Positions 1-64,000 are shown, counted from the first letter of the stretch. The stretch is 64,000 nucleotides of DNA from Leucobacter exalbidus (GCF_017834145.1 NZ_JAFIDA010000001.1:248001-312000), one strand, 5' to 3'. Notes: generated from the letters alone by a model not told the origin. Numbers and translations are program-made.

Positions 1-37
1 CAGCACAGCCCGCGCATTCATGCCGCGGGCTGTGCTG
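1..37 (+). terminator. Strong hairpin at the window edge
   Basis: Perfect 14-bp arms at 1-14 and 24-37 with a 9-nt loop. It probably terminates a gene lying before the window. The run after it (TATCAGTC) is not a classic U-tract, so terminator is inferred from stem strength and position between genes. Confidence 0.6.
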
Positions 38-57
38 TATCAGTCAAGGAGGACCTC

Positions 58-1338
58 ATGCACCGTAGCGCCGAATACCTGATTGGCACCGCGATCGCCG
101 CGCGCGATATCTGGACCGATGTGCCGCTGGATTGGAACGATCCCGGCGGCGAAACGATTCGCGTATTTGCTCGCGAACTGGTCGCGGCCGAAAAGCGCCA
201 CGAAGAACTGCCGCTGCTCGTGCATCTGCAGGGTGGCCCGGGCGGCAAGGGCCCACGTCCCCTCGCACGCGGCGCCTGGCTGGATACGGCGCTGAAGCGC
301 TTTCGCGTGGTGATCCCCGATCAGCGCGGCACCGGCCGCTCGACCCCGCTGTCGGGCCGCGACTTTGCCGAGATGGCCGCCGAAGAGGGCGCGCGCCGGC
401 TGTCGCTGCACCGCGCCGACTCGATCGTGCGCGACTTCGAGGCGATCAGGCACACGCACTACGCCGGCCGCCCGTGGTGGAGCATTGGGCAAAGCTACGG
501 CGGCTTCCTCACGCTGCACTACCTGTCGGTCGCTCCCGAGGCGATCGTGGCTTCGGCGGTGACGGGCGGGCTGGCGTCGATTGATCCGGATCCCGACGAG
601 GTATACCGCCGCACGTTTCCGCGCGTCAGCGAGAAGAACCGCGTCTTTGCGCAGCGGTTCGGGCACCTCACGGAGCGCATCGGCCGCGTCGCCGATGTGC
701 TCGCGGCGGGGGAGACATATCTGCCCGACGGTGACCTGCTGACCGTGCGCCGGCTGCAGACCCTCGGCCTCGACTTTGGGATGGGCCCGGGCTACGACCG
801 GGTGCACTGGATGTTTGACGAGGCCTTTGCCGATGCGGGCGAGACGCGGCTCAGCGACACCTTTATCGCCACGGTCGGGCAGGCGACGGCATACGCGACG
901 AACCCGCTGTTCATGGCCCTGCAAGAAAGCATTTATGGGCCAGGGCCTTCTGCCTGGGCGGCCCAGCGTGCCCGCGACGCGCGCCCCGAATTCGCCGAGA
1001 GTCGCAGGCCACTGCAGTTCACCGGCGAGATGGCGTTCCCCTGGATGTTCGAAGAGATTCGCGCGCTGCGCGGGTTTCGTGACGCCGTTGAACTGCTCGC
1101 TTCGCGCGAGTGGCCGATCGCGCTCTACGATCACGCGCGCCTCGCAGCAAATGAGGTGCCTGTTGAAGCGGCGGTCTACTTCGCCGATATGTACGTCGAT
1201 GCCGAGCTCTCGCTCGACACCGCGCGCCGCGTCGGCGGGGTGAATACGTGGGTGACGAACGAGTATGAACACGACGGTGTGCACCACGATGGCGTTGCTG
1301 AGCGACTGTTTGTGGCCCTTGAGCGACGTGTTGGCTGA
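58..1338 (+). CDS. Alpha/beta hydrolase, proline iminopeptidase-like
   Basis: A 426-aa protein of the proline iminopeptidase (peptidase S33) type. Visible landmarks are the oxyanion stretch GGPGG at residues 59-63, DQRGTGRS at 88-95, and the nucleophile elbow GQSYGG with Ser146. Acidic and His residues near the C-terminus (EHDGVHHDG, about 403-411) could complete the triad. There is no signal peptide, so it is probably cytoplasmic. The ATG is preceded by AAGGAGG at 46-52 with good spacing. The gene stands alone between two hairpins. The family removes N-terminal proline from peptides, but substrate preference cannot be read here; general hydrolase or esterase activity is possible. Confidence 0.85.
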   Translation: MHRSAEYLIGTAIAARDIWTDVPLDWNDPGGETIRVFARELVAAEKRHEELPLLVHLQGGPGGKGPRPLARGAWLDTALKRFRVVIPDQRGTGRSTPLSGRDFAEMAAEEGARRLSLHRADSIVRDFEAIRHTHYAGRPWWSIGQSYGGFLTLHYLSVAPEAIVASAVTGGLASIDPDPDEVYRRTFPRVSEKNRVFAQRFGHLTERIGRVADVLAAGETYLPDGDLLTVRRLQTLGLDFGMGPGYDRVHWMFDEAFADAGETRLSDTFIATVGQATAYATNPLFMALQESIYGPGPSAWAAQRARDARPEFAESRRPLQFTGEMAFPWMFEEIRALRGFRDAVELLASREWPIALYDHARLAANEVPVEAAVYFADMYVDAELSLDTARRVGGVNTWVTNEYEHDGVHHDGVAERLFVALERRVG

Positions 1339-1371
1339 GGTTTCCCCGCATAGGTTGCACTAAAACCCCTG

Positions 1372-1394
1372 ATCGCAACAAAAATTGCGATTTT
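1372..1394 (+). terminator. Rho-independent terminator after the hydrolase
   Basis: ATCGCAA (1372-1378), a six-base loop, and TTGCGAT (1385-1391) followed by TTT. It ends the hydrolase transcript and separates it from the rpsP operon. Confidence 0.7.
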
Positions 1395-1412
1395 GGCTCA
1401 GTTGTGCCAAAA

Positions 1413-1445
1413 TTGACAAGTTCGCGAAATACGCGTCCCTAGGTT
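1413..1445 (+). promoter_or_regulatory. Possible rpsP operon promoter
   Basis: A perfect -35 TTGACA at 1413-1418 lies upstream of TAGGTT (1440-1445, TANNNT type). The 21-bp spacer is longer than usual, so the -10 assignment is uncertain. Confidence 0.3.
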
Positions 1446-1505
1446 TTCACGCCGGCCACACACTGTGTGCGCGAGGCGTCGTGCCATTCAATTCAAGGAG
1501 TCATC

Positions 1506-1922
1506 ATGGCTGTCAAGATTCGCCTCAAGCGCTTCGGTAAGATCCGCGCCCCCTTCTACCGTGTTGTTGTTGCTGACTCGCGCACCAAGCGCGACGGCCG
1601 CGTCATCGAGGAGATCGGTCAGTACCACCCGACCTCACACCCCTCGTTCATCGAGATCGATTCAGATCGCGCTCAGTACTGGCTCAGCGTTGGCGCACAG
1701 CCGACCGAGCAGGTTGCTGCTCTGCTGAAGCTCACGGGCGACTGGGCTAAGCACACCGGTGTTGGTAGCACCGAGTCGAAGGTTCTCGCTCCCGAGGCCA
1801 AGCCTGCATTCGTTGCTGACGCATCGAAGAAGGCTGTTCTGCGCCCCAAGGCTGAGAAGCCTGCTGAGGCTCCCGCAGAGGCGCCCGCTGAAGAAGCAGC
1901 TGCAGAGACCACCGAGGCCTAA
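1506..1922 (+). CDS. rpsP: 30S ribosomal protein bS16
   Basis: A 138-aa protein starting [12 protein letters not shown], the canonical bS16 N-terminus (small-subunit assembly factor and structural protein). The conserved core covers about residues 1-85, followed by an Ala/Glu/Pro-rich tail typical of actinobacterial bS16. The start at 1506 is chosen over an upstream in-frame start because of AAGGAG about 7 nt before the ATG and the conserved first residues. It leads the run rpsP-KH-rimM-trmD-murT-gatD, all on one strand with tiny gaps or overlaps, consistent with one transcript. Confidence 0.97.
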
Positions 1923-1927
1923 GACCC

Positions 1928-2266
1928 TTGGCTGAACAGGCGCTAGCTGAAGCGCTCGATCACCTGGTGCGCGGAATCTCTGCGCACCCCGATCAGGTGC
2001 GCGTGGATTCACGCGATACCGGCCGCGGCGAGGTACTCGAGGTGCGCGTGCACCCCGAGGATCTGGGCCGTGTGATCGGTCGCGGCGGGCGCACTGCGTC
2101 GTCGCTGCGCACCGTGGTTTCGGCACTGTCGGAATCTGGTCGTGTACGCGTTGACGTGATTGACACTGATGTGGTCGATTCCAGCGTGATCGAGGCTGAC
2201 GCAGTTGAAACCGACGCCGTCGTTACTGACGCGGCGCACGCTGCCACTGTCGAGGGCGGCGCCTGA
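1928..2266 (+). CDS. KH-domain RNA-binding protein (KhpA/YlqC type)
   Basis: A 112-aa protein whose first 75 residues form a single KH domain. The RNA-binding GxxG loop is visible in VIGRGGRTASSLR. The family (KhpA/YlqC, in rpsP operons of Gram-positives) binds RNA and is linked to translation and cell-division control. The start is TTG, 5 nt after the rpsP stop. The C-terminal third is a low-complexity Val/Asp/Ala tail (repeated D-V/T-D-A patterns) not needed for the fold. Its TGA overlaps the rimM ATG. Confidence 0.9.
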   Translation: MAEQALAEALDHLVRGISAHPDQVRVDSRDTGRGEVLEVRVHPEDLGRVIGRGGRTASSLRTVVSALSESGRVRVDVIDTDVVDSSVIEADAVETDAVVTDAAHAATVEGGA

Positions 2267-2877
2267 TGGCCGACGCTTCCGGGCGTGCGCAAGCTCCCCG
2301 TCCCGCTAGCGGGGCGGGGAGCTTGCGTGTTGGCCGACTGACGAAACCCCACGGCCTCAAGGGCGGTGTGAAGCTCGAGTTGTTCACCGACAACCCCGAG
2401 CTGCGCTTCACCCCCGGCGCCGTGTTCTACCTTCAGGTACCCGAAGACTCACAGTGGTTCGGGCGCACCATCACGATGCGTGAGCTGCGCTGGTTCAACG
2501 AGGCCCCCGTCGGCTTCTTCACCGAGGTTCCCGACCGCACCGCGGCCGAGAGCATCGTGCGCGCGATCCTGTGGATCGACGAGGAGGCTGTCGCCGAGGG
2601 CCAAGAAGATGACGCATGGTACGACCACCAGCTCGTTGGGCTGCAGGTCGTGCGCGAGGGCGCCAACGGCCCCGAGGTGCTTGGCAAGGTTGCAGAAGTG
2701 CAGCACTTCCCGGCGCAAGACCTGATCACCGTCACCACTGCCAACGGCCCCGTTTTGGTGCCGTTTGTTGAGGCGATTGTGCCCAGCGTTGACCTCGAAG
2801 CCGGCGTCATGCACGTCACCCCGCCCGCGGGATTGTTCGAAGAACTCGAGCCCGCTGAGGGGGAGGACCCCGCGTGA
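2266..2877 (+). CDS. rimM: 16S rRNA processing protein RimM
   Basis: A 203-aa RimM, which binds ribosomal protein S19 and assists 30S head maturation. The RimM N domain starts near [18 protein letters not shown] (residues about 20-37), followed by the PRC-barrel segment ([14 protein letters not shown] to [11 protein letters not shown]). The ATG overlaps the upstream TGA (TGATG), suggesting coupled translation. The first about 20 residues are not conserved RimM sequence and are encoded by a nearly perfect 40-nt palindrome. An in-frame TTG after the palindrome could be an alternative start, but the overlapping ATG fits the operon better. Confidence 0.93.
2288..2327 (+). repeat. 40-nt palindrome inside the rimM 5' coding region
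   Basis: The 20-bp arms at 2288-2307 and 2308-2327 (each beginning with 5' CGCAAGCTCCCC) pair almost completely, with one G-T wobble. It encodes residues [15 protein letters not shown] of the nonconserved RimM N-terminus. As RNA this is an extremely stable hairpin between the KH and RimM domains of the transcript. Confidence 0.85.
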
Positions 2878-3647
2878 GGATCGATGTCGTCACAATCTTT
2901 CCCGGCTACTTCGACGCGCTCGAACTATCGCTGCTGGGCAAAGCCAAGCACAAGGGACTGATTGACGTGCGCGTGCACGATCTGCGCGAACACGCGCACG
3001 ATAAGCACCGCACGGTCGACGACACGCCTGCGGGCGGTGGCGCCGGCATGGTGATGAAACCAGAACCGTGGGGCGTCTGCCTCGATGGCATCTTGGACAG
3101 CGCGGCATCTGAGGCTGCTGAAGCCTCCGATGCTGCGCAGGTTCCTGATCCGGATCCGCTCATCATCTTCCCGTCACCCGCTGGCGACGTGTTCAACCAG
3201 CGCATGGCCCGCGAACTCGCTGAAGAATCGCACCTCGTGTTCGGCTGCGGCCGCTACGAGGGCATCGATCAGCGGGTGTTCGACGAGTACTCGGCCCGCG
3301 GCCGCGTGCGACTCGTGAGCCTGGGCGACTACGTGCTGAACGGCGGTGAAGTCGCCTCGATCGCCATGATCGAAGCGATCGGCCGCCTCGTTCCCGGCGT
3401 CGTAGGCAACCCGCAAAGCCTCGTGGAAGAATCCCACGAGGAAGACGGGCTGCTCGAGTACCCGAGCTACACCAAGCCGGCTTCCTGGCGCGACCGTGAG
3501 GTGCCCCCGGTGCTGCTGGGTGGCAACCACAAAGCGATCGAAGCGTGGCGCACCGAGCAGCGCATCGAGCGCACGCGCCGGGTTCGCCCCGACCTTCTGC
3601 CGCGCGAGCTGCGCGGCGAACCGCGTGGGCGGCACGTCGCAGAGTAA
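2874..3647 (+). CDS. trmD: tRNA (guanine-N1)-methyltransferase
   Basis: A 257-aa SPOUT methyltransferase that makes m1G37 in tRNAs and prevents frameshifting. The knot region with YVLNGGE and the ending of the catalytic core ([20 protein letters not shown]) are clear. An acidic/Ala insertion (about residues 78-100) interrupts the N-terminal half. The start is GTG at 2874, overlapping the rimM stop by 4 nt. Confidence 0.96.
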
Positions 3648-3668
3648 CCCGCCACTAGGCTGGAACGC

Positions 3669-5003
3669 ATGCGTGATGTAATTTCAGCCGCCGTCGGTAA
3701 GACAGTGCGCCAAGTGGCGCGACTGCGCGGCGGCGGCTCAGCTCTGCCCGGGCTCGTCGTCGAAAAGATTGACCCCGGGTTCTTGGGCCGTGTGCTCGGC
3801 CGACTGCCCTACGGGGTGGTCGCCGTGAGCGGCACCAACGGCAAAACCACCACCACGAAGATGGTGGTGGAAATGTTGGAGGCCCGCGGCCTACGCGTGT
3901 TCACCAACAAAACCGGATCAAACTTCTCTCGCGGCGTGGTCGCCGCCGCCATTCAGGAGTGCTCCCTGAGTGGCCGCATTGACGCCGATGTCGCGGTGAT
4001 TGAGCTCGACGAAGCCCACGCGATGTACTTCATCAACCGGGTGCCGCCGCGGTTCACGCTGCTGCTAAACGTGCTGCGTGATCAGCTCGACCGCTTCGGC
4101 GAGATCGACACGACCGCCCGCTACCTGCAGCGCATCGCCGATGCCACCACCGGTGGCCTCGTCGTCAACCGCGAAGATCGCCTCGTCGCCCGCATCGGTG
4201 AGATCACCCGCGAGCGCGCGGGCGGGCCCCAGGTGCGCGACTTTGGGCTCGCACCAGACCTGCTCGCCACGTTCCCGAGCGATGACGATTTTCACGCCGA
4301 TGCGGCAGCGGCGCCTTCGCCCGAACCGGCTGACGCGGTGCCCGCCGATGTCACGCTCACGAAGCTGGGCGACCACAAGGCAACGTTTGTCATCGACGGC
4401 GAAGACCACCACACCTCGCTGAAGCTTGAGGGCCTCTACAACACCTTCAACGCCGCCGCGGCGCTTTCGACCGTGCGCATGATTTTGGCGGCGGGCCCGC
4501 AGGCCGGCCAAAGCATCGCCAACCAGCCGACCGCAGACTCGGCCGCGATCGTCGAAGCGCTCTCTCAGGTGCGCCCCGCGTTTGGCCGTGGCGAGCAGCT
4601 CGTGCTCGACGACCAACCGCTCGAACTCGTGCTCGTGAAGAACCCCGCAGGCTTCAGGCTCGGGCTCGCCTCGTTTGAGGCGGCCGGGGTCGCGACGATG
4701 ATCGCGATCAACGACCAGTACGCTGATGGCCGCGACATGTCGTGGCTGTGGGACGTCGACTTCTCGACACTCGCCACCGACGGTGTCAACCTCATCAGCG
4801 GCACTCGCGCGTGGGATATGGCGCTGCGGCTGGAACACGACGACGTCGCCGTTGGGCACGTTGAAGAGGACCTCGGCGCCGCGCTCACGGCCTTCCGTGA
4901 GCGCACCATGGGGCAGCCGCGCCGCATCTACTGCACCTACACCGCCATGCTCGAGCTGCGCCGTGCGCTCGCGCTCGTTACCGACGTGGAGGACATCTGG
5001 TGA
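3669..5003 (+). CDS. murT: Lipid II isoglutaminyl synthase subunit MurT
   Basis: A 444-aa Mur-ligase-like protein with the P-loop SGTNGKTTTTK at residues 54-64, the middle domain (FTLLLNVLRDQLDRFGE) and the C-terminal MurT domain. With GatD it amidates D-Glu of the peptidoglycan stem peptide to D-isoglutamine, using ATP and glutamine-derived ammonia. The zinc-ribbon insertion of Staphylococcus aureus MurT normally carries four cysteines; here the matching stretch (about residues 185-225) is acidic and has no Cys. The C-terminus overlaps gatD by 4 nt, as expected for an obligate complex. Confidence 0.92.
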   Translation: MRDVISAAVGKTVRQVARLRGGGSALPGLVVEKIDPGFLGRVLGRLPYGVVAVSGTNGKTTTTKMVVEMLEARGLRVFTNKTGSNFSRGVVAAAIQECSLSGRIDADVAVIELDEAHAMYFINRVPPRFTLLLNVLRDQLDRFGEIDTTARYLQRIADATTGGLVVNREDRLVARIGEITRERAGGPQVRDFGLAPDLLATFPSDDDFHADAAAAPSPEPADAVPADVTLTKLGDHKATFVIDGEDHHTSLKLEGLYNTFNAAAALSTVRMILAAGPQAGQSIANQPTADSAAIVEALSQVRPAFGRGEQLVLDDQPLELVLVKNPAGFRLGLASFEAAGVATMIAINDQYADGRDMSWLWDVDFSTLATDGVNLISGTRAWDMALRLEHDDVAVGHVEEDLGAALTAFRERTMGQPRRIYCTYTAMLELRRALALVTDVEDIW

Positions 5004-5737
5004 CCCACTCACAGGAGACGACGCGTGAGCTCGTCATTCTTTCGCTCTACCCGCGCGACATGAACATTTACGGTGACCGCGGCAACGTGCTCGCGCTGTC
5101 ACGCCGCGCACGCGCCCAGGGGTTCACCCCGGTGGTCGTTGACCTGAACCCGGGTGACGCGCTGCCCGAGCACATTGACATCGTGATCGGTGGCGGCGGC
5201 CAAGACTCAGGCCAGGCCCGCGTCGCCGCAGATCTCGCGGGTCGCCGCGAGCAGTTTCACCAGCTCGCCGAAGCGGGCGCCCCCATGCTGCTCGTGTGCG
5301 GGCTGTACCAGCTCTTCGGTCACCGCTTCATCACCAGCACCGACGAAACCCTCGAGGGTATCGGGGTGCTCGACGTGGAAACCCGTGGTGGCTCGGAGCG
5401 CATGATCGGCAACATTGTGCTCGAATCTGCAGACTTCGGTGAGGTCATTGGCTACGAAAACCACAGTGGCAACACCACGCTCGGCGAGGGCTCAACCCCG
5501 TTCGGGCGGGTGCTGCAGGGCGCGGGCAACAACCCCACCTCTGGCGCCGAGGGCGCACGCAGCCACAACGTGATCGGCACCTACCTGCACGGATCCCTGC
5601 TGCCGAAGAACCCCGCGGTCAGTGACTTCTTGATCGCCCAGGCCGCGAAGGCCCGCTACGGCAGCTTCGAACCGGTCGCCGGCATCGACGAGACCACCGA
5701 GCGCGCACGGGCCAGCGCAAAGCGCCGCCCCCGGTAG
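5000..5737 (+). CDS. gatD: Lipid II isoglutaminyl synthase, glutamine amidotransferase subunit GatD
   Basis: A 245-aa class I-like glutamine amidotransferase (CobB/CobQ type). The nucleophile Cys100 lies in LLVCGLYQLFG, the catalytic His197 in GTYLHGSLLPKNP, and the GQDSGQ segment (68-73) is characteristic of GatD. It supplies ammonia to MurT. The GTG start overlaps the murT stop (GTGA). It is the last gene of the run starting at rpsP, tying cell-wall modification to a translation operon. Confidence 0.94.
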   Translation: MTHSQETTRELVILSLYPRDMNIYGDRGNVLALSRRARAQGFTPVVVDLNPGDALPEHIDIVIGGGGQDSGQARVAADLAGRREQFHQLAEAGAPMLLVCGLYQLFGHRFITSTDETLEGIGVLDVETRGGSERMIGNIVLESADFGEVIGYENHSGNTTLGEGSTPFGRVLQGAGNNPTSGAEGARSHNVIGTYLHGSLLPKNPAVSDFLIAQAAKARYGSFEPVAGIDETTERARASAKRRPR

Positions 5738-5765
5738 CCTCACCTGTTCATGGGGTGGCTGAGCG

Positions 5766-5812
5766 CGGGGTGGCCAGGGGGTGCGCAGTCATGTGCATGC
5801 GTGGCCACCCCG
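5766..5812 (+). terminator. Inverted repeat after gatD
   Basis: Perfect 11-bp arms (5766-5776, 5802-5812) surround a 25-nt loop. It probably terminates the rpsP-gatD transcript; there is no U-run right after it. Confidence 0.45.
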
Positions 5813-5830
5813 TGAACGCAAACGGTCCCG

Positions 5831-5873
5831 TGAAAAAACTTTTTCAAAAAAGTTAGATGCAAGGGAATATAGT
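5831..5873 (+). promoter_or_regulatory. Likely yceI promoter region with an AT palindrome
   Basis: TGAAAAA/TTTTTCA palindrome at 5831-5846, followed by a -10-like TATAGT at 5868-5873, 65 nt before the yceI start. The palindrome may be an operator or UP-like element. No good -35 is visible. Confidence 0.35.
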
Positions 5874-5937
5874 CGCCCAATCGGCGTTATCCTTCTGTGA
5901 GGCCGGTCCCGGCCAGACCACGATAGGAAGGCATCGC

Positions 5938-6495
5938 ATGTCGATCACCGCAGAACAGATCCCCGGCTACCGCGTTGGCACTTGGGCCATTGACCCCACG
6001 CACTCGGAGGTCGGCTTCTCGGTTCGTCACCTCGCCATCAGCAAGGTCAAGGGCAAGTTCGAGAACTTCTCGGCCACGTTCGAGACCGCAGAGAACCCCC
6101 TCGAGTCGAAGGTGACCGCCACCGCTGAGGTTGCTTCGGTCAACACGAACGAGAAGAACCGCGACGGCCACCTGCGCACCGGTGACTTCTTCCTCGCTGA
6201 CGAGTTCCCCGAGCTCACGTTTGTGTCGACCGGCGTGCGTGCCGACGGCAGCGATTTCATCGTTGACGGCGACCTCACCATGCGCGGCGTTACCAAGCCC
6301 GTCAGCTTCGAGTTCGAGCTCGGTGGCTTCGGCGAAGATGCCTACGGCAACTACAAGGTCGGCTTCACCGCCAAGACCGTCGTGAAGCGCGAAGACTTCG
6401 GCCTGAGCTGGAACGCTCCCCTCGAAAAGGGTGGCCTGCTGCTCGGTTCTGATGTCACGATCACGCTCGACATCCAGGCAGCACTCCAGGCGTAA
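5938..6495 (+). CDS. YceI family protein
   Basis: A 185-aa lipocalin-like YceI protein. The typical WAIDPTHSEVGFSVRHL start, the DLTMRGVTKPVSFEFE strand and the C-terminal GLSWN...L motif are all present. YceI folds bind polyisoprenoid or amphiphilic ligands; in actinobacteria the cytoplasmic forms are of unknown role. No signal peptide is seen with the chosen start at 5938, which has AGGAAG 7 nt before the ATG. A longer in-frame start at 5857 lacks such a site. It is monocistronic, convergent with the FUSC gene; a small GC stem (6505-6518) lies between them. Confidence 0.9.
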   Translation: MSITAEQIPGYRVGTWAIDPTHSEVGFSVRHLAISKVKGKFENFSATFETAENPLESKVTATAEVASVNTNEKNRDGHLRTGDFFLADEFPELTFVSTGVRADGSDFIVDGDLTMRGVTKPVSFEFELGGFGEDAYGNYKVGFTAKTVVKREDFGLSWNAPLEKGGLLLGSDVTITLDIQAALQA

Positions 6496-6530
6496 GCCTT
6501 ACCGGGCGGTACGCCGCCTGTAGTGCGGGG

Positions 6531-7598
6531 TCAGACGATCTCTCCGGTGATCCGGCCCCGCACGCGCCGCAGATCTTCCATCAGTGAGCCGATGAGCACC
6601 CAGTGCTCGGGGTTGGGCTGCGGAATAACGTACGGTTTCGTGAGCGCGGGTGGTTCGATCATTTCGAACTCGCCCGCGCTTTCGTGTACCAGCCGCGAAA
6701 GATCGTGGGAGGCGCGGCGCATCTCATCGGCCATGCCCTGCACCGCCGGGTCTGCGGCGAGCTCGGGGGAGTAGAGGTCGGTGAGGGCGCGTGCCATACC
6801 GATCACCTGCGTGACGATCGGCTGCAGCCGTTGAAACTGGTCGTCGTCATCGGCGAGCGTTTCGGCGTAGCGGCGGCCGCGAGGATTGAACCGCAGGCTT
6901 TCGCGCGCCTGACGCAGCAACTGATGCACGTGCCTGCGCTCATCTTGCAGTGCGCGCGCGTTCGCGAGCATCTGCGCAAGCCACGGTTCATCGCGCGGGG
7001 TAGAAAGCCCGTCAGCGATCTCTGAAAGCACCAGCGCCGCATCGTCGGTGAGCGTCGCAATCGCCTCGTGCACCGACGAGCTGCGCACCGGGGCGACCAC
7101 GAGCGCATTGATCAGCACCCCAATCGCCGCGCCGATTGCGGTCTCCACGAACCGCTCCACCCCGTAATCGAGGCTCAAACCGCCCAGCGCGATCATCAGC
7201 AGCGCGCTGATGGCGATCTGGTTCGCAGACGACGGGGTCATGCGCAGCAGCCAGCCCACGGCCATGGCGGCCGGGATCGCGGCGATGAACAGCCACGATG
7301 CATTGCCAAATACGGTGCCGGCGCCGATGGCGACCGAAACTCCGAGCAAGACGCCAATGACGCGCTCGATGCCGCGGGTGAGCGACTGGTCGACGTTGTC
7401 TTGCATCACCAGCAGCGCGGCGATCGCACCGAAGAGCGGCAGCTGATCGGGGAATATCGCGGCGCACACAAACCACGTGATGATCGAGGCAGCAGCGCCC
7501 TTGAGCAGCTGGAACCATGAGGGGCGAACCTTCACCGTAAAACGGCCAGTTAAATTGCGCTCGAAGCGGCGCCACGGGCGAGTTACGGGTGAGGTCAC
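6531..7598 (-). CDS. FUSC-family membrane protein (aromatic acid exporter-like)
   Basis: A 355-aa protein with four to five hydrophobic segments in the N-terminal half (about residues 30-175, e.g. LLKGAAASIITWFVCAAIF and GVLLGVSVAIGAGTVFG) and a soluble, helical C-terminal half. This is the layout of the FUSC/aromatic acid exporter family (small-molecule efflux across the inner membrane). The substrate is unknown. The GTG start overlaps the stop of the APP1-like gene by 4 nt, so both are translated from one mRNA. Confidence 0.8.
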   Translation of the reverse strand: MTSPVTRPWRRFERNLTGRFTVKVRPSWFQLLKGAAASIITWFVCAAIFPDQLPLFGAIAALLVMQDNVDQSLTRGIERVIGVLLGVSVAIGAGTVFGNASWLFIAAIPAAMAVGWLLRMTPSSANQIAISALLMIALGGLSLDYGVERFVETAIGAAIGVLINALVVAPVRSSSVHEAIATLTDDAALVLSEIADGLSTPRDEPWLAQMLANARALQDERRHVHQLLRQARESLRFNPRGRRYAETLADDDDQFQRLQPIVTQVIGMARALTDLYSPELAADPAVQGMADEMRRASHDLSRLVHESAGEFEMIEPPALTKPYVIPQPNPEHWVLIGSLMEDLRRVRGRITGEIV

Positions 7599-8644
7599 AG
7601 CAACCCGAGTTTTTTGAGTTCTTCGCGCAGCGTCGCACCATCGGGGCCATACACCCAGGGCACACCGCTCGTGCTGCGGTTGACGCGCGCCTTCGACCGG
7701 CCGCCGGCGAGCACAGCCTCGCTGATGGAGAGCTGCCTGATGAGCACGGCCGCCACGTTTTGTGGGTAGGCGGTCGCGAACTCGTGGTACAGGCCCTCAT
7801 CGTGCTGGCCGTCGTCGCCGATCAAGATCCAGCGCATATCGGGGAACTCGCGGGCAATGCGCTGCAGTTCGCGGCGCTTGTGCTCCTGACCGCTGCGGAA
7901 CCAACGGTCGTGCGTGGGGCCCCAATCGGTGAGCAGCAGGGGGCCCATCGGGTACAGATTGCGCGCCAAGAAGCGGCTGAGCGCGGGGGCCGCGTTCCAG
8001 GCGCCCGTCGACAAATAGATGACGGGGCTGCCCGGGTGGTGAGCGGTGAGGTGATCGAGCATCACGGCCATGCCGGGGGTCGCGCTGCGGGCGTGTTCAT
8101 CGAGCACGAAGCTGTTCCACGCGGCAACAAACGGCTTGGGGAGCGCGGTGATGAGGATCGTGTCGTCGACGTCTGAGATGACGCCGAGCTGCGCCTGCGG
8201 GTCAACGATCTTCACGGGCGCATCGGCGGCCTCGCTGTCGCCGGTCTGCAAGGTGAGCGTGTGCCAGCCCGAATCGAGCGATACGGGCACGATGGAATCG
8301 ATGACGCCGCCGCGATCGGCCACCACCTCGGCGACGGGCACCCCGTCAACGAGCACCTGCACCGGCTGATGCGGCACCGACAAGCTGGTGAACGTGCGCC
8401 AGCCGCGCACGCGAGAAACAGCGGTGACATCGGGGCGAAATCGGGTGTGTTCGCGGCTGTCGGGGCGTAAGTACAGCACGCGGCCGAGCACGCGCACCCA
8501 CTCGGTGGTGCCGTAGCCAATGTATGGGATGACTGACGGGGTTTTTCCCTGCGCGATCGCGCGCTTGGCCCGGTGCGATTGCATCCAGTCCTCAAAGCGC
8601 GCCGCAAAGCGGGGGCGGGAATCGGGCTGGGCGTTCAATGTCAC
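7595..8644 (-). CDS. APP1-domain phosphatase (DUF2183)
   Basis: A protein of about 349 aa with an APP1 phosphatase catalytic domain in its C-terminal half. The HAD-like DVDDTI motif is followed by YLSTGAWN and a late LIGDDGQHDEGLY. APP1 domains dephosphorylate phosphatidate in yeast; bacterial roles are mostly unknown. A beta-rich N-terminal part (about 60-140) precedes it. The GTG at 8644 is preferred because an upstream ATG (8761) would run 53 bp into the neighbouring gene. It overlaps the FUSC gene downstream by 4 nt. Confidence 0.8.
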   Translation of the reverse strand: MTLNAQPDSRPRFAARFEDWMQSHRAKRAIAQGKTPSVIPYIGYGTTEWVRVLGRVLYLRPDSREHTRFRPDVTAVSRVRGWRTFTSLSVPHQPVQVLVDGVPVAEVVADRGGVIDSIVPVSLDSGWHTLTLQTGDSEAADAPVKIVDPQAQLGVISDVDDTILITALPKPFVAAWNSFVLDEHARSATPGMAVMLDHLTAHHPGSPVIYLSTGAWNAAPALSRFLARNLYPMGPLLLTDWGPTHDRWFRSGQEHKRRELQRIAREFPDMRWILIGDDGQHDEGLYHEFATAYPQNVAAVLIRQLSISEAVLAGGRSKARVNRSTSGVPWVYGPDGATLREELKKLGLL

Positions 8645-8708
8645 CTGTTCAGTGTACGCGGTTCGGCTTGAGGGGCGTCCATATGCTGGCGCCCCGGCCG
8701 TGGCCGGG

Positions 8709-9482
8709 CTATTTCGTAATGTAGACCGCGATGAGGTTCGCGATAAGGCCGGTGAGGGCATAGAGCCCCAGCAGGGTGCCCAGCACGCGCTCTGCGAGGG
8801 ATCCGGTGCGCCCCAAAATGGGAAGCGCGAAGTAGCCGTTCCCCTTCCAGATCTTGCTGATGACGGGCAGCGATTTCACAACCTTGGGAGCCTTGAACTT
8901 GAGCGGCCAGAACCAGTTGATGCCCTCAAAGGTGAGAAAGTCGCCCGCGATGTGCGCGGTGAAACCGACCGTGACGCACAGCTGAAACCAGCCCATTTGG
9001 TCGGGCAGAAACAGGGTGAGCGCGGCGGCGGCCACGATGCCCATCAACCACGCGAGCGGCCACGTTTTTGCGATCGTGAGCACCTTGAATGCGAACGTAA
9101 ACAGCGCGGCCGCGGCGAGGGCGGCGCCCCACGGAATCGCCTGGTGCCACCACGTAGGCTGCGCGCTGAGCGTGCCGATGAACCCGGTGGCAAACCAGCA
9201 ACCGATGATCGCGAGGATCGAGTGCATGCCGTGACGGTGCCCGCCGGTGATTGAACCCGCGGCACCAGCCGCGACGCGACCGGCGACCGGAATCGAATGC
9301 GCGATGGTGGCGTTGTGGTGGTCGGCGTCGGGCAGCAGCGCGGCACCCGCGCACACAACCGCGCCGGTGATCAGCTGCCAGGGCTCGACCTCGACGATGC
9401 CGAGCGCGGGGAACGCGGGTGCGGTAGACGCAACCGCCACCCAGGCGGCGGCGCCTGAGATTGCGTGGTTGAAGCCCATCAT
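8709..9482 (-). CDS. YdjM/DUF457-like membrane-bound metal-dependent hydrolase
   Basis: A 257-aa multi-pass membrane protein. Metal-binding-type motifs are DADHHN near residue 56 and GGHRHGMHSI near 84, plus a later TAHIAGDFLT. This matches the YdjM/DUF457 inner-membrane hydrolase family. The ATG at 9482 follows GAGGAG by 11 nt; an upstream extension to 9719 would be Arg/Pro-rich junk. It is first in a minus-strand set with the APP1 and FUSC genes. The substrate is unknown. Confidence 0.8.
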   Translation of the reverse strand: MMGFNHAISGAAAWVAVASTAPAFPALGIVEVEPWQLITGAVVCAGAALLPDADHHNATIAHSIPVAGRVAAGAAGSITGGHRHGMHSILAIIGCWFATGFIGTLSAQPTWWHQAIPWGAALAAAALFTFAFKVLTIAKTWPLAWLMGIVAAAALTLFLPDQMGWFQLCVTVGFTAHIAGDFLTFEGINWFWPLKFKAPKVVKSLPVISKIWKGNGYFALPILGRTGSLAERVLGTLLGLYALTGLIANLIAVYITK

Positions 9483-9692
9483 CGTGAATCGATCTCCTCG
9501 TGTACGCGGCAAACTGCTCAGGCGCGCATCGCAGTGTGTGAGCGAATCAGGGCCCGCGACGCCTAGGTGGGGCCGCACCGGCCCAGGTCGCATGGCGCAG
9601 CATGTTGCTGCACTTGCAACAGTACCGAAACGAATGGGTGCCTCAAGGATTGCGCGGGGCTCGGGGGTGGCGCGGGGGAGCCGCGCGGCGCA

Positions 9693-9755
9693 GACAATCT
9701 TGACGTGAAGCGAAGACAATCTTGACGTGAAGCTAAAGAAATCTTGACGTCAAAA
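9693..9755 (+). promoter_or_regulatory. Triple 22-bp-phased repeat upstream of cydA
   Basis: Three copies of AATCTTGACGTSAA start at 9696, 9718 and 9740, exactly 22 bp apart (about two helical turns). The first two share a longer unit (GACAATCTTGACGTGAAGC). The third contains the perfect palindrome TTGACGTCAA. The regular phasing on one face of the helix, before an oxygen-regulated operon, suggests an array of regulator sites. The regulator is not identified; the sequence does not match the usual Rex motif. Confidence 0.65.
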
Positions 9756-9791
9756 TGCATTCGCGATCAGGTAAAAATCTCGATAAATTTG

Positions 9792-9820
9792 AGAGTGTTC
9801 AACGCAAGTTTGAACGCTCT
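9792..9820 (+). promoter_or_regulatory. Dyad symmetric site in the cydA leader
   Basis: AGAGTGTTCAA (9792-9802) and TTGAACGCTCT (9810-9820) form 11-bp inverted arms with one wobble and a 7-nt centre. It could be an operator or mRNA hairpin in the region 9756-9907. No convincing -35/-10 pair was found there. Confidence 0.4.
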
Positions 9821-9907
9821 GGGGGTGAAATTCTCTCAGATCTCACTACGGGGTTTCTAGCTTTTGGCTGGGAACAATTCCATAGTCAGGAGCCAACTTT
9901 GTACTTT

Positions 9908-11344
9908 ATGCTCGACGCCCTTGATCTGGCGCGATGGCAATTCGGATTAACGACGCTGTACCACTTCATCTTTGTGCCACTGACGGTGGGTATGGCCCTG
10001 ATCGTGGCCATTCTGCAGACGGTGTGGGTGAAGACCGATAACCCGAAGTACCTGCGCCTCACCAAACTGTTTGGCAAGATCTTTCTCATCAACTTCGCGA
10101 TGGGGGTGGTCACCGGCATCGTGCAGGAGTTTCAGTTCGGCATGAACTGGTCAAACTACTCCCGCTTCGTCGGCGATATCTTTGGGGCCCCGCTCGCGAT
10201 GGAGGGACTGATCGCGTTCTTCTTCGAAGCCACCTTCATTGGGCTGTGGATCTTTGGCTGGGACAAGCTGCCCAAGAAGATTCACGCCGCCACGATTTGG
10301 TGCGTGTGGGTGGGCTCAGTGCTGTCGGCCTACTTCATCCTCGCCGCCAACGCCTTCATGCAAAACCCCGTGGGCTACGAGCTCAATGACGAGAAGGGGC
10401 GCGCAGAACTCACTGACATTGTCGCGGTGCTCACAAACCCCGTCGCGCTCACCCAGTTTCCCCACACTATCTTCGCCGCGGTCATGTTTGCCGGCACGGT
10501 AATGGTCGCGGTCGCCGCCTGGCACCTCAAGCGCAACCAGTTCGTTGATGACATGCGCACCACCCTCAGGTTTGGTGCCGTCACCAACATTCTGGGGTTC
10601 TTGGGCGTTGGCCTCTCGGGCCACTCGCTCGGCCTCGTAATGACCGAAACGCAGCCCATGAAGATGGCCGCGGCCGAGGCGCTCTATGACTCAGCCTCGG
10701 GCGCCGACGCTTCGTTCTCGCTGTTTAGCCTCGGCACCCCCGATGGCGCGCACGAAATCTTCTCGGTGCGCATTCCGTACCTGCTGTCGTTCCTGTCAAC
10801 GGGCAGCTTCGACGGCAGTGTGGAGGGCATTCGTGACCTGCAAAGCACCTACACCGAGATGTACTGCGGTGCAGGCGACACCCTGCTCACCTGCCCCACC
10901 GATGGCCAGTTCGCCCCGATTATCTGGATCACCTACTGGGCCTTCCGCTGGATGATTGGCCTCGGCGCACTCGCAGCACTCGTGTCGCTCGTTGGCCTGT
11001 GGATCACGCGCAAGAAGCAGGTGCAGCTGCCCAAGTGGGTCTGGAATGTTGCGATCTGGACGGCACCGCTGCCGATGCTCGCCTCACTCGTGGGATGGGT
11101 GTTCACCGAGATGGGCCGCCAGCCCTGGATCGTGTTTGGGGTGATGACCACCGAACAAGCGGTATCGCCGGGCGTACCGGCCTGGGCCGTGATGGTGTCG
11201 CTCGCGGTGTTCACCATCGTCTACGGCGGCCTTGCGGTGCTCGAGTTCAAACTCATTACGAAGGCCGCCAAGGCAGGCCCGCCAGAAATTGGCGAGACCG
11301 CTGACGGCGACACCGACCACCAGTCGCTCGCGACGGTCTACTAG
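9908..11344 (+). CDS. cydA: Cytochrome bd oxidase subunit I
   Basis: A 478-aa membrane quinol oxidase subunit that carries the haems and reduces O2 to water without proton pumping. It has the standard N-terminus (LARWQFGLTTLYHFIFVPLT) with His19 at the b595 ligand position, and the signature GRQPWIVFG near residue 400. The hydrophilic Q-loop is short, as in Gram-positive bd enzymes. The ATG at 9908 is chosen because it aligns the family N-terminus and places His at 19. An in-frame TTG at 9899 has better spacing to AGGAG (9888-9892) and may be the real initiator, adding three residues. First gene of cydABDC. Confidence 0.96.
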   Translation: MLDALDLARWQFGLTTLYHFIFVPLTVGMALIVAILQTVWVKTDNPKYLRLTKLFGKIFLINFAMGVVTGIVQEFQFGMNWSNYSRFVGDIFGAPLAMEGLIAFFFEATFIGLWIFGWDKLPKKIHAATIWCVWVGSVLSAYFILAANAFMQNPVGYELNDEKGRAELTDIVAVLTNPVALTQFPHTIFAAVMFAGTVMVAVAAWHLKRNQFVDDMRTTLRFGAVTNILGFLGVGLSGHSLGLVMTETQPMKMAAAEALYDSASGADASFSLFSLGTPDGAHEIFSVRIPYLLSFLSTGSFDGSVEGIRDLQSTYTEMYCGAGDTLLTCPTDGQFAPIIWITYWAFRWMIGLGALAALVSLVGLWITRKKQVQLPKWVWNVAIWTAPLPMLASLVGWVFTEMGRQPWIVFGVMTTEQAVSPGVPAWAVMVSLAVFTIVYGGLAVLEFKLITKAAKAGPPEIGETADGDTDHQSLATVY

Positions 11345-11359
11345 AAAGGAAGACACCTC

Positions 11360-12394
11360 ATGGAACTCACCACACTCTGGTTCTTCATCGTTGGCGCCTT
11401 TCTCATTGGCTACTTCGTGCTCGACGGCTTCGACTTCGGCGTGGGGATGTCGCTGCCGTTTCTCGGCAAAGACAACACCGATCGCCGCGTCATCATCAAC
11501 ACCATTGGCCCCGTCTGGGATCTGAACGAAACCTGGCTGATCGTCGCGGGCGCCGCCATATTTGCCGCGTTCCCCGAGTGGTACGCCACGATGTTCTCGG
11601 GCTTCTACCTCGCCCTGCTGCTCATTCTTGTCGCCCTGATTTTGCGCGGCGTCTCATTTGAATACCGCCACCAGGGCAAGGGCAAGAACTGGACGAAGTG
11701 GTTCGACCAATTCATCTTCTGGGGGTCGGTGCTGCCCCCGCTGCTGTGGGGCGTCGCATTCGCCAACCTGGCACAGGGGATGCCGATCGTGCCGATGGAA
11801 CGAGGCGGCTGGCTCTTCGAAGGCACGCTGCTCACCCTGCTCAACCCCTACGGGCTGCTCGGCGGGCTCGCAATGCTACTGATCACTTTCACCCACGGCC
11901 TCGTGTTCGTGGCGCTGAAGACCACGGGCGAGATGCGCGACAACGCACGCGCACTCGCCACGAAGGCGGGCATCGTCACCATCGTGGTGGGCGCAGCCTT
12001 CTTGATCTGGACGATCATGCAGCACCTCGACAGCGACATGATCTGGCTGATCGTCACCGCCTCGGCGGTTGCCGCGGTCGCGCTGATCACGGCGTGGGTG
12101 GCGAACCTGCGCGGGCGTGAGGGCTGGGCCTTCACCGGCAACGCGATCGCGATCGCGTTCGTGCTGCTCGCGATCTTCCTCGCACTGTTCCCCAATGTGA
12201 TGCCCTCAAACATTGATCCGGCGTTCTCGATGTCGATCGAAGGGGCCGCGAGCTCGCCCAAGACGCTCGAACTGATGACCTGGGTGGCCGTGTTCACGAT
12301 GCCGCTCGTCATCGCCTACCAGGCGTGGACCTACTGGGTCTTCCGCCGGCGCATCTCGCGCGACGCCATTCCGGCAGAAACGGCAGCGCACTAA
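11360..12394 (+). CDS. cydB: Cytochrome bd oxidase subunit II
   Basis: A 344-aa multi-helix partner of CydA with the family N-terminus (LWFFIVGAFLIGYFVLDGFDFGVGM) and conserved RGVSFEYRH near residue 95. It follows cydA by 15 nt containing an AAAGGAAG ribosome site and precedes cydD by 3 nt. Confidence 0.96.
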   Translation: MELTTLWFFIVGAFLIGYFVLDGFDFGVGMSLPFLGKDNTDRRVIINTIGPVWDLNETWLIVAGAAIFAAFPEWYATMFSGFYLALLLILVALILRGVSFEYRHQGKGKNWTKWFDQFIFWGSVLPPLLWGVAFANLAQGMPIVPMERGGWLFEGTLLTLLNPYGLLGGLAMLLITFTHGLVFVALKTTGEMRDNARALATKAGIVTIVVGAAFLIWTIMQHLDSDMIWLIVTASAVAAVALITAWVANLRGREGWAFTGNAIAIAFVLLAIFLALFPNVMPSNIDPAFSMSIEGAASSPKTLELMTWVAVFTMPLVIAYQAWTYWVFRRRISRDAIPAETAAH

Positions 12395-12397
12395 CCC

Positions 12398-14158
12398 ATG
12401 AAACCCCTCGACCCGCGCCTGTTGCGCTATGCCTCCGCCGCCCGCCGCGTGCTTGCGCTCGGCGGAGGCCTCGGCCTCATTCGCACCCTCGCGACCATCG
12501 CGTGGTGCTGGTTTCTCGCGAACGCCCTCACGGTGATCGCGCTGCCGGTGCTCGCTGGCGCGGGTGGAGGGGCGGGGCAGATCGCCCAAAATGCCCCGGA
12601 TCAGCGGCAACTGCCGCAGCTCATCGCCTACGCCGCGGCGGCGTTTATCGTGCGCGCCCTTGCGGGCTGGGCGATGGACGTCACCGCGGCCCGCGGCGCG
12701 GTGCGGGCGAAGGAACAGTTGCGCAGCGCGGCTCTTAACGCCCTCGACCGGCGGGCCATGGGGCCCGCCGGCGGGGATGGCCCTGGGGTGAGTGCGCCGG
12801 CGAGCGCGCCCGGCACCGTTGAAACGAGCACCATTTTGGGGCGCGGCCTCGACGCCCTCGACGGCTACTTCTCGGGGTACCTGCCGCAGCTGATTCTCGC
12901 GGTGATCGCGACCCCCGTGTTGGTCGCCACGATTCTGCTCGCCGACCCCGTGAGCGGGGTCACCGTGCTCATCGTGTTCCCGGTGATTCCGATGTTCATG
13001 GTGCTCATCGGGCTCGCCACGAAGGCGGTGCAAGATCGCCAGTGGGCGCAGCTGCGCAGGCTTTCGGGGTCGTTCCTCGACGCGGTCGAGGGGCTCTCCA
13101 CCCTCAAAATCTTTCGGCGGGAACACCGCCAGGCCGCACGCATCGCGCGTGAGGCCGACGACTACCGCGTGCGCACCATGAAGGTGCTGCGGGTTACCTT
13201 TCTCTCGGGTTTCGTGCTCGACCTCGCCGGCACCTTCTCCATTGCGCTCGTCGCGGTGACCGTGGGCACGCGCCTCGTTGAGGGCGCTTTTCCCCTCGCG
13301 CTCGGCCTCTTCGTGCTGCTGCTCGTGCCCGAGGCGTTCATTCCCGTGCGCCAGGTCGGTGCGGCCTTCCATGCCTCGACCGAGGGGCTCGCCGCCTCGC
13401 AAGATGTGTTCGCGCTTATCGAGGGCGGGGCTGACGAGGTGGCTCCCGGGGTCGCTGCCGACAGCGCCGGCGACGACACCGCCTCCACGCTCACGCTCGA
13501 GGATGTCACCGTGGCCCGCGGGGCACGCCAGGTCGCTGGCCCCGTCTCGCTCACCGTCGCACCCGGCGAAGTCGTGGCGCTTGCAGGGCCCTCGGGAGCC
13601 GGTAAATCCAGCGTGCTCGCCGCCGTGCTCGGGTTCGCCGAGGTCACGAGCGGCCGCCTCAGCCGCCCGGGCGCCGTCTCCTGGGTGGGCCAGCGCCCAG
13701 ATCTCGCCCGTGGCACGGTCGCCACAAACGTCGCCCTGGGCGACGATGCCCCAGACCCGGTGCTCGTGGTGCGGGCGCTGCACGCCGCGCAACTGCCCGA
13801 CGTTGACCCCGTAACCCCCCTGGGCGCCCTGGGCAGCGGCCTCTCGGGCGGGCAGGCGCAGCGCGTCGCCATCGCCCGCGGCCTCTACCGCGCCTGGGCA
13901 CACGACGCACCGATCATCATGCTCGACGAACCCACCTCGGCGCTCGACGCCGACACCGAGGCGCGCATCTGCGACATGCTGCGCGCCGAAGCCAGCGCCG
14001 GCCGCGGGGTGCTCGTGGTGAGCCACCGCCCCGCCGTGCTGGCCGCGGCCGATCGGGTGGTGACGCTGGGCGATCCGGAGCAGCGTGATCGCCACGAAAT
14101 TGCGTCGCAAGATACCGACCCCGCAGTGCCGACCGTGACCCAGGGAGCTTCCTCATGA
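12398..14158 (+). CDS. cydD: Thiol reductant ABC exporter subunit CydD
   Basis: A 586-aa half-transporter: six-helix membrane domain (about 1-330) and nucleotide-binding domain with Walker A GPSGAGKS, signature LSGGQAQRVAIARG and Walker B IIMLDEPTSALD. With CydC it exports glutathione/cysteine-type reductants or moves haem-related cargo needed for bd oxidase assembly. Position after cydAB and 4-nt overlap with cydC support the assignment over a generic ABC exporter. Confidence 0.93.
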   Translation: MKPLDPRLLRYASAARRVLALGGGLGLIRTLATIAWCWFLANALTVIALPVLAGAGGGAGQIAQNAPDQRQLPQLIAYAAAAFIVRALAGWAMDVTAARGAVRAKEQLRSAALNALDRRAMGPAGGDGPGVSAPASAPGTVETSTILGRGLDALDGYFSGYLPQLILAVIATPVLVATILLADPVSGVTVLIVFPVIPMFMVLIGLATKAVQDRQWAQLRRLSGSFLDAVEGLSTLKIFRREHRQAARIAREADDYRVRTMKVLRVTFLSGFVLDLAGTFSIALVAVTVGTRLVEGAFPLALGLFVLLLVPEAFIPVRQVGAAFHASTEGLAASQDVFALIEGGADEVAPGVAADSAGDDTASTLTLEDVTVARGARQVAGPVSLTVAPGEVVALAGPSGAGKSSVLAAVLGFAEVTSGRLSRPGAVSWVGQRPDLARGTVATNVALGDDAPDPVLVVRALHAAQLPDVDPVTPLGALGSGLSGGQAQRVAIARGLYRAWAHDAPIIMLDEPTSALDADTEARICDMLRAEASAGRGVLVVSHRPAVLAAADRVVTLGDPEQRDRHEIASQDTDPAVPTVTQGASS

Positions 14159-15840
14159 GCGCAGTAACACCTCGCGAGCGCGTGATCGCGCGTGCGCTGC
14201 CGCCGCGCGCGAAAACGGTGGCCGGCAATACACTGGGCGCGCTGGCCGACCTGTGCGTCGTGGGCCTGCTCGGTCTGAGCATGTGGCTGATCGTGAGCGC
14301 GGCAGAACAGCCGCCCATTTTGCACCTCACATTTGCGATCGTGGGGGTGCGGGCGCTCGCGATTGGGCGGGCCGCGCTGCGATACACGCACCGGCTCAAC
14401 ACGCACGATGCGGCCCTTGCCCAGCTGGCGCCGCTGCGGGCAGAGACGTTTACGGCGCTGGTGCCGAGGGTTCCGGGGGCGCTGCCCACGAGCCGCCGCG
14501 GTGAGCTGCTCGCCGCCTTCGTTGACGACGTTGATCAGCTGCAAGACGAGCCGCTGCGGGTGCGCGGGCCGCTCGTGACGAGCGCGATCGTCGTCGCCCT
14601 GTCGCTCATCGCGGTCGCCCTGATTTCGCCCGTGGCCGCCCTGGTGCTGTTCGTGTCGCTCGCCGTTTCGGGTGCGCTCGCCATCTGGCTCGCCGCACGC
14701 TCAGCGGGCTCGTACGACCGCGAGCTGAGTGCGGCCCGGGCCCGCCTGAGCGATGCGCTGCTCGAGCGCTTCACCCGCACCGACGCCCTCGCAGCTTTTG
14801 GCGCGCTGGGGCAGGCGCGCGCCACGATCGCCGACGCCGAAGCGCAGCTGTCACGCGTGCAGCTGGGGCGGGCCGGATCAGCGGGCCGCACGGGCGCGAT
14901 CTTGGCGTGTGGGGCGGGGGCTGCGACGCTCGTCACGCTTCTGCTCGTCGCACCCAGTGCGCTTAACGCGCCGCTGATGGCCGCCGTCACCGTGCTGCCC
15001 ACCGCGGTATTTGAGATCTTCGCCCAGGTGCCGGCGGCATTTGCGGCCGCCCGCGCGGTGCGCGCGAGTGCCGACCGGGTCGCAGGGCTCACCGAGGGGG
15101 AGCTACCCGCTGAACTGCCGGTTGAGTTGGCTGAGGGTGCGGTGCTTGAAGCGCCGGCTGCCGGTGCTGCGGGAACTGGCGCGGTCGCGCCGCTTGCAGA
15201 TACGACGATCGAGCTTATCGATGTCGCCGTGCGCCACCCGGGGGCCTCGCGGCCTGCGGTGGCCGGCGTGAACTTGACCCTGCGCCCGGGCGAAACCCTT
15301 ATTGTGACGGGCGAGAGCGGCGCTGGTAAAAGCACGCTCGCCCTCGCGCTTGAGGGATTCTTGAACTACGAGGGTTCGTACCTGATCGGGGGAGTCGAGG
15401 CGCGGTCGATACCGACGCACACGCTGCGCGCCACCGTGGGCTTGTGCGAGCAAACCCCGCACCTGTTCGACACCGACCTGCGCCAGAACCTGAAGTTCGC
15501 GCGCGACACCGCTACCGATGACGAGCTTTGGGCCGTGCTCGAGCGGGTGGGGCTCGCCGACTGGGCACGCCCGCGGGGTGGCCTCGATGCGTGGACCGGT
15601 GAGCGCGGCGCGCTCGTGTCGGGCGGCCAGGGGCAGCGCATCGCGCTCGCCCGCGTGCTGCTCGCCGATTTCCCGGTCGTGCTGCTCGATGAGCCCACCG
15701 CCGGTGTCGACGGCCCGCTCGCCGACAAGCTGCTGCGCGACCTCATGGAGGCGGTGCCGGCAGACCGCTCGGTGCTGCTGATCACGCACGCTGAGGTGCC
15801 GGCGGAGTTGCGGGCGGAGCGGCTGGCCTTGGCAACCTGA
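14155..15840 (+). CDS. cydC: Thiol reductant ABC exporter subunit CydC
   Basis: A 561-aa half-transporter partner of CydD. The N-terminal membrane domain is followed by a nucleotide-binding domain with Walker A GESGAGKSTLALALEG, signature VSGGQGQRIALARV and Walker B VVLLDEPTAGVD. An Ala/Gly-rich linker (about 320-345) joins the domains. The ATG overlaps the cydD stop. A degraded copy of part of its coding sequence (15381-15431) appears at 17707-17757. Confidence 0.93.
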   Translation: MSAVTPRERVIARALPPRAKTVAGNTLGALADLCVVGLLGLSMWLIVSAAEQPPILHLTFAIVGVRALAIGRAALRYTHRLNTHDAALAQLAPLRAETFTALVPRVPGALPTSRRGELLAAFVDDVDQLQDEPLRVRGPLVTSAIVVALSLIAVALISPVAALVLFVSLAVSGALAIWLAARSAGSYDRELSAARARLSDALLERFTRTDALAAFGALGQARATIADAEAQLSRVQLGRAGSAGRTGAILACGAGAATLVTLLLVAPSALNAPLMAAVTVLPTAVFEIFAQVPAAFAAARAVRASADRVAGLTEGELPAELPVELAEGAVLEAPAAGAAGTGAVAPLADTTIELIDVAVRHPGASRPAVAGVNLTLRPGETLIVTGESGAGKSTLALALEGFLNYEGSYLIGGVEARSIPTHTLRATVGLCEQTPHLFDTDLRQNLKFARDTATDDELWAVLERVGLADWARPRGGLDAWTGERGALVSGGQGQRIALARVLLADFPVVLLDEPTAGVDGPLADKLLRDLMEAVPADRSVLLITHAEVPAELRAERLALAT

Positions 15841-15981
15841 GCAGCGAAAGGTAGCATGTCGTAAGCGTTCGAACAGAATTCAAAACCGCCCGATTCGTCG
15901 TATGATTGGGAATAATTTGGGCTCCTAGGCCGTTGCAATACAGTGAGTTAGATACATGCGCATACAAAAGGAGATTCCCTC

Positions 15982-16941
15982 ATGAAGGCATGGCAGTTCA
16001 CCGGTACCAACCAGCCGCTCGAGTTGAATGAGGTCGCAGAGCCGCACGCCGGGCCGGGGCAGGTCGTGGTTGAGGTGAGGGCTGCAGGGATCTGCCATTC
16101 TGACGTGACTGCTCTGGATGACGCGGGTTGGATGCCACTCTTCCCAGAGCTCCCTCGCACCATGGGGCACGAGAACGCCGGTGTAATCACTGAAGTCGGC
16201 GAGGGCATGGACGAGTGGAAGGTCGGCGACCGCGTCGGCCTGGCCCCGGTGATGAGCGATGGCGACGCCCTAGGTTACGGCAAATGGGACGGTGGCTTTG
16301 GCCCCCGTCTACTCGCCACCAACGACAACTTGGTCAAACTTCCCGACGAGGTTTCTTTCGAGCTCGGCGCGATGGCGACTGATGCTGGTCTGACGGCTTA
16401 CCACGCGATCATGGCCGTCGGTGGGGCCAAAGCCGGAATGAAGGTCGGCGTGATCGGACTTGGCGGCTTGGGATACATCGGCGCGCGCGTTGCGGCGCTC
16501 TCTGGTGCTGAAGTCTATGGCGCTGAAGTGAACCCCGAAACGCGGAAGCTGGCTGACGAGATCGGACTCGCGGGCATTGCCGACTCGATTGATGCGTTCA
16601 AGGATAAGAACCTCGACCTGATCGTCGACTATGCCGGTTTCGGAACAACTACGGCCGCCGCCATTGAGACGCTTGCTGAATTCGGAACGTTTGTTCAGGT
16701 CGGAATGGGTCGCCTTGAGGCAACCATCAACACCTACCCGATTATCATCAATCAGCTCACCATCAAGGGTTCAAAGTCTGGCACCAAGGAAGACCTCGAG
16801 GCGCTCTACGAGCTCATGAAGTCTGGCCAGCTAAACCCGCCGATCAACCTCATCACTCAGGCTGAAATCCCCGAGGCGATTGACAAGCTGCGCGTTGGTG
16901 GCGTAGTCGGCCGTTACATCGCCATGTACGAACAGGCATAG
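15982..16941 (+). CDS. Zinc-binding alcohol dehydrogenase family protein
   Basis: A 319-aa medium-chain dehydrogenase. Catalytic-zinc residues are visible in GICHSD (Cys38) and GHENAG, and the Rossmann nucleotide-binding motif is GLGGLG (about 155-160). The four-cysteine structural-zinc lobe normally after residue 90 is missing: the chain runs from VGLAPVMSDGDALGY straight to GGFGPR, which explains the short length. It probably oxidises or reduces small alcohols/aldehydes with NAD(P). AAAGGAG lies at 15967-15973 before the ATG. It is monocistronic. Confidence 0.85.
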   Translation: MKAWQFTGTNQPLELNEVAEPHAGPGQVVVEVRAAGICHSDVTALDDAGWMPLFPELPRTMGHENAGVITEVGEGMDEWKVGDRVGLAPVMSDGDALGYGKWDGGFGPRLLATNDNLVKLPDEVSFELGAMATDAGLTAYHAIMAVGGAKAGMKVGVIGLGGLGYIGARVAALSGAEVYGAEVNPETRKLADEIGLAGIADSIDAFKDKNLDLIVDYAGFGTTTAAAIETLAEFGTFVQVGMGRLEATINTYPIIINQLTIKGSKSGTKEDLEALYELMKSGQLNPPINLITQAEIPEAIDKLRVGGVVGRYIAMYEQA

Positions 16942-17176
16942 CGAAACTAGAGAAGTTTGAGTTGATCCCGAAGATCATTGGATCGACTCCTTCTACTTTG
17001 TATCGATCGGCACGGCAGCACGTGCGTCCCCGCACCCCAAGTGGCGATTCCGCGTGACCTGCGAGATGACGCTACGGGACTCGTGCGGCGGGAAGGCGGC
17101 GTGCTGCGTCACACCTGAGTGAGGCACGGGCGAGCATGATCCGGATCAAAAATCGTGACCCGGATCGCGCGTGACC
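16942..17176. other. Intergenic stretch after adh
   Basis: No gene is seen. An imperfect inverted pair GTTGATCC/GGATCGAC (16961-16968, 16980-16987) just after the adh stop may serve as terminator. Confidence 0.4.
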
Positions 17177-17217
17177 AACGTGGGAGCGAGGCCGCTTATT
17201 GGCCTCGCTCCCACGTT
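17177..17217. terminator. Perfect 17-bp hairpin, bidirectional terminator
   Basis: Arms 17177-17193 and 17201-17217 with a 7-nt loop, followed by TTGCTT on the plus strand. It sits over the 3' end of the minus-strand remnant and would stop transcription from both sides. Confidence 0.8.
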
Positions 17218-17640
17218 TTGCTTGACCGGCTACTTCTGCTGGTTCCACCGAAGGGCTTTTGGTCAGTGCCCGCGTTAAAAAGCATTGACTCCCGGCCAAT
17301 CTCTTCTCCGTCTGTTGCCATAACCTGCTGATCTGCCGGCTGCGCTTCGTAAAACGAGTCAAGGGCTTCTGGCTTGAGGTTGCTTCGGATTAGGAGCGCG
17401 GCCCCCTTGATGCGTGCCGTTTCCTGCACCGGCAAACCGCGAGACCGCCCATGAGGAATCCACCAGCTCAGTGTGCTGTGGCAGCTCCAAAGCCAGCAGG
17501 CGCTCTTCAACTCGTTGGGCAGCTGCATTATTGGCATTGTGTACCCATACGTAAGTGCCGATGAAAGCCAAGATCGGCACCAGTACGATGGCAGCGAGGA
17601 TGGAGAAAATCCAGCGCCCAGGGTGCTCTCGGAAGCTACT
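17196..17640 (-). pseudogene. Remnant of a small membrane-anchored protein gene
   Basis: Reading the minus strand from about 17640, an open frame gives a typical single-span anchor (WIFSILAAIVLVPILAFIG, GTYVWVHN) and the segment AQRVEERLLALELPQHTEL. The sense then continues in another frame (KGAALLIRSNLKPEALDSFYE to the stop at 17196). A frameshift around 17405-17430 best joins the halves. There is no start codon in frame upstream, where a stop occurs at once. I take it as a 5'-truncated, frameshifted gene of unknown function. Confidence 0.5.
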
Positions 17641-17706
17641 ACAGAATCATGGGTGATCCCTACGCGTGTGGTCGCGGAACGGTCTGAGAAAGCAGTAGAG
17701 CTCGGG

Positions 17707-17757
17707 CCTGATCGGGGGCGTCGAGGCGCGGTTGATTCTGACGCACATCTTGCGCTT
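17707..17757 (+). pseudogene. Decayed cydC fragment
   Basis: About 51 bp closely matching cydC 15381-15431 (about 36 of the first 40 bases identical by eye). The encoded LIGGVEAR followed by LTH matches CydC LIGGVEARSIPTH, then hits a stop. It is a relic of a duplication or recombination, about 2.3 kb downstream of the parent. Confidence 0.6.
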
Positions 17758-17869
17758 GTAGTTTTGGCTCAGATGAAACACACCACATAGGTGAAACTCG
17801 CCAATCGACTGTGCGAAGCTTGGCCAGTCGCTACTTCAGCCAATGAGTGTTCCAGGGGGTGATTCGCAG

Positions 17870-19417
17870 ATGCCGCGCAAACGCAAACAAGCAGTGCCCA
17901 AGCACTTTGTCCAAGTACTCAGACGCCCCAATGTGGGGGTCGAGACGACGACGGGGCGGCCGTGGATCGGCGTTGATCAGCAGGTCGGGCATGGCTCAGC
18001 CGACGCGCGGTTCGCGTTGACCCCTGAACAGTACGCTCAGGTGCTGACCGAGGGATGGCTAGAAACGCCTTTCGAAATGGAATGCTGGCGTGGCGAGCAC
18101 CCCGAGCTGGAGTTATCACACCCAGGAAAGCGCCAAGAGACACCCGAAGTCTGGTCTCCGGCACCATCGCGGTCAATAGAGACGCCATTTCACGGTGAAC
18201 TGTGGCGTCACGCTGACGTACTCGGGGCAACGCCAGAGGACGACATCGTTCAAGTTGTGCAGCAACTTGCAGCTCAGTCCTGGCAACCGTGCATCGTGGA
18301 CGGGGTAGTGCATCGTCTGACATTCTTGCTCACCGGCGAAAACTCGTACCCGCGCCCCGAAGGGCTGATCGCCGGGCTCACGCAGGGGAGCACGCGCGAC
18401 CTTGCGCACTTGATCTTGGGCGAGCCGGTAGACGCCACTCGTGACGAGTTTGCTGCGGACGGGATTCGGGTCTTTCTTGAATTCGAAGCCGGGGGCCTAT
18501 CCCAGATCAGCATTGAGCCGACTTTGCAATGGACCCTTCCTCCGGGCCGCCTCGGGCGTCTCCTTGAGACGCTTGGGACTCCCGAGTTTAGTGATGCATT
18601 TGTTGAGGTTATCGAGCAGACGGGCGGAGCGCGGCGACGTCACGAGATACTTTCGGGCGGCATCGGGCGGCTCATTGTTTGGGACGCTGGGCTCAAAGTT
18701 CAAGTGCAAGACGGCAACATAGCGATCGCGCAGGTTGAGATCAGCACGGGCGAGGCCGATGAGCCGAATGAGTATGCCCGAACACTTGTCCCGGGCATGA
18801 CGTGGCCAGCGACGCGAGAACAGTTGCACTCGGCATGGGGGCCGCCCTCAGCAACGGCCGGGCATGCCGATTTGTATCGGTACGGTCGTCGAGAATTGGC
18901 GGTGCACTTCAGCTCGGGTCAGGCTAACGCGACCCTGGTTAAGCTCACCGCCGTCATGAGCGGCCAGAATGCGACCATGGCGATGCCGTCGCGTAGTTCT
19001 GGCAATTACACAATCTATCTTGATCTGCTCGGGCGCCCCCAAACCGATGCGACTGTCGTCTACGCCCGCACGCAGCTCGGTGCTCACGTACAGCTGTCGG
19101 GCACGGGAAGAATCGTCACCGCGGTGGAAGTTGACGGGAGCAGAGTGGGCTTTGCTCGCTTCATGGACGGCTGGTCAAACGTTGCTAGGCGAAGCGACGT
19201 AGCTTTCGGCGCACCCGACTACTACGGTGCCCACGACGACGTCTGGTGGCGTGCCCCCGGATGGATTCACGTGCATTCCAATAATGGCCGAAATATTGAT
19301 CGCATCACCGTCTCCCAAGAACGTCCGACTCGCCTTGACGTACACGCGTGGCAATTTGGGCGCGACAGCATGGAGGCCTGGCGGTCGCTTTCAGACGGGG
19401 CATCCGTCACTGAGTGA
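17870..19417 (+). CDS. Unknown protein with repeated LGxP beta modules
   Basis: A 515-aa soluble protein that I do not recognise. The N-terminus is basic (MPRKRKQAVPKHF). From about residue 165 a pattern recurs roughly every 60-70 residues: a short LG/WG/FG-x-P element, an acidic or aromatic stretch, then an alternating strand with F/V-x-F and a closing I/V-x-V. Examples begin LILGEPVDATRDEF, LLETLGTPEF, LHSAWGPPSAT, LDLLGRPQTDAT and VAFGAPDYYGAH. This resembles small alpha-beta folds such as SMI1/KNR4-like immunity or BamE-like units, but that is only a guess. The ATG at 17870 has AGGGGGTG upstream; an in-frame ATG at 17843 does not. Lone gene beside decayed DNA. Confidence 0.7.
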   Translation: MPRKRKQAVPKHFVQVLRRPNVGVETTTGRPWIGVDQQVGHGSADARFALTPEQYAQVLTEGWLETPFEMECWRGEHPELELSHPGKRQETPEVWSPAPSRSIETPFHGELWRHADVLGATPEDDIVQVVQQLAAQSWQPCIVDGVVHRLTFLLTGENSYPRPEGLIAGLTQGSTRDLAHLILGEPVDATRDEFAADGIRVFLEFEAGGLSQISIEPTLQWTLPPGRLGRLLETLGTPEFSDAFVEVIEQTGGARRRHEILSGGIGRLIVWDAGLKVQVQDGNIAIAQVEISTGEADEPNEYARTLVPGMTWPATREQLHSAWGPPSATAGHADLYRYGRRELAVHFSSGQANATLVKLTAVMSGQNATMAMPSRSSGNYTIYLDLLGRPQTDATVVYARTQLGAHVQLSGTGRIVTAVEVDGSRVGFARFMDGWSNVARRSDVAFGAPDYYGAHDDVWWRAPGWIHVHSNNGRNIDRITVSQERPTRLDVHAWQFGRDSMEAWRSLSDGASVTE

Positions 19418-19513
19418 TTGGTGGGTGTGCGGAGCAAACTTGGTGCTGGTCGTAGCTGTGTGACATGAAATTTCGGTGTTTCTGAACTCGTGGGCTATGT
19501 TGGGCTCTGTGAC

Positions 19514-19590
19514 ACGGGGTGCCCGTCGCCGAATGGCGGGCTGAGATTACACCCGTCGAACCTGATCTAGTTAGTACTAGCGAAGGGATG
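19514..19590 (+). ncRNA. TPP riboswitch (THI element)
   Basis: The conserved THI-box blocks are all present: GGGGTGCCC at the 5' side, GGGCTGAGATTACACCC in the middle, AACCTGATCTAGTTAGTAC and the closing GCGAAGGGA. The GAAGGGA at the 3' end is also the ribosome binding site for thiM (ATG at 19597), so thiamine pyrophosphate binding likely hides it and blocks translation. Confidence 0.95.
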
Positions 19591-19596
19591 TTATAG

Positions 19597-20448
19597 ATGC
19601 GCACGCGTCTAACCTCTGAACAATGCGCCCAAATGCTCGATTTTCTGCGGGAGCGAGCCCCACTCGTGCAGTGCGTCACCAATACGGTGGTGACAAATTT
19701 CACCGCGAACGCCCTGCTCGCCTTAGGCGCCGCCCCGGCCATGGTCGACGTGCCCATTGAGGCCGGCCAGTTCGCCCGCATCGCCTCTGGCGTGCTGATC
19801 AACCTGGGTACACCCCACGCCGAACAGCGCACCGCCATGCTTGAAGCGGCCCATGCGGCACACGACGCCGGCACCCCGTGGGTGCTCGATCCCGTGGCCG
19901 TCGGCACGTTGACGGTGCGCACCGATCTCGCCCGCGAACTGCTCGCACTGGCACCCACCGCCATTCGCGGCAATGCCTCAGAGATCATCGGACTAGCAGG
20001 CCAGGGGAGCGGCGGCCGCGGCGTCGACGCCACCGATCTTCCCGAGACCGCGCTCGCCGCAGCCACTCACCTGGCCGAGGCGACCGGCGCGGTGATTGCC
20101 ATCTCGGGCGCGGTCGATCTGATCACCGATGGCACTGAAACCATCAGGGTCGCGAACGGCCACCCGCTGCTTACGCAGGTCACCGGGGGCGGTTGCGCAC
20201 TCGGCGCGGTCACGGCGGCATTCCTGTCGCTCACACACGAGAGCGCAGCATCGGGCGGCCACGCGCCTAGCCCGCGTGGTGGGCTGGATGTGCTCGCCGC
20301 AACGGCGGCCGCGACCGCCGTGTATACAATTGCCGCCGAGCTCGCTGCGGCAGATGCAGAGGGCCCCGGCAGTTTCGGGTGGCGGTTCATCGACCGGCTG
20401 CACGATCTTGACGCCGCAACCGTCGCAGCGCGGGTGAGGCTGTCATGA
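19597..20448 (+). CDS. thiM: Hydroxyethylthiazole kinase
   Basis: A 283-aa ribokinase-fold enzyme that phosphorylates the thiazole moiety in thiamine salvage. Visible features are [23 protein letters not shown] at the start, the NASEI element near 130 and the catalytic loop TGGGCALGA (Cys near 203). It is first in a riboswitch-controlled operon; the stop overlaps thiE by 4 nt. An Arg/Ser loop near 225 ([10 protein letters not shown]) is longer than usual. Confidence 0.96.
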
Positions 20449-21143
20449 GTGCACCAAACGATTCAGTGTCGGATATCTCAGTGCCAGATGCCTCAGCGCG
20501 CGCCATCGATCTCTCGATCTACCTCGTCACCGATGAGGCCCTGTGTGGTGAGCGCGGGGTGGTGCAGACCGCGATCGACGCCGTTGCGGGCGGGGCCACC
20601 ACGGTGCAGCTGCGCCACAAAAACGCCTCAGATGAGCAGCTGCTCGAGACCCTGCTGCAGCTCGCACACGCAATAAGCGACCGGGCGACCCTGCTCGTGA
20701 ACGACCGCGTCGACGTCTTCACCCGTGCGAAAGCCCTGGGGGCTGCGGTGCACGGCGTACACGTGGGGCAGGGAGACCTCGACCCTCGCGCCGTGCGGGC
20801 GCTGATCGGCGAGGACGCCATTCTCGGGCTGAGCGCAGACAGTGCGGCCCACCTCGCCGCGGTGCGCGCGCTACCGGCGGGCACCGCCGACTACCTCGGG
20901 GTGGGGGCGGTGCGCGCCACCTCCACCAAACCCGACCATCCGCCGGTGCTCGGCATCGACGGCTTTGCAGCGGTCACCGCGCAGGCAGCACTGCCGTGCG
21001 TGGCGATCGGCGGCATCGGCCTGGCCGACGCACAGCCCCTGCGACGTGTGGGCGCGGCAGGCATCGCCGTCGTCTCGGCAATCTGCGCCGCGACAGACGC
21101 CCGCGAAGCCGCGGCCCAGCTACGTGAGGAGTGGAGCGCATGA
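20445..21143 (+). CDS. thiE: Thiamine-phosphate synthase
   Basis: A 232-aa TIM-barrel enzyme that joins HMP-PP and thiazole phosphate. Motifs are [28 protein letters not shown] and [10 protein letters not shown]. The first 25 residues are nonconserved and acidic. [13 protein letters not shown] replaces the common GPVFPTxTK loop, keeping the TxTK diphosphate-binding part. It overlaps thiM and thiD by 4 nt each. Confidence 0.95.
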
Positions 21144-22021
21144 CCCAGATACCCCGCGTGCTGAGCATCGCCGGCACCGACCCCACGGGCGGCGCCGGCA
21201 TCCACGCCGACCTGAAAAGCATCGCCGCGAACGGTGGCTACGGCATGGCCGCCGTCACCGTGCTCGTCGCGCAGAATACCCGCGGCGTGCGCGCCACCCA
21301 TGCGCCACCAGCCTCATTTCTCACTTCTCAGCTCGACGCGGTGAGTGATGACGTCACCATTGACGCCGTCAAAATCGGCATGCTCGGCGACACCGCCATC
21401 ATCGATGCCGTGGCTGACTGGCTGACCCGGGTCCCCCCGCCGATCGTCGTGCTTGATCCGGTGATGATCGCCACGAGCGACGACCGCCTGCTCGACGAGA
21501 CCGCCGAGGGCTCCCTGCGCGCCCTCGTGCCCCGGGTCGATCTCGTCACGCCCAACCTGCCCGAACTTGCCATCTTGCTCGACGAACCCGTCGCCCGCGA
21601 CTGGGCGCACGCCCTCGACCAAGGGGAGCGGCTCGCCCAAGACACCGGCACCCGCGTGCTCGTCAAGGGCGGGCATCTCGCAGGCATGGCCTGCCCCGAT
21701 GCGCTCGTGGGCGCGGGCGAAGCGCCGTTTGTGCTCGACGGGATCCGGATCAACACCCCGCACACCCACGGCACCGGGTGCTCGATGTCGGCCGCGCTCG
21801 CCACACGCCTCGCCGTGCACGGCGACTGGCGGCGCGCGCTCACCGAAACCAAAGCCTGGCTCACCGACAGCATTCAGTCGGCGGCCGAGCTGCGGGTCGG
21901 CGCAGGCCACGGGCCCATCAACCACTTCCACGCGCTCTGGAGCGCGGCCCAGGCGCCGCAAATAACGCACACCACTCATGTATCTCACGCAATGCAGACC
22001 AACGAAGGTTCACGCTCATGA
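21140..22021 (+). CDS. thiD: Hydroxymethylpyrimidine/phosphomethylpyrimidine kinase
   Basis: A 293-aa ribokinase-fold kinase making HMP-PP. SIAGTDPTGGAGIHADLK at the N-terminus, VLVKGGHL, and the catalytic loop THGTGCSMSAALA are clear. The start ATG at 21140 overlaps the thiE stop and has GAGGAG 9 nt before; a GTG at 21131 is possible but less likely. The C-terminus overlaps the SDR gene by 4 nt. Confidence 0.96.
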   Translation: MTQIPRVLSIAGTDPTGGAGIHADLKSIAANGGYGMAAVTVLVAQNTRGVRATHAPPASFLTSQLDAVSDDVTIDAVKIGMLGDTAIIDAVADWLTRVPPPIVVLDPVMIATSDDRLLDETAEGSLRALVPRVDLVTPNLPELAILLDEPVARDWAHALDQGERLAQDTGTRVLVKGGHLAGMACPDALVGAGEAPFVLDGIRINTPHTHGTGCSMSAALATRLAVHGDWRRALTETKAWLTDSIQSAAELRVGAGHGPINHFHALWSAAQAPQITHTTHVSHAMQTNEGSRS

Positions 22022-22824
22022 CTGACACCACCCCGCTTCCCGCATCCCTCCCCATCTCCGAACAAACCGTGCTCGTCACCGGCGGCGGCCGCGGCGTCGG
22101 CACCCACCTCGTGCGCGCCTTCGCCCAGCAGGGCGCTCGCGTCATCATCAACTACCGCAGCAGCCACGCAGCAGCGACGGCGCTCGCCGCAGAACTCGAA
22201 GTAGAGCACGGCGCGGGCCGCGTGATTGCACTGGAGGCAGATGTGACCGACCGTGAGGCGGTCGACCGGATCGTGGCTGATGCCACCGCGCACTTTGGCA
22301 CCGAAATTACCACGGTGGTGAGTAACGCGTTGCCCGCGTTCTCGTTCAACGGCGATGACCGACCCAAGGCAGCAGACATCGGCTGGGATGACGTGGCTGC
22401 GCAGTTTGAGGGCACCGTGCGCGGGGCCCTCAACACGGTGCAGGCGGTGCTGCCCGGCATGCGTGCGCGAGGATTTGGGCGCGTCATTACCGTGGGCACG
22501 AATCTGTTTCAGCACCCGGTGGTGCCGTACCACGACTACACCGCGGCGAAAGCGGCGCTGCTCTCACTCACCCGCACACTGGCGCACGATCTCGGGCCCG
22601 ACGGCATCACGGTGAACATGATTTCTGGTGGGCTGTTGCGCACGACCGACGCGAGCGCCGCCACCCCTGACGCCGTGTTCGAATACATTGCCGCCGCCAG
22701 CCCGCTGCGCAGGGTGACGACGCCGCGCGAATTCGCTGACGCGGCGCTGTTCTTCGCCTCAGAGTGGTCGCGGGCCGTCACCGGTCAGAACCTGGTGGTC
22801 GATGGCGGGCTCGTGAATAACTGA
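22018..22824 (+). CDS. Short-chain dehydrogenase/reductase in the thi operon
   Basis: A 268-aa SDR with the NADP(H) motif VTGGGRGVGTH (residues about 20-30), NYRSS for phosphate binding and the active-site YTAAK (about 181-185). Annotated relatives are 3-oxoacyl-ACP reductases. The ATG overlaps the thiD stop, so it is the fourth riboswitch-controlled gene. That ties it to thiamine supply, for example reduction of a thiazole or HMP precursor; this is inference. The substrate is not visible. Confidence 0.88.
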   Translation: MTDTTPLPASLPISEQTVLVTGGGRGVGTHLVRAFAQQGARVIINYRSSHAAATALAAELEVEHGAGRVIALEADVTDREAVDRIVADATAHFGTEITTVVSNALPAFSFNGDDRPKAADIGWDDVAAQFEGTVRGALNTVQAVLPGMRARGFGRVITVGTNLFQHPVVPYHDYTAAKAALLSLTRTLAHDLGPDGITVNMISGGLLRTTDASAATPDAVFEYIAAASPLRRVTTPREFADAALFFASEWSRAVTGQNLVVDGGLVNN

Positions 22825-22841
22825 TCGCGGGCGTGCGTACG

Positions 22842-23444
22842 CTATTGCGGCAGCACCGCCGCGATCTGGGTGCGAATATCTGCGATCACCGCGTCGGTTG
22901 AGGGGTGCAGATGCGCGCCGCTGGCCATGGTGAGAAACGTGATCGACGAGATGACGTGGGCGAGGGTGCGCGCGGTGTCATCGGTCACCGCGCCACCGCG
23001 GGTGAGTACCTCGGCGTACGCCTGCTTGGTGCGGGCGACGATGCTCAGCGCCTCGGCGTGGTGCGGTTCGCCCGGGTCGCCGAACACCATTTCACGCAGG
23101 TAGGTGCGCCCGTTCTCGATCTGGACCCGGTTGCAGCGCACGACGGGGGTGACGATGGCGAGCAGCGCATCAAGCGGGTCGGTGAGCTTTGCGGCCGCGG
23201 CCTGCCCTGCGGCGAGCGCCTGGGCGTAGTGGGCGTTTTGTACGAGCAGCAGCAGCTCACCCTTGGTTTTGGCGTAGAGGAAGAGGGTGCCCGCGCCGAT
23301 ATCGGCTTTGTCGGCGATCTGTTGTGTGGTGACCTCGTCGACGCTGTGGGTGGCGAAGAGTTCGGTGGCGGCAGCGGTGATGCGTTCGAGTTTTTCGAGT
23401 TTGTTGCGTTCGCGCCGACCCAGCGCGGGTGCTGTGAACGTCAT
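22842..23444 (-). CDS. TetR/AcrR family regulator
   Basis: A 200-aa repressor with an N-terminal TetR helix-turn-helix (TAAATELFATHSVDEVTTQQIADKADIGAGTLF, tail YAKTKGELL) and a variable ligand-binding C-terminal half. The ATG at 23444 has AGGAGG 9 nt upstream; the longer frame to 23480 would start inside the promoter. It is divergent from the OYE-SDR pair, the usual layout when it controls them, with operator-like palindromes between. Confidence 0.9.
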   Translation of the reverse strand: MTFTAPALGRRERNKLEKLERITAAATELFATHSVDEVTTQQIADKADIGAGTLFLYAKTKGELLLLVQNAHYAQALAAGQAAAAKLTDPLDALLAIVTPVVRCNRVQIENGRTYLREMVFGDPGEPHHAEALSIVARTKQAYAEVLTRGGAVTDDTARTLAHVISSITFLTMASGAHLHPSTDAVIADIRTQIAAVLPQ

Positions 23445-23471
23445 GAGAAGTATCCTCCTGGGAATAAAGTA

Positions 23472-23483
23472 TGAGTACACTCA
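23472..23483. promoter_or_regulatory. Palindrome near the tetR start
   Basis: TGAGT-AC-ACTCA, 28 bp upstream of the TetR start codon, placed to act in autoregulation. An 8-bp inverted pair CACTGTCG (23498-23505)/CGACAGTG (23540-23547) lies further along the divergent region. Confidence 0.4.
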
Positions 23484-23569
23484 GTTATGATCATGGTCAC
23501 TGTCGCGTGGCCTCGAATCTGCTTCCGCTCATTCTCTCACGACAGTGTTGATTGCCCCGTTGTGCCGGG

Positions 23570-23583
23570 CTACCGACCGGTAG
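23570..23583. promoter_or_regulatory. TetR-type operator candidate before the OYE gene
   Basis: CTACCG-AC-CGGTAG is a perfect interrupted palindrome ending 33 bp before the reductase ATG, in the likely promoter. Its form resembles ACCG/CGGT operators of TetR-family repressors. Confidence 0.55.
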
Positions 23584-23616
23584 TCAGTAATCGTGCGATG
23601 TAAAGGAACTCACCTC

Positions 23617-24693
23617 ATGACCTCCTCTTCACTGTGGACACCATTTACCCTGGGCCGCATGCAGCTCGAGCACCGTCTCGCCATGGCGCCGATGACGCGC
23701 AACCGCGCCGACGTTGATGGCACCCCGAGTGACCTGATGGTCGACTACTACGGGCAGCGCGCCGGCCTGGGCCTTATTATCACCGAGGGCACGCAGCCCT
23801 CTGCTGACGGCCAGGGCTACCTGAACACCCCCGGCATCTACACTCCCGAGCATGTTGCGGGCTGGAGCAAGGTCGCCGACGCCGTGCACGAGAAGGGTGG
23901 GCACCTGTTCATCCAACTGATGCACGCGGGCCGCGTCTCGCACCCCGATAACACCCCGCACCATCGCCAGCCGGTCGCCCCTTCGGCGATCGCTCCCGGC
24001 GAGGATTCACACACCCCCACGGGCGTGCAGCCTATTCCGGTGCCCCGCGCACTGGGCACCGAGGAGATCGCTGATGTGATTGCCGAGTTCCGTCACGCGG
24101 CTGCCTCGGCCATCGCTGCGGGTGCCGACGGCGTCGAGATTCACGCCGCGAACGGCTACCTGCTGCACCAGTTCCTGTCGCCCAACTCGAACGAGCGCAC
24201 CGACTCCTACGGCGGATCAATTGAGAACCGCGCCCGCATCGTGATCGAGATCGCGCAGGCCGTGGCCGACGAAATCGGCGCCGACCGCACCGGCATTCGC
24301 ATCTCGCCGGCACTGCCGCTCGGTGGCCTCAACGAGGGCGAGGTAGAAGCCGTGCGTGCCCAGTACCGCTACCTCGTCGGCGAGCTCGCCAACCTCAATC
24401 TCGCGTACCTCCACGTGCACCACATCGGTGACGATGAGCTGTTGCGTTCGTTCCGCGAGGTGTGGCCGACCGCCGTGCTCGTGGTGCGTTATGGCCGTGG
24501 CCGCGACCAGATCGCCGCCGACATTGACGCGAACTTCGCCGACATTGCGCCGATTGGTCGCTTCGCACTCGCTAACCCCGATCTGGTGGAGCGCCTGCGC
24601 ACCGACGCCCCGCTGAACGAGGTCGACCCGGCCACCCTGTACGGCGGCGGAGAAGCGGGCTACACCGACTACCCCGCGCTGGCCACCGCCTAA
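23617..24693 (+). CDS. Alkene reductase, Old Yellow Enzyme family (NemA-like)
   Basis: A 358-aa FMN-dependent TIM-barrel enzyme that reduces activated C=C bonds or nitro groups with NADPH. Motifs are LAMAPMTRNRA, QLMHAGRVSH, GVEIHAANGYLLHQFLSP (His/Asn pair that binds the substrate carbonyl) and NERTDSYGGSIENRAR. The start at 23617 follows AAAGGA. It is 40 bp from the next SDR. Likely a TetR-controlled electrophile-response or detoxification unit. Confidence 0.93.
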   Translation: MTSSSLWTPFTLGRMQLEHRLAMAPMTRNRADVDGTPSDLMVDYYGQRAGLGLIITEGTQPSADGQGYLNTPGIYTPEHVAGWSKVADAVHEKGGHLFIQLMHAGRVSHPDNTPHHRQPVAPSAIAPGEDSHTPTGVQPIPVPRALGTEEIADVIAEFRHAAASAIAAGADGVEIHAANGYLLHQFLSPNSNERTDSYGGSIENRARIVIEIAQAVADEIGADRTGIRISPALPLGGLNEGEVEAVRAQYRYLVGELANLNLAYLHVHHIGDDELLRSFREVWPTAVLVVRYGRGRDQIAADIDANFADIAPIGRFALANPDLVERLRTDAPLNEVDPATLYGGGEAGYTDYPALATA

Positions 24694-24732
24694 CCCGCCA
24701 GCACACCACCACCACACGCAGAAAGCAGACAC

Positions 24733-25449
24733 ATGACTTCACTCAATGGCGCAGTAGTGCTCGTGACCGGCGCAAACGGCGGCATCGGCACACGCTTCGT
24801 GCGCGAAGCCCTCGCCCGCGGTGCGGCAAAGGTGTACGCCTCGGCGCGCAACCCGCGCACCTGGGATGACGACCGCATCGTGCCGTTGGCGCTCGATGCC
24901 ACTGATCCGGCATCGATTCAGACAGCCGTTGCGGCGGCCCCCGACGTCACCGTGCTGATCAACAACGCCGGTGCCGGCGTGCACAGCGCCGGCGTGCTCG
25001 GCCACACCGACGCCGAGATTCGCGCCAACGTCGAGGTCAACTTCCTCGGTCCGCTGTTCCTCTCGCGGGCATTCGCCCCCGTGTTGGCAGCGCACGGCGG
25101 CAACACCGCCATTATCGACATGCACTCGGCGCTGTCGTGGCACGCGAGCGTGGGTATCTACTCGGCCACCAAGGCAGCCCTGTGGTCGGTCACGAACTCA
25201 CTGCGCATCGAACTGCTGCCCGCTGGCGTGCAGGTCGTCGGCGTGCACGTGGGCTGGGTCGACACCGCCATGGCGGCCGGCGTCACCGACCCCAAGACCG
25301 ACCCCGCCGTACTGGTAGGGATGATCTTCGACGCCACCGAAGCGGGGGAGTATGAAGTACTCGCCGACGACACCGCCATCAACCTGAAAGCGGCGCTCAG
25401 CGCCCCGCTCGAAGCGGCCTACCCGCAGCTCAGGCAGGCACAAGGCTAA
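24733..25449 (+). CDS. SDR family oxidoreductase
   Basis: A 238-aa classical SDR with VTGANGGIGTRF at the cofactor site, NNAGAG (76-81), Ser in DMHSALSW and the YSATK catalytic pair (about 143-147). It lies 40 bp behind the OYE gene with an AGAAAG site, so probably co-transcribed under the TetR regulator. The substrate is unknown. A 12-bp stem terminator follows. Confidence 0.88.
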   Translation: MTSLNGAVVLVTGANGGIGTRFVREALARGAAKVYASARNPRTWDDDRIVPLALDATDPASIQTAVAAAPDVTVLINNAGAGVHSAGVLGHTDAEIRANVEVNFLGPLFLSRAFAPVLAAHGGNTAIIDMHSALSWHASVGIYSATKAALWSVTNSLRIELLPAGVQVVGVHVGWVDTAMAAGVTDPKTDPAVLVGMIFDATEAGEYEVLADDTAINLKAALSAPLEAAYPQLRQAQG

Positions 25450-25480
25450 ACGCCCTCAGGGCTAAATGCCTTCAGGGGCA

Positions 25481-25510
25481 TCGCGGGTGCTGTTTCATCA
25501 GCACCCGCGA
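25481..25510 (+). terminator. Terminator hairpin after the OYE-SDR unit
   Basis: Perfect 12-bp arms (25481-25492, 25499-25510) around TTTCAT. No U-tract follows directly, though TTTTT occurs at 25541-25545. Confidence 0.55.
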
Positions 25511-25559
25511 CACCCCGGCCCGGCTGCAGGCCACCCACCATTTTTACTACAGTTGACGG

Positions 25560-26927
25560 GTGACTTACGTACCCGCCGTTCGGCTCACCGGAGAGCTCCA
25601 CCCCAACCCCGGCTACCCCCTCACCGTCGATACGGTGACAGCACACCTGCGCTCGCGACGCCTGCTCGCGGCAGTCGGACAATACGACCTGAGCGCCCTG
25701 GCCCGCGCCGCCGGAGTCACAGAAGCCGACCGCTCAGTGATTATCGCGCTCGCCGCCACCGAAGACGAACGCGTCTTCGTGCTCGAAAACGGTAAGGCCC
25801 AGCAGGGCCTGAGCGTCGCTGAGCTGTGCGCCGAACTCGCGGCCGCCACACGCGCCAACGTTGAGATCTCAGGCGAATACGTCGACGCCAACGAAACAGA
25901 AATCGAAGATACGTTCGAACGCGGTGATGGCGCGGATGAAAGCCACTCGGGTGACCGTGCCGACGATGACGCCCATGGCGACTCGGGGCCGATCGTCGTA
26001 GAGCTGCCTGACGCAGACGACCCCGCGCCCGTGCTCATCTTCCGAGGCAAGGCCGACCTGCTGCCCATGCTCGCCAAAGACGCCGAATCACCCCTCGAAA
26101 CCATCACCCACGGTGACTGGACCATCGTTGGATTCGAAGATGCGGCGGCCGACCCCGGCAGGCACGGCTGGACCCGCAGCGAAACCCCCGTCATTGAACT
26201 CAGCGCCATCGGCGAAGACCGCTACCTCACCATCCTCACTTCACGCGGCGCCCTTATCCAGGGGTGCACCCTCACGTGGCAGACGCCCACCACACCGGTA
26301 CTGGGCGATGAGGAGACCTTTGAGGCAATCACGGGGGATCACCCCGGCCTCGCCGCCGTGCTCGCAAGCCTCGCCAACCCCCACCTCGACCCCGAATCCG
26401 AAATGACGCGCCTGCTGAGCGACCCAGCCTTCGCCCACATCGACGCGCATCAGCTCGCCACCGCCCTGCAGCTCCCGCCCGACGAACACTGGTTCACCCG
26501 CGTCCTCACAGTCCTCGAGCTACCCGCGCTCGCCGCAGCCGTGTTTGAAGCTGGCGGGTTTGCTACAGACGGCGAGGACTCCGCGCGCGTGACCCGGGTT
26601 GAACCCGGCGGATTCTGGGCGTCCATGCGTGCCGTGCTGCAGGTGCACGACACCGCATCGCCCAGCGAGATCGAGCGCAAGGGCATCTTCGGTCGCATCT
26701 ACGCGGCAACGGTACGCCAGCCGGCACGCATGCTGTTCTCGATCGTCCCTGAACTCGCCCTCGGATCGGCCGCCCTCGCCTGGGTGGCCACCAGCGACCA
26801 CCGGCCCTGGTGGCTCATCGCCGTAGGGTTCGCGGGCGGGCTCGCCATTCTCGACGCCGTCGTTGATATCGCCCTGATGATCAGGCGCATCACCCGCCAG
26901 CGCCGCGGCATCTCACCGCGCAACTAG
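25560..26927 (+). CDS. Unknown protein with C-terminal membrane hairpin
   Basis: A 455-aa protein not recognised as a known family. The N-terminal 80 residues look helical (LTVDTVTAHLRSRRLLAAVG), then a linker rich in Asp/His/Ser (about 115-145). A mixed domain follows with a helix that mentions LSDPAFAHIDAHQLATALQL. Two hydrophobic segments near the end (ELALGSAALAWV, WWLIAVGFAGGLAILDAVVDIALMI) are followed by a basic tail. The GTG start at 25560 has no clear ribosome site. It stands alone, convergent with the pabC-like gene. Confidence 0.7.
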   Translation: MTYVPAVRLTGELHPNPGYPLTVDTVTAHLRSRRLLAAVGQYDLSALARAAGVTEADRSVIIALAATEDERVFVLENGKAQQGLSVAELCAELAAATRANVEISGEYVDANETEIEDTFERGDGADESHSGDRADDDAHGDSGPIVVELPDADDPAPVLIFRGKADLLPMLAKDAESPLETITHGDWTIVGFEDAAADPGRHGWTRSETPVIELSAIGEDRYLTILTSRGALIQGCTLTWQTPTTPVLGDEETFEAITGDHPGLAAVLASLANPHLDPESEMTRLLSDPAFAHIDAHQLATALQLPPDEHWFTRVLTVLELPALAAAVFEAGGFATDGEDSARVTRVEPGGFWASMRAVLQVHDTASPSEIERKGIFGRIYAATVRQPARMLFSIVPELALGSAALAWVATSDHRPWWLIAVGFAGGLAILDAVVDIALMIRRITRQRRGISPRN

Positions 26928-26969
26928 CGCCCCTGGAGAGCGATCCCCGGATAGCGACCTCCCGAAGGG

Positions 26970-28064
26970 CTAGGGGCGCACCGGCTCCCACGTGCCATCA
27001 AGCGCGAGGCGAAACCTCGCCAGGCGCCCCGCATCGTGCACCGTCAGCGCCTGCCCATCAATTGAGCGCACCGGGCGAATACCGTGCAGGGCATTCACGG
27101 CCCACACGTCGCGCCCGACCAACTGATCGGGAGTCACCGTGGCAGGCATGAGCGGCGCCCCGAGGCTGCGGGCCTCACGGGCAACGAGCGCTTCGGCGAC
27201 CGACGGCACCCGCTGTGTAGACGCCGCCACGAACCCACGCCCAGCGGCATCCCACCACACCAGACTCGTCGTCGTGCCCTCAATCACCGCGCCATCGGCG
27301 TCAACCAGCAGCCCCTCGCACCCCAGCGAGCGCGCAATCTCGCTATAGACCGCAATATTCGGGCCCTTGCGAGCAGGGGAGACGAGGCTTGCGGGCAGTG
27401 GCGCGGTACGCAACTCAATACTGTCCCGGATCACAGGGAGGGGTCGCAACGCCACCGATAGCTCCCAGCCGGGCACGAGCTGTACAGAGGGCACCTGCTG
27501 TGGGGGCTGCGCACTGCCTGCTTGCTGCGCTGCCTGTGTTCCTGGTGCTTCCTGCGCTGCCTGCTTCCCTAGCGCGGGGGACGTCTGCCACAGCTCGAGC
27601 CGCGGAAACCCCTCGCCCGCCGCATCGATGCGTTCCAGAGCCTCCGTGAGGAACTCATCTAGCGCATTCGAAACTGTGTTCGAATCAAGATTTGGGCGTG
27701 AATCAGCGGAAGCTGGCGCCTGAGGGTTAGGAAACACCTCAAGCAACGGCTCAACTTCTGACAACGCTTCAATCGCGGACTGACGGAACCGTGCCAGGTG
27801 CAGCGCAAGCCCCCGCACCTCGGTGACGTCAGCGCGCACACGCGTGCGAAACGAATCAGCCACCGCGAGCTGCCGAGAGGGAACGCTCGCGCTGAGCTCC
27901 GTACTAAGTTCCGCGCTGGGCTCCGTGCCGAGGCCATTACTTGCCTGCCGTGCAGAGGAAGAGGGATCCGGAACAGGGAGCGAAGAATCCTGGGGAGCGT
28001 GCGCGGGCATGCGGCGAGCGTACCAGGCACGCCAGCAGTGTTCGGGAAGATAGAACAGCCGCAC
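26970..28064 (-). CDS. Aminotransferase class IV, aminodeoxychorismate lyase-like
   Basis: A 364-aa fold-type IV PLP enzyme. The lysine for PLP is likely in RKGPNIAVYS; a later EGTTTSLVW motif and the C-terminal LHGIRPV are typical of PabC/branched-chain aminotransferases. It would release pyruvate from aminodeoxychorismate to give p-aminobenzoate, matching the divergent pabB 80 bp away. The N-terminus (first 60 residues) and a Gln/Ala-rich insert around residues 168-192 (KQAAQEAPGTQAAQQ) are unusual. The GTG start at 28064 is uncertain; an in-frame ATG at 28010 is the alternative. Confidence 0.8.
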   Translation of the reverse strand: MRLFYLPEHCWRAWYARRMPAHAPQDSSLPVPDPSSSARQASNGLGTEPSAELSTELSASVPSRQLAVADSFRTRVRADVTEVRGLALHLARFRQSAIEALSEVEPLLEVFPNPQAPASADSRPNLDSNTVSNALDEFLTEALERIDAAGEGFPRLELWQTSPALGKQAAQEAPGTQAAQQAGSAQPPQQVPSVQLVPGWELSVALRPLPVIRDSIELRTAPLPASLVSPARKGPNIAVYSEIARSLGCEGLLVDADGAVIEGTTTSLVWWDAAGRGFVAASTQRVPSVAEALVAREARSLGAPLMPATVTPDQLVGRDVWAVNALHGIRPVRSIDGQALTVHDAGRLARFRLALDGTWEPVRP

Positions 28065-28143
28065 CTGTGGCTCTCACTGCGCCCGCTACTGCGGCCATAC
28101 CCATTGAGGCAGATACATCCAGCGCTGCGACTACGCTAGTGGA

Positions 28144-29565
28144 GTGCAAGAAACCAGTGCGCCACACGTGAGGCGGCCAATCGAAGGCTCCTTCGACGCC
28201 GAAACCCTCGCCCGCACCCTTGCCGCTGCGGGCCACCCCTGGTGCTGGCTCGATGGAGAGGCTCCCGCCCAGGGGGAGACCCAGGTCAGTTACTTCGGCG
28301 CCACCGAACACATTATTGAATGCGCACGGGGGAGCGAACGAAAGTTCCTCACACACCTGCGCAACGAACAAGACCGCCGGTACCGTAGAGACGGCCACTC
28401 ACACCGCCACTCACACGAAGACCCACAAGGTTCCATCCCTGCGACAGCTGTGCGCGACGGATTTCACGGGGGTTGGGTCACCGCGCTGAGCTACGAGTTC
28501 GGCGTCGCCCTCACTGACCTCACTCCGGCGATAGACGACGAGCCGCCCGCATTCGCCCTGCGCCTCGACGCCGTACTCGCCCTCACTGGCGACACCCTCG
28601 AACTACGCGCACACACGCACGAAGCGCTCGCCGCAGGGATACAGTACTACGCCAGCGTCATCGCACGGGCCAGGCGAGGCATGCGGTCCCAGGTTCGCGC
28701 CGACACCGCGCACCTGGCGCAAACCGACATTGCGTGGCGCCGATCCGGAGCCGCGTATGAAACCCAAGTCGCCAAGTGTCAGCAAGCCATCACGGCCGGC
28801 GACGCCTACGTCATCTGCCTCACCGACTCCGCACGCACAAACGGCCACTTCGACCCCATCGACATCTACACCCGCCTACGCCGCCTAGGCACTGCGACCC
28901 GCGGCGGCATCATCAGCACCGGCCACCGTGCCCTCATCAGCGCCAGCCCAGAACGCTTCCTCAGCGTGCGAAACCGAGAAATCTCTACCCACCCCATCAA
29001 AGGCACCCGCCCCAGAGACGCAGATAGCAACCGCGACCAAGCGCTCGCCGCAGAGCTCGCGAACGATCCGAAAGAGCGGGCCGAGAACCTCATGATCGTC
29101 GACCTGATGCGCAACGATCTCAGCCGGGTGTGCGCGCCGGGATCGGTGGGCGTGCGCGAATTTTTGCGGGTCGAGCAGCACCCGCACGTGCATCAGCTCG
29201 TGAGCACCGTCGCCGGGCAGCTGGCCGATGGGCTCGATGTGTTCGACGCGATCGCAGCGTGTTTTCCCGCCGGATCAATGACGGGCGCCCCCAAACGCCG
29301 TGCCATGCAGCTGCTGGGCGAACTCGAAGCGGCCCCGCGGGGGCTCTACGCGGGGTGCTTTGGTTGGCTGGATGACGGCGGCGACGCCGAGCTCGCGATG
29401 ACCATTCGCGGGGTGGAGCTGCGAGGGTTGGCAGGCGCGCGGCAGACCGCGCTCGTGGGCGCCGGCGGCGGGATCACCGCAGATTCAGACCCGGCAAGTG
29501 AGCACGCAGAGAAAGACCTCAAGGCCGCTGCGGTGCTTGCGGCGCTGGTGCCTCGCGCACTCTAG
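28144..29565 (+). CDS. pabB: Aminodeoxychorismate synthase component I
   Basis: A 473-aa chorismate-utilising enzyme. PIKGTRPRDAD contains the Lys that marks PabB rather than anthranilate synthase (PIAGT). Further motifs are NPKERAENLMIVDLMRNDLSRV (NDPKERAEN here), FPAGSMTGAPKRRAM and AGGGITADSDP. It lacks a fused PabA amidotransferase domain; no pabA is in the window. A His-rich insert (GHSHRHSHED near 85-94) is odd. GTG start at 28144; divergent from the pabC-like gene. Confidence 0.9.
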   Translation: MQETSAPHVRRPIEGSFDAETLARTLAAAGHPWCWLDGEAPAQGETQVSYFGATEHIIECARGSERKFLTHLRNEQDRRYRRDGHSHRHSHEDPQGSIPATAVRDGFHGGWVTALSYEFGVALTDLTPAIDDEPPAFALRLDAVLALTGDTLELRAHTHEALAAGIQYYASVIARARRGMRSQVRADTAHLAQTDIAWRRSGAAYETQVAKCQQAITAGDAYVICLTDSARTNGHFDPIDIYTRLRRLGTATRGGIISTGHRALISASPERFLSVRNREISTHPIKGTRPRDADSNRDQALAAELANDPKERAENLMIVDLMRNDLSRVCAPGSVGVREFLRVEQHPHVHQLVSTVAGQLADGLDVFDAIAACFPAGSMTGAPKRRAMQLLGELEAAPRGLYAGCFGWLDDGGDAELAMTIRGVELRGLAGARQTALVGAGGGITADSDPASEHAEKDLKAAAVLAALVPRAL

Positions 29566-29621
29566 ACGTTTGACACGCCTGGGGCGCGGGCGCGGTGCGC
29601 GGCGAGGATGCCCGGGCGCGG

Positions 29622-29627
29622 TATCCT
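29622..29627 (+). promoter_or_regulatory. Probable -10 box of leuS
   Basis: TATCCT, an actinobacterial TANNNT box, lies 54 nt before the leuS start in an otherwise GC-rich gap; no clear -35. Confidence 0.4.
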
Positions 29628-29680
29628 AGACGGGTGTGTGCCCGCCGTCGCGGGCCCTCCCAAACGAGATCGAGGTGTGT

Positions 29681-32203
29681 GTGACTGAGCAGGGGCGTGA
29701 AGCCGAGGGCTACGACTTCCAAACAATTCAGGATCGGTGGCTGCCGGTTTGGGATGAGCTGAAGCCGTTCGAGGTCACCGATGAGGTGTCAGATCGGCCC
29801 AAGAAGTACGTCCTCGACATGTTCCCCTACCCCTCAGGCGACCTGCACATGGGTCACGCTGAGGCATTCTGCTTCGGTGACGTGCTGGCACGTTACTGGC
29901 GCGGCCAGGGCTACGACGTGCTGCACCCGATCGGGTGGGACTCCTTCGGGCTGCCCGCCGAGAACGCGGCCATCAAGCGCGGCGTTGACCCGCGCGACTG
30001 GACGTACTCGAACATCGACCAGCAGAAGGCGTCGTTCCGCCTGTACGCGCCGTCGTTCGACTGGAGCCGCGTGCTGCACACGAGCGACCCCGAGTACTAC
30101 AAGTGGAACCAGTGGATCTTCCTCAAGATGTACGAGAAGGGCCTCGCATACCGCAAGGCCAGCTGGGTGAACTGGGACCCGGTAGATCAGACGGTGCTCG
30201 CCAACGAGCAGGTGCTCGCTGACGGCACCTCTGAGCGCTCGGGCGCCATCGTGGTGAAGAAGAAGCTGACGCAGTGGTACTTCCGCATCACTGACTACGC
30301 CGATCGCCTGCTCGACGATCTCGATCAGCTCGAGGGCCGCTGGCCCGCGAAGGTGCTCAACATGCAGCGCAACTGGATCGGCCGCTCACGCGGTGCCGAG
30401 GTTGAGTTTCAGATCGAGGGCCGCGACGAGAGCGTTCCCGTCTTCACGACGCGCCCCGACACGCTGCACGGCGCCACCTTCATGGTCGTCGCTCCCGACT
30501 CAGACCTCGCGGCTGAACTCGTCGAGGATGCCTCTGATGAGGTGCGCGAAGCGTTCCAGAGCTACCTCGCTCAGGCGCAGAAGCAGACCGAGATTGAGCG
30601 CCAGAGCAGCGAGCGCGAGAAGACCGGTGTCTTCTTGAACCGCTTTGCGATCAACCCGGTAAACGGTGAGCGCATTCAGGTGTGGGCTGCCGACTACGTG
30701 CTCGCCGATTACGGTCACGGCGCGATCATGGCCGTGCCCGCGCACGACCAGCGCGACCTCGACTTCGCCCTCAAGTTCGACCTGCCCGTGCAGGTGGTTG
30801 TTGACGTGCGCGACGAAGACGGCGCAGCGCTCGAGAACCCCGCCGTGAGTGGCGTGGCCACCAGCGGCGCAGGCGTCATGATCAACTCGGGCGAGCTCGA
30901 CGGCCTCGGCAAGACCGAAGCCATCGCGAAGGCCATCGAGGTGCTCGAAGCGCGCGGCACCGGTCGCAAGACGACCACGTACCGCCTGCGCGACTGGCTG
31001 ATCTCACGCCAGCGCTACTGGGGCACCCCGATTCCCATTCTGCACAACGAGAATGGCGACATGCGCCCCGTCGACGAGGCGTCACTGCCCGTCGAGCTGC
31101 CGTCGTCAGAGGGCCTCGATCTGAAGCCGAAGGGCTCGTCGCCTTTGGGTGCCGCCACCGAGTGGTCCACCGTCACCGACGAGGCCACGGGCGAAACGTG
31201 GAAGCGTGACCCCGACACCATGGACACGTTCGTGGACAGCTCGTGGTACTACCTGCGCTTCATGGCTTCGAACGATCCGACGCAGCCGTTCGACCCCGCC
31301 GCTGCAAAGAAGTGGGGCCCGATCGACCAGTACGTCGGCGGCGTTGAGCACGCAATCTTGCACCTGCTCTACTCGCGCTTCATCACGAAGGTGATGAACG
31401 ACCTGGGCTATGTCGATTTCGACGAGCCGTTCATGGACATGCTGAACCAGGGCATGGTGCTGCTTGACGGCGCGAAGATGTCGAAGTCGAAGGGTAACCT
31501 CGTCGAGTTCGCTTCCGAGCTGTCGGCGCACGGCGCCGATGCGCTGCGCGTGACGCTCGCGTTCGCTGGCCCGCCCGAGGATGACATTGACTGGGCCGAC
31601 GTGTCGGTGCAGGGCTCGGCCAAGTTCTTGGCGCGCGCTTGGCGCATCGCCGATGACATTGAGCACTCAGGTGCTAACGCTGCGGCCGATTTCGCCACCG
31701 GCGACCAGGGCCTGCGTTGCGCGACGCACCACCTGCTCGCCGACGCACCCAGCCTCATCGAGTCGTACAAGTTCAACGTCGTTGTCGCACGCCTCATGGA
31801 GCAGGTCAACGTGACCCGCAAGGCGATCGACTCGGGCTGCGGCGTGGGTGACCCTGCCGTGCGCGAGTCGGCAGAGGCGGTCTCGCTGATCCTGTCGCTA
31901 TTCGCACCCTACGCGGCTGAAGACATGTGGGCGAAGCTGGGCCACGAGCCCACCGTTGCCCTGCAGACCTGGCCCACCGCCGACCCCGCACTGCTCGTTG
32001 AGAACGAGGTCACCCTCGTGGTGCAGGTCGACAAGAAGGTGCGCGACCGGCTCACGCTGCCCGCATCGGTCACCGAGGCTGAGGCCGAGGCTGCCGCGCT
32101 CGCGAGCGCGGCCGTGCAGGCAGCGATTGGTGATCGCGAGATTGTCAAGGTCGTGGTGCGCGTGCCCAAGATCGTCAGCATCGTAACGAAGCCCGCAAGC
32201 TAG
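29681..32203 (+). CDS. leuS: Leucyl-tRNA synthetase
   Basis: An 840-aa class I synthetase charging tRNA-Leu. HIGH-type motif [13 protein letters not shown], editing (CP1) domain with [14 protein letters not shown], and KMSKS motif KMSKSKGN are present, followed by the anticodon-binding domain. GTG at 29681 is chosen: GAGG just upstream and the conserved [11 protein letters not shown] begins close behind; the upstream frame (to 29636) is not conserved. Monocistronic with a stem terminator. Confidence 0.97.
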
Positions 32204-32248
32204 GGCTTGTGCGGGGCCCGCAGCACTGGCTGCGACCCCCGCTGTGCA

Positions 32249-32290
32249 CTGTGGCCGCTGCCTCACCGTTCTGGTGGGTAGCGGCCACAG
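32249..32290 (+). terminator. leuS terminator
   Basis: 11-bp arms (32249-32259 and 32280-32290) with an internal CCTCACC/GGTGGG stem, 45 nt after the leuS stop. Confidence 0.65.
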
Positions 32291-32538
32291 GCGTATCTGG
32301 GGCTTTGTGGATCCGGATCAACGGGCCTGTCCTGGCTAGGTAGCCCCTCCTACAAGGTTGAGCTAGTTCCGGAGGATAATCGCAGATCTCCCCGGAGTTA
32401 TTCGGTATCCTCATCCGCCCCAATTCTTTTGGGGGAGGTCGGTCGCATTCGCTCCGCTAGTATCTTCGAGTCGGATACGCTTTGGAGGCACGAACTGCGC
32501 GGAATATTCGTCAGAAAACCAGGCCCAAGTGGTCAAGT
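32291..32538. other. Intergenic flank before the IS256 element
   Basis: About 250 bp with no gene and no clear regulatory motif; composition drops from the GC-rich core toward the mobile region. Confidence 0.4.
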
Positions 32539-32916
32539 CCCGTGGAGTGGTGTAACGATCATTCTTCGAGAATGAGCTTGGCTACGCAGTCAACGTGAGG
32601 GGTAGTTCCACAGCCACCTCCTCAGCAACGTTGTCCGTGATGAGGCGAACCCTGCAACGAGCCAACACCTCGAGTCCGAGGTATCGGCGGCCCTCCGCCC
32701 ACTCGTCAGATTGCTCTGCCAGGACCGCTCCAACGAGCCGGGTGATCGCGTCTCGATTCGGGAAAATACCGACAACGTCAGTGCGACGTCTGATTTCTTT
32801 GTTGATGACAAGTAGCCCTTGATGGTACGGGTAGTCCACATACCCGGTACTCCTATTCTGGCGAGGGGGTACTGGCACCCAGTCGAAGACGCTGGATGCC
32901 AGGCCGCTCGCTCCTG

Positions 32917-33684
32917 CTACTCCCAGTGGTCCTCTTTCTTGCGTGCGCGTTCGGCGTGCAGGCTCCGCATATCGATAGTGCCCAGATCGATGCGGCGGGA
33001 GCCAGAGACGAGCCTGTTCACGATCGAGTCGGCCGCGACTCGGTCCGGGAGCGCTTCGAGCCAATAGCCCGGCCCCGACTGTGACGCGATAATCGTGGGC
33101 AGCCTCGTGTCTCTGTTCGCGAGGATTGTGAAGAGGTCATTCGCGGCGTCAGCATCAATACCGATGGTGAGGAAATCATCCAAAATAAGCACTTCAACGT
33201 TTGAGAGGTCGTTCAAGAGCTGCTGATGCTGGATGCTGTCACCCCTCGCGACGAGGAGGCGGCGGGCAAGGTCATCCATGCGAACGTAAGTCACCGAGTG
33301 TTCGGTGTGGCAGGCCGCGATCCCGATCGCGCACGCTAGATACGTTTTCCCGCCGCCGGTAGGTGACATGATCAGCACGTTCCTCGGGTCTTGCCGCCAT
33401 GCGGCTGCCGCGTAACGTTGCATCCTGACTTTAGTGAGGCCACGCCCTTCTCGATAGTCGATCTCTGCGACTGACGCGGTCGGATGAGGGAACCCGGCCT
33501 TCTTGATGAACCCGTTGACCCGGTTCTCGCGCCGGATCCCGAGCGCTAAATCGGCGGCGGTTTGAAAGAGTTGTTCGGGGGTGAGATGGTCATTCGCCTC
33601 ATCAGCGATGAGCTGCTCGAACTGGAGCGCAACGTGCGTGATCCTGAGGGTGCGGAATTTCTCGTGGTCTTCGCTGCTGAACAT
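32917..33684 (-). CDS. istB: IS21 helper ATPase IstB
   Basis: A 255-aa DnaC-like AAA+ ATPase that assists IstA in target selection. Walker [12 protein letters not shown] (about 106-116) and Walker B VLILDDFL are present. The ATG overlaps the istA stop by 1 bp (TAATG), ensuring coupled translation. Confidence 0.93.
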
Positions 33685-35306
33685 TAGGCTGCGCCTCCCT
33701 GCTGCCCGTTGCCTGGGGCGTAGTGAGAAGCGTCGCGCACGTACACGTCAGCAAACTCTTCGAACTTAACGGGACTCACTCGCTTTGCTTGGCCTTTCTG
33801 CGTTGACCCTGCCGGCACTCGGGGTGCAGGTTTCTTGACGTCGCTATCGATGCCCGCCATCATGCGTTTCAACACGGTGTATGTGGGTGCCGTTCCGAGG
33901 TTCAACACCTGCTGGCAGGCAGCCTCGAGTCGCTGCTTGTTCCGCCTCCCCAACCCGGTGAGAATATTCTGGCAGTCGAGGAAGCCCTGCGCCTCGATCT
34001 GCTGACGGTCAAGAACCTGCTCGATCACGGTCACGGTCGCGGGGCCGAAGCTCCGCGCGAGATCGGTGAACCATCGCCTGGTCCACAGCCCATCAATGTT
34101 GCGGTGCTGTGGCGGCACATGCGCAGGCTGGGTCGCATACTGGCCTTTACGCCCGGTGAGGCGTCGGTGTTCACAGACAAGATCGTGCCCATCGAACACT
34201 GCCACTCTCGCCGAGGTGAGTCGGGCCCGAAGGAGGCGGCCAGCGTAAGCATGGGGAACGGAGTAGTGCATGTAATTGCAGGTGACGTGGTAGTTCCGCC
34301 CCACCTTCACGTCTTTCCACTCGACTTCTTCAAACGGGTCGGCAGGCATCGGCCCAAGTTCTGCCGCTTCCTCGGTCTCGAATCGTTCCCATCTGGTGGT
34401 GTCGTCGGCGCGTAACATCACGTGATTGATCTCGTGTACCCGCTCCTCGATCGCTTCGTTCAACTCCGCAAGACTCGACCATGTTTCCTCGGCAAGATAT
34501 CCGATGACACGTTTATTGACTACGTTTACCGCGTTCTCGGCAGCCGCTTTGTCGCGTGGTTTCTTGACTCTGGCGGGCACGACCGCGACTCCGTAATGGT
34601 CAGCGAACTGCCGGTAGCGTGCGTTCACTACCCGCTCCGCATCACCCTGCCGCAGCCGATGTGTCGAGGTTGTCGGGTTATCGGGCACGATCAACTTCGT
34701 CGTGCCCCCAAAGAACGAGAACGCACGCGCATGCGCGTCAATCCACGACGGTGATTTCATGTCCGTATACGCGTGGCAGAACACCGCACCCGAAAACGGG
34801 AGCGCTGCAACAAACAAGATCGCCTTGGTGATTTCCCCGGTTGCCTGGTCGACGAGGTCGAGGGTGTCGCCAGCCCAATCGACAAGTATCGCCCGACCCG
34901 GCTCATGTTTGAGCGTCGCGACGAGATCGTTCTTCCTCAGGTAGTCGCTGAAGAGATGGCAGTACTGGGCGTACCCATATTTCCTCAGCCCTCCGCTATC
35001 TTGACCGACATAGCGTGACCAGGCTTGCTGCAGCGTGAAATGCCGATTCTTCCGCATCGATGCCACCACCCGTCGGTAGTCGGGCTGTTCATAATCATCG
35101 CTCACTCGAGCGCGCCCATCGGGGAACAAACCCCGCACCTCGGCATCGGTCATGGGCTGGAACAAAGCGCGAGTAATCCCGCGCGTCGCGATCACCTTCT
35201 TCGCTGCTGCAACCTCTCGGCGAGAACATCCCACAAGCTCCGTGATCGTCGCGTAGCTGCGCTGATCGAGGAGCAGATCCATGATTTTTCGGTAATCGGC
35301 CATCAC
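33684..35306 (-). CDS. istA: IS21 transposase IstA
   Basis: A 540-aa IS21 transposase. An N-terminal helix-turn-helix (ITELVGCSRREVAAAKKVI) is followed by the DDE core beginning ILVDWAGDTLDLVD, then PDNPTT and the EN segment DKAAAENAVNVV. Full length for the family; no visible damage. Confidence 0.93.
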   Translation of the reverse strand: MMADYRKIMDLLLDQRSYATITELVGCSRREVAAAKKVIATRGITRALFQPMTDAEVRGLFPDGRARVSDDYEQPDYRRVVASMRKNRHFTLQQAWSRYVGQDSGGLRKYGYAQYCHLFSDYLRKNDLVATLKHEPGRAILVDWAGDTLDLVDQATGEITKAILFVAALPFSGAVFCHAYTDMKSPSWIDAHARAFSFFGGTTKLIVPDNPTTSTHRLRQGDAERVVNARYRQFADHYGVAVVPARVKKPRDKAAAENAVNVVNKRVIGYLAEETWSSLAELNEAIEERVHEINHVMLRADDTTRWERFETEEAAELGPMPADPFEEVEWKDVKVGRNYHVTCNYMHYSVPHAYAGRLLRARLTSARVAVFDGHDLVCEHRRLTGRKGQYATQPAHVPPQHRNIDGLWTRRWFTDLARSFGPATVTVIEQVLDRQQIEAQGFLDCQNILTGLGRRNKQRLEAACQQVLNLGTAPTYTVLKRMMAGIDSDVKKPAPRVPAGSTQKGQAKRVSPVKFEEFADVYVRDASHYAPGNGQQGGAA

Positions 35307-36711
35307 CGGCCACCTCCTGAAACTGTGTCAGCAGCACCGTATTGTGCCGCTAGTTCCAGAAAAGCGCATAACGCGCGGCAGTACCACCTGCCCAGAATAG
35401 GAGTACCGGGTAGATGGACTACCCGTACCAACTGAGGCTATGCGCCAGTTGAGACGTTCGTTGGGGTTGTTCGACCAGATCTGCTGCCACACATCTTTCG
35501 GGAACGCCGTGAATGCGAGGATATCGGCGCGGGCAGCATCGAGATGATCGTGCACGCCAGGCAGTTTCTCGCCGACGTAGTCCAGGAGCCGGTCGAACTG
35601 TGCCTCGACAGCTGCAACGTCGGGCTGGTCATAGACGGAATGCAGCATTGCTTTCACGGCAGGCCACATCTGCTTCGGGCAGGCCGACATGAGGTTCGCG
35701 GCGTAGTGGGTGCGGCAACGCTGCCAACTGGTGCCGGGAAAGTTGGCCCGCATGGCCTCGACCAGGCCAGCGTGTGCGTCTGACGTGATGAGCTGCACTC
35801 CGGTCAGTCCTCTCGCGACGAGGTCCGCGAAGAACATGTTCCACGCCGCCCCGGTCTCGCTCGTCGCGACCTGCATGCCGAGCACTTCACGATGCCCATC
35901 GGCGTTGACGCCGGTCGCGACGAGCACGACCGTGTTGATCACTCGCCCGCCCTCACGTACTTTCATGGTGAGGGCGTCACACGCGACGAACGTGAACGGG
36001 CCGGCATCACTGAGCGGTCGGGTGCGGAACTCGGTGACGTGTTCGTCGAGATCAGTGGCCATGCGAGAGACCTGCGATTTCGACAGTGAGTGAATGCCGA
36101 GCGTTTTCACGAGTTTGTCCATGCGTCTCGTGGAGACGCCCGCGAGGTAGGCGTCAGCGACGACGGTGATCATCGCTGACTCGGACCGTTTGCGTCGTTC
36201 GAGGAGCCAGTCAGGGAAGTAGCTGCCCTGCCGTAGTTTCGGGATCTGCACATCGATCGTGCCGACGCGGGTATCGAGCTCGCGGGCCCGGTACCCGTTG
36301 CGGGAGTTCGTGCGGTCTGGTGAAGGGGTGCCGTACTCGGCGCCGCAGACCGCGTCGGCCTCGGCGGAGAGGAGCGTGTTGATCATGGTGTGCAGCAGGG
36401 TGCGCATCAGATCTGGCGAAGCGTCGCCCAGGGCTTGGGTGAGAACAGCAGCAGGGTCGACAATAGAAGGAGTGGTCATCGGTGTGATGCCCTTTCGAGT
36501 GAGAGTTAGAAGGCTTCTCGAAGGTGTCCCCGGTGGCCACGCTGTTCTTTCAGTGGGGCCGTTGTTACTCGGGGTTCGTTACACCACTCTACGGGGCACT
36601 ACTGCCCAAGTAGCTTGGCGGAGCAACGCTCAGGCCCGGCACCGGGCAATGCTTGATCGTCTCCATGATGGTCGAACGAGCACCCACCCACCCCGCGACA
36701 TCCGAGTCCAC

Positions 36712-37125
36712 TCAAGAAAAGAACTGGTCAAACTCGTGCAGCCGTTTAGCGAGACCGGTCGTAGTGCTGAATACTGGCTCCCAGTGGGCGAGTCGGTTTC
36801 GGAGGGTATTCAGTTTCTTCATCGGATCGTGTACCTGGCCACGCGTGACGCCGTGAAAAATAGGAGACAGCATTGGGGTCCAGATCGTTGACTCCCGAGC
36901 ACCGGCCGTGAGCATCATCCAGAAGCCAAATTGTAAGTTCGCGATTGCGTGACCAGCGCTCTGTGACGAACTCAACCGCCGCGCAGAGCGAACAGAGCTT
37001 CCTGATTTTTTGGTTAACTCACGCTGTTTGCCGCGCGCCTGCGGGATACCCGCTTCGAGGGACCACAATGCGCTTGGGGTCGTCGGCAGGAGACCGGTGG
37101 GTGTCTCGTCGAGCGGGAGCTTCAC
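36712..37125 (-). CDS. Abi-like/HEPN-domain remnant or small protein
   Basis: A 137-aa frame whose second half resembles Abi-family proteins: FGFWMMLTAG, then LWT-like TIWTPMLSPIFHG and the motif TLRNRLAHWEPVF. RNRLAHWE contains the R-x4-H (RNRLAH) signature of HEPN RNases. The first about 50 residues do not fit the family's usual N-terminus, so the gene may be truncated. It ends about 115 bp from the IS256 end. Abi proteins stop growth on phage infection; activity here is unproven. Confidence 0.5.
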   Translation of the reverse strand: MKLPLDETPTGLLPTTPSALWSLEAGIPQARGKQRELTKKSGSSVRSARRLSSSQSAGHAIANLQFGFWMMLTAGARESTIWTPMLSPIFHGVTRGQVHDPMKKLNTLRNRLAHWEPVFSTTTGLAKRLHEFDQFFS

Positions 37126-37128
37126 TTT

Positions 37129-39837
37129 TTAGCCTGAAAGCTGATAACCGGCCTCGATAGCAGCCGCAATCGCGTCGCTCCGCTTGTTTACGCCGAGCTT
37201 TCTGTATGCGCTTCGTACCTGATTCTTGACCGTGTGCGGGGAGAGATGCAGATTAGTTGCGGCCAACGCAATCGAGCCATGTTTCAAAATGGAAGACAAA
37301 GCGCGTACCTCTGCGGTAGAAAGCAGCCCTCGTGTTTCAGTCACTAGCTGCGAGTTGTCAGTATCGCGAGAATTGATTAGGTTCGTTAGAGCGTCCATAC
37401 TGCTATCTGGCAGGACCCTAAACGGAAGAGTGAGCCGATACTGCCCAGCGAGCGCCAATGCGGATTTGAAAGACCGCTGAGCGATTTCCAACTCGCCCAT
37501 GCACCTTGCGCTTTCCGCATGCAGCAGGAGTACCTTGCACTTACGGCGTGGGAAGTTTTCAGTGCTCGGGTTTCGTAGTATTTCACTAGCAGTTGAACGC
37601 GCACCAGCGCTCCGGCCATAACTTAACTGGCTGATTACATGACCCACAGTTCGGGCTTGTTGCATGCCGGGAATTGGTACGGTGCGTGAGGCACGCCACG
37701 CCAGTCGTGAACTCAGGCCATCTAGTAGAGCCTTGTTTGTCTTGGATAACATCTGAGCGTTAGAACTCGATTCAATTAACCAGGTCAAACGATTCAAGGC
37801 CTCGTCTGGACCGTCCTGGGCCTCGATAATGAGAGCCTCAATGCAGGTGAGCTGAGGCCAGAATTCAGATACCTGGCGCATCTCGGAATAGCTGTCGAGT
37901 TGGCGTCGGGCTGAACGCCAGTTCGCATCTTCTAACTCGAGTAGCGCGCTCGCAACATGAAAACCAGCCGCTTCGTAGCCGGCGAACCAATTTGGTTTGG
38001 GAGTACGCGCAGTCACAGCTTCGATCGAGCGTTTTGCGGTGCGAAGATCACCTCGCCAGGCCGCGACAAATGCCTGAAGAGCGAATTGATGCGGTAGCCG
38101 ATTTGGTGCAGCAGTTTGCCTTAGATTAGACAGGCGTTCCAGTTGCGAAGCGCTTTCATGGAATCGCTCGCTCACCAGGTAGGTTATCGCGATGTGTTCA
38201 GAGATTAGACATTTGAGTTCGGCAGACTCTGTTTTGTCCCGTACTTCAGAAATTTCCTGTTGAACATCTGCTTTCCGAGCGTAAGTGAGTGATTGAGCTT
38301 CCCGCCCAATCATCCGGGCTGCGCCCATTTTAAGAGCACTATGCATCCCAGCTCTCGCAGGGTTCTCGACCTGCTTCGCGACTAATGCATTCCCTAAGAA
38401 CCTAAGACTCGAAGTTATGAGGCGGTGCTTTGACTTATGGGGAGAACCGATTTCAGCCAGTAGTGACATGAAGTGAAGCGCAGGGTAGCTCTTTGTTACT
38501 TGGTGAGGTATTTCTTGAAAAGCGAACGATGCAGAATCTGCCGGGCTAGTGAGGTTGATGCAGCTAGGGTGGTGGTTCACTATCTCGTTGAGCAGGTTCC
38601 ACTGTCCAGCTTGGAGAGCGAGCCTAGCGGCTTCAAGGGGGTCTGAGTCTTTGAGTGCTCGGGAAAGCGCTCCTAGGAGTCGGAAATGGTTGTCTTCACT
38701 GAGCACTTGCTTCGCGAGGGTGAGTAACTGAATACGTACGAGACGTTGGTGACGGTACCAGCGGGTGTTGCTCTCGTCTAGAGTGAAAATCGCTCCAAGA
38801 GTGTTGTAGCACTCGAAGAGCATGCGTGTTTGAGTTGCATCTAGCTCGCACACCTTAGCAATGAGTGTGGTGCTCGATTCAGACGGGAGAGCTGAAGCGC
38901 AGACAGCGATCCGAACCTCGGAGTCCAGTGTGTTGATCCATGTCTCGATCATCGTGAAGAAGGACTTCTGTGAAAGCTGAAGATCGAAGTGATTTTGTTG
39001 GATAGGAGATCCGATTGAGATTGCATGGACTGCTCCAGGCCATCCCTCTGTATGAGAAAAGACCTCATTTGCTATGATTTCGAGCTCCCTTTTACTGTTC
39101 TTAAAAGCGGAAGGCTGACGAAGCCTCAAGAGCTGTCTAATCTCTGAAACGCTGAAATGCAGCATGTCTTGAGGTATCTCGATTATTGAAATTCGGAGGG
39201 CGGATATCGGGTTAGTGAATTCGGTGAGTGGAACACGTGTTGTAATCACGATACAAAGCTGTTCCCCAGATTCCACTAATTCCAGGATCCACGAATCGTT
39301 TTCTTTCGAGGAAGCCAGGTGGTAGTCATCCAGAACTATGGTCATTGGTTCGCGAGCCGCTCCAAGAGCGAAGATTCTTTCGGCAGGGTGTTGGAGGCTC
39401 TCAAAGCGCTGTGGCATACGACCTTTGGTCTCTGCGCCGCGGTGAATTATCGCATGAGAGACATCGTCGACGATGGTTCGGGAGAATTCATCTAACGAAG
39501 TGAGCCCCGGGTGGCATTTAACCCATGCATAAGTCCCATTCTTTGTGTCACTGAAAGCAGAAGCTATTTGTAGCGCTGTCGACGACTTTCCTGAGCCCGC
39601 ACCTCCCGACAGTACGATCAGGCTTGCTCGAGAGGGGATGACGGTCGAAAGGATTTGGGCGCGCCAAATGGAGAGATGTCGATTCGCTGAAGGTGCGGTT
39701 TCAGGTAGAGACTTCGCCTCGACGAAACCTATATCCCCCGATATGCGCACAGAAACCTTCTCCCCCAACTTTGGTCTTCCCACACGGATCTGTGGGCTTT
39801 TGATATGTGAGATCTTATCCGAACGTCGAGAAACCAT
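37129..39837 (-). CDS. Large ATP-binding LuxR-family regulator (LAL/MalT type)
   Basis: A 902-aa STAND-type regulator. Walker A GGAGSGKSS (residues 78-86) and Walker B VLDDYH (168-173) make the ATPase. A long helical repeat region follows, and the last about 60 residues form a LuxR HTH (LSSILKHGSIALAATNLHLSPHTVKNQVRSAYRKLGV). The ATG at 39837 is chosen for AAGGAGAGG 6 nt before it; a longer frame to 39936 has none. It is divergent from the pilus operon, which it probably controls. Base composition is lower GC than the core genome. Confidence 0.88.
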   Translation of the reverse strand: MVSRRSDKISHIKSPQIRVGRPKLGEKVSVRISGDIGFVEAKSLPETAPSANRHLSIWRAQILSTVIPSRASLIVLSGGAGSGKSSTALQIASAFSDTKNGTYAWVKCHPGLTSLDEFSRTIVDDVSHAIIHRGAETKGRMPQRFESLQHPAERIFALGAAREPMTIVLDDYHLASSKENDSWILELVESGEQLCIVITTRVPLTEFTNPISALRISIIEIPQDMLHFSVSEIRQLLRLRQPSAFKNSKRELEIIANEVFSHTEGWPGAVHAISIGSPIQQNHFDLQLSQKSFFTMIETWINTLDSEVRIAVCASALPSESSTTLIAKVCELDATQTRMLFECYNTLGAIFTLDESNTRWYRHQRLVRIQLLTLAKQVLSEDNHFRLLGALSRALKDSDPLEAARLALQAGQWNLLNEIVNHHPSCINLTSPADSASFAFQEIPHQVTKSYPALHFMSLLAEIGSPHKSKHRLITSSLRFLGNALVAKQVENPARAGMHSALKMGAARMIGREAQSLTYARKADVQQEISEVRDKTESAELKCLISEHIAITYLVSERFHESASQLERLSNLRQTAAPNRLPHQFALQAFVAAWRGDLRTAKRSIEAVTARTPKPNWFAGYEAAGFHVASALLELEDANWRSARRQLDSYSEMRQVSEFWPQLTCIEALIIEAQDGPDEALNRLTWLIESSSNAQMLSKTNKALLDGLSSRLAWRASRTVPIPGMQQARTVGHVISQLSYGRSAGARSTASEILRNPSTENFPRRKCKVLLLHAESARCMGELEIAQRSFKSALALAGQYRLTLPFRVLPDSSMDALTNLINSRDTDNSQLVTETRGLLSTAEVRALSSILKHGSIALAATNLHLSPHTVKNQVRSAYRKLGVNKRSDAIAAAIEAGYQLSG

Positions 39838-40355
39838 CAGGTACCTCTCCTTATCGCTCGAAAATAATGAGTATCGGTCTATTCCAAGGACTAAATACAC
39901 TGACCTGAGGTCTTGAGTTTGTTGTTTATCCCGCATACCTAAAGGTTTCGGGATAATGCGTTTCTCGACATCTTTGGGAGAGTGGTCCGCACGTGACCCC
40001 CTACGAGGCCTGGGATGTTCCCAAAAGAGCGCTACCCGGAATCTCTCCTACGCCTGATGTTTTAACAGTTGAACCGCTAGCAGCTACTGCAACAGCTGCA
40101 ATCTCCAGGTTCGGCTCCTGGGACCCCTGTTCGTCAAGCATCATGCTGCTGCCTGCATTGAAGTCTCACTCCGATGCGTAAGGGCTAATTGAAGTGCCAT
40201 TTTAGTGTCATGTAAAGCAGGCCGATTTCTGAAACGGGATGCTTTGGAGTGGGCCAATCAGGATCATTATGAGCAGTCACGTACAGCTATAAGGTATGTA
40301 GTCCTTTGGTGTGGAACCCACCAATGATTCGAACAATGGATACAAGGAGTCAAGG
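39838..40355. promoter_or_regulatory. Divergent control region between the LAL regulator and the pilus operon
   Basis: About 520 bp without a convincing gene. A perfect dyad GACCT-G-AGGTC (39902-39912) lies 65 bp before the regulator start. Toward the pilus side, TTATGA (40267-40272) and TAAGGT (40290-40295) are 17 bp apart and could be the operon promoter, 61 bp before the first start codon. A short CAGCAT-C-ATGCTG stem is at 40137-40149. Confidence 0.45.
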
Positions 40356-40688
40356 ATGAAGCTAATAAACCTGTGCAAATGGGTTGCGTCGCGCTCGCGG
40401 CGTACTCATGACTTCAAAGGCTTAAACGCCCGGAGAAGACAGGTATTGAGACGATCAGGTACAGCCATTCTCTCCCTTGCTGTTCTTGGGGGGCTCATTT
40501 CGTTGCCCACAGCAGCCGCACCGGCTCAAGCTACCGAATCGACCGCTGGGTGTGCATATGCCCACGGGGGGACAGGTAAAGGTGCGGAATCAATCTGTTG
40601 GATTGATTTTAGCGCCTACTCTGAATCCGCTGCAAGAAGTGCCGAACATCTATCACTTACATTAGGTCAGCATGAAAGGGAATCATGA
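40356..40688 (+). CDS. Small secreted protein with an adhesin-like N-terminal motif
   Basis: A 110-aa protein: long basic N-region, hydrophobic core (AILSLAVLGGLISLP) and a cleavage-like AAAPAQA. The mature part is only about 50 residues, starting TESTAGCAYAHGGTG and containing ESICWIDFSAYS. GTG/K...ESICW-DFS sequences open the large CshA/DUF11-type surface proteins of actinobacteria, but here the chain stops after 35 more residues. AAGGAG lies 6 nt before the ATG. Its TGA overlaps the ATG of the adhesin gene, so the two are translationally coupled. It is either a split-off leader of the adhesin or a separate small subunit. Confidence 0.7.
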   Translation: MKLINLCKWVASRSRRTHDFKGLNARRRQVLRRSGTAILSLAVLGGLISLPTAAAPAQATESTAGCAYAHGGTGKGAESICWIDFSAYSESAARSAEHLSLTLGQHERES

Positions 40689-43600
40689 GTTTTCATAAAC
40701 CGGAGCGTCCCCCTGCTCGGAACGCTTTCCGGCGTTCCAGGGGGGCTCGCCCTAAGAAACGGTCAGAGTTCATCACTTATTTCAGGCGATCTAAGGTCCT
40801 TGCCTCAGGCATGATCCTCGCTTTGGGATCTACGTTACTTGGTTCACCTGCACTTGCAGAACCAGTTTCTGAAGTTACAGTAAAATGGGCCAGCGGAACA
40901 CCTGAAACCCTCACGACAGGGCAGGTGCTCAATACTGAGGTCAGGATCAATCTCAATGATGACCAGCCGGCCCCTGACGACACTGTCAACGAGAACTTTA
41001 CGGCGAACTTCACCGTTGCCAACGCGGAATTCACTCAGATCCCCGAGAGTTGTCTCGTTGAGGGAGTCACTCCGCAGTCAGCAATTTCTGACGATGGAAC
41101 TGAACTGACCTGTAATTTCGGCGAGCAGGTTGAAGGCACCGCCTTAGCACTGCAAGTTCCATTGCAGGTCAAGGGATCCACAGGCGACACAGTCACCTTC
41201 GATGCTCGGGTAGGTGACGTTAACGCTGATCAGCTTGTTGCCAATATCGAAAATCCGTTCATGATGGATATCGACTGGACCAACCCAACCGCTCTTGCCC
41301 AATCTCCGGGCAACCAGCGCGCAGTACAGTTCGAATGGACCCTATATTGGGGCGAAGGCAGCGATCCCGGACCAGATTCGGTGTCTTACAACCTGAATGC
41401 AGTCCCTAGCGCAGGTTCAGTGACCTCAATTGGGAATTGCGGCCCATTCGTAGATGCATTCCCTTCAGGACACCCCAATTCAGGAATCACCGATCCGGCT
41501 GATCAGGTTGCTCCGTTCCCAGAGTGCAACATCACCGGCACAGGCGCCAATGCCACGATGACGTTGAGCGGATTGGATTATTCCAAGACACAGGTGCCCT
41601 CGAAAGATTCTGGCGGAAATGCCCTTCCCGCTGACCGGGTAGCTATCGCCAGTGGCAAGATCATTGTGAATGTGACTGCAGCAAACCCTGGCAATGTAGT
41701 CCTTACCAGTAGCGCTCCTGAATACCAGGCACCGAGCGGTGGAGTTGCGAACGACGATCCATCAAACAACAGGGTAAATAAAACCTGGCTTAACCCTGGC
41801 GGCTGGGCCTCCAACTGGCAGCGACCATACACCAATTCCGGCGGCCAGCCTCTCGACGACACCTATCGGGTATCGCAGGGTACTGAAGTTCTCTCGGTCA
41901 GCTACTTTGCTGAAGCAGTTACACAGAGCAACCGACCTGCAAATACCTCGCTAATCCTGTGTCACATCCTGGATAACAAGTACACGGAATTTACCGGCGC
42001 TACTACTGTTGTTCACCCCAGCGCTGAGCCAATTCCAGGTGCCACGATACAGTACTTCGTCGGGGCCGTTCCGGGGTTGAACCCCAACCAGACTAACTAC
42101 AACCCGGGGGCAGTATCTTGTGGTGATTTGGCTGGTAGCAATCCTGGTGCTGGCACTGGCTGGCTCACCACCGAACCTGCTAATAAGTCCACGATCAAGG
42201 CCGTGAGAGCTGTCATGACCAGGGGTCACCTACAGGGGCACCCACGAGCACTGTTAGAAGTCACACAGACCATCAAGCCTTCAACTCCTGTTGGTACCGA
42301 TGTGTGGCAGTTTAGCCACCACTTCCAAGGCGGAACCGGTTGGGCCCCGGCGGTGCTGCCCAACAACGCTGGCAATACGGTGGCGCAGCCCGCCCGCTAC
42401 CCAACAACCAACGCGCATCGTGACCTATTACGTGTAGTGGGGTTGACCCCGAATATCAGGAAATCCGTCGATAACCCTTCACTGCGCGTGGGTGAAGAAG
42501 CTGAATTTACATTGGCATATTCGGCTAACGGCGGTACTTCCGCACCAGAAACTGTCGACGATTTCGTTATCGTAGATAAGCTTCCGGCAGGTCTGACCTA
42601 TGTTGAAGGTTCCGCCACGGTAGATCCAACGGTTACCGAGGAAAATGGTGCACAAGTCCTTACCTGGAACCTCGATGGTGTTCAGACCAATGAAACTCAG
42701 GAACTGACTTACCGGGCAACAGCTAACGAAAAGGCGGCTCCTGGTGAACGACTGGTGAACTCGGCTAATGCGACTGTGCAAGGACGCACGAGCGGGGCGA
42801 GTGTGGCATCGGTTACGATATCGCAAGACGGCCGAACAATCATTGGCAAGTCCGCAGACCAGAACTTCATCCCGAACGTTGACGGCAACGGATCAGGCGA
42901 AGGATCTTGGACTGTTTCGCTTCGTTCCGACGATCCTTTCCCGCAGTCATTCACTGACCTGATTGACATCCTTCCGTACAACGGCGACGAGCGTGGCACG
43001 GACTTCTCCGGAAACTACTCCGTTGAGGACGTTGTCCTCTCTGATGGCGGCACGGTGTACTACACCACTGCTTCGGTCAATGATTTGAGCGACGATCCAG
43101 CAGACGCCTCCAACGGCGCTGCCGGAAACATCGACGGCAACACTGTCGGCTGGACCGACACGAAGCCAGCCGATGCCTCCAGCATCACCGCAATCCGCGT
43201 GATTGCTGGCGAATTACTGCCAAGCGCTGAGCGTTCCTTCCAAGTGAAGATCAGCACTGACGGAGCTAAAGGCGGCGACACCTACGTCAACCGTGTTCAG
43301 GGCCGAGCCTCGCATACCGAACTGGTCATGCGCATCTCTGCGCCAACCATCGTCTCGCAGTACTACGCATACGACCTCAAGAAGTATGTGATGAATAGCG
43401 CCGGCGAATGGGTTGACGCTCAAGACGAGAACGAAGCCGAATGGCCACAGCTCGCTCCAACCGACACGGCGAAATACAAGTTCGTAGTGACCAACACCGG
43501 ACAGGGCGACCTGACCAATATCGTGGTGAGCGACCCGCTGTTCGGTGATGACCCGGTATGGACCATCGATGAGCTCGCTTCGGGCGATTCCGTTGAATCC

Positions 43601-44665
43601 GAGGAGTTCGAATTCGACCTCAGTGGCACTGACTCAGAGGTTCTGCGCAATGAAGCATGTGCAGTAACCGAGCTTCCTGCAGATAGCTCGCAGGAAGAAC
43701 TGATCAACCCTTGCGATGAAGCCAACGTGTTCGTTCTACCGAAACTGAACGTCGAAAAGACTTCAAACGCGAACGCAGACGTGAAACCAGGAGATACCGT
43801 ATCTTACACCGTCACGGCGACGAACGACGGACCAGGTACATACACCGAAACCGCACCTGCCGTAATCACAGACGACATGACCGATGTTCTTGACGATGCC
43901 GTCTACCAGGACGACGCCGTCGCTACAGTAGACGGTGTCGCGGCCGGGTCGATCAACTTTGAGAACCCCCGCTTGGTCTGGAACGGCCCACTCGCCCCGG
44001 GCGAGTCTGTGACCATCATTTACACTGTGAAGCTCGGTGCATCCGGTGACGGAAACGTGCGGAACGTCGCATTCCTCGGTGACGGAGAGACTCCAGAATG
44101 TACCACCGATGAGCAGGCTGCACGCATATGTGGGGAAGTTGAATATCCGCTTGAACTTCCTGGCTTGCACTGGCAGAAGGTCGGCGACGACGCAGCTGCC
44201 ACGCCGCTCGCTGGCTCTGAATGGTCCCTCGTCCCGCTTGACGAGGACGGTGCTCAGATCAGTGATAAGGCTATTACCGTGCTCGACTGTGTCGCAGACA
44301 CAGAAGCTGACTGCGCTGACCAGACTGACCAGAACCCGGCAGAAGGTGGCTTCCTCGTGAAGCCGCTGAAAGCTGGCGACTACCAGTTGGTAGAGACGAA
44401 AGCGCCGGCGGGGTTCAAACTGTTGACCGATCCCATGAACGTCACGATCAGCGTTGACAACCTGAATGCTGACGGCGACCTTGACCTCGGTGACATCGTG
44501 AACGAGAAACAGAACGTACCCGCTATCCCGCTGACCGGCGGTGTTGGAACCTTCTCCATCTTGCTGACCGCGGGCGGAATTATGCTCGCCGCAGCTGTAC
44601 TCCTGATCGTCCGCGCCCGTAGATTGCGGCTCACAGAAGCTGACGGCGTAGACCTACTCAACTAA
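40685..44665 (+). CDS. LPXTG-type surface adhesin, putative pilus tip protein
   Basis: A 1326-aa secreted protein. A long basic leader and signal segment (about residues 36-58, ending SPALAEP) precede an N-terminal beta-rich region. DUF11-like modules begin at PNIRKSVDNPSLRVGEEAEF (about 586) and PKLNVEKTSNANADVKPGDT (about 1019), with a related one near 895. A SpaA/prealbumin-like domain (about 1155-1275) has WQKVGDD and an ETKAPAGF closing Glu suited to an isopeptide bond. The sorting signal is IPLTGG (about 1279), then a membrane span and an Arg-rich tail. The sortase and pilin downstream make a tip adhesin likely. The ligand is unknown. Confidence 0.88.
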   Translation: MSFHKPERPPARNAFRRSRGARPKKRSEFITYFRRSKVLASGMILALGSTLLGSPALAEPVSEVTVKWASGTPETLTTGQVLNTEVRINLNDDQPAPDDTVNENFTANFTVANAEFTQIPESCLVEGVTPQSAISDDGTELTCNFGEQVEGTALALQVPLQVKGSTGDTVTFDARVGDVNADQLVANIENPFMMDIDWTNPTALAQSPGNQRAVQFEWTLYWGEGSDPGPDSVSYNLNAVPSAGSVTSIGNCGPFVDAFPSGHPNSGITDPADQVAPFPECNITGTGANATMTLSGLDYSKTQVPSKDSGGNALPADRVAIASGKIIVNVTAANPGNVVLTSSAPEYQAPSGGVANDDPSNNRVNKTWLNPGGWASNWQRPYTNSGGQPLDDTYRVSQGTEVLSVSYFAEAVTQSNRPANTSLILCHILDNKYTEFTGATTVVHPSAEPIPGATIQYFVGAVPGLNPNQTNYNPGAVSCGDLAGSNPGAGTGWLTTEPANKSTIKAVRAVMTRGHLQGHPRALLEVTQTIKPSTPVGTDVWQFSHHFQGGTGWAPAVLPNNAGNTVAQPARYPTTNAHRDLLRVVGLTPNIRKSVDNPSLRVGEEAEFTLAYSANGGTSAPETVDDFVIVDKLPAGLTYVEGSATVDPTVTEENGAQVLTWNLDGVQTNETQELTYRATANEKAAPGERLVNSANATVQGRTSGASVASVTISQDGRTIIGKSADQNFIPNVDGNGSGEGSWTVSLRSDDPFPQSFTDLIDILPYNGDERGTDFSGNYSVEDVVLSDGGTVYYTTASVNDLSDDPADASNGAAGNIDGNTVGWTDTKPADASSITAIRVIAGELLPSAERSFQVKISTDGAKGGDTYVNRVQGRASHTELVMRISAPTIVSQYYAYDLKKYVMNSAGEWVDAQDENEAEWPQLAPTDTAKYKFVVTNTGQGDLTNIVVSDPLFGDDPVWTIDELASGDSVESEEFEFDLSGTDSEVLRNEACAVTELPADSSQEELINPCDEANVFVLPKLNVEKTSNANADVKPGDTVSYTVTATNDGPGTYTETAPAVITDDMTDVLDDAVYQDDAVATVDGVAAGSINFENPRLVWNGPLAPGESVTIIYTVKLGASGDGNVRNVAFLGDGETPECTTDEQAARICGEVEYPLELPGLHWQKVGDDAAATPLAGSEWSLVPLDEDGAQISDKAITVLDCVADTEADCADQTDQNPAEGGFLVKPLKAGDYQLVETKAPAGFKLLTDPMNVTISVDNLNADGDLDLGDIVNEKQNVPAIPLTGGVGTFSILLTAGGIMLAAAVLLIVRARRLRLTEADGVDLLN

Positions 44666-44682
44666 ACCCTCACCGGCTCTCC

Positions 44683-44717
44683 GGCGGGCACGCAAAACCT
44701 TCGACTGCGTGCCCGCC
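44683..44717 (+). terminator. Hairpin between adhesin and pilin genes
   Basis: Perfect 12-bp arms GGCGGGCACGCA (44683-44694) and complement (44706-44717). Without a U-run, it may be an mRNA processing or stability element that sets the pilin-to-adhesin ratio. Confidence 0.5.
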
Positions 44718-44797
44718 CGGCAGCGCCATACCCAAAACGGGTATCCACACACTTCCGTGGCATCTGCTGGCGGAAACATAAGAAAGGAAACACGCTC

Positions 44798-46279
44798 ATG
44801 ACTGTGCGTAAGAACCGCGCAACTCGCGCGCTTGCAGCAAGTGGAGTTGTGGCTCTCGGCCTCGCCGGGATGTTTGCCGCCACTTCCGCCGCTCACGCTA
44901 CCGAGGCGGCACCCGGCAACATCGACACATCAGTGGACGACGGGTCAGTCATCATCCACAAACACGAGACGACCGACCCGATTGCTGACCCCGGTAACCC
45001 GAAGACTGGTGCGCTTGGGTCAGGTTTCGGTGACGCGATTGATGGTGCAGGCTTCACCACCTGGCCGATTGAAAGCCTCGACCTTACTAACGGGGACGAC
45101 TGGAACGATCTCGAAGCCCTCATCGCGCAGGTCAACAGCTCAGGTGCCTGTGAAGTGCCAGGAGAGACCCTCGGTGCTTCGCTCGGTGAAGTCACTACCG
45201 CGGGTGGCATCGCGACGGTGCCAAACCTGACCATCGGCGCTTACCTTGTATGTGAAACCACGTTGCCCGCTGGCGCTTCGCACGGGTCTGCACCGTTCAT
45301 CGTGACGGTGCCGTCGCCGTACGCCGGTGACTGGCTGTACGACGTGCATGTGTTCCCGAAGAACACGCTCAACGTCGTGGAGAAGAAAGTTGAAGCTCCC
45401 AGCGGCTACGGTCTTGGCAGCACCCTGAAGTTCCCAGTGTCCACGACGATCAAGCCGCTCCCCGATGGCGAGCAGTATGCGTCGTTCATTATCTCTGACA
45501 CGCTTGATTCGAAGCTCGGCGGCCCCGCTGTCGAGTCAGTGAAGATCAACGGCGTCGATGTAGCTTTCATGACCGCTGGTGCCGCCGGTAACTTCATTCC
45601 CGTGCACATCGATGTGAACGATCCTGGGTTTGTTGTCGGCGGCAAGGTTGAGGTTGTGTTCTCCGGTACCGTCATCGAAGTCGGCGAGATCGAGAACGAA
45701 GCAGACCTCTTCGTCAACGACCCGAACATGGAAGGTACAGGCGTTCCTTCGAACAAGGTCGAGAGCCATTGGGGCGACCTGGAGATCAACAAGGTCGATG
45801 GTGACTCCACATCGACCGGTCTTGCTGGCGCGATCTTCGAGGTGTATGAGTCGAACGAGCCGTACGCGGCTGACTGCTCGGCTACCACGCCCGGCGCAGG
45901 TCCTATCGCTGTAAGCGGTGAGACCACGTTCAAGAGTGGTGCGAACGGTGTCGTCGACGTTGCCGGTCTCTACGTGACCGATTCTGATAACCACCCGAAC
46001 CAGGGCGCAACTGAGCGTTGCTACTTCGTCAAGGAAACGCAAGCTCCGACCGGCTTCATCACCCCGACCGGTGATGACGCTTTCACCCCGGTCGCTGTAA
46101 AGGCCGGCGTATCGGCTTCGGCTGACGTGGTCATCGAGAACACCAAGCAGAACGTGCCGGAGCTCCCGCTCACCGGTGGTGCGGGCCAGGCTGGTCTGAT
46201 CGCGGGTGGCCTTGCTCTGGTTATCGGCGGTATCACAGCAGCATCGCTGCGCGGCCGTCGCAAGAACGCAGCAGTCTAA
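44798..46279 (+). CDS. SpaH/EbpB-type LPXTG major pilin
   Basis: A 493-aa pilin backbone subunit. The signal peptide ends about AAHA-T. The pilin motif WLYDVHVFPKN (179-189) places Lys188 as the polymerising lysine (FPKN instead of the usual YPKN). The E-box is YFVKETQAPTGF and the sorting signal LPLTGG (about 457), followed by a membrane span and RGRRKN tail. Sortase C joins the Thr of one subunit to Lys188 of the next. AAAGGAAA precedes the ATG. Confidence 0.94.
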   Translation: MTVRKNRATRALAASGVVALGLAGMFAATSAAHATEAAPGNIDTSVDDGSVIIHKHETTDPIADPGNPKTGALGSGFGDAIDGAGFTTWPIESLDLTNGDDWNDLEALIAQVNSSGACEVPGETLGASLGEVTTAGGIATVPNLTIGAYLVCETTLPAGASHGSAPFIVTVPSPYAGDWLYDVHVFPKNTLNVVEKKVEAPSGYGLGSTLKFPVSTTIKPLPDGEQYASFIISDTLDSKLGGPAVESVKINGVDVAFMTAGAAGNFIPVHIDVNDPGFVVGGKVEVVFSGTVIEVGEIENEADLFVNDPNMEGTGVPSNKVESHWGDLEINKVDGDSTSTGLAGAIFEVYESNEPYAADCSATTPGAGPIAVSGETTFKSGANGVVDVAGLYVTDSDNHPNQGATERCYFVKETQAPTGFITPTGDDAFTPVAVKAGVSASADVVIENTKQNVPELPLTGGAGQAGLIAGGLALVIGGITAASLRGRRKNAAV

Positions 46280-46311
46280 CCCCGACCGCTGAGGCGCATT
46301 AGCGTCGCCCT

Positions 46312-46349
46312 GATGGGGAGCAGCACGATCATGCTGCTCCCCATCGTTT
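46312..46349 (+). terminator. Terminator between pilin and sortase genes
   Basis: 14-bp arms (46312-46325, 46332-46345) followed by GTTT. Partial read-through would give abundant pilin and little sortase. Confidence 0.7.
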
Positions 46350-46397
46350 CAAGACTCGGCATGAAGTGCACTAAGCCAGGCATCTAGGAGATAACGA

Positions 46398-47366
46398 ATG
46401 ACTTTGACGGTTGACCCGAAGCAGCACGATGAAGCCCAGTCTTCCGTTGCTGCCCGAGGCTCGAAGTGGCGACCGTCCATGCTCTCCTGGGTCATCGCAT
46501 TCGTCACTCTCATCGGAGTGATCGTGGCGCTGTATCCGAACACGGCACAGTGGCTATCTGCTTACAGCCAGTCGCAGCTCGTGAAGGCATACTCCACACA
46601 AGTGGAAGAAGTCACCCCGGATGCTAGCTCGCAAATGGTGGAAGCTTTTCGGTACAACGAAGCGCTCACCGCAGGTGTCGACCTTCTCGCAGGGGCGACT
46701 GTCCCAACTGGAACTGGTACATCAAATGCCGACTACGACTACAACACAACATTGACTGCGAATGAGGAAGGTCTTATGGCACGGATCCGGTTCCCCGTCG
46801 CGAATGTCGACCTCCCGATCTACCACGGCACTTCTGACTCCATATTGTTGAAAGGTGCAGGGCACCTCGAAGGATCACATCTCCCTGTTGGCGGAGACGG
46901 CACACGGTCAGTGATCACCGCCCACCGCGGTCTTGCCGAGGCCACAATGTTCAGCAACCTCGACCGTGTCGCGGAAGGCGACCGGTTTACAATCGAAACC
47001 TTCGGTGAAGTGCTGACATACGAGATTCGTGAGACACGTGTCATAGCGCCGGAGGACACAGATTCACTCCGAGCCGAACCCGAGCGTGATCTAGTGACAC
47101 TTGTTACCTGTACTCCACTCGGGATCAACACGCACCGCATCCTTGTGACAGGGGAGCGAGTGACACCGACGCCACCCGGTGATCTAAGGTCACTTGGCCA
47201 AGAGTCAGTGCTCCCCGGATTTCCTTGGTGGATGCTCGTCGCCGGCGCAGCACTGCTCCTTGTGGCAGGTTTTGTGTGGCGTGCAGGATACGTCGACACT
47301 CAAAACCAACGACAAGCAATCTCAGTTCCGAAGGTAGACGTGGGCGTAACCTCCGAAAACAGTTGA
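46398..47366 (+). CDS. Class C sortase (pilin polymerase)
   Basis: A 322-aa sortase with membrane spans at both ends (SWVIAFVTLIGVIVALYP and WWMLVAGAALLLVAGFVW). Catalytic residues are His176 in ITAHRGL, Cys238 in VTLVTCTPLG and Arg247 in THRILVTGER. The C-terminal membrane span is typical of class C enzymes. A DPW/DPF lid motif is not obvious in the region before 140. It assembles the pilin and adhesin encoded upstream. Confidence 0.94.
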   Translation: MTLTVDPKQHDEAQSSVAARGSKWRPSMLSWVIAFVTLIGVIVALYPNTAQWLSAYSQSQLVKAYSTQVEEVTPDASSQMVEAFRYNEALTAGVDLLAGATVPTGTGTSNADYDYNTTLTANEEGLMARIRFPVANVDLPIYHGTSDSILLKGAGHLEGSHLPVGGDGTRSVITAHRGLAEATMFSNLDRVAEGDRFTIETFGEVLTYEIRETRVIAPEDTDSLRAEPERDLVTLVTCTPLGINTHRILVTGERVTPTPPGDLRSLGQESVLPGFPWWMLVAGAALLLVAGFVWRAGYVDTQNQRQAISVPKVDVGVTSENS

Positions 47367-47729
47367 CATCCATTGATCGATTTCTGCTCAACAGCTTTGT
47401 GTAGGAGGTGTCATGTTGGCGTGGCTGCAAAACCTCAGATTTCATAGACCGCTGGATACCAGGCTTTGCCGGGTCCAGCCGAATCCGGCGCCTTTATGAG
47501 GTTTCCCCGCTTCCAGGCGTCGAACTTCAGTGTCACCTTTAAGGCTCACCCCCTATTAGCCATGAGGGTGACACACTCCTTTCTGCTGGCGGCATTAAAG
47601 GGTGCCGCACTCCCTTCAGCGAATCAGTGAAATTTGTGATGTGTCAAAGTGTGGGTGTGTGACGTACTGATGGTTCGACAAATTCAATGCTGCCGCACGT
47701 GACTGCGGGGCTGGTTACCGGGGCGCTGG
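47367..47729. other. Intergenic region after the sortase
   Basis: About 360 bp without a gene. It holds an inverted pair GTGTCACC (47530-47537)/GGTGACAC (47567-47574), perhaps an element end or terminator. No ORF with family resemblance. Confidence 0.4.
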
Positions 47730-48350
47730 TCACCACTCCACAGTAATCGAGCGCTTCATGTGTTGGGTCTGAACCGACGCCGGGTCGATAACGAATAGTG
47801 GATCGGTGCGCTGACGTTCCTGTTCATGCTTTATCCGCCGCATTCCCTCGGGCTCTTGAAAGTCGGTGGGGTTGATCCAAAGATCATCGCCAAAGAATAG
47901 GACGAGACTCTTCCCACCTTCACTTACACGGGAGGGATACATCAGGACGTCGATGGTGGGTTTTGTCCACCATTGAAAGGCCTCGGTGCGAAGCTGTGGA
48001 GCAGCATGGTCAACGGGGTGGTTGCCGTCGATAATTACAGGGCGTGTGATCTGCTCGACTTAGTACGCCATAGCTACGACTTGGTGGTGGATGTCGTCGT
48101 GCGAGTCATCGAACACGCTGGTGTCCGGTGGTACCTGAGTGAGGTCAAGGATGTGGAGAGGGACCTGTAACTTGAACTTGCCGACCACGGCTTCGTAATA
48201 TGGGTTGTGAGCAGCAACCTCGGCGCAAGCGGTGTCTTGAACACGGGTGACATAAAACAAGGGGATACCTTGAGCATTCATGCGACCCGCAGCAGATTTG
48301 CTCTGCGGTGCAGGACCGAGCTGTGACCCCGGAGGCTCCTGTACCGATTG
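47730..48350 (-). pseudogene. Broken RES-domain (toxin-like) gene
   Basis: The minus-strand frame reads GSQLGPAPQSKSAAGRMNAQG, the typical RES opening (LGPPP...AGRxNxxG), then IPLFYVTRVQDTACAEV and VVGKFKLQVPLHILDL. A TAA at 48062-48060 interrupts it, after which the same frame continues VEQITRPVIIDGNH to SEGGKSLVLF. A stop directly upstream of 48350 and no start show 5' truncation. Intact RES proteins are NAD-depleting toxins paired with an Xre antitoxin; no partner is seen here. Confidence 0.75.
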
Positions 48351-48399
48351 TTACAATGAATGCGCATCGCGCTCTATTCGTGCGTGAAAGAGTGAGATT

Positions 48400-48846
48400 T
48401 TGGGTTCGAGCGTTACTGAGAACTGCTCAGTCCAGCCGACCCGAGTCGTTCTCGCGCCCGTTAACCGCCACGACAGCCCGCTTCTGCAACCAACCCTTGA
48501 GTGCCTGGGCCGCTTCGGCTTCGACCTTCCTGAGACAATCACGGTGCACCTGGATGCGGGCTACGACTCCTGGGTGACGCGGGACCTCCTCGAGGAGCTG
48601 GGCTGCGAACATGAAATCACCACCAAGGGTGTCCCGCTTCAAGCGGGCCGACGCTGGGTTGTGGAGCGCACCAACGCCTGGCACAACAACTTCGGCAAGC
48701 TCGTGCGCATGACCAAGCGCGGCATCGACGTCGCTAGGGCATGGGTGCAGCTGGCCAATGCCCTCCTGATCATTCGCAGAATTGTCGCTGAAGTGTGGAC
48801 GACTCATCAGTGGGCCGGTCGTCCGAAGCGCAAGGTTTCTGGATAG
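48400..48846 (+). pseudogene. IS5-family transposase, 3' fragment
   Basis: About 140 residues of the C-terminal half of an IS5-type DDE transposase: NRHDSPLLQPTLE, HLDAGYDS (second Asp) and VERTNAWHNNFGKL (catalytic Glu). The N-terminal third is missing; the first residues from 48400 are not family-like. A relic, not functional. Confidence 0.8.
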
Positions 48847-49103
48847 CGGCCGATGCGGAAGCTAAGGGAAGATCCAGACTTGTCGGCGTTTCCGAATGAG
48901 AAGCAGCTCTCTCAGAAGAACTCTGAATCAGAATACGATAATACGCACTACCTGTCGCCTCCCGGGTTTAGTCCGATGAAGCCCCTCAGATGACGGGTGA
49001 CATCGGCGAGCTCGAAGAAACTTGAGGGTACATCGGGTAGGAGGTAAGGCCCTCTGGAGATGCTAAGAACCTGGATGTCAGCGGTCTCGGGGACACTTCC
49101 CCT

Positions 49104-49848
49104 ATGCCTTTCCTTCTATTAGTGACTTCCCTCGGCCTGCTCATTCGGGCAGTCGACCTTGCCCGCCGCTATTCTCGCTCGTTCGAAAGTCGGCCAGGTC
49201 AAGTTCCACCGCTCCTCCAGCGGCTTTATGATTTTGTCGCAGTGGGCGCGTTCGCAGTCTTTGCTTTCGTATTTGCATGCATGGCTTTTTCCTACAACGA
49301 TGGCCCTCGCGTACGTCATCAGTCTCCCTATCGCCCTGCTTTTCTGGGCCTCGCGGTTGCCGCTGGGCGCTCTCAGAAAGTGGGCCGTTGCTTCAGGAAA
49401 GTCGCGACCAACCCTGCGCAACCTTCTGAAAGATATGATGCGAGCATGGGTATTTTCGACCTTCCGCTTCCTCAAGGCCGCACGGAAGGCGATCGCTCCA
49501 AATAACAAAGCCTGGAAGGAAGTACGAATCCCCGGCAGCCTGGTCGATCAGTTGCTTTCGATCAAAATGTTTGTCCTCGTCTATCTCGGAGGACTGGTAC
49601 TCGTCTTCGTTCTCATGATCCCCAGCCTCTCCGTATCGTTGGGCTACATGCAGGGCCCAAGCGGTGCTGTGATGCGTGCCGCGATCGGTTTCAACGCACT
49701 CTTTATCGTTTCAATCTTTACGGTCTCCGCCGTAGCCACAGTTTCGCTCGCAGCCTTGCTGCGTAGCCTCGGGGTTGTCTTGTTTCCAATTGACCTCCGA
49801 GAGTGTTTAGCCGCAGCTTCGGAGAGCGCCTGTGTAATGATCCGATAG
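49104..49848 (+). pseudogene. Membrane-protein gene, frameshifted and cut by IS21
   Basis: A frame from the ATG at 49104 (MPFLLLVTSLGLLIRAVDLARRY, then VAVGAFAVFAFVFACMAFSYN) gives two spans. A second frame continues with MALAYVISLPIALLFWASRL, VLVYLGGLVLVFVLMI and three more hydrophobic stretches. A single indel near the T run at about 49287-49292 would join them into one multi-span protein of about 245 aa. The last codons (after 49830) lie in the adjoining IS21 end, so the 3' end is also lost. Function unknown; two overlapping genes are an alternative. Confidence 0.5.
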
Positions 49849-49898
49849 CGCGGGCGTAACGACCCGATAGCAGTCGATCCCGCCCGCGCTAACCCGGG

Positions 49899-50675
49899 TC
49901 AGGCGACGTCCCCCGCCTCACGAATCACCGTGGCATGGGTGCGCATGTTCGGCCCGTCGAGCTGGACAATCTCCGCATTCGAGACAATCCGATTCAAAAT
50001 GGACTCCGCGATCACCGCATCGTGCAACGATTTATACCAGTCCTCGGGATCGAACTGCGAGGTCACAACAGTAGATCCTCGCCCCTCACGCGACGCCAGA
50101 ATGTTCAACAGCTCCGCGGCGGTCTCGCTGCTAATCGGTGTCGTAAGGAAATCATCAAGCACCAGCACATCACACGTGTGTAGTCCGTCTAAGAACTTTA
50201 ACCGGGCAGCATCGCTGCGATCGTAGACCGCGAGCTGGTTCGCGAGGTCATCCAGCCGATAATATTTCGCGCTGTAATCCCTGCGGCAAGCCGCGTTCAC
50301 GAGCGCCTGCGCAAGATAAGACTTCCCGACACTCGAGGCCCCCAAAATGACAAGGTTCGTAGTGTTATCCACCCACTTACAGGCCGCGAGCCTGGCCACG
50401 ACTTCTCGGTTCAATGTTCGGCCCTCGAGGTAGTGGATATCTTCCACGCAGGCCGCCATGTTGGGGGTGCCGGACGCTTTCAAAAGTTTCAAGAAACGCC
50501 GCTCATCCCGCGCAGCGATCTCTCGGCCAAGGGCATGCCGGATTTTCTGCGAGAACGTCCACTCATCAAACTGGGGGTCGTTGGCGATATCAACAACCGC
50601 TTCTCCAAACGCAGTCATACGGAGCTTGGTGAATAGGGGCATGTCGTCAGCGGTGAGGTGCTGCTCAAACATCAT
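49899..50675 (-). CDS. istB: IS21 helper ATPase IstB (second element)
   Basis: A 258-aa AAA+ ATPase with Walker A GASSVGKSYLAQ and Walker B VLVLDDFLT. The start is one of two adjacent ATGs (50675, 50672) behind GGAAGGGAG; the longer frame to 50843 would overlap istA heavily. It overlaps the istA end by 11 bp. Confidence 0.92.
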   Translation of the reverse strand: MMFEQHLTADDMPLFTKLRMTAFGEAVVDIANDPQFDEWTFSQKIRHALGREIAARDERRFLKLLKASGTPNMAACVEDIHYLEGRTLNREVVARLAACKWVDNTTNLVILGASSVGKSYLAQALVNAACRRDYSAKYYRLDDLANQLAVYDRSDAARLKFLDGLHTCDVLVLDDFLTTPISSETAAELLNILASREGRGSTVVTSQFDPEDWYKSLHDAVIAESILNRIVSNAEIVQLDGPNMRTHATVIREAGDVA

Positions 50676-52311
50676 CTCTCCCTTCCTGGTGCCGGCCAGT
50701 GAGCGCATCGAGACTGAACGCAGCAGCCCCCGCGAGATACGCCCGACTCGTGTCACGAACGCCAGGCGACCCCGCCCCAGCAGAAGATGGAACCCCCGGC
50801 CTTCCCGTTGACTCGGTCTGCGGGCGCGCATGGTGTTCAGCACGTATGGCGGTGAGGCGATGTTTCACTGCCGTGTAGCTGATCTGCCGATGGGGGTCTT
50901 CATCGGTGAGCTGCCTGCAGGCATGTTCTAGCAGGGATCGGTTACTTCGTTTCCCGAGCTCGAGAATGTTCATGCAAGAACGGAACCCTTGCGCTTCGAT
51001 CTTCTTCCCGTCGAGGAGTCGTTCGAGCGCGGCCACAGTACCTGGCCCGACCTTGGCTGCCTGCCGCAGGAAATAGGCGCGCGTCCAAAGCCCTGCGGTC
51101 TCTTCCATATAGGCAGGAGCGTGGTCGGGGACGGTGACATATCCATTCTTGCGTTGCCCCCGGTGATGCGTCGCGATAATCTCACCGTCACTGAGGACAT
51201 CGATCGTGTCGCCGATGATGCGTGCCGAGACTTGACGACCAGCAAACTCGTAGGGGACGGAGTACTTAATGGTGTCGATCTGGATGTGCCAGTCACGATG
51301 TACCTTTGCATTTCGCCACGTGACAGGCTCCCACCGTCTCTCGGGCAGCGAGATGAGTTCATCTCGCTCGGACTCGTTGAACCACTCAACACGGGAACGG
51401 TGTTCTCCGCGAAACGGGGTCCGCTGATTGATGCTTTCGACTCGCTCAGCAACAGCAGCGTTCAAGTCATCAAGTGACGCGAACACTTGATCAGCGAGGT
51501 AATGAATGACCCAGTTCGTGATGATCTTCACGCCGGCTTCGACATGGCCTTTATCCCGGGGACGGTATGAACGAGTGGGAACGGCGGCTGTCTGGTGGTA
51601 CTCCAGGAACTCTGCGTAGGCAGGATTCACATCGCGGGCACGCTCGGCCCGGCTGATCTGGTTCGAAGCGGTTGATGCGTTATCTGGCACCACCACCAGG
51701 GTGACCCCACCAAAATATTCGAAGGCCCGCCGATGGGCGTCAAGCCAAGCTGGCTGCTTCTCGTCGAGACAGCCGTAGGCGAACACGAGACCGGAATACG
51801 GCAGCGTCGCGACGAACACGGACACCTTGGTGGTGGTTCTCGTAATGGGGTCAGTGATGAACATCGGGGTGCCGGCCCAGTCCACTTGCATGGTGTGGCC
51901 AGGCACATGAACGATCGGTGAGGTGAGGTCGTTCGTTCTCACATGCTCCGCCACGATTTGGCAGAATCTTTCGTAGCCGTAAAACCTGGCCCCTGGCATG
52001 GGGTCGTGCTTCAGATATTTTGCCCAGAGCACTTTCAGTGGTGGTTTCTTGCGGCCCAGTCTCGCTGCAATGATCTTCTCAATATCGACGGGAACGAACT
52101 CGCCTGGCACGCTCTTACGGCCGTCGTTGAATAACCGGTCAAGGTCTTCTGCGGTGAGAGCGTTGATTTGTGTGGAGGTCGTCAGCTGTTCGGTATGGAG
52201 CACGCGACGTGCTTTCGAAATGGTGGTCTGCGAGCAAGCCGCGATCGAGGCGATCTGGCGATACGACTGGTCCTGTAACAAGAGCAGCATTATTTGCCGG
52301 TAATTCGTCAT
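50665..52311 (-). CDS. istA: IS21 transposase IstA (second element)
   Basis: A 548-aa transposase: N-terminal HTH (IASIAACSQTTISKARRVL), DDE core from MQVDWAGTPMFI, VPDNAST, and DKGHVEAGVKIITNW for the last acidic residue. It appears intact. Confidence 0.92.
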   Translation of the reverse strand: MTNYRQIMLLLLQDQSYRQIASIAACSQTTISKARRVLHTEQLTTSTQINALTAEDLDRLFNDGRKSVPGEFVPVDIEKIIAARLGRKKPPLKVLWAKYLKHDPMPGARFYGYERFCQIVAEHVRTNDLTSPIVHVPGHTMQVDWAGTPMFITDPITRTTTKVSVFVATLPYSGLVFAYGCLDEKQPAWLDAHRRAFEYFGGVTLVVVPDNASTASNQISRAERARDVNPAYAEFLEYHQTAAVPTRSYRPRDKGHVEAGVKIITNWVIHYLADQVFASLDDLNAAVAERVESINQRTPFRGEHRSRVEWFNESERDELISLPERRWEPVTWRNAKVHRDWHIQIDTIKYSVPYEFAGRQVSARIIGDTIDVLSDGEIIATHHRGQRKNGYVTVPDHAPAYMEETAGLWTRAYFLRQAAKVGPGTVAALERLLDGKKIEAQGFRSCMNILELGKRSNRSLLEHACRQLTDEDPHRQISYTAVKHRLTAIRAEHHARPQTESTGRPGVPSSAGAGSPGVRDTSRAYLAGAAAFSLDALTGRHQEGRDDV

Positions 52312-52424
52312 TGAAATCCGTTCTCTGTACCCGAGGCGCTTTGCCGCGGGTGAGAACCATCATTCGGGAAACGAAGCGGGGGCGCTACTGGATACGTACA
52401 CGCCCGCTATCGGGTCGTTACACA

Positions 52425-52821
52425 AGCGCTCTCCAACGCACCGACTAAACACGAGCAAGAGCTGCTGCCCAGCGCGGTCGTGGTGAAGGCATTCAACGGC
52501 ATTCTCGCCCACCACATTCCAAACCTTGCGGGCTCGACCCCGCGCACCGCGCTCTTCATCGCGGGCGATAACGCGGCCGCAAAGCAGGCTGTAGCTTCTC
52601 TCGTATCTGCGCTGGGTTTTGACACAGTGGATGCTGGCACGCTTGCCGAGGCCTGGCGCTTCGAACCAGAATCAGGGGCGTACACCCCGATCTATGTCGC
52701 AGATATGGCCGTGTTTGCGGCGGACTATCTTGCTGATCCGGGCACCCCGGTCGTAGCCGACAGGCTGCGCGAGCTGCTGGCGGACTCGCACCGCGCAGAC
52801 GTGGCCGCCCGCCAGTTCTAG
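52425..52821 (+). pseudogene. 5'-truncated NADP/F420-type reductase gene
   Basis: The frame open from the IS21 end reads ALSNAPTKHEQELLPSAVVVKAFNGILAHHIPNLAG, then IAGDNAAAKQAVASLVSALGF and a C-terminal helix. This is the C-terminal half of the NADP oxidoreductase/F420-dependent NADP reductase family (the KAFN motif is typical). The Rossmann N-terminal half is gone, cut exactly at 52424. It ends tail to tail with fic, overlapping 4 bp. Confidence 0.75.
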
Positions 52822-53705
52822 CTGCCAGATACCTCTGGCGCGCAGGTGGTCAAGAACTCCATCAGCTCAGTGGCGTCATCGGTTTGGAAGAGCCGATCGA
52901 GCGCAACGTTGAATTCTTCAGACCTGGCGTATGGAATGTTGATGGCCTCGAAACCCGCCTGCAGTAGGGCGCCGGTCATCATGATGCGGGCGGTGCGCTT
53001 GTTGCCGTCGAAGTAGAACTGCGACCTAGTTGCCGAGCAAAAGTAGGCCAGGGCGGTGGCTCGAGGATCGTCAAGCGTGGCAAGGGATGCGAGCAGGTTC
53101 TCATAATCGGCGCGCAGCAGCTCACCGTGATCACCTGCGCGATCCCCTTTGACGGTGCCGCCGCCCGCGAGGCGCACAGCCCCGCCGCCCTGGGTGACCC
53201 CTTCGCCGCGAAAATGCCCAGACTCGATGGCCTCGTGGCGCGCGACGACACCGTGCACCGCGTCTGAAAGTTCCTTCCTGAGAGTGAACGTGCCGGAGCG
53301 AACCTCACGCACCATGAGGTCCATGGCCGCACTCAGCGCCAGAATCTGTTCGGCTTCCTCTTGTCGCTTGCCGCCCACGGTGACGCCTTCGAGTAACGTG
53401 CGCACCTGCGGCAGGGTGAACGTGTTGCCCTCGAGCGCGGCGGCGTTCCAGATCAGTGAGGGTAACGCTTTCTCGAGGCGAAAAAGTGCTCGCGGAGTAG
53501 GCGACTCGGGGATCAACGAAAAATCGACCAGTTGGGGCTGCCAACTGATGCGGCCCGTGGTGACGAGCGACGGATCGGCGCGAAGCCGTGAAGCGCGTTC
53601 ACCGGGGCGGGATGCGCCGGGCCCGGTTGCGTGAGCGGCACGTCGGTGAGCGGCCTCAGCGGCGCTGCGCCCCCACTGTTTCTGCGGCGGAAGATCGGGG
53701 TTCAT
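52818..53705 (-). CDS. Fic family protein with Gln in place of the catalytic His
   Basis: A 295-aa Fic protein. The N-terminal DUF4172-like region has NAAALEGNTF (residues 87-96), the inhibitory-helix style. The Fic motif reads QFYFDGNKRTAR (229-240) where active enzymes have HPFxDGNGR: Q229 replaces the catalytic His. The anion-binding D/GNKR part is kept. AMPylation is therefore unlikely; other transfer activity or a binding role is possible. It starts 3 bp behind the HTH/AbiEi-like gene and shares its promoter and twin operators. Confidence 0.85.
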   Translation of the reverse strand: MNPDLPPQKQWGRSAAEAAHRRAAHATGPGASRPGERASRLRADPSLVTTGRISWQPQLVDFSLIPESPTPRALFRLEKALPSLIWNAAALEGNTFTLPQVRTLLEGVTVGGKRQEEAEQILALSAAMDLMVREVRSGTFTLRKELSDAVHGVVARHEAIESGHFRGEGVTQGGGAVRLAGGGTVKGDRAGDHGELLRADYENLLASLATLDDPRATALAYFCSATRSQFYFDGNKRTARIMMTGALLQAGFEAINIPYARSEEFNVALDRLFQTDDATELMEFLTTCAPEVSGS

Positions 53706-53708
53706 TCC

Positions 53709-54461
53709 TCACCACCCTTCTGTAACGTTCAACGCGAGGTTGGTATAGCCGAGCCCGTGCAAATCGAGGGCCGCTTGGATCGGTGAGACGACGGTGAGAT
53801 GTTCTTTTTCATCGGTGAGGGAATCGACGAAATACTCAGGCGGGGCGGGCGCGACCAAGATACCCCCGGGCTGGTAATCGGGAGCTTCGCGAAACGTTGC
53901 GCTGAGCGCGTCACAGGCGGCCTCGGCGTGCTCGCTCCACAACACGACGGGGCCTACGCTGCCCGAGGTGAACAGATAATAATCGGCGGCGGCAATACCT
54001 GACAGCGCAAACGCACCTTGCGAGGTAACGCCAGCGCTGTTGACCGCTGAAGTGAGCCGGTCGTGTGAGAACCCACTGCGCGGTGCGAAGAACCGAGCCT
54101 GAGGGTGGTGCTGGGGCGCCGCGTACTTTCCCGCGAGCGCGAGCACTTCATCGGGTGCGGTGAGCTGATGGCGCTTGAGGCGGGCAACCCACTGCGCAAC
54201 GTCATCGGATTCTGCGACTGAGGTGGCGAGCATGGAGTCGTACATCACGCGTGCGGCGACGGCCGCGGCAGGATCGCCAGGGGCGACGAGGGTGACCGCG
54301 ATGTCGTACCCAGCTGCCAGCGCGAGCTCTCTTAGTGTGGCAATTGTGGGCACCGAAGTTCCCTCACGAACACGTTGAATAGTCATGCGAGATAACCCGG
54401 TGAGGCGCGCGGTAGACGTCGGTGTGCGCCCGACCTGTTCAATCATCGTGCTGATATCCAT
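53709..54461 (-). CDS. HTH regulator with AbiEi-like C-terminal region
   Basis: A 250-aa protein. The N-terminal Xre-type HTH spans about residues 12-50 (TARLTGLSRMTIQRVREGTSVPTIATLRELALAAG). The C-terminal half ends with VVSPIQAALDLHGLGY, a signature seen in AbiEi-type antitoxins. It likely represses its own operon and antagonises the Fic protein, as in toxin-antitoxin pairs. The ATG at 54461 is chosen over 54569 because the operators cover the region upstream. Fic follows after 3 bp. Confidence 0.8.
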   Translation of the reverse strand: MDISTMIEQVGRTPTSTARLTGLSRMTIQRVREGTSVPTIATLRELALAAGYDIAVTLVAPGDPAAAVAARVMYDSMLATSVAESDDVAQWVARLKRHQLTAPDEVLALAGKYAAPQHHPQARFFAPRSGFSHDRLTSAVNSAGVTSQGAFALSGIAAADYYLFTSGSVGPVVLWSEHAEAACDALSATFREAPDYQPGGILVAPAPPEYFVDSLTDEKEHLTVVSPIQAALDLHGLGYTNLALNVTEGW

Positions 54462-54469
54462 GACCCAAT

Positions 54470-54507
54470 TGTAACATTCATGTTTCAGGTGCAACATTGA
54501 TGTTGCA
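54470..54507. promoter_or_regulatory. Twin 18-bp operators before the HTH-Fic operon
   Basis: TGCAACATTGATGTTGCA (54490-54507) is a perfect palindrome (8-bp arms, TG centre); 20 bp away, TGTAACATTCATGTTTCA (54470-54487) is the same with two differences. They lie 9-46 bp before the HTH start, placed for cooperative autorepression. Confidence 0.75.
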
Positions 54508-54618
54508 ACTAGTTCTTCTGGTTCGTCCCCAGCTTGGCGATTAACGTGAAAGGGCGGTCTTCTCCACACCGGCGTGAAAGGCCTAGAGAAGTGCCGTGGA
54601 GCGAATTACGGTGCGAGT

Positions 54619-55611
54619 ATGCACAACCGTTCGAGCCCGGCTCACGCGAAGGAAGAACCACCGACGCTGCGCTCTGAAGACATCATCGCCAGCGAGCGGT
54701 GGCGTGCCCGCGTCGGCAGCGGCCCCGCGGTGGAGCCCGCTTTGGAGCGGGTGCCAGAGCGCTCACTGAGAGACCGGATCGCCCGCGCCGTGAAAGCTCC
54801 GGTGCTTGCGGGCATCGCGGTGTTCGTGGTCGCCGTTATCGTCACGATTGGCATCGTCGCCGCGAGCTCACTGGGCGGGGATGTCGCACCAGACGCTGGG
54901 GCCGAGGCGATGGCGGGCGTGGCTGATGCAGACGGCCTCGGTGAAAGCGCAGACGCCGGCACAGGCTCAGGCGGCCTGACGGGCGGCGGGGGAGAAAATG
55001 GTGCGACTGGTTCTGGAGCCGGCACGGGCGCTGGAACCGGTGCCGAAGCTCGGCCGCTAGCGGGGGACCAATCCGCAGCGGGCAACAGTAGCGATGCTGC
55101 TAGTGGACCTGGTGCGGCCACAGCCGCGGGAGCGCTGATCTTCGTGCACGTGGTGGGAGAGGTCGCGAGGCCCGGCGTGATTGAACTCCTCGCTGGTGCG
55201 CGCGCACAAGATGCCATTGAAGCCGCTGGCGGCGCGACCGGGGCCGCCGTGCTCTCGGGCCTGAACCTTGCGCGGCCCCTCGTTGATGGCGAACAACTGG
55301 TGGTGCCCGACAAGGCCGCCGTGGCTGCTGCGCTTGAAGCCGCCGCCGAGACGGGACAGCCGCACCCGCCGGGTGACGCCGCTCCCGCAGACGCACCGCC
55401 TAGCGAAGCGCCGGCGAGTGCCACCATCAACCTGAACTCAGCCGACGCAACCCAGCTCGAGACACTGCCGAGGGTCGGGCCAGCACTCGCCGAACGCATC
55501 ATCGATTGGCGCACCCAAAACGGCGGCTTCACAAGCGTTGACCAGCTGCTCGAGGTCTCTGGAATCGGCGCGAAGACGCTCGCCGGGTTTCGTGATCGAG
55601 TGACAGTATGA
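54619..55611 (+). CDS. comEA: ComEA-like DNA-binding competence protein
   Basis: A 330-aa protein with one N-terminal membrane span (AGIAVFVVAVIVTIGIVAA), a long Gly/Ala-rich linker, a SLBB domain (FVHVVGEVARPGVIELLAGA) and two C-terminal helix-hairpin-helix motifs (NLNSADATQLETLPRVG, LLEVSGIGAKTLAGFRDRV). The family binds incoming DNA outside the membrane. The ATG at 54619 is preferred to 54574 since GGAG lies upstream and the extra residues look random. It overlaps comEC by 4 bp. Confidence 0.9.
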   Translation: MHNRSSPAHAKEEPPTLRSEDIIASERWRARVGSGPAVEPALERVPERSLRDRIARAVKAPVLAGIAVFVVAVIVTIGIVAASSLGGDVAPDAGAEAMAGVADADGLGESADAGTGSGGLTGGGGENGATGSGAGTGAGTGAEARPLAGDQSAAGNSSDAASGPGAATAAGALIFVHVVGEVARPGVIELLAGARAQDAIEAAGGATGAAVLSGLNLARPLVDGEQLVVPDKAAVAAALEAAAETGQPHPPGDAAPADAPPSEAPASATINLNSADATQLETLPRVGPALAERIIDWRTQNGGFTSVDQLLEVSGIGAKTLAGFRDRVTV

Positions 55612-56477
55612 GCGATGCAACGACCATAGAGGGTCAGCGCACCGTGAGCTCGCGCACGGCCGAACCGGTGCCGCGTGCACCACCAGGAACTTGGCGGGTG
55701 CTTGGCCCGGCCCTGGTGCTCTGGGTGGTGACCGCGATCTCGGTCGCCGTACCAGGAAGCTGGTGGGTACTCGTGTGTCTGGCGAGTGTCGTCGGTGGGG
55801 TAGCCGCAGTCGCAGCTATCCGCGGTCGAAAGTGGTTGAGCCACGCGATCTTCGCCTACGCGGCTGTAGGCGCCGCCCTGGTGATGGTCACGGGAATGCG
55901 TATTGGCGTTGCTGAAGCGCAACGCGAGGCTCCGCACATTGAGGCTGCAGTGAGCTCGGGCGAATCGGTGGCGCTCAGGGTCGCGCTGAGTGACTACCCG
56001 GCACTGGATGCCGAGGCTACTGAGAACGCGATTTCTGGCTGGAGCCCGGCCACGTTACTGGAGCAGCGCCACGGCACCAAGCTCGTGCTGTGGTTTGCCC
56101 GCACCGAAACGGATCTCGGAATAGGTGGCGACGCCGAGGCACAGGATACGGCACCCCGGTTCTGGGCGCCGGGCACCGAACTGCTGATCGAGGGGCACCC
56201 GGTGCCCCTCGAAGCCACCTCAGGAGCACCATTTGGCATCAGCGTCAAACGGGTGAGCGAGATCACCCCGGCGTCACCTGGCATGATCGTGGCGGCGAAC
56301 CTGCGTGCACAATTGCGTGACACGGCAGCGCAAGTCGCCTGGGCATCACTCGTGCCAGGCTTCGCCGTGGGCGACACCGCTTTGGTCAGCGATCTGCTCG
56401 ACGAACGTATGCGGTCCAGTTCACTTTCGCATCTTGTTGCTGTTAGCGGGGACACTGTTAGATCAGGAGGTGGGTAG
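55608..56477 (+). pseudogene. comEC: comEC, truncated at the membrane core
   Basis: The first 281 residues of a ComEC DNA-channel protein: N-terminal spans (ALVLWVVTAISVAVPGSWWVLVCLASVVGG), a DUF4131-like beta domain, then the start of the competence domain, SSSLSHLVAVSG. Normal ComEC continues ANCALV and several hundred more residues with spans. Here the frame changes after VAVSG into GDTVRSGGG and stops. The break is at about 56448-56450. A defence-type operon lies right behind, so the missing part was probably displaced by an insertion. Confidence 0.88.
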
Positions 56478-56587
56478 CGGATTTGTTGCGCTGACTGGGA
56501 TCTGCGGGGGTCTAGTAGACATGGAGAAGCGGAAGACCCCCACAATATTGCCTGCAGGGGCCTCTCCGTTTGACTAGCTGAAACTAC
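56450..56587. other. Junction between comEC and the defence operon
   Basis: Foreign-looking stretch starting GGGGACACTGTTAG at the point where comEC stops matching. It contains a stem of GGGGGTCT (56506-56513) and AGACCCCC (56534-56541). It may be the end of an integrating or insertion element and also holds the terminator of the minus-strand operon. Element type not recognised. Confidence 0.5.
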
Positions 56588-57340
56588 CTATTCAGTTGAA
56601 CCAACGATCGCATCCACCTCAGCGAGAACTGCTGCAACGTCAGATTGGCGAAGTTCATCGACAAAGAATATTCGGCTGCCAATCTTGTTCAGTGAGGTCC
56701 CAAGGATCAGTCCTCGTTCACGGTCTGCGATCCAAAATCGATCGTGGAAATCGTTGGACTCAACTACGTTGACCTCTAGATCTCGACCATGCGCATGTAG
56801 ATGCTCGAGAACAGCCGTCCGCACTGTTTCATCATTCTGAGAAGGACTCACAACAGTTGTGATGCGCAAGCCATCTGTCAAAGCGGGCGAAATCATTCTC
56901 GCTACCGAGGCCGCATAATCTTGGCTATCTCGCTTCCGGGAGCTTGTGTACAGATACGGATCTGTGATGATCAGCTCCCGGATCGGGGCCAGTGCCTGAA
57001 GACGGCCTGCCATTCGTTGCTCCGCCGTCTTCGGCGGTTCCTTAACGGAGATGTCTTCTTGGAGCCAGACCATATTCAAGAATGATCCAGGTCCTCGGGC
57101 AACTAGTTGTTCTTGGATCTGTTCGATTGAATAGTCGGCTCGTCGGAACAGCATCCGATACCCAAGCTCATCCGCGTGTGACACAAGTTTGAGAGCATCT
57201 GTGTGAGTTAGCGGCGGATCGAACTGGAACGAATTCCAGGCATCAAGATGCCGAAATTCCCCGTCATCGTCAAAGCTCACGGGCTCGTTCGCCGACGTGG
57301 ACCTTGTGCCGTCGCTGCCATCAAGAAAGGAATCACTCAT
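56588..57340 (-). CDS. PLD-like (single HKD-type) protein
   Basis: A 250-aa protein. The N-terminal 90 residues are unrecognised. The second half resembles a phospholipase D-like domain: IRELIITDPYLY (about 119-130) then the active-site-like HDRFWIAD...GLILGTSLN (199-218), where His199 and GTSLN match the HxK(x)4D...GTSN pattern with Arg instead of Lys. One copy only, so a dimer would form the site. PLD-fold proteins act as nucleases in defence systems. Last gene of the operon; overlaps the GIY-YIG gene by 8 bp. Confidence 0.7.
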   Translation of the reverse strand: MSDSFLDGSDGTRSTSANEPVSFDDDGEFRHLDAWNSFQFDPPLTHTDALKLVSHADELGYRMLFRRADYSIEQIQEQLVARGPGSFLNMVWLQEDISVKEPPKTAEQRMAGRLQALAPIRELIITDPYLYTSSRKRDSQDYAASVARMISPALTDGLRITTVVSPSQNDETVRTAVLEHLHAHGRDLEVNVVESNDFHDRFWIADRERGLILGTSLNKIGSRIFFVDELRQSDVAAVLAEVDAIVGSTE

Positions 57341-58529
57341 GCTTGGACCCCACTAAGCGTTGTTGCACCTTGTCGTACACGTAGTCGGTGATCTCACCGG
57401 ACATGATCATCGCCACAGCCTCGTTGATCGCGTCGCGGGGCACAACGAACCATTCAGACGGATCGTAGTTCTGGCCCTTCTTGTCCACCTGGGTCAGGGC
57501 GAGGCGCACGTCTGCAAAGACGCGGTGCAGCAGGTTCTCCAGCGCCGAGGCCTTGAGGTTGTACACCCGGTAGTCAGCCACGATCTTGACCGGTGCCATC
57601 AGATACGTCGGTGAAGTCGACGCGCCTTTGACCCGTTGCTCAACGCTGGTGGTCGAGAACCCGATCTTGTGCAGATCTTTGATGTTCGCAACTTGGGGGT
57701 CTGTGCTCATCGACTGCAGCACGTAGATATGTCCACTCTCGATGTCGGGGTCAAGTACTTCGCTCACATCGTGCCCTGTACGCGCCAGAACCTGCCCCTG
57801 GGCCTCGTACAGACGCGTCATGAGGCTCTGTCTATACATCGCCGATTCTGTGCCATTCTCGAAGACCACGCGCAAACGCTGCTTTTGCTTCGGCTTTCCA
57901 CCAACAACCAGATCCACATCGTCCCCGACCTCGGCGACGAAGCACATCACACCGCTAAGTACGAAGAACACACCTTCACGGATGAGATCCATGCCGGTGA
58001 ACGGCATCAGTTGGTAGGTCCCGTCAGCGAGCTCGGCATGTTTTGCCTTGAATAGCGGCTCAAAGAGGTCGAAGTCTTGGGCTTTCACCCTCTGAGCCAC
58101 CGAGTCTGGCGATTCAGGGCGCTTGAACACCGGCAGGTCTGACACATCAAGAATGCCAGTTTCGTCACCCAGCAGGTCATCGAGGTCGTCGTCCTCGAGC
58201 AGATCTTCCAGGGACGACGGTGCTTTAGCGACCTCTAGCATCCCGAACTCGTCGAGTGGTTTCAGCTCTTCTAGTTTTGCATCGTCTGCCAGGATCCCAT
58301 CGAGCCGGGCACCAAGCTTGCGCTCAGCAATGTCACGGGTCGTTGCACTCGGCAACCGGTCGTGCGTCCGACGGAACTCTACGATCTCCAGGAAGGCACG
58401 CTGTAGCCGATCAGTGGCTGTTGCTTTCTTTGGCTTTTCTGGGACGTCCAGCAACCCATCGAGGTCGTTGTCGATAAGGTCCTGTAGCGATGTTGGTGCA
58501 GCCTCGAACTCGTCTTCATGCTCTGTCAT
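57333..58529 (-). CDS. GIY-YIG (T5orf172/MUG113-type) nuclease
   Basis: A 398-aa protein. The C-terminal domain has GHIYV (266-270), HKIG (287-290, in the YIG position), Arg299 and Glu331 in ALENLLHRVF, fitting the T5orf172 branch of GIY-YIG nucleases. The N-terminal 140 residues are acidic and contain a repeated segment: TSLQDLIDNDLDGLLDVP (13-30) and SSLEDLLEDDDLDDLLGD (105-122). These could be docking motifs for the helicase or methyltransferase. It overlaps the helicase gene by 4 bp. Probably the DNA-cutting subunit. Confidence 0.8.
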   Translation of the reverse strand: MTEHEDEFEAAPTSLQDLIDNDLDGLLDVPEKPKKATATDRLQRAFLEIVEFRRTHDRLPSATTRDIAERKLGARLDGILADDAKLEELKPLDEFGMLEVAKAPSSLEDLLEDDDLDDLLGDETGILDVSDLPVFKRPESPDSVAQRVKAQDFDLFEPLFKAKHAELADGTYQLMPFTGMDLIREGVFFVLSGVMCFVAEVGDDVDLVVGGKPKQKQRLRVVFENGTESAMYRQSLMTRLYEAQGQVLARTGHDVSEVLDPDIESGHIYVLQSMSTDPQVANIKDLHKIGFSTTSVEQRVKGASTSPTYLMAPVKIVADYRVYNLKASALENLLHRVFADVRLALTQVDKKGQNYDPSEWFVVPRDAINEAVAMIMSGEITDYVYDKVQQRLVGSKHE

Positions 58530-60496
58530 TCGCCAGCCATCATCTCTGTCGCGCGCTTGTCTGCTTCGAGCTTCTGCTTGGCCCGCTGGAGCCAGATCAG
58601 CGCTTCTGCATGACGCTTTTCTGTCGGATCTTCGGCACGTGAGTCGGGCTTACGGCCGTTGACCTTGATCCAGTTCTTGATCCGCGGTACCAGGGCGAGT
58701 GCTTCTTCTTCGGTGAACTCGATCCGCGTCGCCGAGATAGCGTCGGTAATAATCCGCAGCACGTTCGTTGTGACCGACTTGGACATGACTTCGAAGGCGC
58801 GTTGGAACGGATTGACGGAGTCGATCAGGTTGATATTGATCTCGTCGATGTTGACGAACTTCTCGCTCATCTTGATGAACCGCTGGTCGCCGACCGTGCG
58901 CACCTCACCGTTCTTGATCACCGAGTCCACGACAACCTGCTGGCGGATCTCTTCGATTTCGGTCTCGGTCAGGTCCGGGTACTTCTCGCGAATGATCTTC
59001 GGGATGAGTACCTTGTTCGTGGTCTCAGGATCGATGCTGCCGGCAGCGGCTCGAGCGAAGGTGTCATCCTGCAGAATCGTGGCCTTCAAATCGTTCAGGT
59101 CGGTGTCCACGATCTGCTTCACGCGATCAGTCGAGGGTTCCTTGAAACCCTTGATGCGCAGCGTGCCCGGTTCCGGTGCATCGCCATCGCGCTTGGCCTT
59201 GAACGTGAAGTTCTGCGCCAGCACCTGCTCCATCAGAAGCGACGCAGTGATCGCCTTGAGCATGTTGTTGACCGAGACCTTGACCTCGGTCTGTGACGCA
59301 TCTGGTTCGGCGATAAGGTTCGTGAACTGGGTATGCGTCTTGCCGGGGCTGTCGCGGGTCACGCGACCAATGATCTGGATAACCTCAGTCAGCGAGGAGC
59401 GGTAGCCCACCGTCAGAGCATGTTCGGCGAACGGCCAGTCAAAGCCCTCCTTCGCCATACCCAGCGCCAGGATGATGTCCACCGCGTCGGCTTGCTTCGA
59501 TGCGACAGTCGAGAGGTAATGCAGCGTGTCAGCACGCGCCTTCTGGTTCGTGTCGTCAACGAGATCAGCCACGCGCAGGATCGCGCCTGTATCGGCGCGA
59601 CGGATCCGGATGATCCCGGTGTCCTCTTCGGTATCCACGACCTCACCGATCGCGTCGATGATGAAGCCGACCTCTTCGATCTTGTCCTTTGTCGACTCAT
59701 TAGCGTTCACGCTAGGGATGTGCAGGATCGTCTTCTTGTCCAGGTCCAGCACCTCGCTGATCGCGTCGGTGTAACGCCCCTGGTAGAAGTGGTGGCCGAT
59801 ACCCAGAGATTTCAGGTGCTCATAGCCGTTCAGCTGGTCGTAGTAGTTGAACGTCACCGGTGTGAACTGTGCCTCATCGTCGGCCGACAGCACAGGCACC
59901 GAGTCGCCGCGAAAGTACGAGCCAGTCATGGCCACGATGTGCACATCCGAGCCAGCCATCACATCACGTAGCAATGCACCGAGGCGGTTTGACTCGGTAT
60001 CTGCCGAGACATGGTGGAACTCATCGATTGCCAGCACTGTGCCGTTGAACGCTTCGGGGGCGAGCTTCTCAAAGGCATAGCGCAACGTCGCATGCGTACA
60101 CACCAGAGTCGCGTCCGGTCCGTTGAGGAAATCCACGAAAGCTTTGACCTTGCCAGATGATGACCCAGGCGTGCACAGATTGTGCTCATCCTTGATTTCC
60201 CAGTCGGCGAAGAAGCCGTTCTTGGTTAGTGGCGTGGTTGCAAACGATGCGCCGATTGAACGCTCCGGCACCGCAACGATGACCTTCTTGCGGCCCTGGT
60301 TGTAGAGCTTGTCGAGCGCCACGAACATCAGTGCACGAGACTTACCCGAGGCTGGGGGAGCCTTCACCAGCAGGTGCTGCGCATCGCGCTTTTCGAAGAC
60401 GCGCTGCTGCATCTCGCGCATGCCCAGTGCGTCAGTATGCACTGACGCCCCGGTCTGGGAATACGTCACATCGACGATGTTCTCGGTCTTGCTCAT
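58526..60496 (-). CDS. DExH-type superfamily 2 helicase
   Basis: A 656-aa helicase/translocase. Motif I APPASGKS (46-53), motif II DEFHH (158-162), motif III MTGSYFRGD, motif V GMAKEGFDWP (346-355) and motif VI QIIGRVTR (374-381). The C-terminal 250 residues are helical and unrecognised. Its 4-bp overlaps with both neighbours indicate one complex. In restriction systems such motors translocate DNA between recognition and cleavage. Confidence 0.88.
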   Translation of the reverse strand: MSKTENIVDVTYSQTGASVHTDALGMREMQQRVFEKRDAQHLLVKAPPASGKSRALMFVALDKLYNQGRKKVIVAVPERSIGASFATTPLTKNGFFADWEIKDEHNLCTPGSSSGKVKAFVDFLNGPDATLVCTHATLRYAFEKLAPEAFNGTVLAIDEFHHVSADTESNRLGALLRDVMAGSDVHIVAMTGSYFRGDSVPVLSADDEAQFTPVTFNYYDQLNGYEHLKSLGIGHHFYQGRYTDAISEVLDLDKKTILHIPSVNANESTKDKIEEVGFIIDAIGEVVDTEEDTGIIRIRRADTGAILRVADLVDDTNQKARADTLHYLSTVASKQADAVDIILALGMAKEGFDWPFAEHALTVGYRSSLTEVIQIIGRVTRDSPGKTHTQFTNLIAEPDASQTEVKVSVNNMLKAITASLLMEQVLAQNFTFKAKRDGDAPEPGTLRIKGFKEPSTDRVKQIVDTDLNDLKATILQDDTFARAAAGSIDPETTNKVLIPKIIREKYPDLTETEIEEIRQQVVVDSVIKNGEVRTVGDQRFIKMSEKFVNIDEININLIDSVNPFQRAFEVMSKSVTTNVLRIITDAISATRIEFTEEEALALVPRIKNWIKVNGRKPDSRAEDPTEKRHAEALIWLQRAKQKLEADKRATEMMAGE

Positions 60497-63192
60497 TTTT
60501 TCTTACCCTTCAAAGCTTCAGCTGCAGTCATGGCCTCATACATACCAAACAGGTCCGACAATCGCTGTTCGTCCGTCTCGTAGCCGCTCTTCGAATAGAT
60601 GGAATCAACTAGCTCATCGATGGCAGTGTGGGCCGCACGAAGGTCCGCCGGCATCTTGTCTGGGTCGTAAAGCTCAGCCAACGTCTTTTCGCAGTGGTAC
60701 TCACGGACGTCCAGCACTCGCAGGGCAGCGACTGTGAGCTTCTCCTTGACCGTGCCGGATAGCGGAGGCACCGGGAAGTTGTTGTAGACGATCGTGTTGG
60801 AGTAACGAATTCGATCCTCGAGTGCGCCCGCGACGGCGCGAGTCCACGCCATATGAACGCGCGACGTTAGGAGGGCGAAAACCCATGGCTCGGCATCATA
60901 CACGGCGCTTGCTGAGTCTCCGATGACGGTATCTGGACCCAGGTAGCCAATCGGGATGTAGTCCCGCCTTTCTGATGAGTGGCGCGGAATCAGAATCGAA
61001 TTGGTTTCGCGGTATCGCACTTCAGCGAAGCGCCATGGAACGTCTGCTAGTTTCTTGGTGGCGAGGCGAGTGCTTTTTGATCGATGCTCTAATACTCCGC
61101 GCACTCTTCGGTCGATCTCTGGAATTTCGGCTGCGACGGCATGATTCTCCAACGTCAGCCATAGGACGTACTTGTCAGTGCCGTCGATAAACTCCTCGGT
61201 ACCCGTGAACGCCTTCGTATAGTCAGTGGATCTTGGATCCCTTTCGATCAGGTCTCGCCATGCAGGTTCTTTGATCAGGAGATTTCCTCCGTCGTTTGGC
61301 ATGCTGCCATTGGAAATAGGGGGAAGGCCTGACAGCGGTTTACGGCGATCCGTGACAACAAAGTTGTCACCATCGGCAAGGTAACCGTTGATGTTTGTAG
61401 CCTTGATCTGCAGATCGCCAGCGTAGATATACTTCTGGTCCACCCGAGGGACACGCAAATTTATGACTGAAACTGTCACGCCAGCGTTTCGCTTCGCGTT
61501 GTTCGTCCATTTGAATGATGTATACGCGTACCCGATCTCCAAGTCCAGACTGACCAAGAACGGAAATAGGAGCGCAACTTGTTGGCCTTGCGAGAGAGAA
61601 TTTGTTGTCACGAAAGCAAGTTCGGACTTGCTACCGCGAATGTACTGAGCACCCTTAATGAACCACAGGGCAATATAGTCCAGGTTTTTGGATAGGCCTG
61701 TGTTCTCAATTACATAAGTGTAATCAGCCTTTTGCTCTGCTGTTTGAAGCTTTGATCCGTAGTACGGCGGGTTTCCAATTAGGTATATTTCAGACTGCCC
61801 GTCGTTCGGGCACACTTGGGTCCAGTCAATTCTTGCTGCGTTTCCAGCTTTGACCTGACCCGTCTCTCTCAGCGGGATCAGCGGAATCGAGAGCTTGAAC
61901 TTCTCTTTGAACTCGGTGTTCATCTGGTGCTTAGCAATCCAGATCGACAGGATCGCCACCTCGACCGCGAAGTCATCGATCTCGATGCCGTAGAAGTTCT
62001 CGATATTGATCCGTGACTCGGCGTACAGCATCTGGTGCTTGCTATCGAGCTCGAAGAGGCGCTCAAGGATGCCGTGCTCAAGTCGACGAAGCTCCTTGTA
62101 GGCGATGATGAGGAAGTTTCCTGAGCCACAGGCCGGGTCGAACACCTTGATCTCGCTGATCCGGTCCAGCAGTGCGCCGAGCTTCTTGACGCTGTCGAAT
62201 CCAGCGTCAAACTGATCGCGCAGCTCGTCCATGAACAGTGGCTCAATGGTTTTGAGAATGTTTGGCACCGAGGTGTAGTGCTGGCCAAGGTCTGCGCGCT
62301 TACCGGGTGTGACGATGGCCTGGAACATCGAGCCGAAAATGTCGGGGTTGATCTCGCGCCAAACCAGGTTGCCCAGCTCGATCAGCAACTGCCGTGCCGA
62401 CTTGGTGAACTCTGGCACGAACTCGTCATCGGTCACGGTGAAGAGACGGCCGTTGACGTAGGGGAAGGCAGCCAGATGGTGCGGCTTGTCTTCAGCAAGC
62501 TCAGTATCAAGCGCGAGGAACACGTCCCGCAAGAAGTCCGCGGCATCGGACCCATCGACTTGAGTGTGCGACCCCACAGCGTTAGTGAACTGGCTCCCGT
62601 CAAAGATCTCTGTGTCCTCAGCGAAGAAGCAGAACAGCAAGCGCGTGAAGAACACATTCAGCGAGTGACGTCCGTTTGGCTGCTCAAGCAATCCGGGATT
62701 CGCTGCCATCAACTCATCAAAGAGTTTGCCCATGCGCTCGGCAGCCTTGACATCAGCAATCTTCTCGGCGACGTATTGCGCCTTCTCCATGCCAGCCCAG
62801 GGCAGGAAGAAAGTGTAGTGCTTGTCGATGTCGCGGATGTCAAACCCGATGGTTTCGCCGACTTGCGTGTCTATCGCGACGACCTCGTCGTAATCCGTAA
62901 CGATCACGAACCGCGGGCCGTACCGCACCACCGAAGCCGAGATGCGTAGCTCTTCGAGCTCGGCCAGTGGGTCGCCGTTGGTCTCACGGAAGTAGACAAC
63001 GTTCTTCTGCGCCACTTCTCGTGATGGGTCAGCTGCGACGTTGAGCGAGGTGCCGTTCTTCAATCGGGTGACGTTGCCCTTGGGCTTTCCGTAAGCCAAC
63101 AACAAATCGAAGATGAATTCGCGGTCGTACGATTCTCGACCTGCAAGTGGGGCGACGCGTTCTTCGACGGCCTTGAGATTTAGTTTTGCCAT
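60493..63192 (-). CDS. Class I adenine-type DNA methyltransferase (MmeI-like architecture)
   Basis: An 899-aa N6-adenine-type methyltransferase. Motif I FDPACGSGNF (351-360) and motif IV NPPY (474-477) are clear; LGQHYTS (302-308) resembles the helical segment before motif X. Residues about 1-300 form a regulatory or helical part and 580-890 a likely target-recognition region (ending ...YNNFPVPPL). No PD-ExK nuclease is evident at the N-terminus, unlike MmeI. It would mark host DNA and define specificity. The start is ATG at 63192 behind GAGAGAAC; a longer frame to 63276 lacks a site. First gene of the operon. Confidence 0.88.
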   Translation of the reverse strand: MAKLNLKAVEERVAPLAGRESYDREFIFDLLLAYGKPKGNVTRLKNGTSLNVAADPSREVAQKNVVYFRETNGDPLAELEELRISASVVRYGPRFVIVTDYDEVVAIDTQVGETIGFDIRDIDKHYTFFLPWAGMEKAQYVAEKIADVKAAERMGKLFDELMAANPGLLEQPNGRHSLNVFFTRLLFCFFAEDTEIFDGSQFTNAVGSHTQVDGSDAADFLRDVFLALDTELAEDKPHHLAAFPYVNGRLFTVTDDEFVPEFTKSARQLLIELGNLVWREINPDIFGSMFQAIVTPGKRADLGQHYTSVPNILKTIEPLFMDELRDQFDAGFDSVKKLGALLDRISEIKVFDPACGSGNFLIIAYKELRRLEHGILERLFELDSKHQMLYAESRINIENFYGIEIDDFAVEVAILSIWIAKHQMNTEFKEKFKLSIPLIPLRETGQVKAGNAARIDWTQVCPNDGQSEIYLIGNPPYYGSKLQTAEQKADYTYVIENTGLSKNLDYIALWFIKGAQYIRGSKSELAFVTTNSLSQGQQVALLFPFLVSLDLEIGYAYTSFKWTNNAKRNAGVTVSVINLRVPRVDQKYIYAGDLQIKATNINGYLADGDNFVVTDRRKPLSGLPPISNGSMPNDGGNLLIKEPAWRDLIERDPRSTDYTKAFTGTEEFIDGTDKYVLWLTLENHAVAAEIPEIDRRVRGVLEHRSKSTRLATKKLADVPWRFAEVRYRETNSILIPRHSSERRDYIPIGYLGPDTVIGDSASAVYDAEPWVFALLTSRVHMAWTRAVAGALEDRIRYSNTIVYNNFPVPPLSGTVKEKLTVAALRVLDVREYHCEKTLAELYDPDKMPADLRAAHTAIDELVDSIYSKSGYETDEQRLSDLFGMYEAMTAAEALKGKKK

Positions 63193-63395
63193 CGTTCTCT
63201 CGTTGATTCTTCTTGGGCGCGCCGACGCCGGCTGCGCGTCCTCGCAACCGGAATGATTCATGATCTTTCGGGTCATCTCAGATCATATCGGCGCGCTGCT
63301 GTCAGCTCCGGTATGATCTTGCGGTTCGCGTGAATCAGTAGCTACGTAGAACATAACTGTCAATCGCTGGATCGTCGTGAACGAATGGAGCACTC
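63193..63395. promoter_or_regulatory. Divergent promoter with TATGATCT repeats
   Basis: Inverted arms AGATCATATCGG (63280-63291) and CCGGTATGATCT (63308-63319) differ at one base. Each contains a -10-like TATGAT, one reading each way. A third ATGATCT is at 63260-63266. The arrangement suits divergent promoters controlled by one regulator. Confidence 0.55.
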
Positions 63396-63941
63396 ATGGT
63401 GATGTTCTACCCCCAGGGACACGAGGCCACCTTATGGAAGCCAGATCCTGCCGAGGCAGGGCATCGTTTTTTCCTCGGTAACGACGCTGGCTGGTCGGTC
63501 GGAAATCCGCCGCTCATCGCGCTCTGCATGAACCCGTCGTATGCCAGCGAGCAAGTCTCGGACAAGACAATTGACCGGTTGATCAAAGCGAGCATCGAAC
63601 ACCAATACAGCGGCTGGGTCATGCTCAACCTGTATCCCGAACGGGCCACAGACCCGGCGAATTTATCTGCCTACGATGCCTCGCTTTCGCAGGACAATTG
63701 TGACGCGATCGAGGAAGTGATCGCGAAGTATCAAGTCACCGAGATTCTTGGGGCCTGGGGTGGGAACCCTAAACCGACTATTCGCCAAGCAAAGCGCGAC
63801 GTACTTGCGCGGCTCAAGTCTCTCGGTGTGCAGGTTTTCAGCTTGGATCCGCTTACTGCTGACAAGAACCCGCGGCACCCTACGCCGAGGACTGGCCCAC
63901 TACCGATGCTTGGCCCAAAGGTGTACCTGCCGCTGCTGTGA
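63396..63941 (+). CDS. DUF1643-family protein
   Basis: A 181-aa protein of the DUF1643 family: LIALCMNPSYAS (with the N-P-S motif), VMLNLYPERATDPANL, and EILGAWGGN. The function is unknown; members often lie near restriction or other defence genes. GGAG at 63385-63388 precedes the ATG. Divergent from the methyltransferase, probably sharing its control region. Confidence 0.85.
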   Translation: MVMFYPQGHEATLWKPDPAEAGHRFFLGNDAGWSVGNPPLIALCMNPSYASEQVSDKTIDRLIKASIEHQYSGWVMLNLYPERATDPANLSAYDASLSQDNCDAIEEVIAKYQVTEILGAWGGNPKPTIRQAKRDVLARLKSLGVQVFSLDPLTADKNPRHPTPRTGPLPMLGPKVYLPLL

Positions 63942-63948
63942 AGTGAGC

Positions 63949-64000
63949 CTATTCGCCATCCTCGCTCAGAATCAACGGCGTGAAGCCGCCCAGCGCCGCA
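63949..64000 (-). CDS. C-terminus of a gene running off the window
   Basis: A 17-codon open minus-strand frame ending AALGGFTPLILSEDGE and TAG, GC-rich like core genes. Too short to identify. Confidence 0.35.
   Translation of the reverse strand, partial: AALGGFTPLILSEDGE

Follow-up and report, generated by a model that had tools for sequence, protein, structure and literature searches.

An intact, mobile DnmA-YeeB-YeeC-type operon with one rare accessory gene in Leucobacter exalbidus, as identified from its sequence

Based on sequence comparison we identified three consecutive genes of Leucobacter exalbidus as a DnmA-YeeB-YeeC-type operon, an intact and mobile copy with one rare accessory gene behind it. 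The genes are located in a stretch of 64,000 nucleotides (GCF_017834145.1, NZ_JAFIDA010000001.1:248001-312000) that was analysed as a whole and is referred to here as the window; positions are counted from its first letter. The trio probably carries out methylation-blocked, ATP-driven restriction of unmodified DNA, with the PLD-like product of the fourth gene as an optional accessory. The four genes are as follows.

60493-63192, minus strand: DnmA-type (MmeI-family) adenine methyltransferase/specificity protein (Pfam, PADLOC, 5hr4 alignment)
58526-60496, minus strand: YeeB-type SF2 helicase/translocase, full length (Pfam DEAD, conservation, genome and plasmid relatives)
57333-58529, minus strand: YeeC-type T5orf172 GIY-YIG protein (Pfam T5orf172/MUG113, conservation, AlphaFold)
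56588-57340, minus strand: accessory PLD-like gene outside the conserved core (8-bp overlap with the GIY-YIG gene, HDRF motif)

Results

Relation to described systems

All four open reading frames are intact in the window, and their coordinates bear out the four minus-strand genes with overlaps of 4, 4 and 8 bp given in a preliminary description: the helicase gene lies directly downstream of the methyltransferase gene and the T5orf172/GIY-YIG gene directly after the helicase gene, each with a 4-bp overlap. That description had left the set without a named match, but the first three genes correspond to the operon dnmA-yeeB-yeeC. In B. subtilis, DnmA is an MmeI homologue without a nuclease motif (38% identical to MmeI) that produces m6A at GACGAG, and yeeB (helicase) and yeeC (T5orf172/GIY-YIG) are found immediately 3' of dnmA in a conserved gene order (PMC7261158, PMC9973331). 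The window holds the same three families in the same order and orientation. We base this match on the families, the order of the genes and the published description; in the B. subtilis control genome, the Pfam profiles MmeI_TRD and T5orf172 both gave matches. The window differs from the B. subtilis cluster in its 39-kb element in comEC, its fourth, PLD-like gene, its full-length helicase and nuclease and its predicted NAGRAC-type site in place of GACGAG.

It was suggested earlier that DnmA, YeeB and YeeC form a type I-like restriction system, and biochemical cleavage by any member of the family is not reported in the same two papers (PMC7261158, PMC9973331). The proposal that the activities of MmeI-type enzymes are here split over several proteins is supported by the separate helicase and nuclease genes beside a nuclease-less methyltransferase. 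It is not new, however, and represents an existing hypothesis, because the type I-like idea for dnmA-yeeB-yeeC had already been published (PMC7261158, PMC9973331).

Profile scores and absent partners agree with the earlier view that the set is not DISARM, BREX or a standard type I system, and the exclusion of Druantia was upheld as well. DISARM also combines a methyltransferase, a helicase and a PLD-type protein; the DrmMI and DrmC matches found here are weak, and DISARM was rejected with no DrmA or DrmB among the PADLOC matches listed for the four operon proteins and three neighbours. For BREX, the PglX-type match was far below the NCBIfam cut-off (38 of the 500 bits needed), and the PADLOC matches for the operon and the neighbouring genes included neither BrxC and PglZ nor any other BREX partner. 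Type I and type ISP enzymes resemble the action proposed for the trio in coupling a sequence-specific methyltransferase to a translocase and a nuclease, whereas no HsdS- or HsdR-type protein was matched here and the nuclease is a GIY-YIG protein that is encoded separately.

Methyltransferase and predicted recognition site

The methyltransferase matched the Pfam profiles MmeI_Mtase (322 bits), MmeI_TRD (234 bits), MmeI_N (86 bits), MmeI_hel (80 bits) and MmeI_C (70 bits), and its best PADLOC match was type IIG PDLC03598 with 916 bits, DrmMI reaching 108 bits. The motifs DPACGSGNF and NPPY and a full TRD are present. With a start at 63192 the protein has 899 aa; an alternative in-frame ATG at 63276 is possible, and the start at 63192 was preferred because the lengths of homologues fit it.

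Alignment with MmeI (PDB 5hr4) by phmmer gave 571 bits over 800 residues, in which the methyltransferase, helicase-spacer, TRD and C-terminal domains align. It begins at residue 117 of the window protein and residue 104 of MmeI, past the residues D70/E80/K82 that constitute the catalytic triad of the MmeI nuclease (PMC4833311). No conserved D...ExK triad was found by column conservation in 68 methyltransferase homologues; the permissive pattern D/E-x-[DE]xK matched 58 of the 68 N-termini, too many to be informative, and column conservation was preferred to it. Assignment to the type IIL (MmeI) enzymes was rejected, as these need an N-terminal PD-(D/E)xK nuclease in the same polypeptide. The window protein, in contrast to MmeI, is without D70/E80-x-K82, and the restriction functions presumably reside in separate proteins. 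Pfam and the 5hr4 alignment thus confirmed a nuclease-less MmeI-type methyltransferase that is accompanied by an SF2 helicase and a T5orf172 GIY-YIG protein.

The methyltransferase is predicted to recognise 5'-NAG(R/G)-m6A-C, a non-palindromic 6-bp site in which the A at position 5 would be methylated on one strand. For this prediction we used the residue code of the MmeI-DNA structure (PMC4833311) and one pairwise alignment, which was partly read by eye. Compared to MmeI, the specificity residues are changed at 645 (K to M), 751 (E to R), 773 (N to D) and 774 (A to S) and are kept at 806 (E), 808 (R) and 810 (R). In terms of the code, M at 645, read by eye from the alignment, indicates A:T at position 2; R at 751 with D at 773 indicates G:C at position 3; S at 774 with R at 810 indicates G or R at position 4; and E at 806 with R at 808 indicates C:G at position 6. 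The prediction spans positions 2 to 6, and position 1 was left as N.

Helicase and GIY-YIG protein

The helicase matched the Pfam profile DEAD (33 bits) and, more weakly, Helicase_C. All its motifs are kept, namely Walker A PPASGKS with K52, DEFHH, MTGSYFRGD, GMAKEGFDW and QIIGRVTRD (consensus QIIGRxTRD), and 247 positions are at least 95% identical in an alignment of 84 sequences. The GIY-YIG protein matched T5orf172 with 46.6 bits (T5orf172 and MUG113 each about 47 bits), and its residues Y269, K288-I-G290, R299 and E331 are kept and were conserved or invariant in the alignments. The protein consists of a helical N-terminal region, a beta-rich middle domain and a C-terminal T5orf172 GIY-YIG nuclease domain, and its AlphaFold model (mean pLDDT 86) displays the same three-part layout. 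A fold search of the PDB with this model gave nothing significant, EF-P/eIF5A-like small barrels being matched weakly and in part, and phmmer detected no relative of the helicase or the YeeC-type protein in the PDB.

Distribution of the trio

Scanning 84,980 species genomes, we matched at least 592 stretches, at least 587 of which hold a gene related to that of the helicase. From these at least 587 loci we kept the best 80, which together with three relatives from the genus make up the 83 genome loci referred to below. Among the best 80 the helicase is 59-85% identical over nearly its full length, and they are from Actinobacteria, Bacteroidota, Campylobacterota, Proteobacteria, Firmicutes, Planctomycetes, Lentisphaerae, an archaeon and others. 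Helicase genes were also present in 263 plasmid records and in three of 395 sampled genomes of the class.

The neighbourhood survey that the preliminary description had called for showed that the three-gene core almost always stays together; the fourth gene does not co-occur with it. The GIY-YIG gene adjoins the helicase gene in every one of the 83 genome loci, and the methyltransferase gene was found in 74. In the other nine the helicase gene begins at most about 2.4 kb from the start of the locus, which leaves too little room for a gene of roughly 2.7 kb, so that a complete methyltransferase gene would not have been visible there. Of the loci that have both, roughly two thirds show methyltransferase and helicase genes that overlap or almost adjoin; in the others the two are separated by 0.5-5 kb of further genes, some of which, as read by eye, encode RhuM-like, Fic-like and AlbA/Schlafen-like proteins. 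In L033, L039, L042, L051, L058, L064, L071, L075 and L080 the genes inserted in the operon resemble those for RhuM, Bro-N, Fic and comparable proteins. Type I restriction loci often hold cargo genes inside, similar to those inside the trio operons. At one locus (L073) the methyltransferase gene is placed after the nuclease gene.

On viral contigs, the GIY-YIG gene was found in 39 of 41 loci, with helicase identities down to 45%. The viral contigs L140, L142, L143 and L145-L172, some of which are 40-120 kb long, carry a more distant form of the trio that branches off from the rest, with helicase identities of 45-53%.

PLD-like gene and the variable position behind the nuclease gene

The PLD-like protein had no Pfam match and gave weak PADLOC matches to PDC-S05 and DrmC. 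In its C-terminal half it has a single HKD-type motif (H199-D-R201-F-x3-D...GTSLN), which is largely conserved across five sequences, the HDRF and GTS parts being kept in four distant relatives. The pattern looked for here was that of PLD superfamily nucleases, HxK/R-x4-D followed by GxS/N. Its AlphaFold model (pLDDT 43) is too poor to use, and a fold search gave nothing.

The claim of one four-gene system did not hold. A single-sequence search detected no PLD-like relative in the 83 genome loci. With a profile of five relatives, a PLD-like homologue was downstream of the GIY-YIG gene in none of these 83 loci, and none of the 41 viral loci was matched. The idea that the four genes form one new four-part system was rejected on this lack of co-occurrence. 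The profile matched only in a Sulfurimonas locus (L074), namely three RhuM/ORF6N-type proteins encoded upstream of the helicase, one of them a fragment at the contig end. In this locus (L074:1-2348) three consecutive genes just upstream of the helicase have near-identical C-terminal HDRF domains, the N-terminal domains being RhuM in one and ORF6N in another, and the third gene is cut by the contig end; this suggests a modular swap of N-terminal domains.

We judged the PLD-like gene to be accessory and not part of the core. It is somewhat probable that it is an unrelated single-gene defence or cargo gene that simply landed behind the operon. Its distant relatives (23-32% identity) all stand alone, on plasmids and one prophage: tblastn located them on a Salinivibrio plasmid and beside repABC genes on Rhizobium and Pannonibacter plasmids, and the scan of viral contigs placed one in a prophage region that was judged by eye to be P2-like. 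The GC content of the gene is 52%, against 55-58% for the trio. In addition, its C-terminal HDRFx3D...G(T/A)S domain is shared with the RhuM/ORF6N proteins (PADLOC PDC-S05), which are common cargo at trio loci; at their N-terminus these proteins have a DNA-binding domain, RhuM or ORF6N, that is absent from the PLD-like protein. However, the 8-bp overlap with the GIY-YIG gene suggests translational coupling, and nuclease-like genes recur in the same slot, which is suggestive of a functional connection.

In 9 of 26 actinobacterial loci (L011, L012, L018, L020, L021, L023, L025, L026 and L027) this slot directly after the GIY-YIG gene is occupied by a NucS-like gene, which overlaps it or follows within 15 bp. 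The NucS-like protein has roughly 362 aa, matches NucS_C with 23 bits (just under the cut-off) and PADLOC PDC-S11 with 477 bits, and is unrelated to the PLD-like protein; other loci carry other genes in the slot. Among the 395 class genomes a NucS-like gene was detected in 21, none of them one of the three with the helicase and none with the gene beside trio genes. As these 21 genomes carry it apart from the trio, there is no fixed association between the two. It is conceivable, although rather doubtful, that the slot holds interchangeable auxiliary nucleases, such that the core would recruit a NucS-like protein in many Actinobacteria or a PLD-like protein here, and so alter or strengthen the fate of the cut DNA. 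Such a modular auxiliary-nuclease design is not described for the DnmA-YeeB-YeeC family in PMC7261158 and PMC9973331.

Mobile element and genomic surroundings

The operon is located on a 39.3-kb serine-recombinase element that is inserted in comEC, with the following landmarks.

window 55608-56456, plus strand: 5' half of comEC, ending just after HLVAVSG
window 56451-56477: left end of the element inside comEC, 27-bp imperfect terminal inverted repeat (paired by eye)
contig position 343702-343728: partner inverted repeat (paired by eye)
contig position 343739-345229: 3' half of comEC, 39 kb from the 5' half

The 27-bp imperfect inverted repeats at the two ends are GACACTGTTAGATCAGGAGGTGGGTAG and GACACAGTGGACTAAGGAGGTGGGTAG. 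A large serine recombinase of 508 aa is encoded just inside the right end, and the element also encodes a TrwC-type relaxase, a TraG/TraD-like coupling protein, a DUF5906/Pox_D5 primase-type protein and a second resolvase. The operon is thus cargo of an integrative and probably mobilisable element of about 39.3 kb. As the element splits comEC, the strain is probably without a functional DNA-uptake channel.

Several other genes were observed nearby. At 52818-54569 of the window, beside comEA, two minus-strand genes form a possible toxin-antitoxin pair, one encoding an HTH protein and the other a product that weakly matches Fic and PADLOC PDC-S04. Genes for an IS21-type transposase and its IstB helper are found near the comE region (window 49899-52311). 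A divergent DUF1643 gene (window 63396-63941) adjoins the methyltransferase gene, and L039 has three DUF1643 genes near the trio.

Discussion

For restriction by the trio we propose the following course. Its observed basis is the domains, the gene order and their conservation, whereas the assembly of a complex, the translocation, the cutting and the two-site requirement are modelled on what is established for enzymes of type I, type III and type ISP. The DnmA-type protein would read its non-palindromic 6-bp site, mark self DNA and recognise non-self DNA. At an unmodified site it would recruit or load the YeeB-type motor, which would translocate with ATP, and the YeeC-type GIY-YIG nuclease would cut. 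Cutting would require a pair of unmodified sites facing each other, a condition also seen with type III and type ISP enzymes; such a rule would be the simplest guard against self-cutting after replication, because one strand per site is marked. The PLD-like protein would be optional, in the variable slot behind the nuclease gene, and the core reaction would proceed independently of it.

The cluster of B. subtilis has been called a relic by the authors who described it (PMC7261158, PMC9973331), and the same may be considered for the window: an orphan epigenetic m6A methyltransferase that still works, beside a motor and a nuclease that no longer restrict. This fits with the deletions in B. subtilis, which gave no phage, plasmid or transformation phenotype, and with phages showing no avoidance of the DnmA motif (PMC7261158, PMC9973331). 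Deletions of dnmA and yeeB in Vibrio crassostreae increased the sensitivity to some phages (PMC7261158, PMC9973331). The B. subtilis YeeB and YeeC were reported to be without C-terminal stretches, whereas the window helicase and GIY-YIG protein match over their full length. The intact reading frames of the window and the helicase and GIY-YIG motifs, which fit the family consensus, are consistent with an active system, and motor and nuclease are both strongly conserved across phyla, which speaks for selection acting on them. We therefore regard a relic as unlikely.

It is highly improbable that all four proteins are needed as one obligate system, with the GIY-YIG nuclease and the PLD-like nuclease acting jointly: the genes of these two do overlap within one operon and the NucS-like protein, another putative nuclease, fills the position in part of the actinobacterial loci, but the PLD-like gene was downstream of the trio in none of the surveyed genome and viral loci, the matches in L074 are RhuM/ORF6N proteins encoded on the other side of the helicase, and the sole full match among the 395 class genomes is the window itself.

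Restriction by the three core proteins thus remains the preferred reading, and the survey indicates that the fourth gene should not count as a defining part of the system. The trio is widespread across phyla, yet we found no published biochemical mechanism for it, and the copy that has been studied best is reportedly inactive. The complete copy in L. exalbidus, with its intact motifs, its predicted site and its division into core and accessory genes, would allow the family to be tested as a true restriction system.
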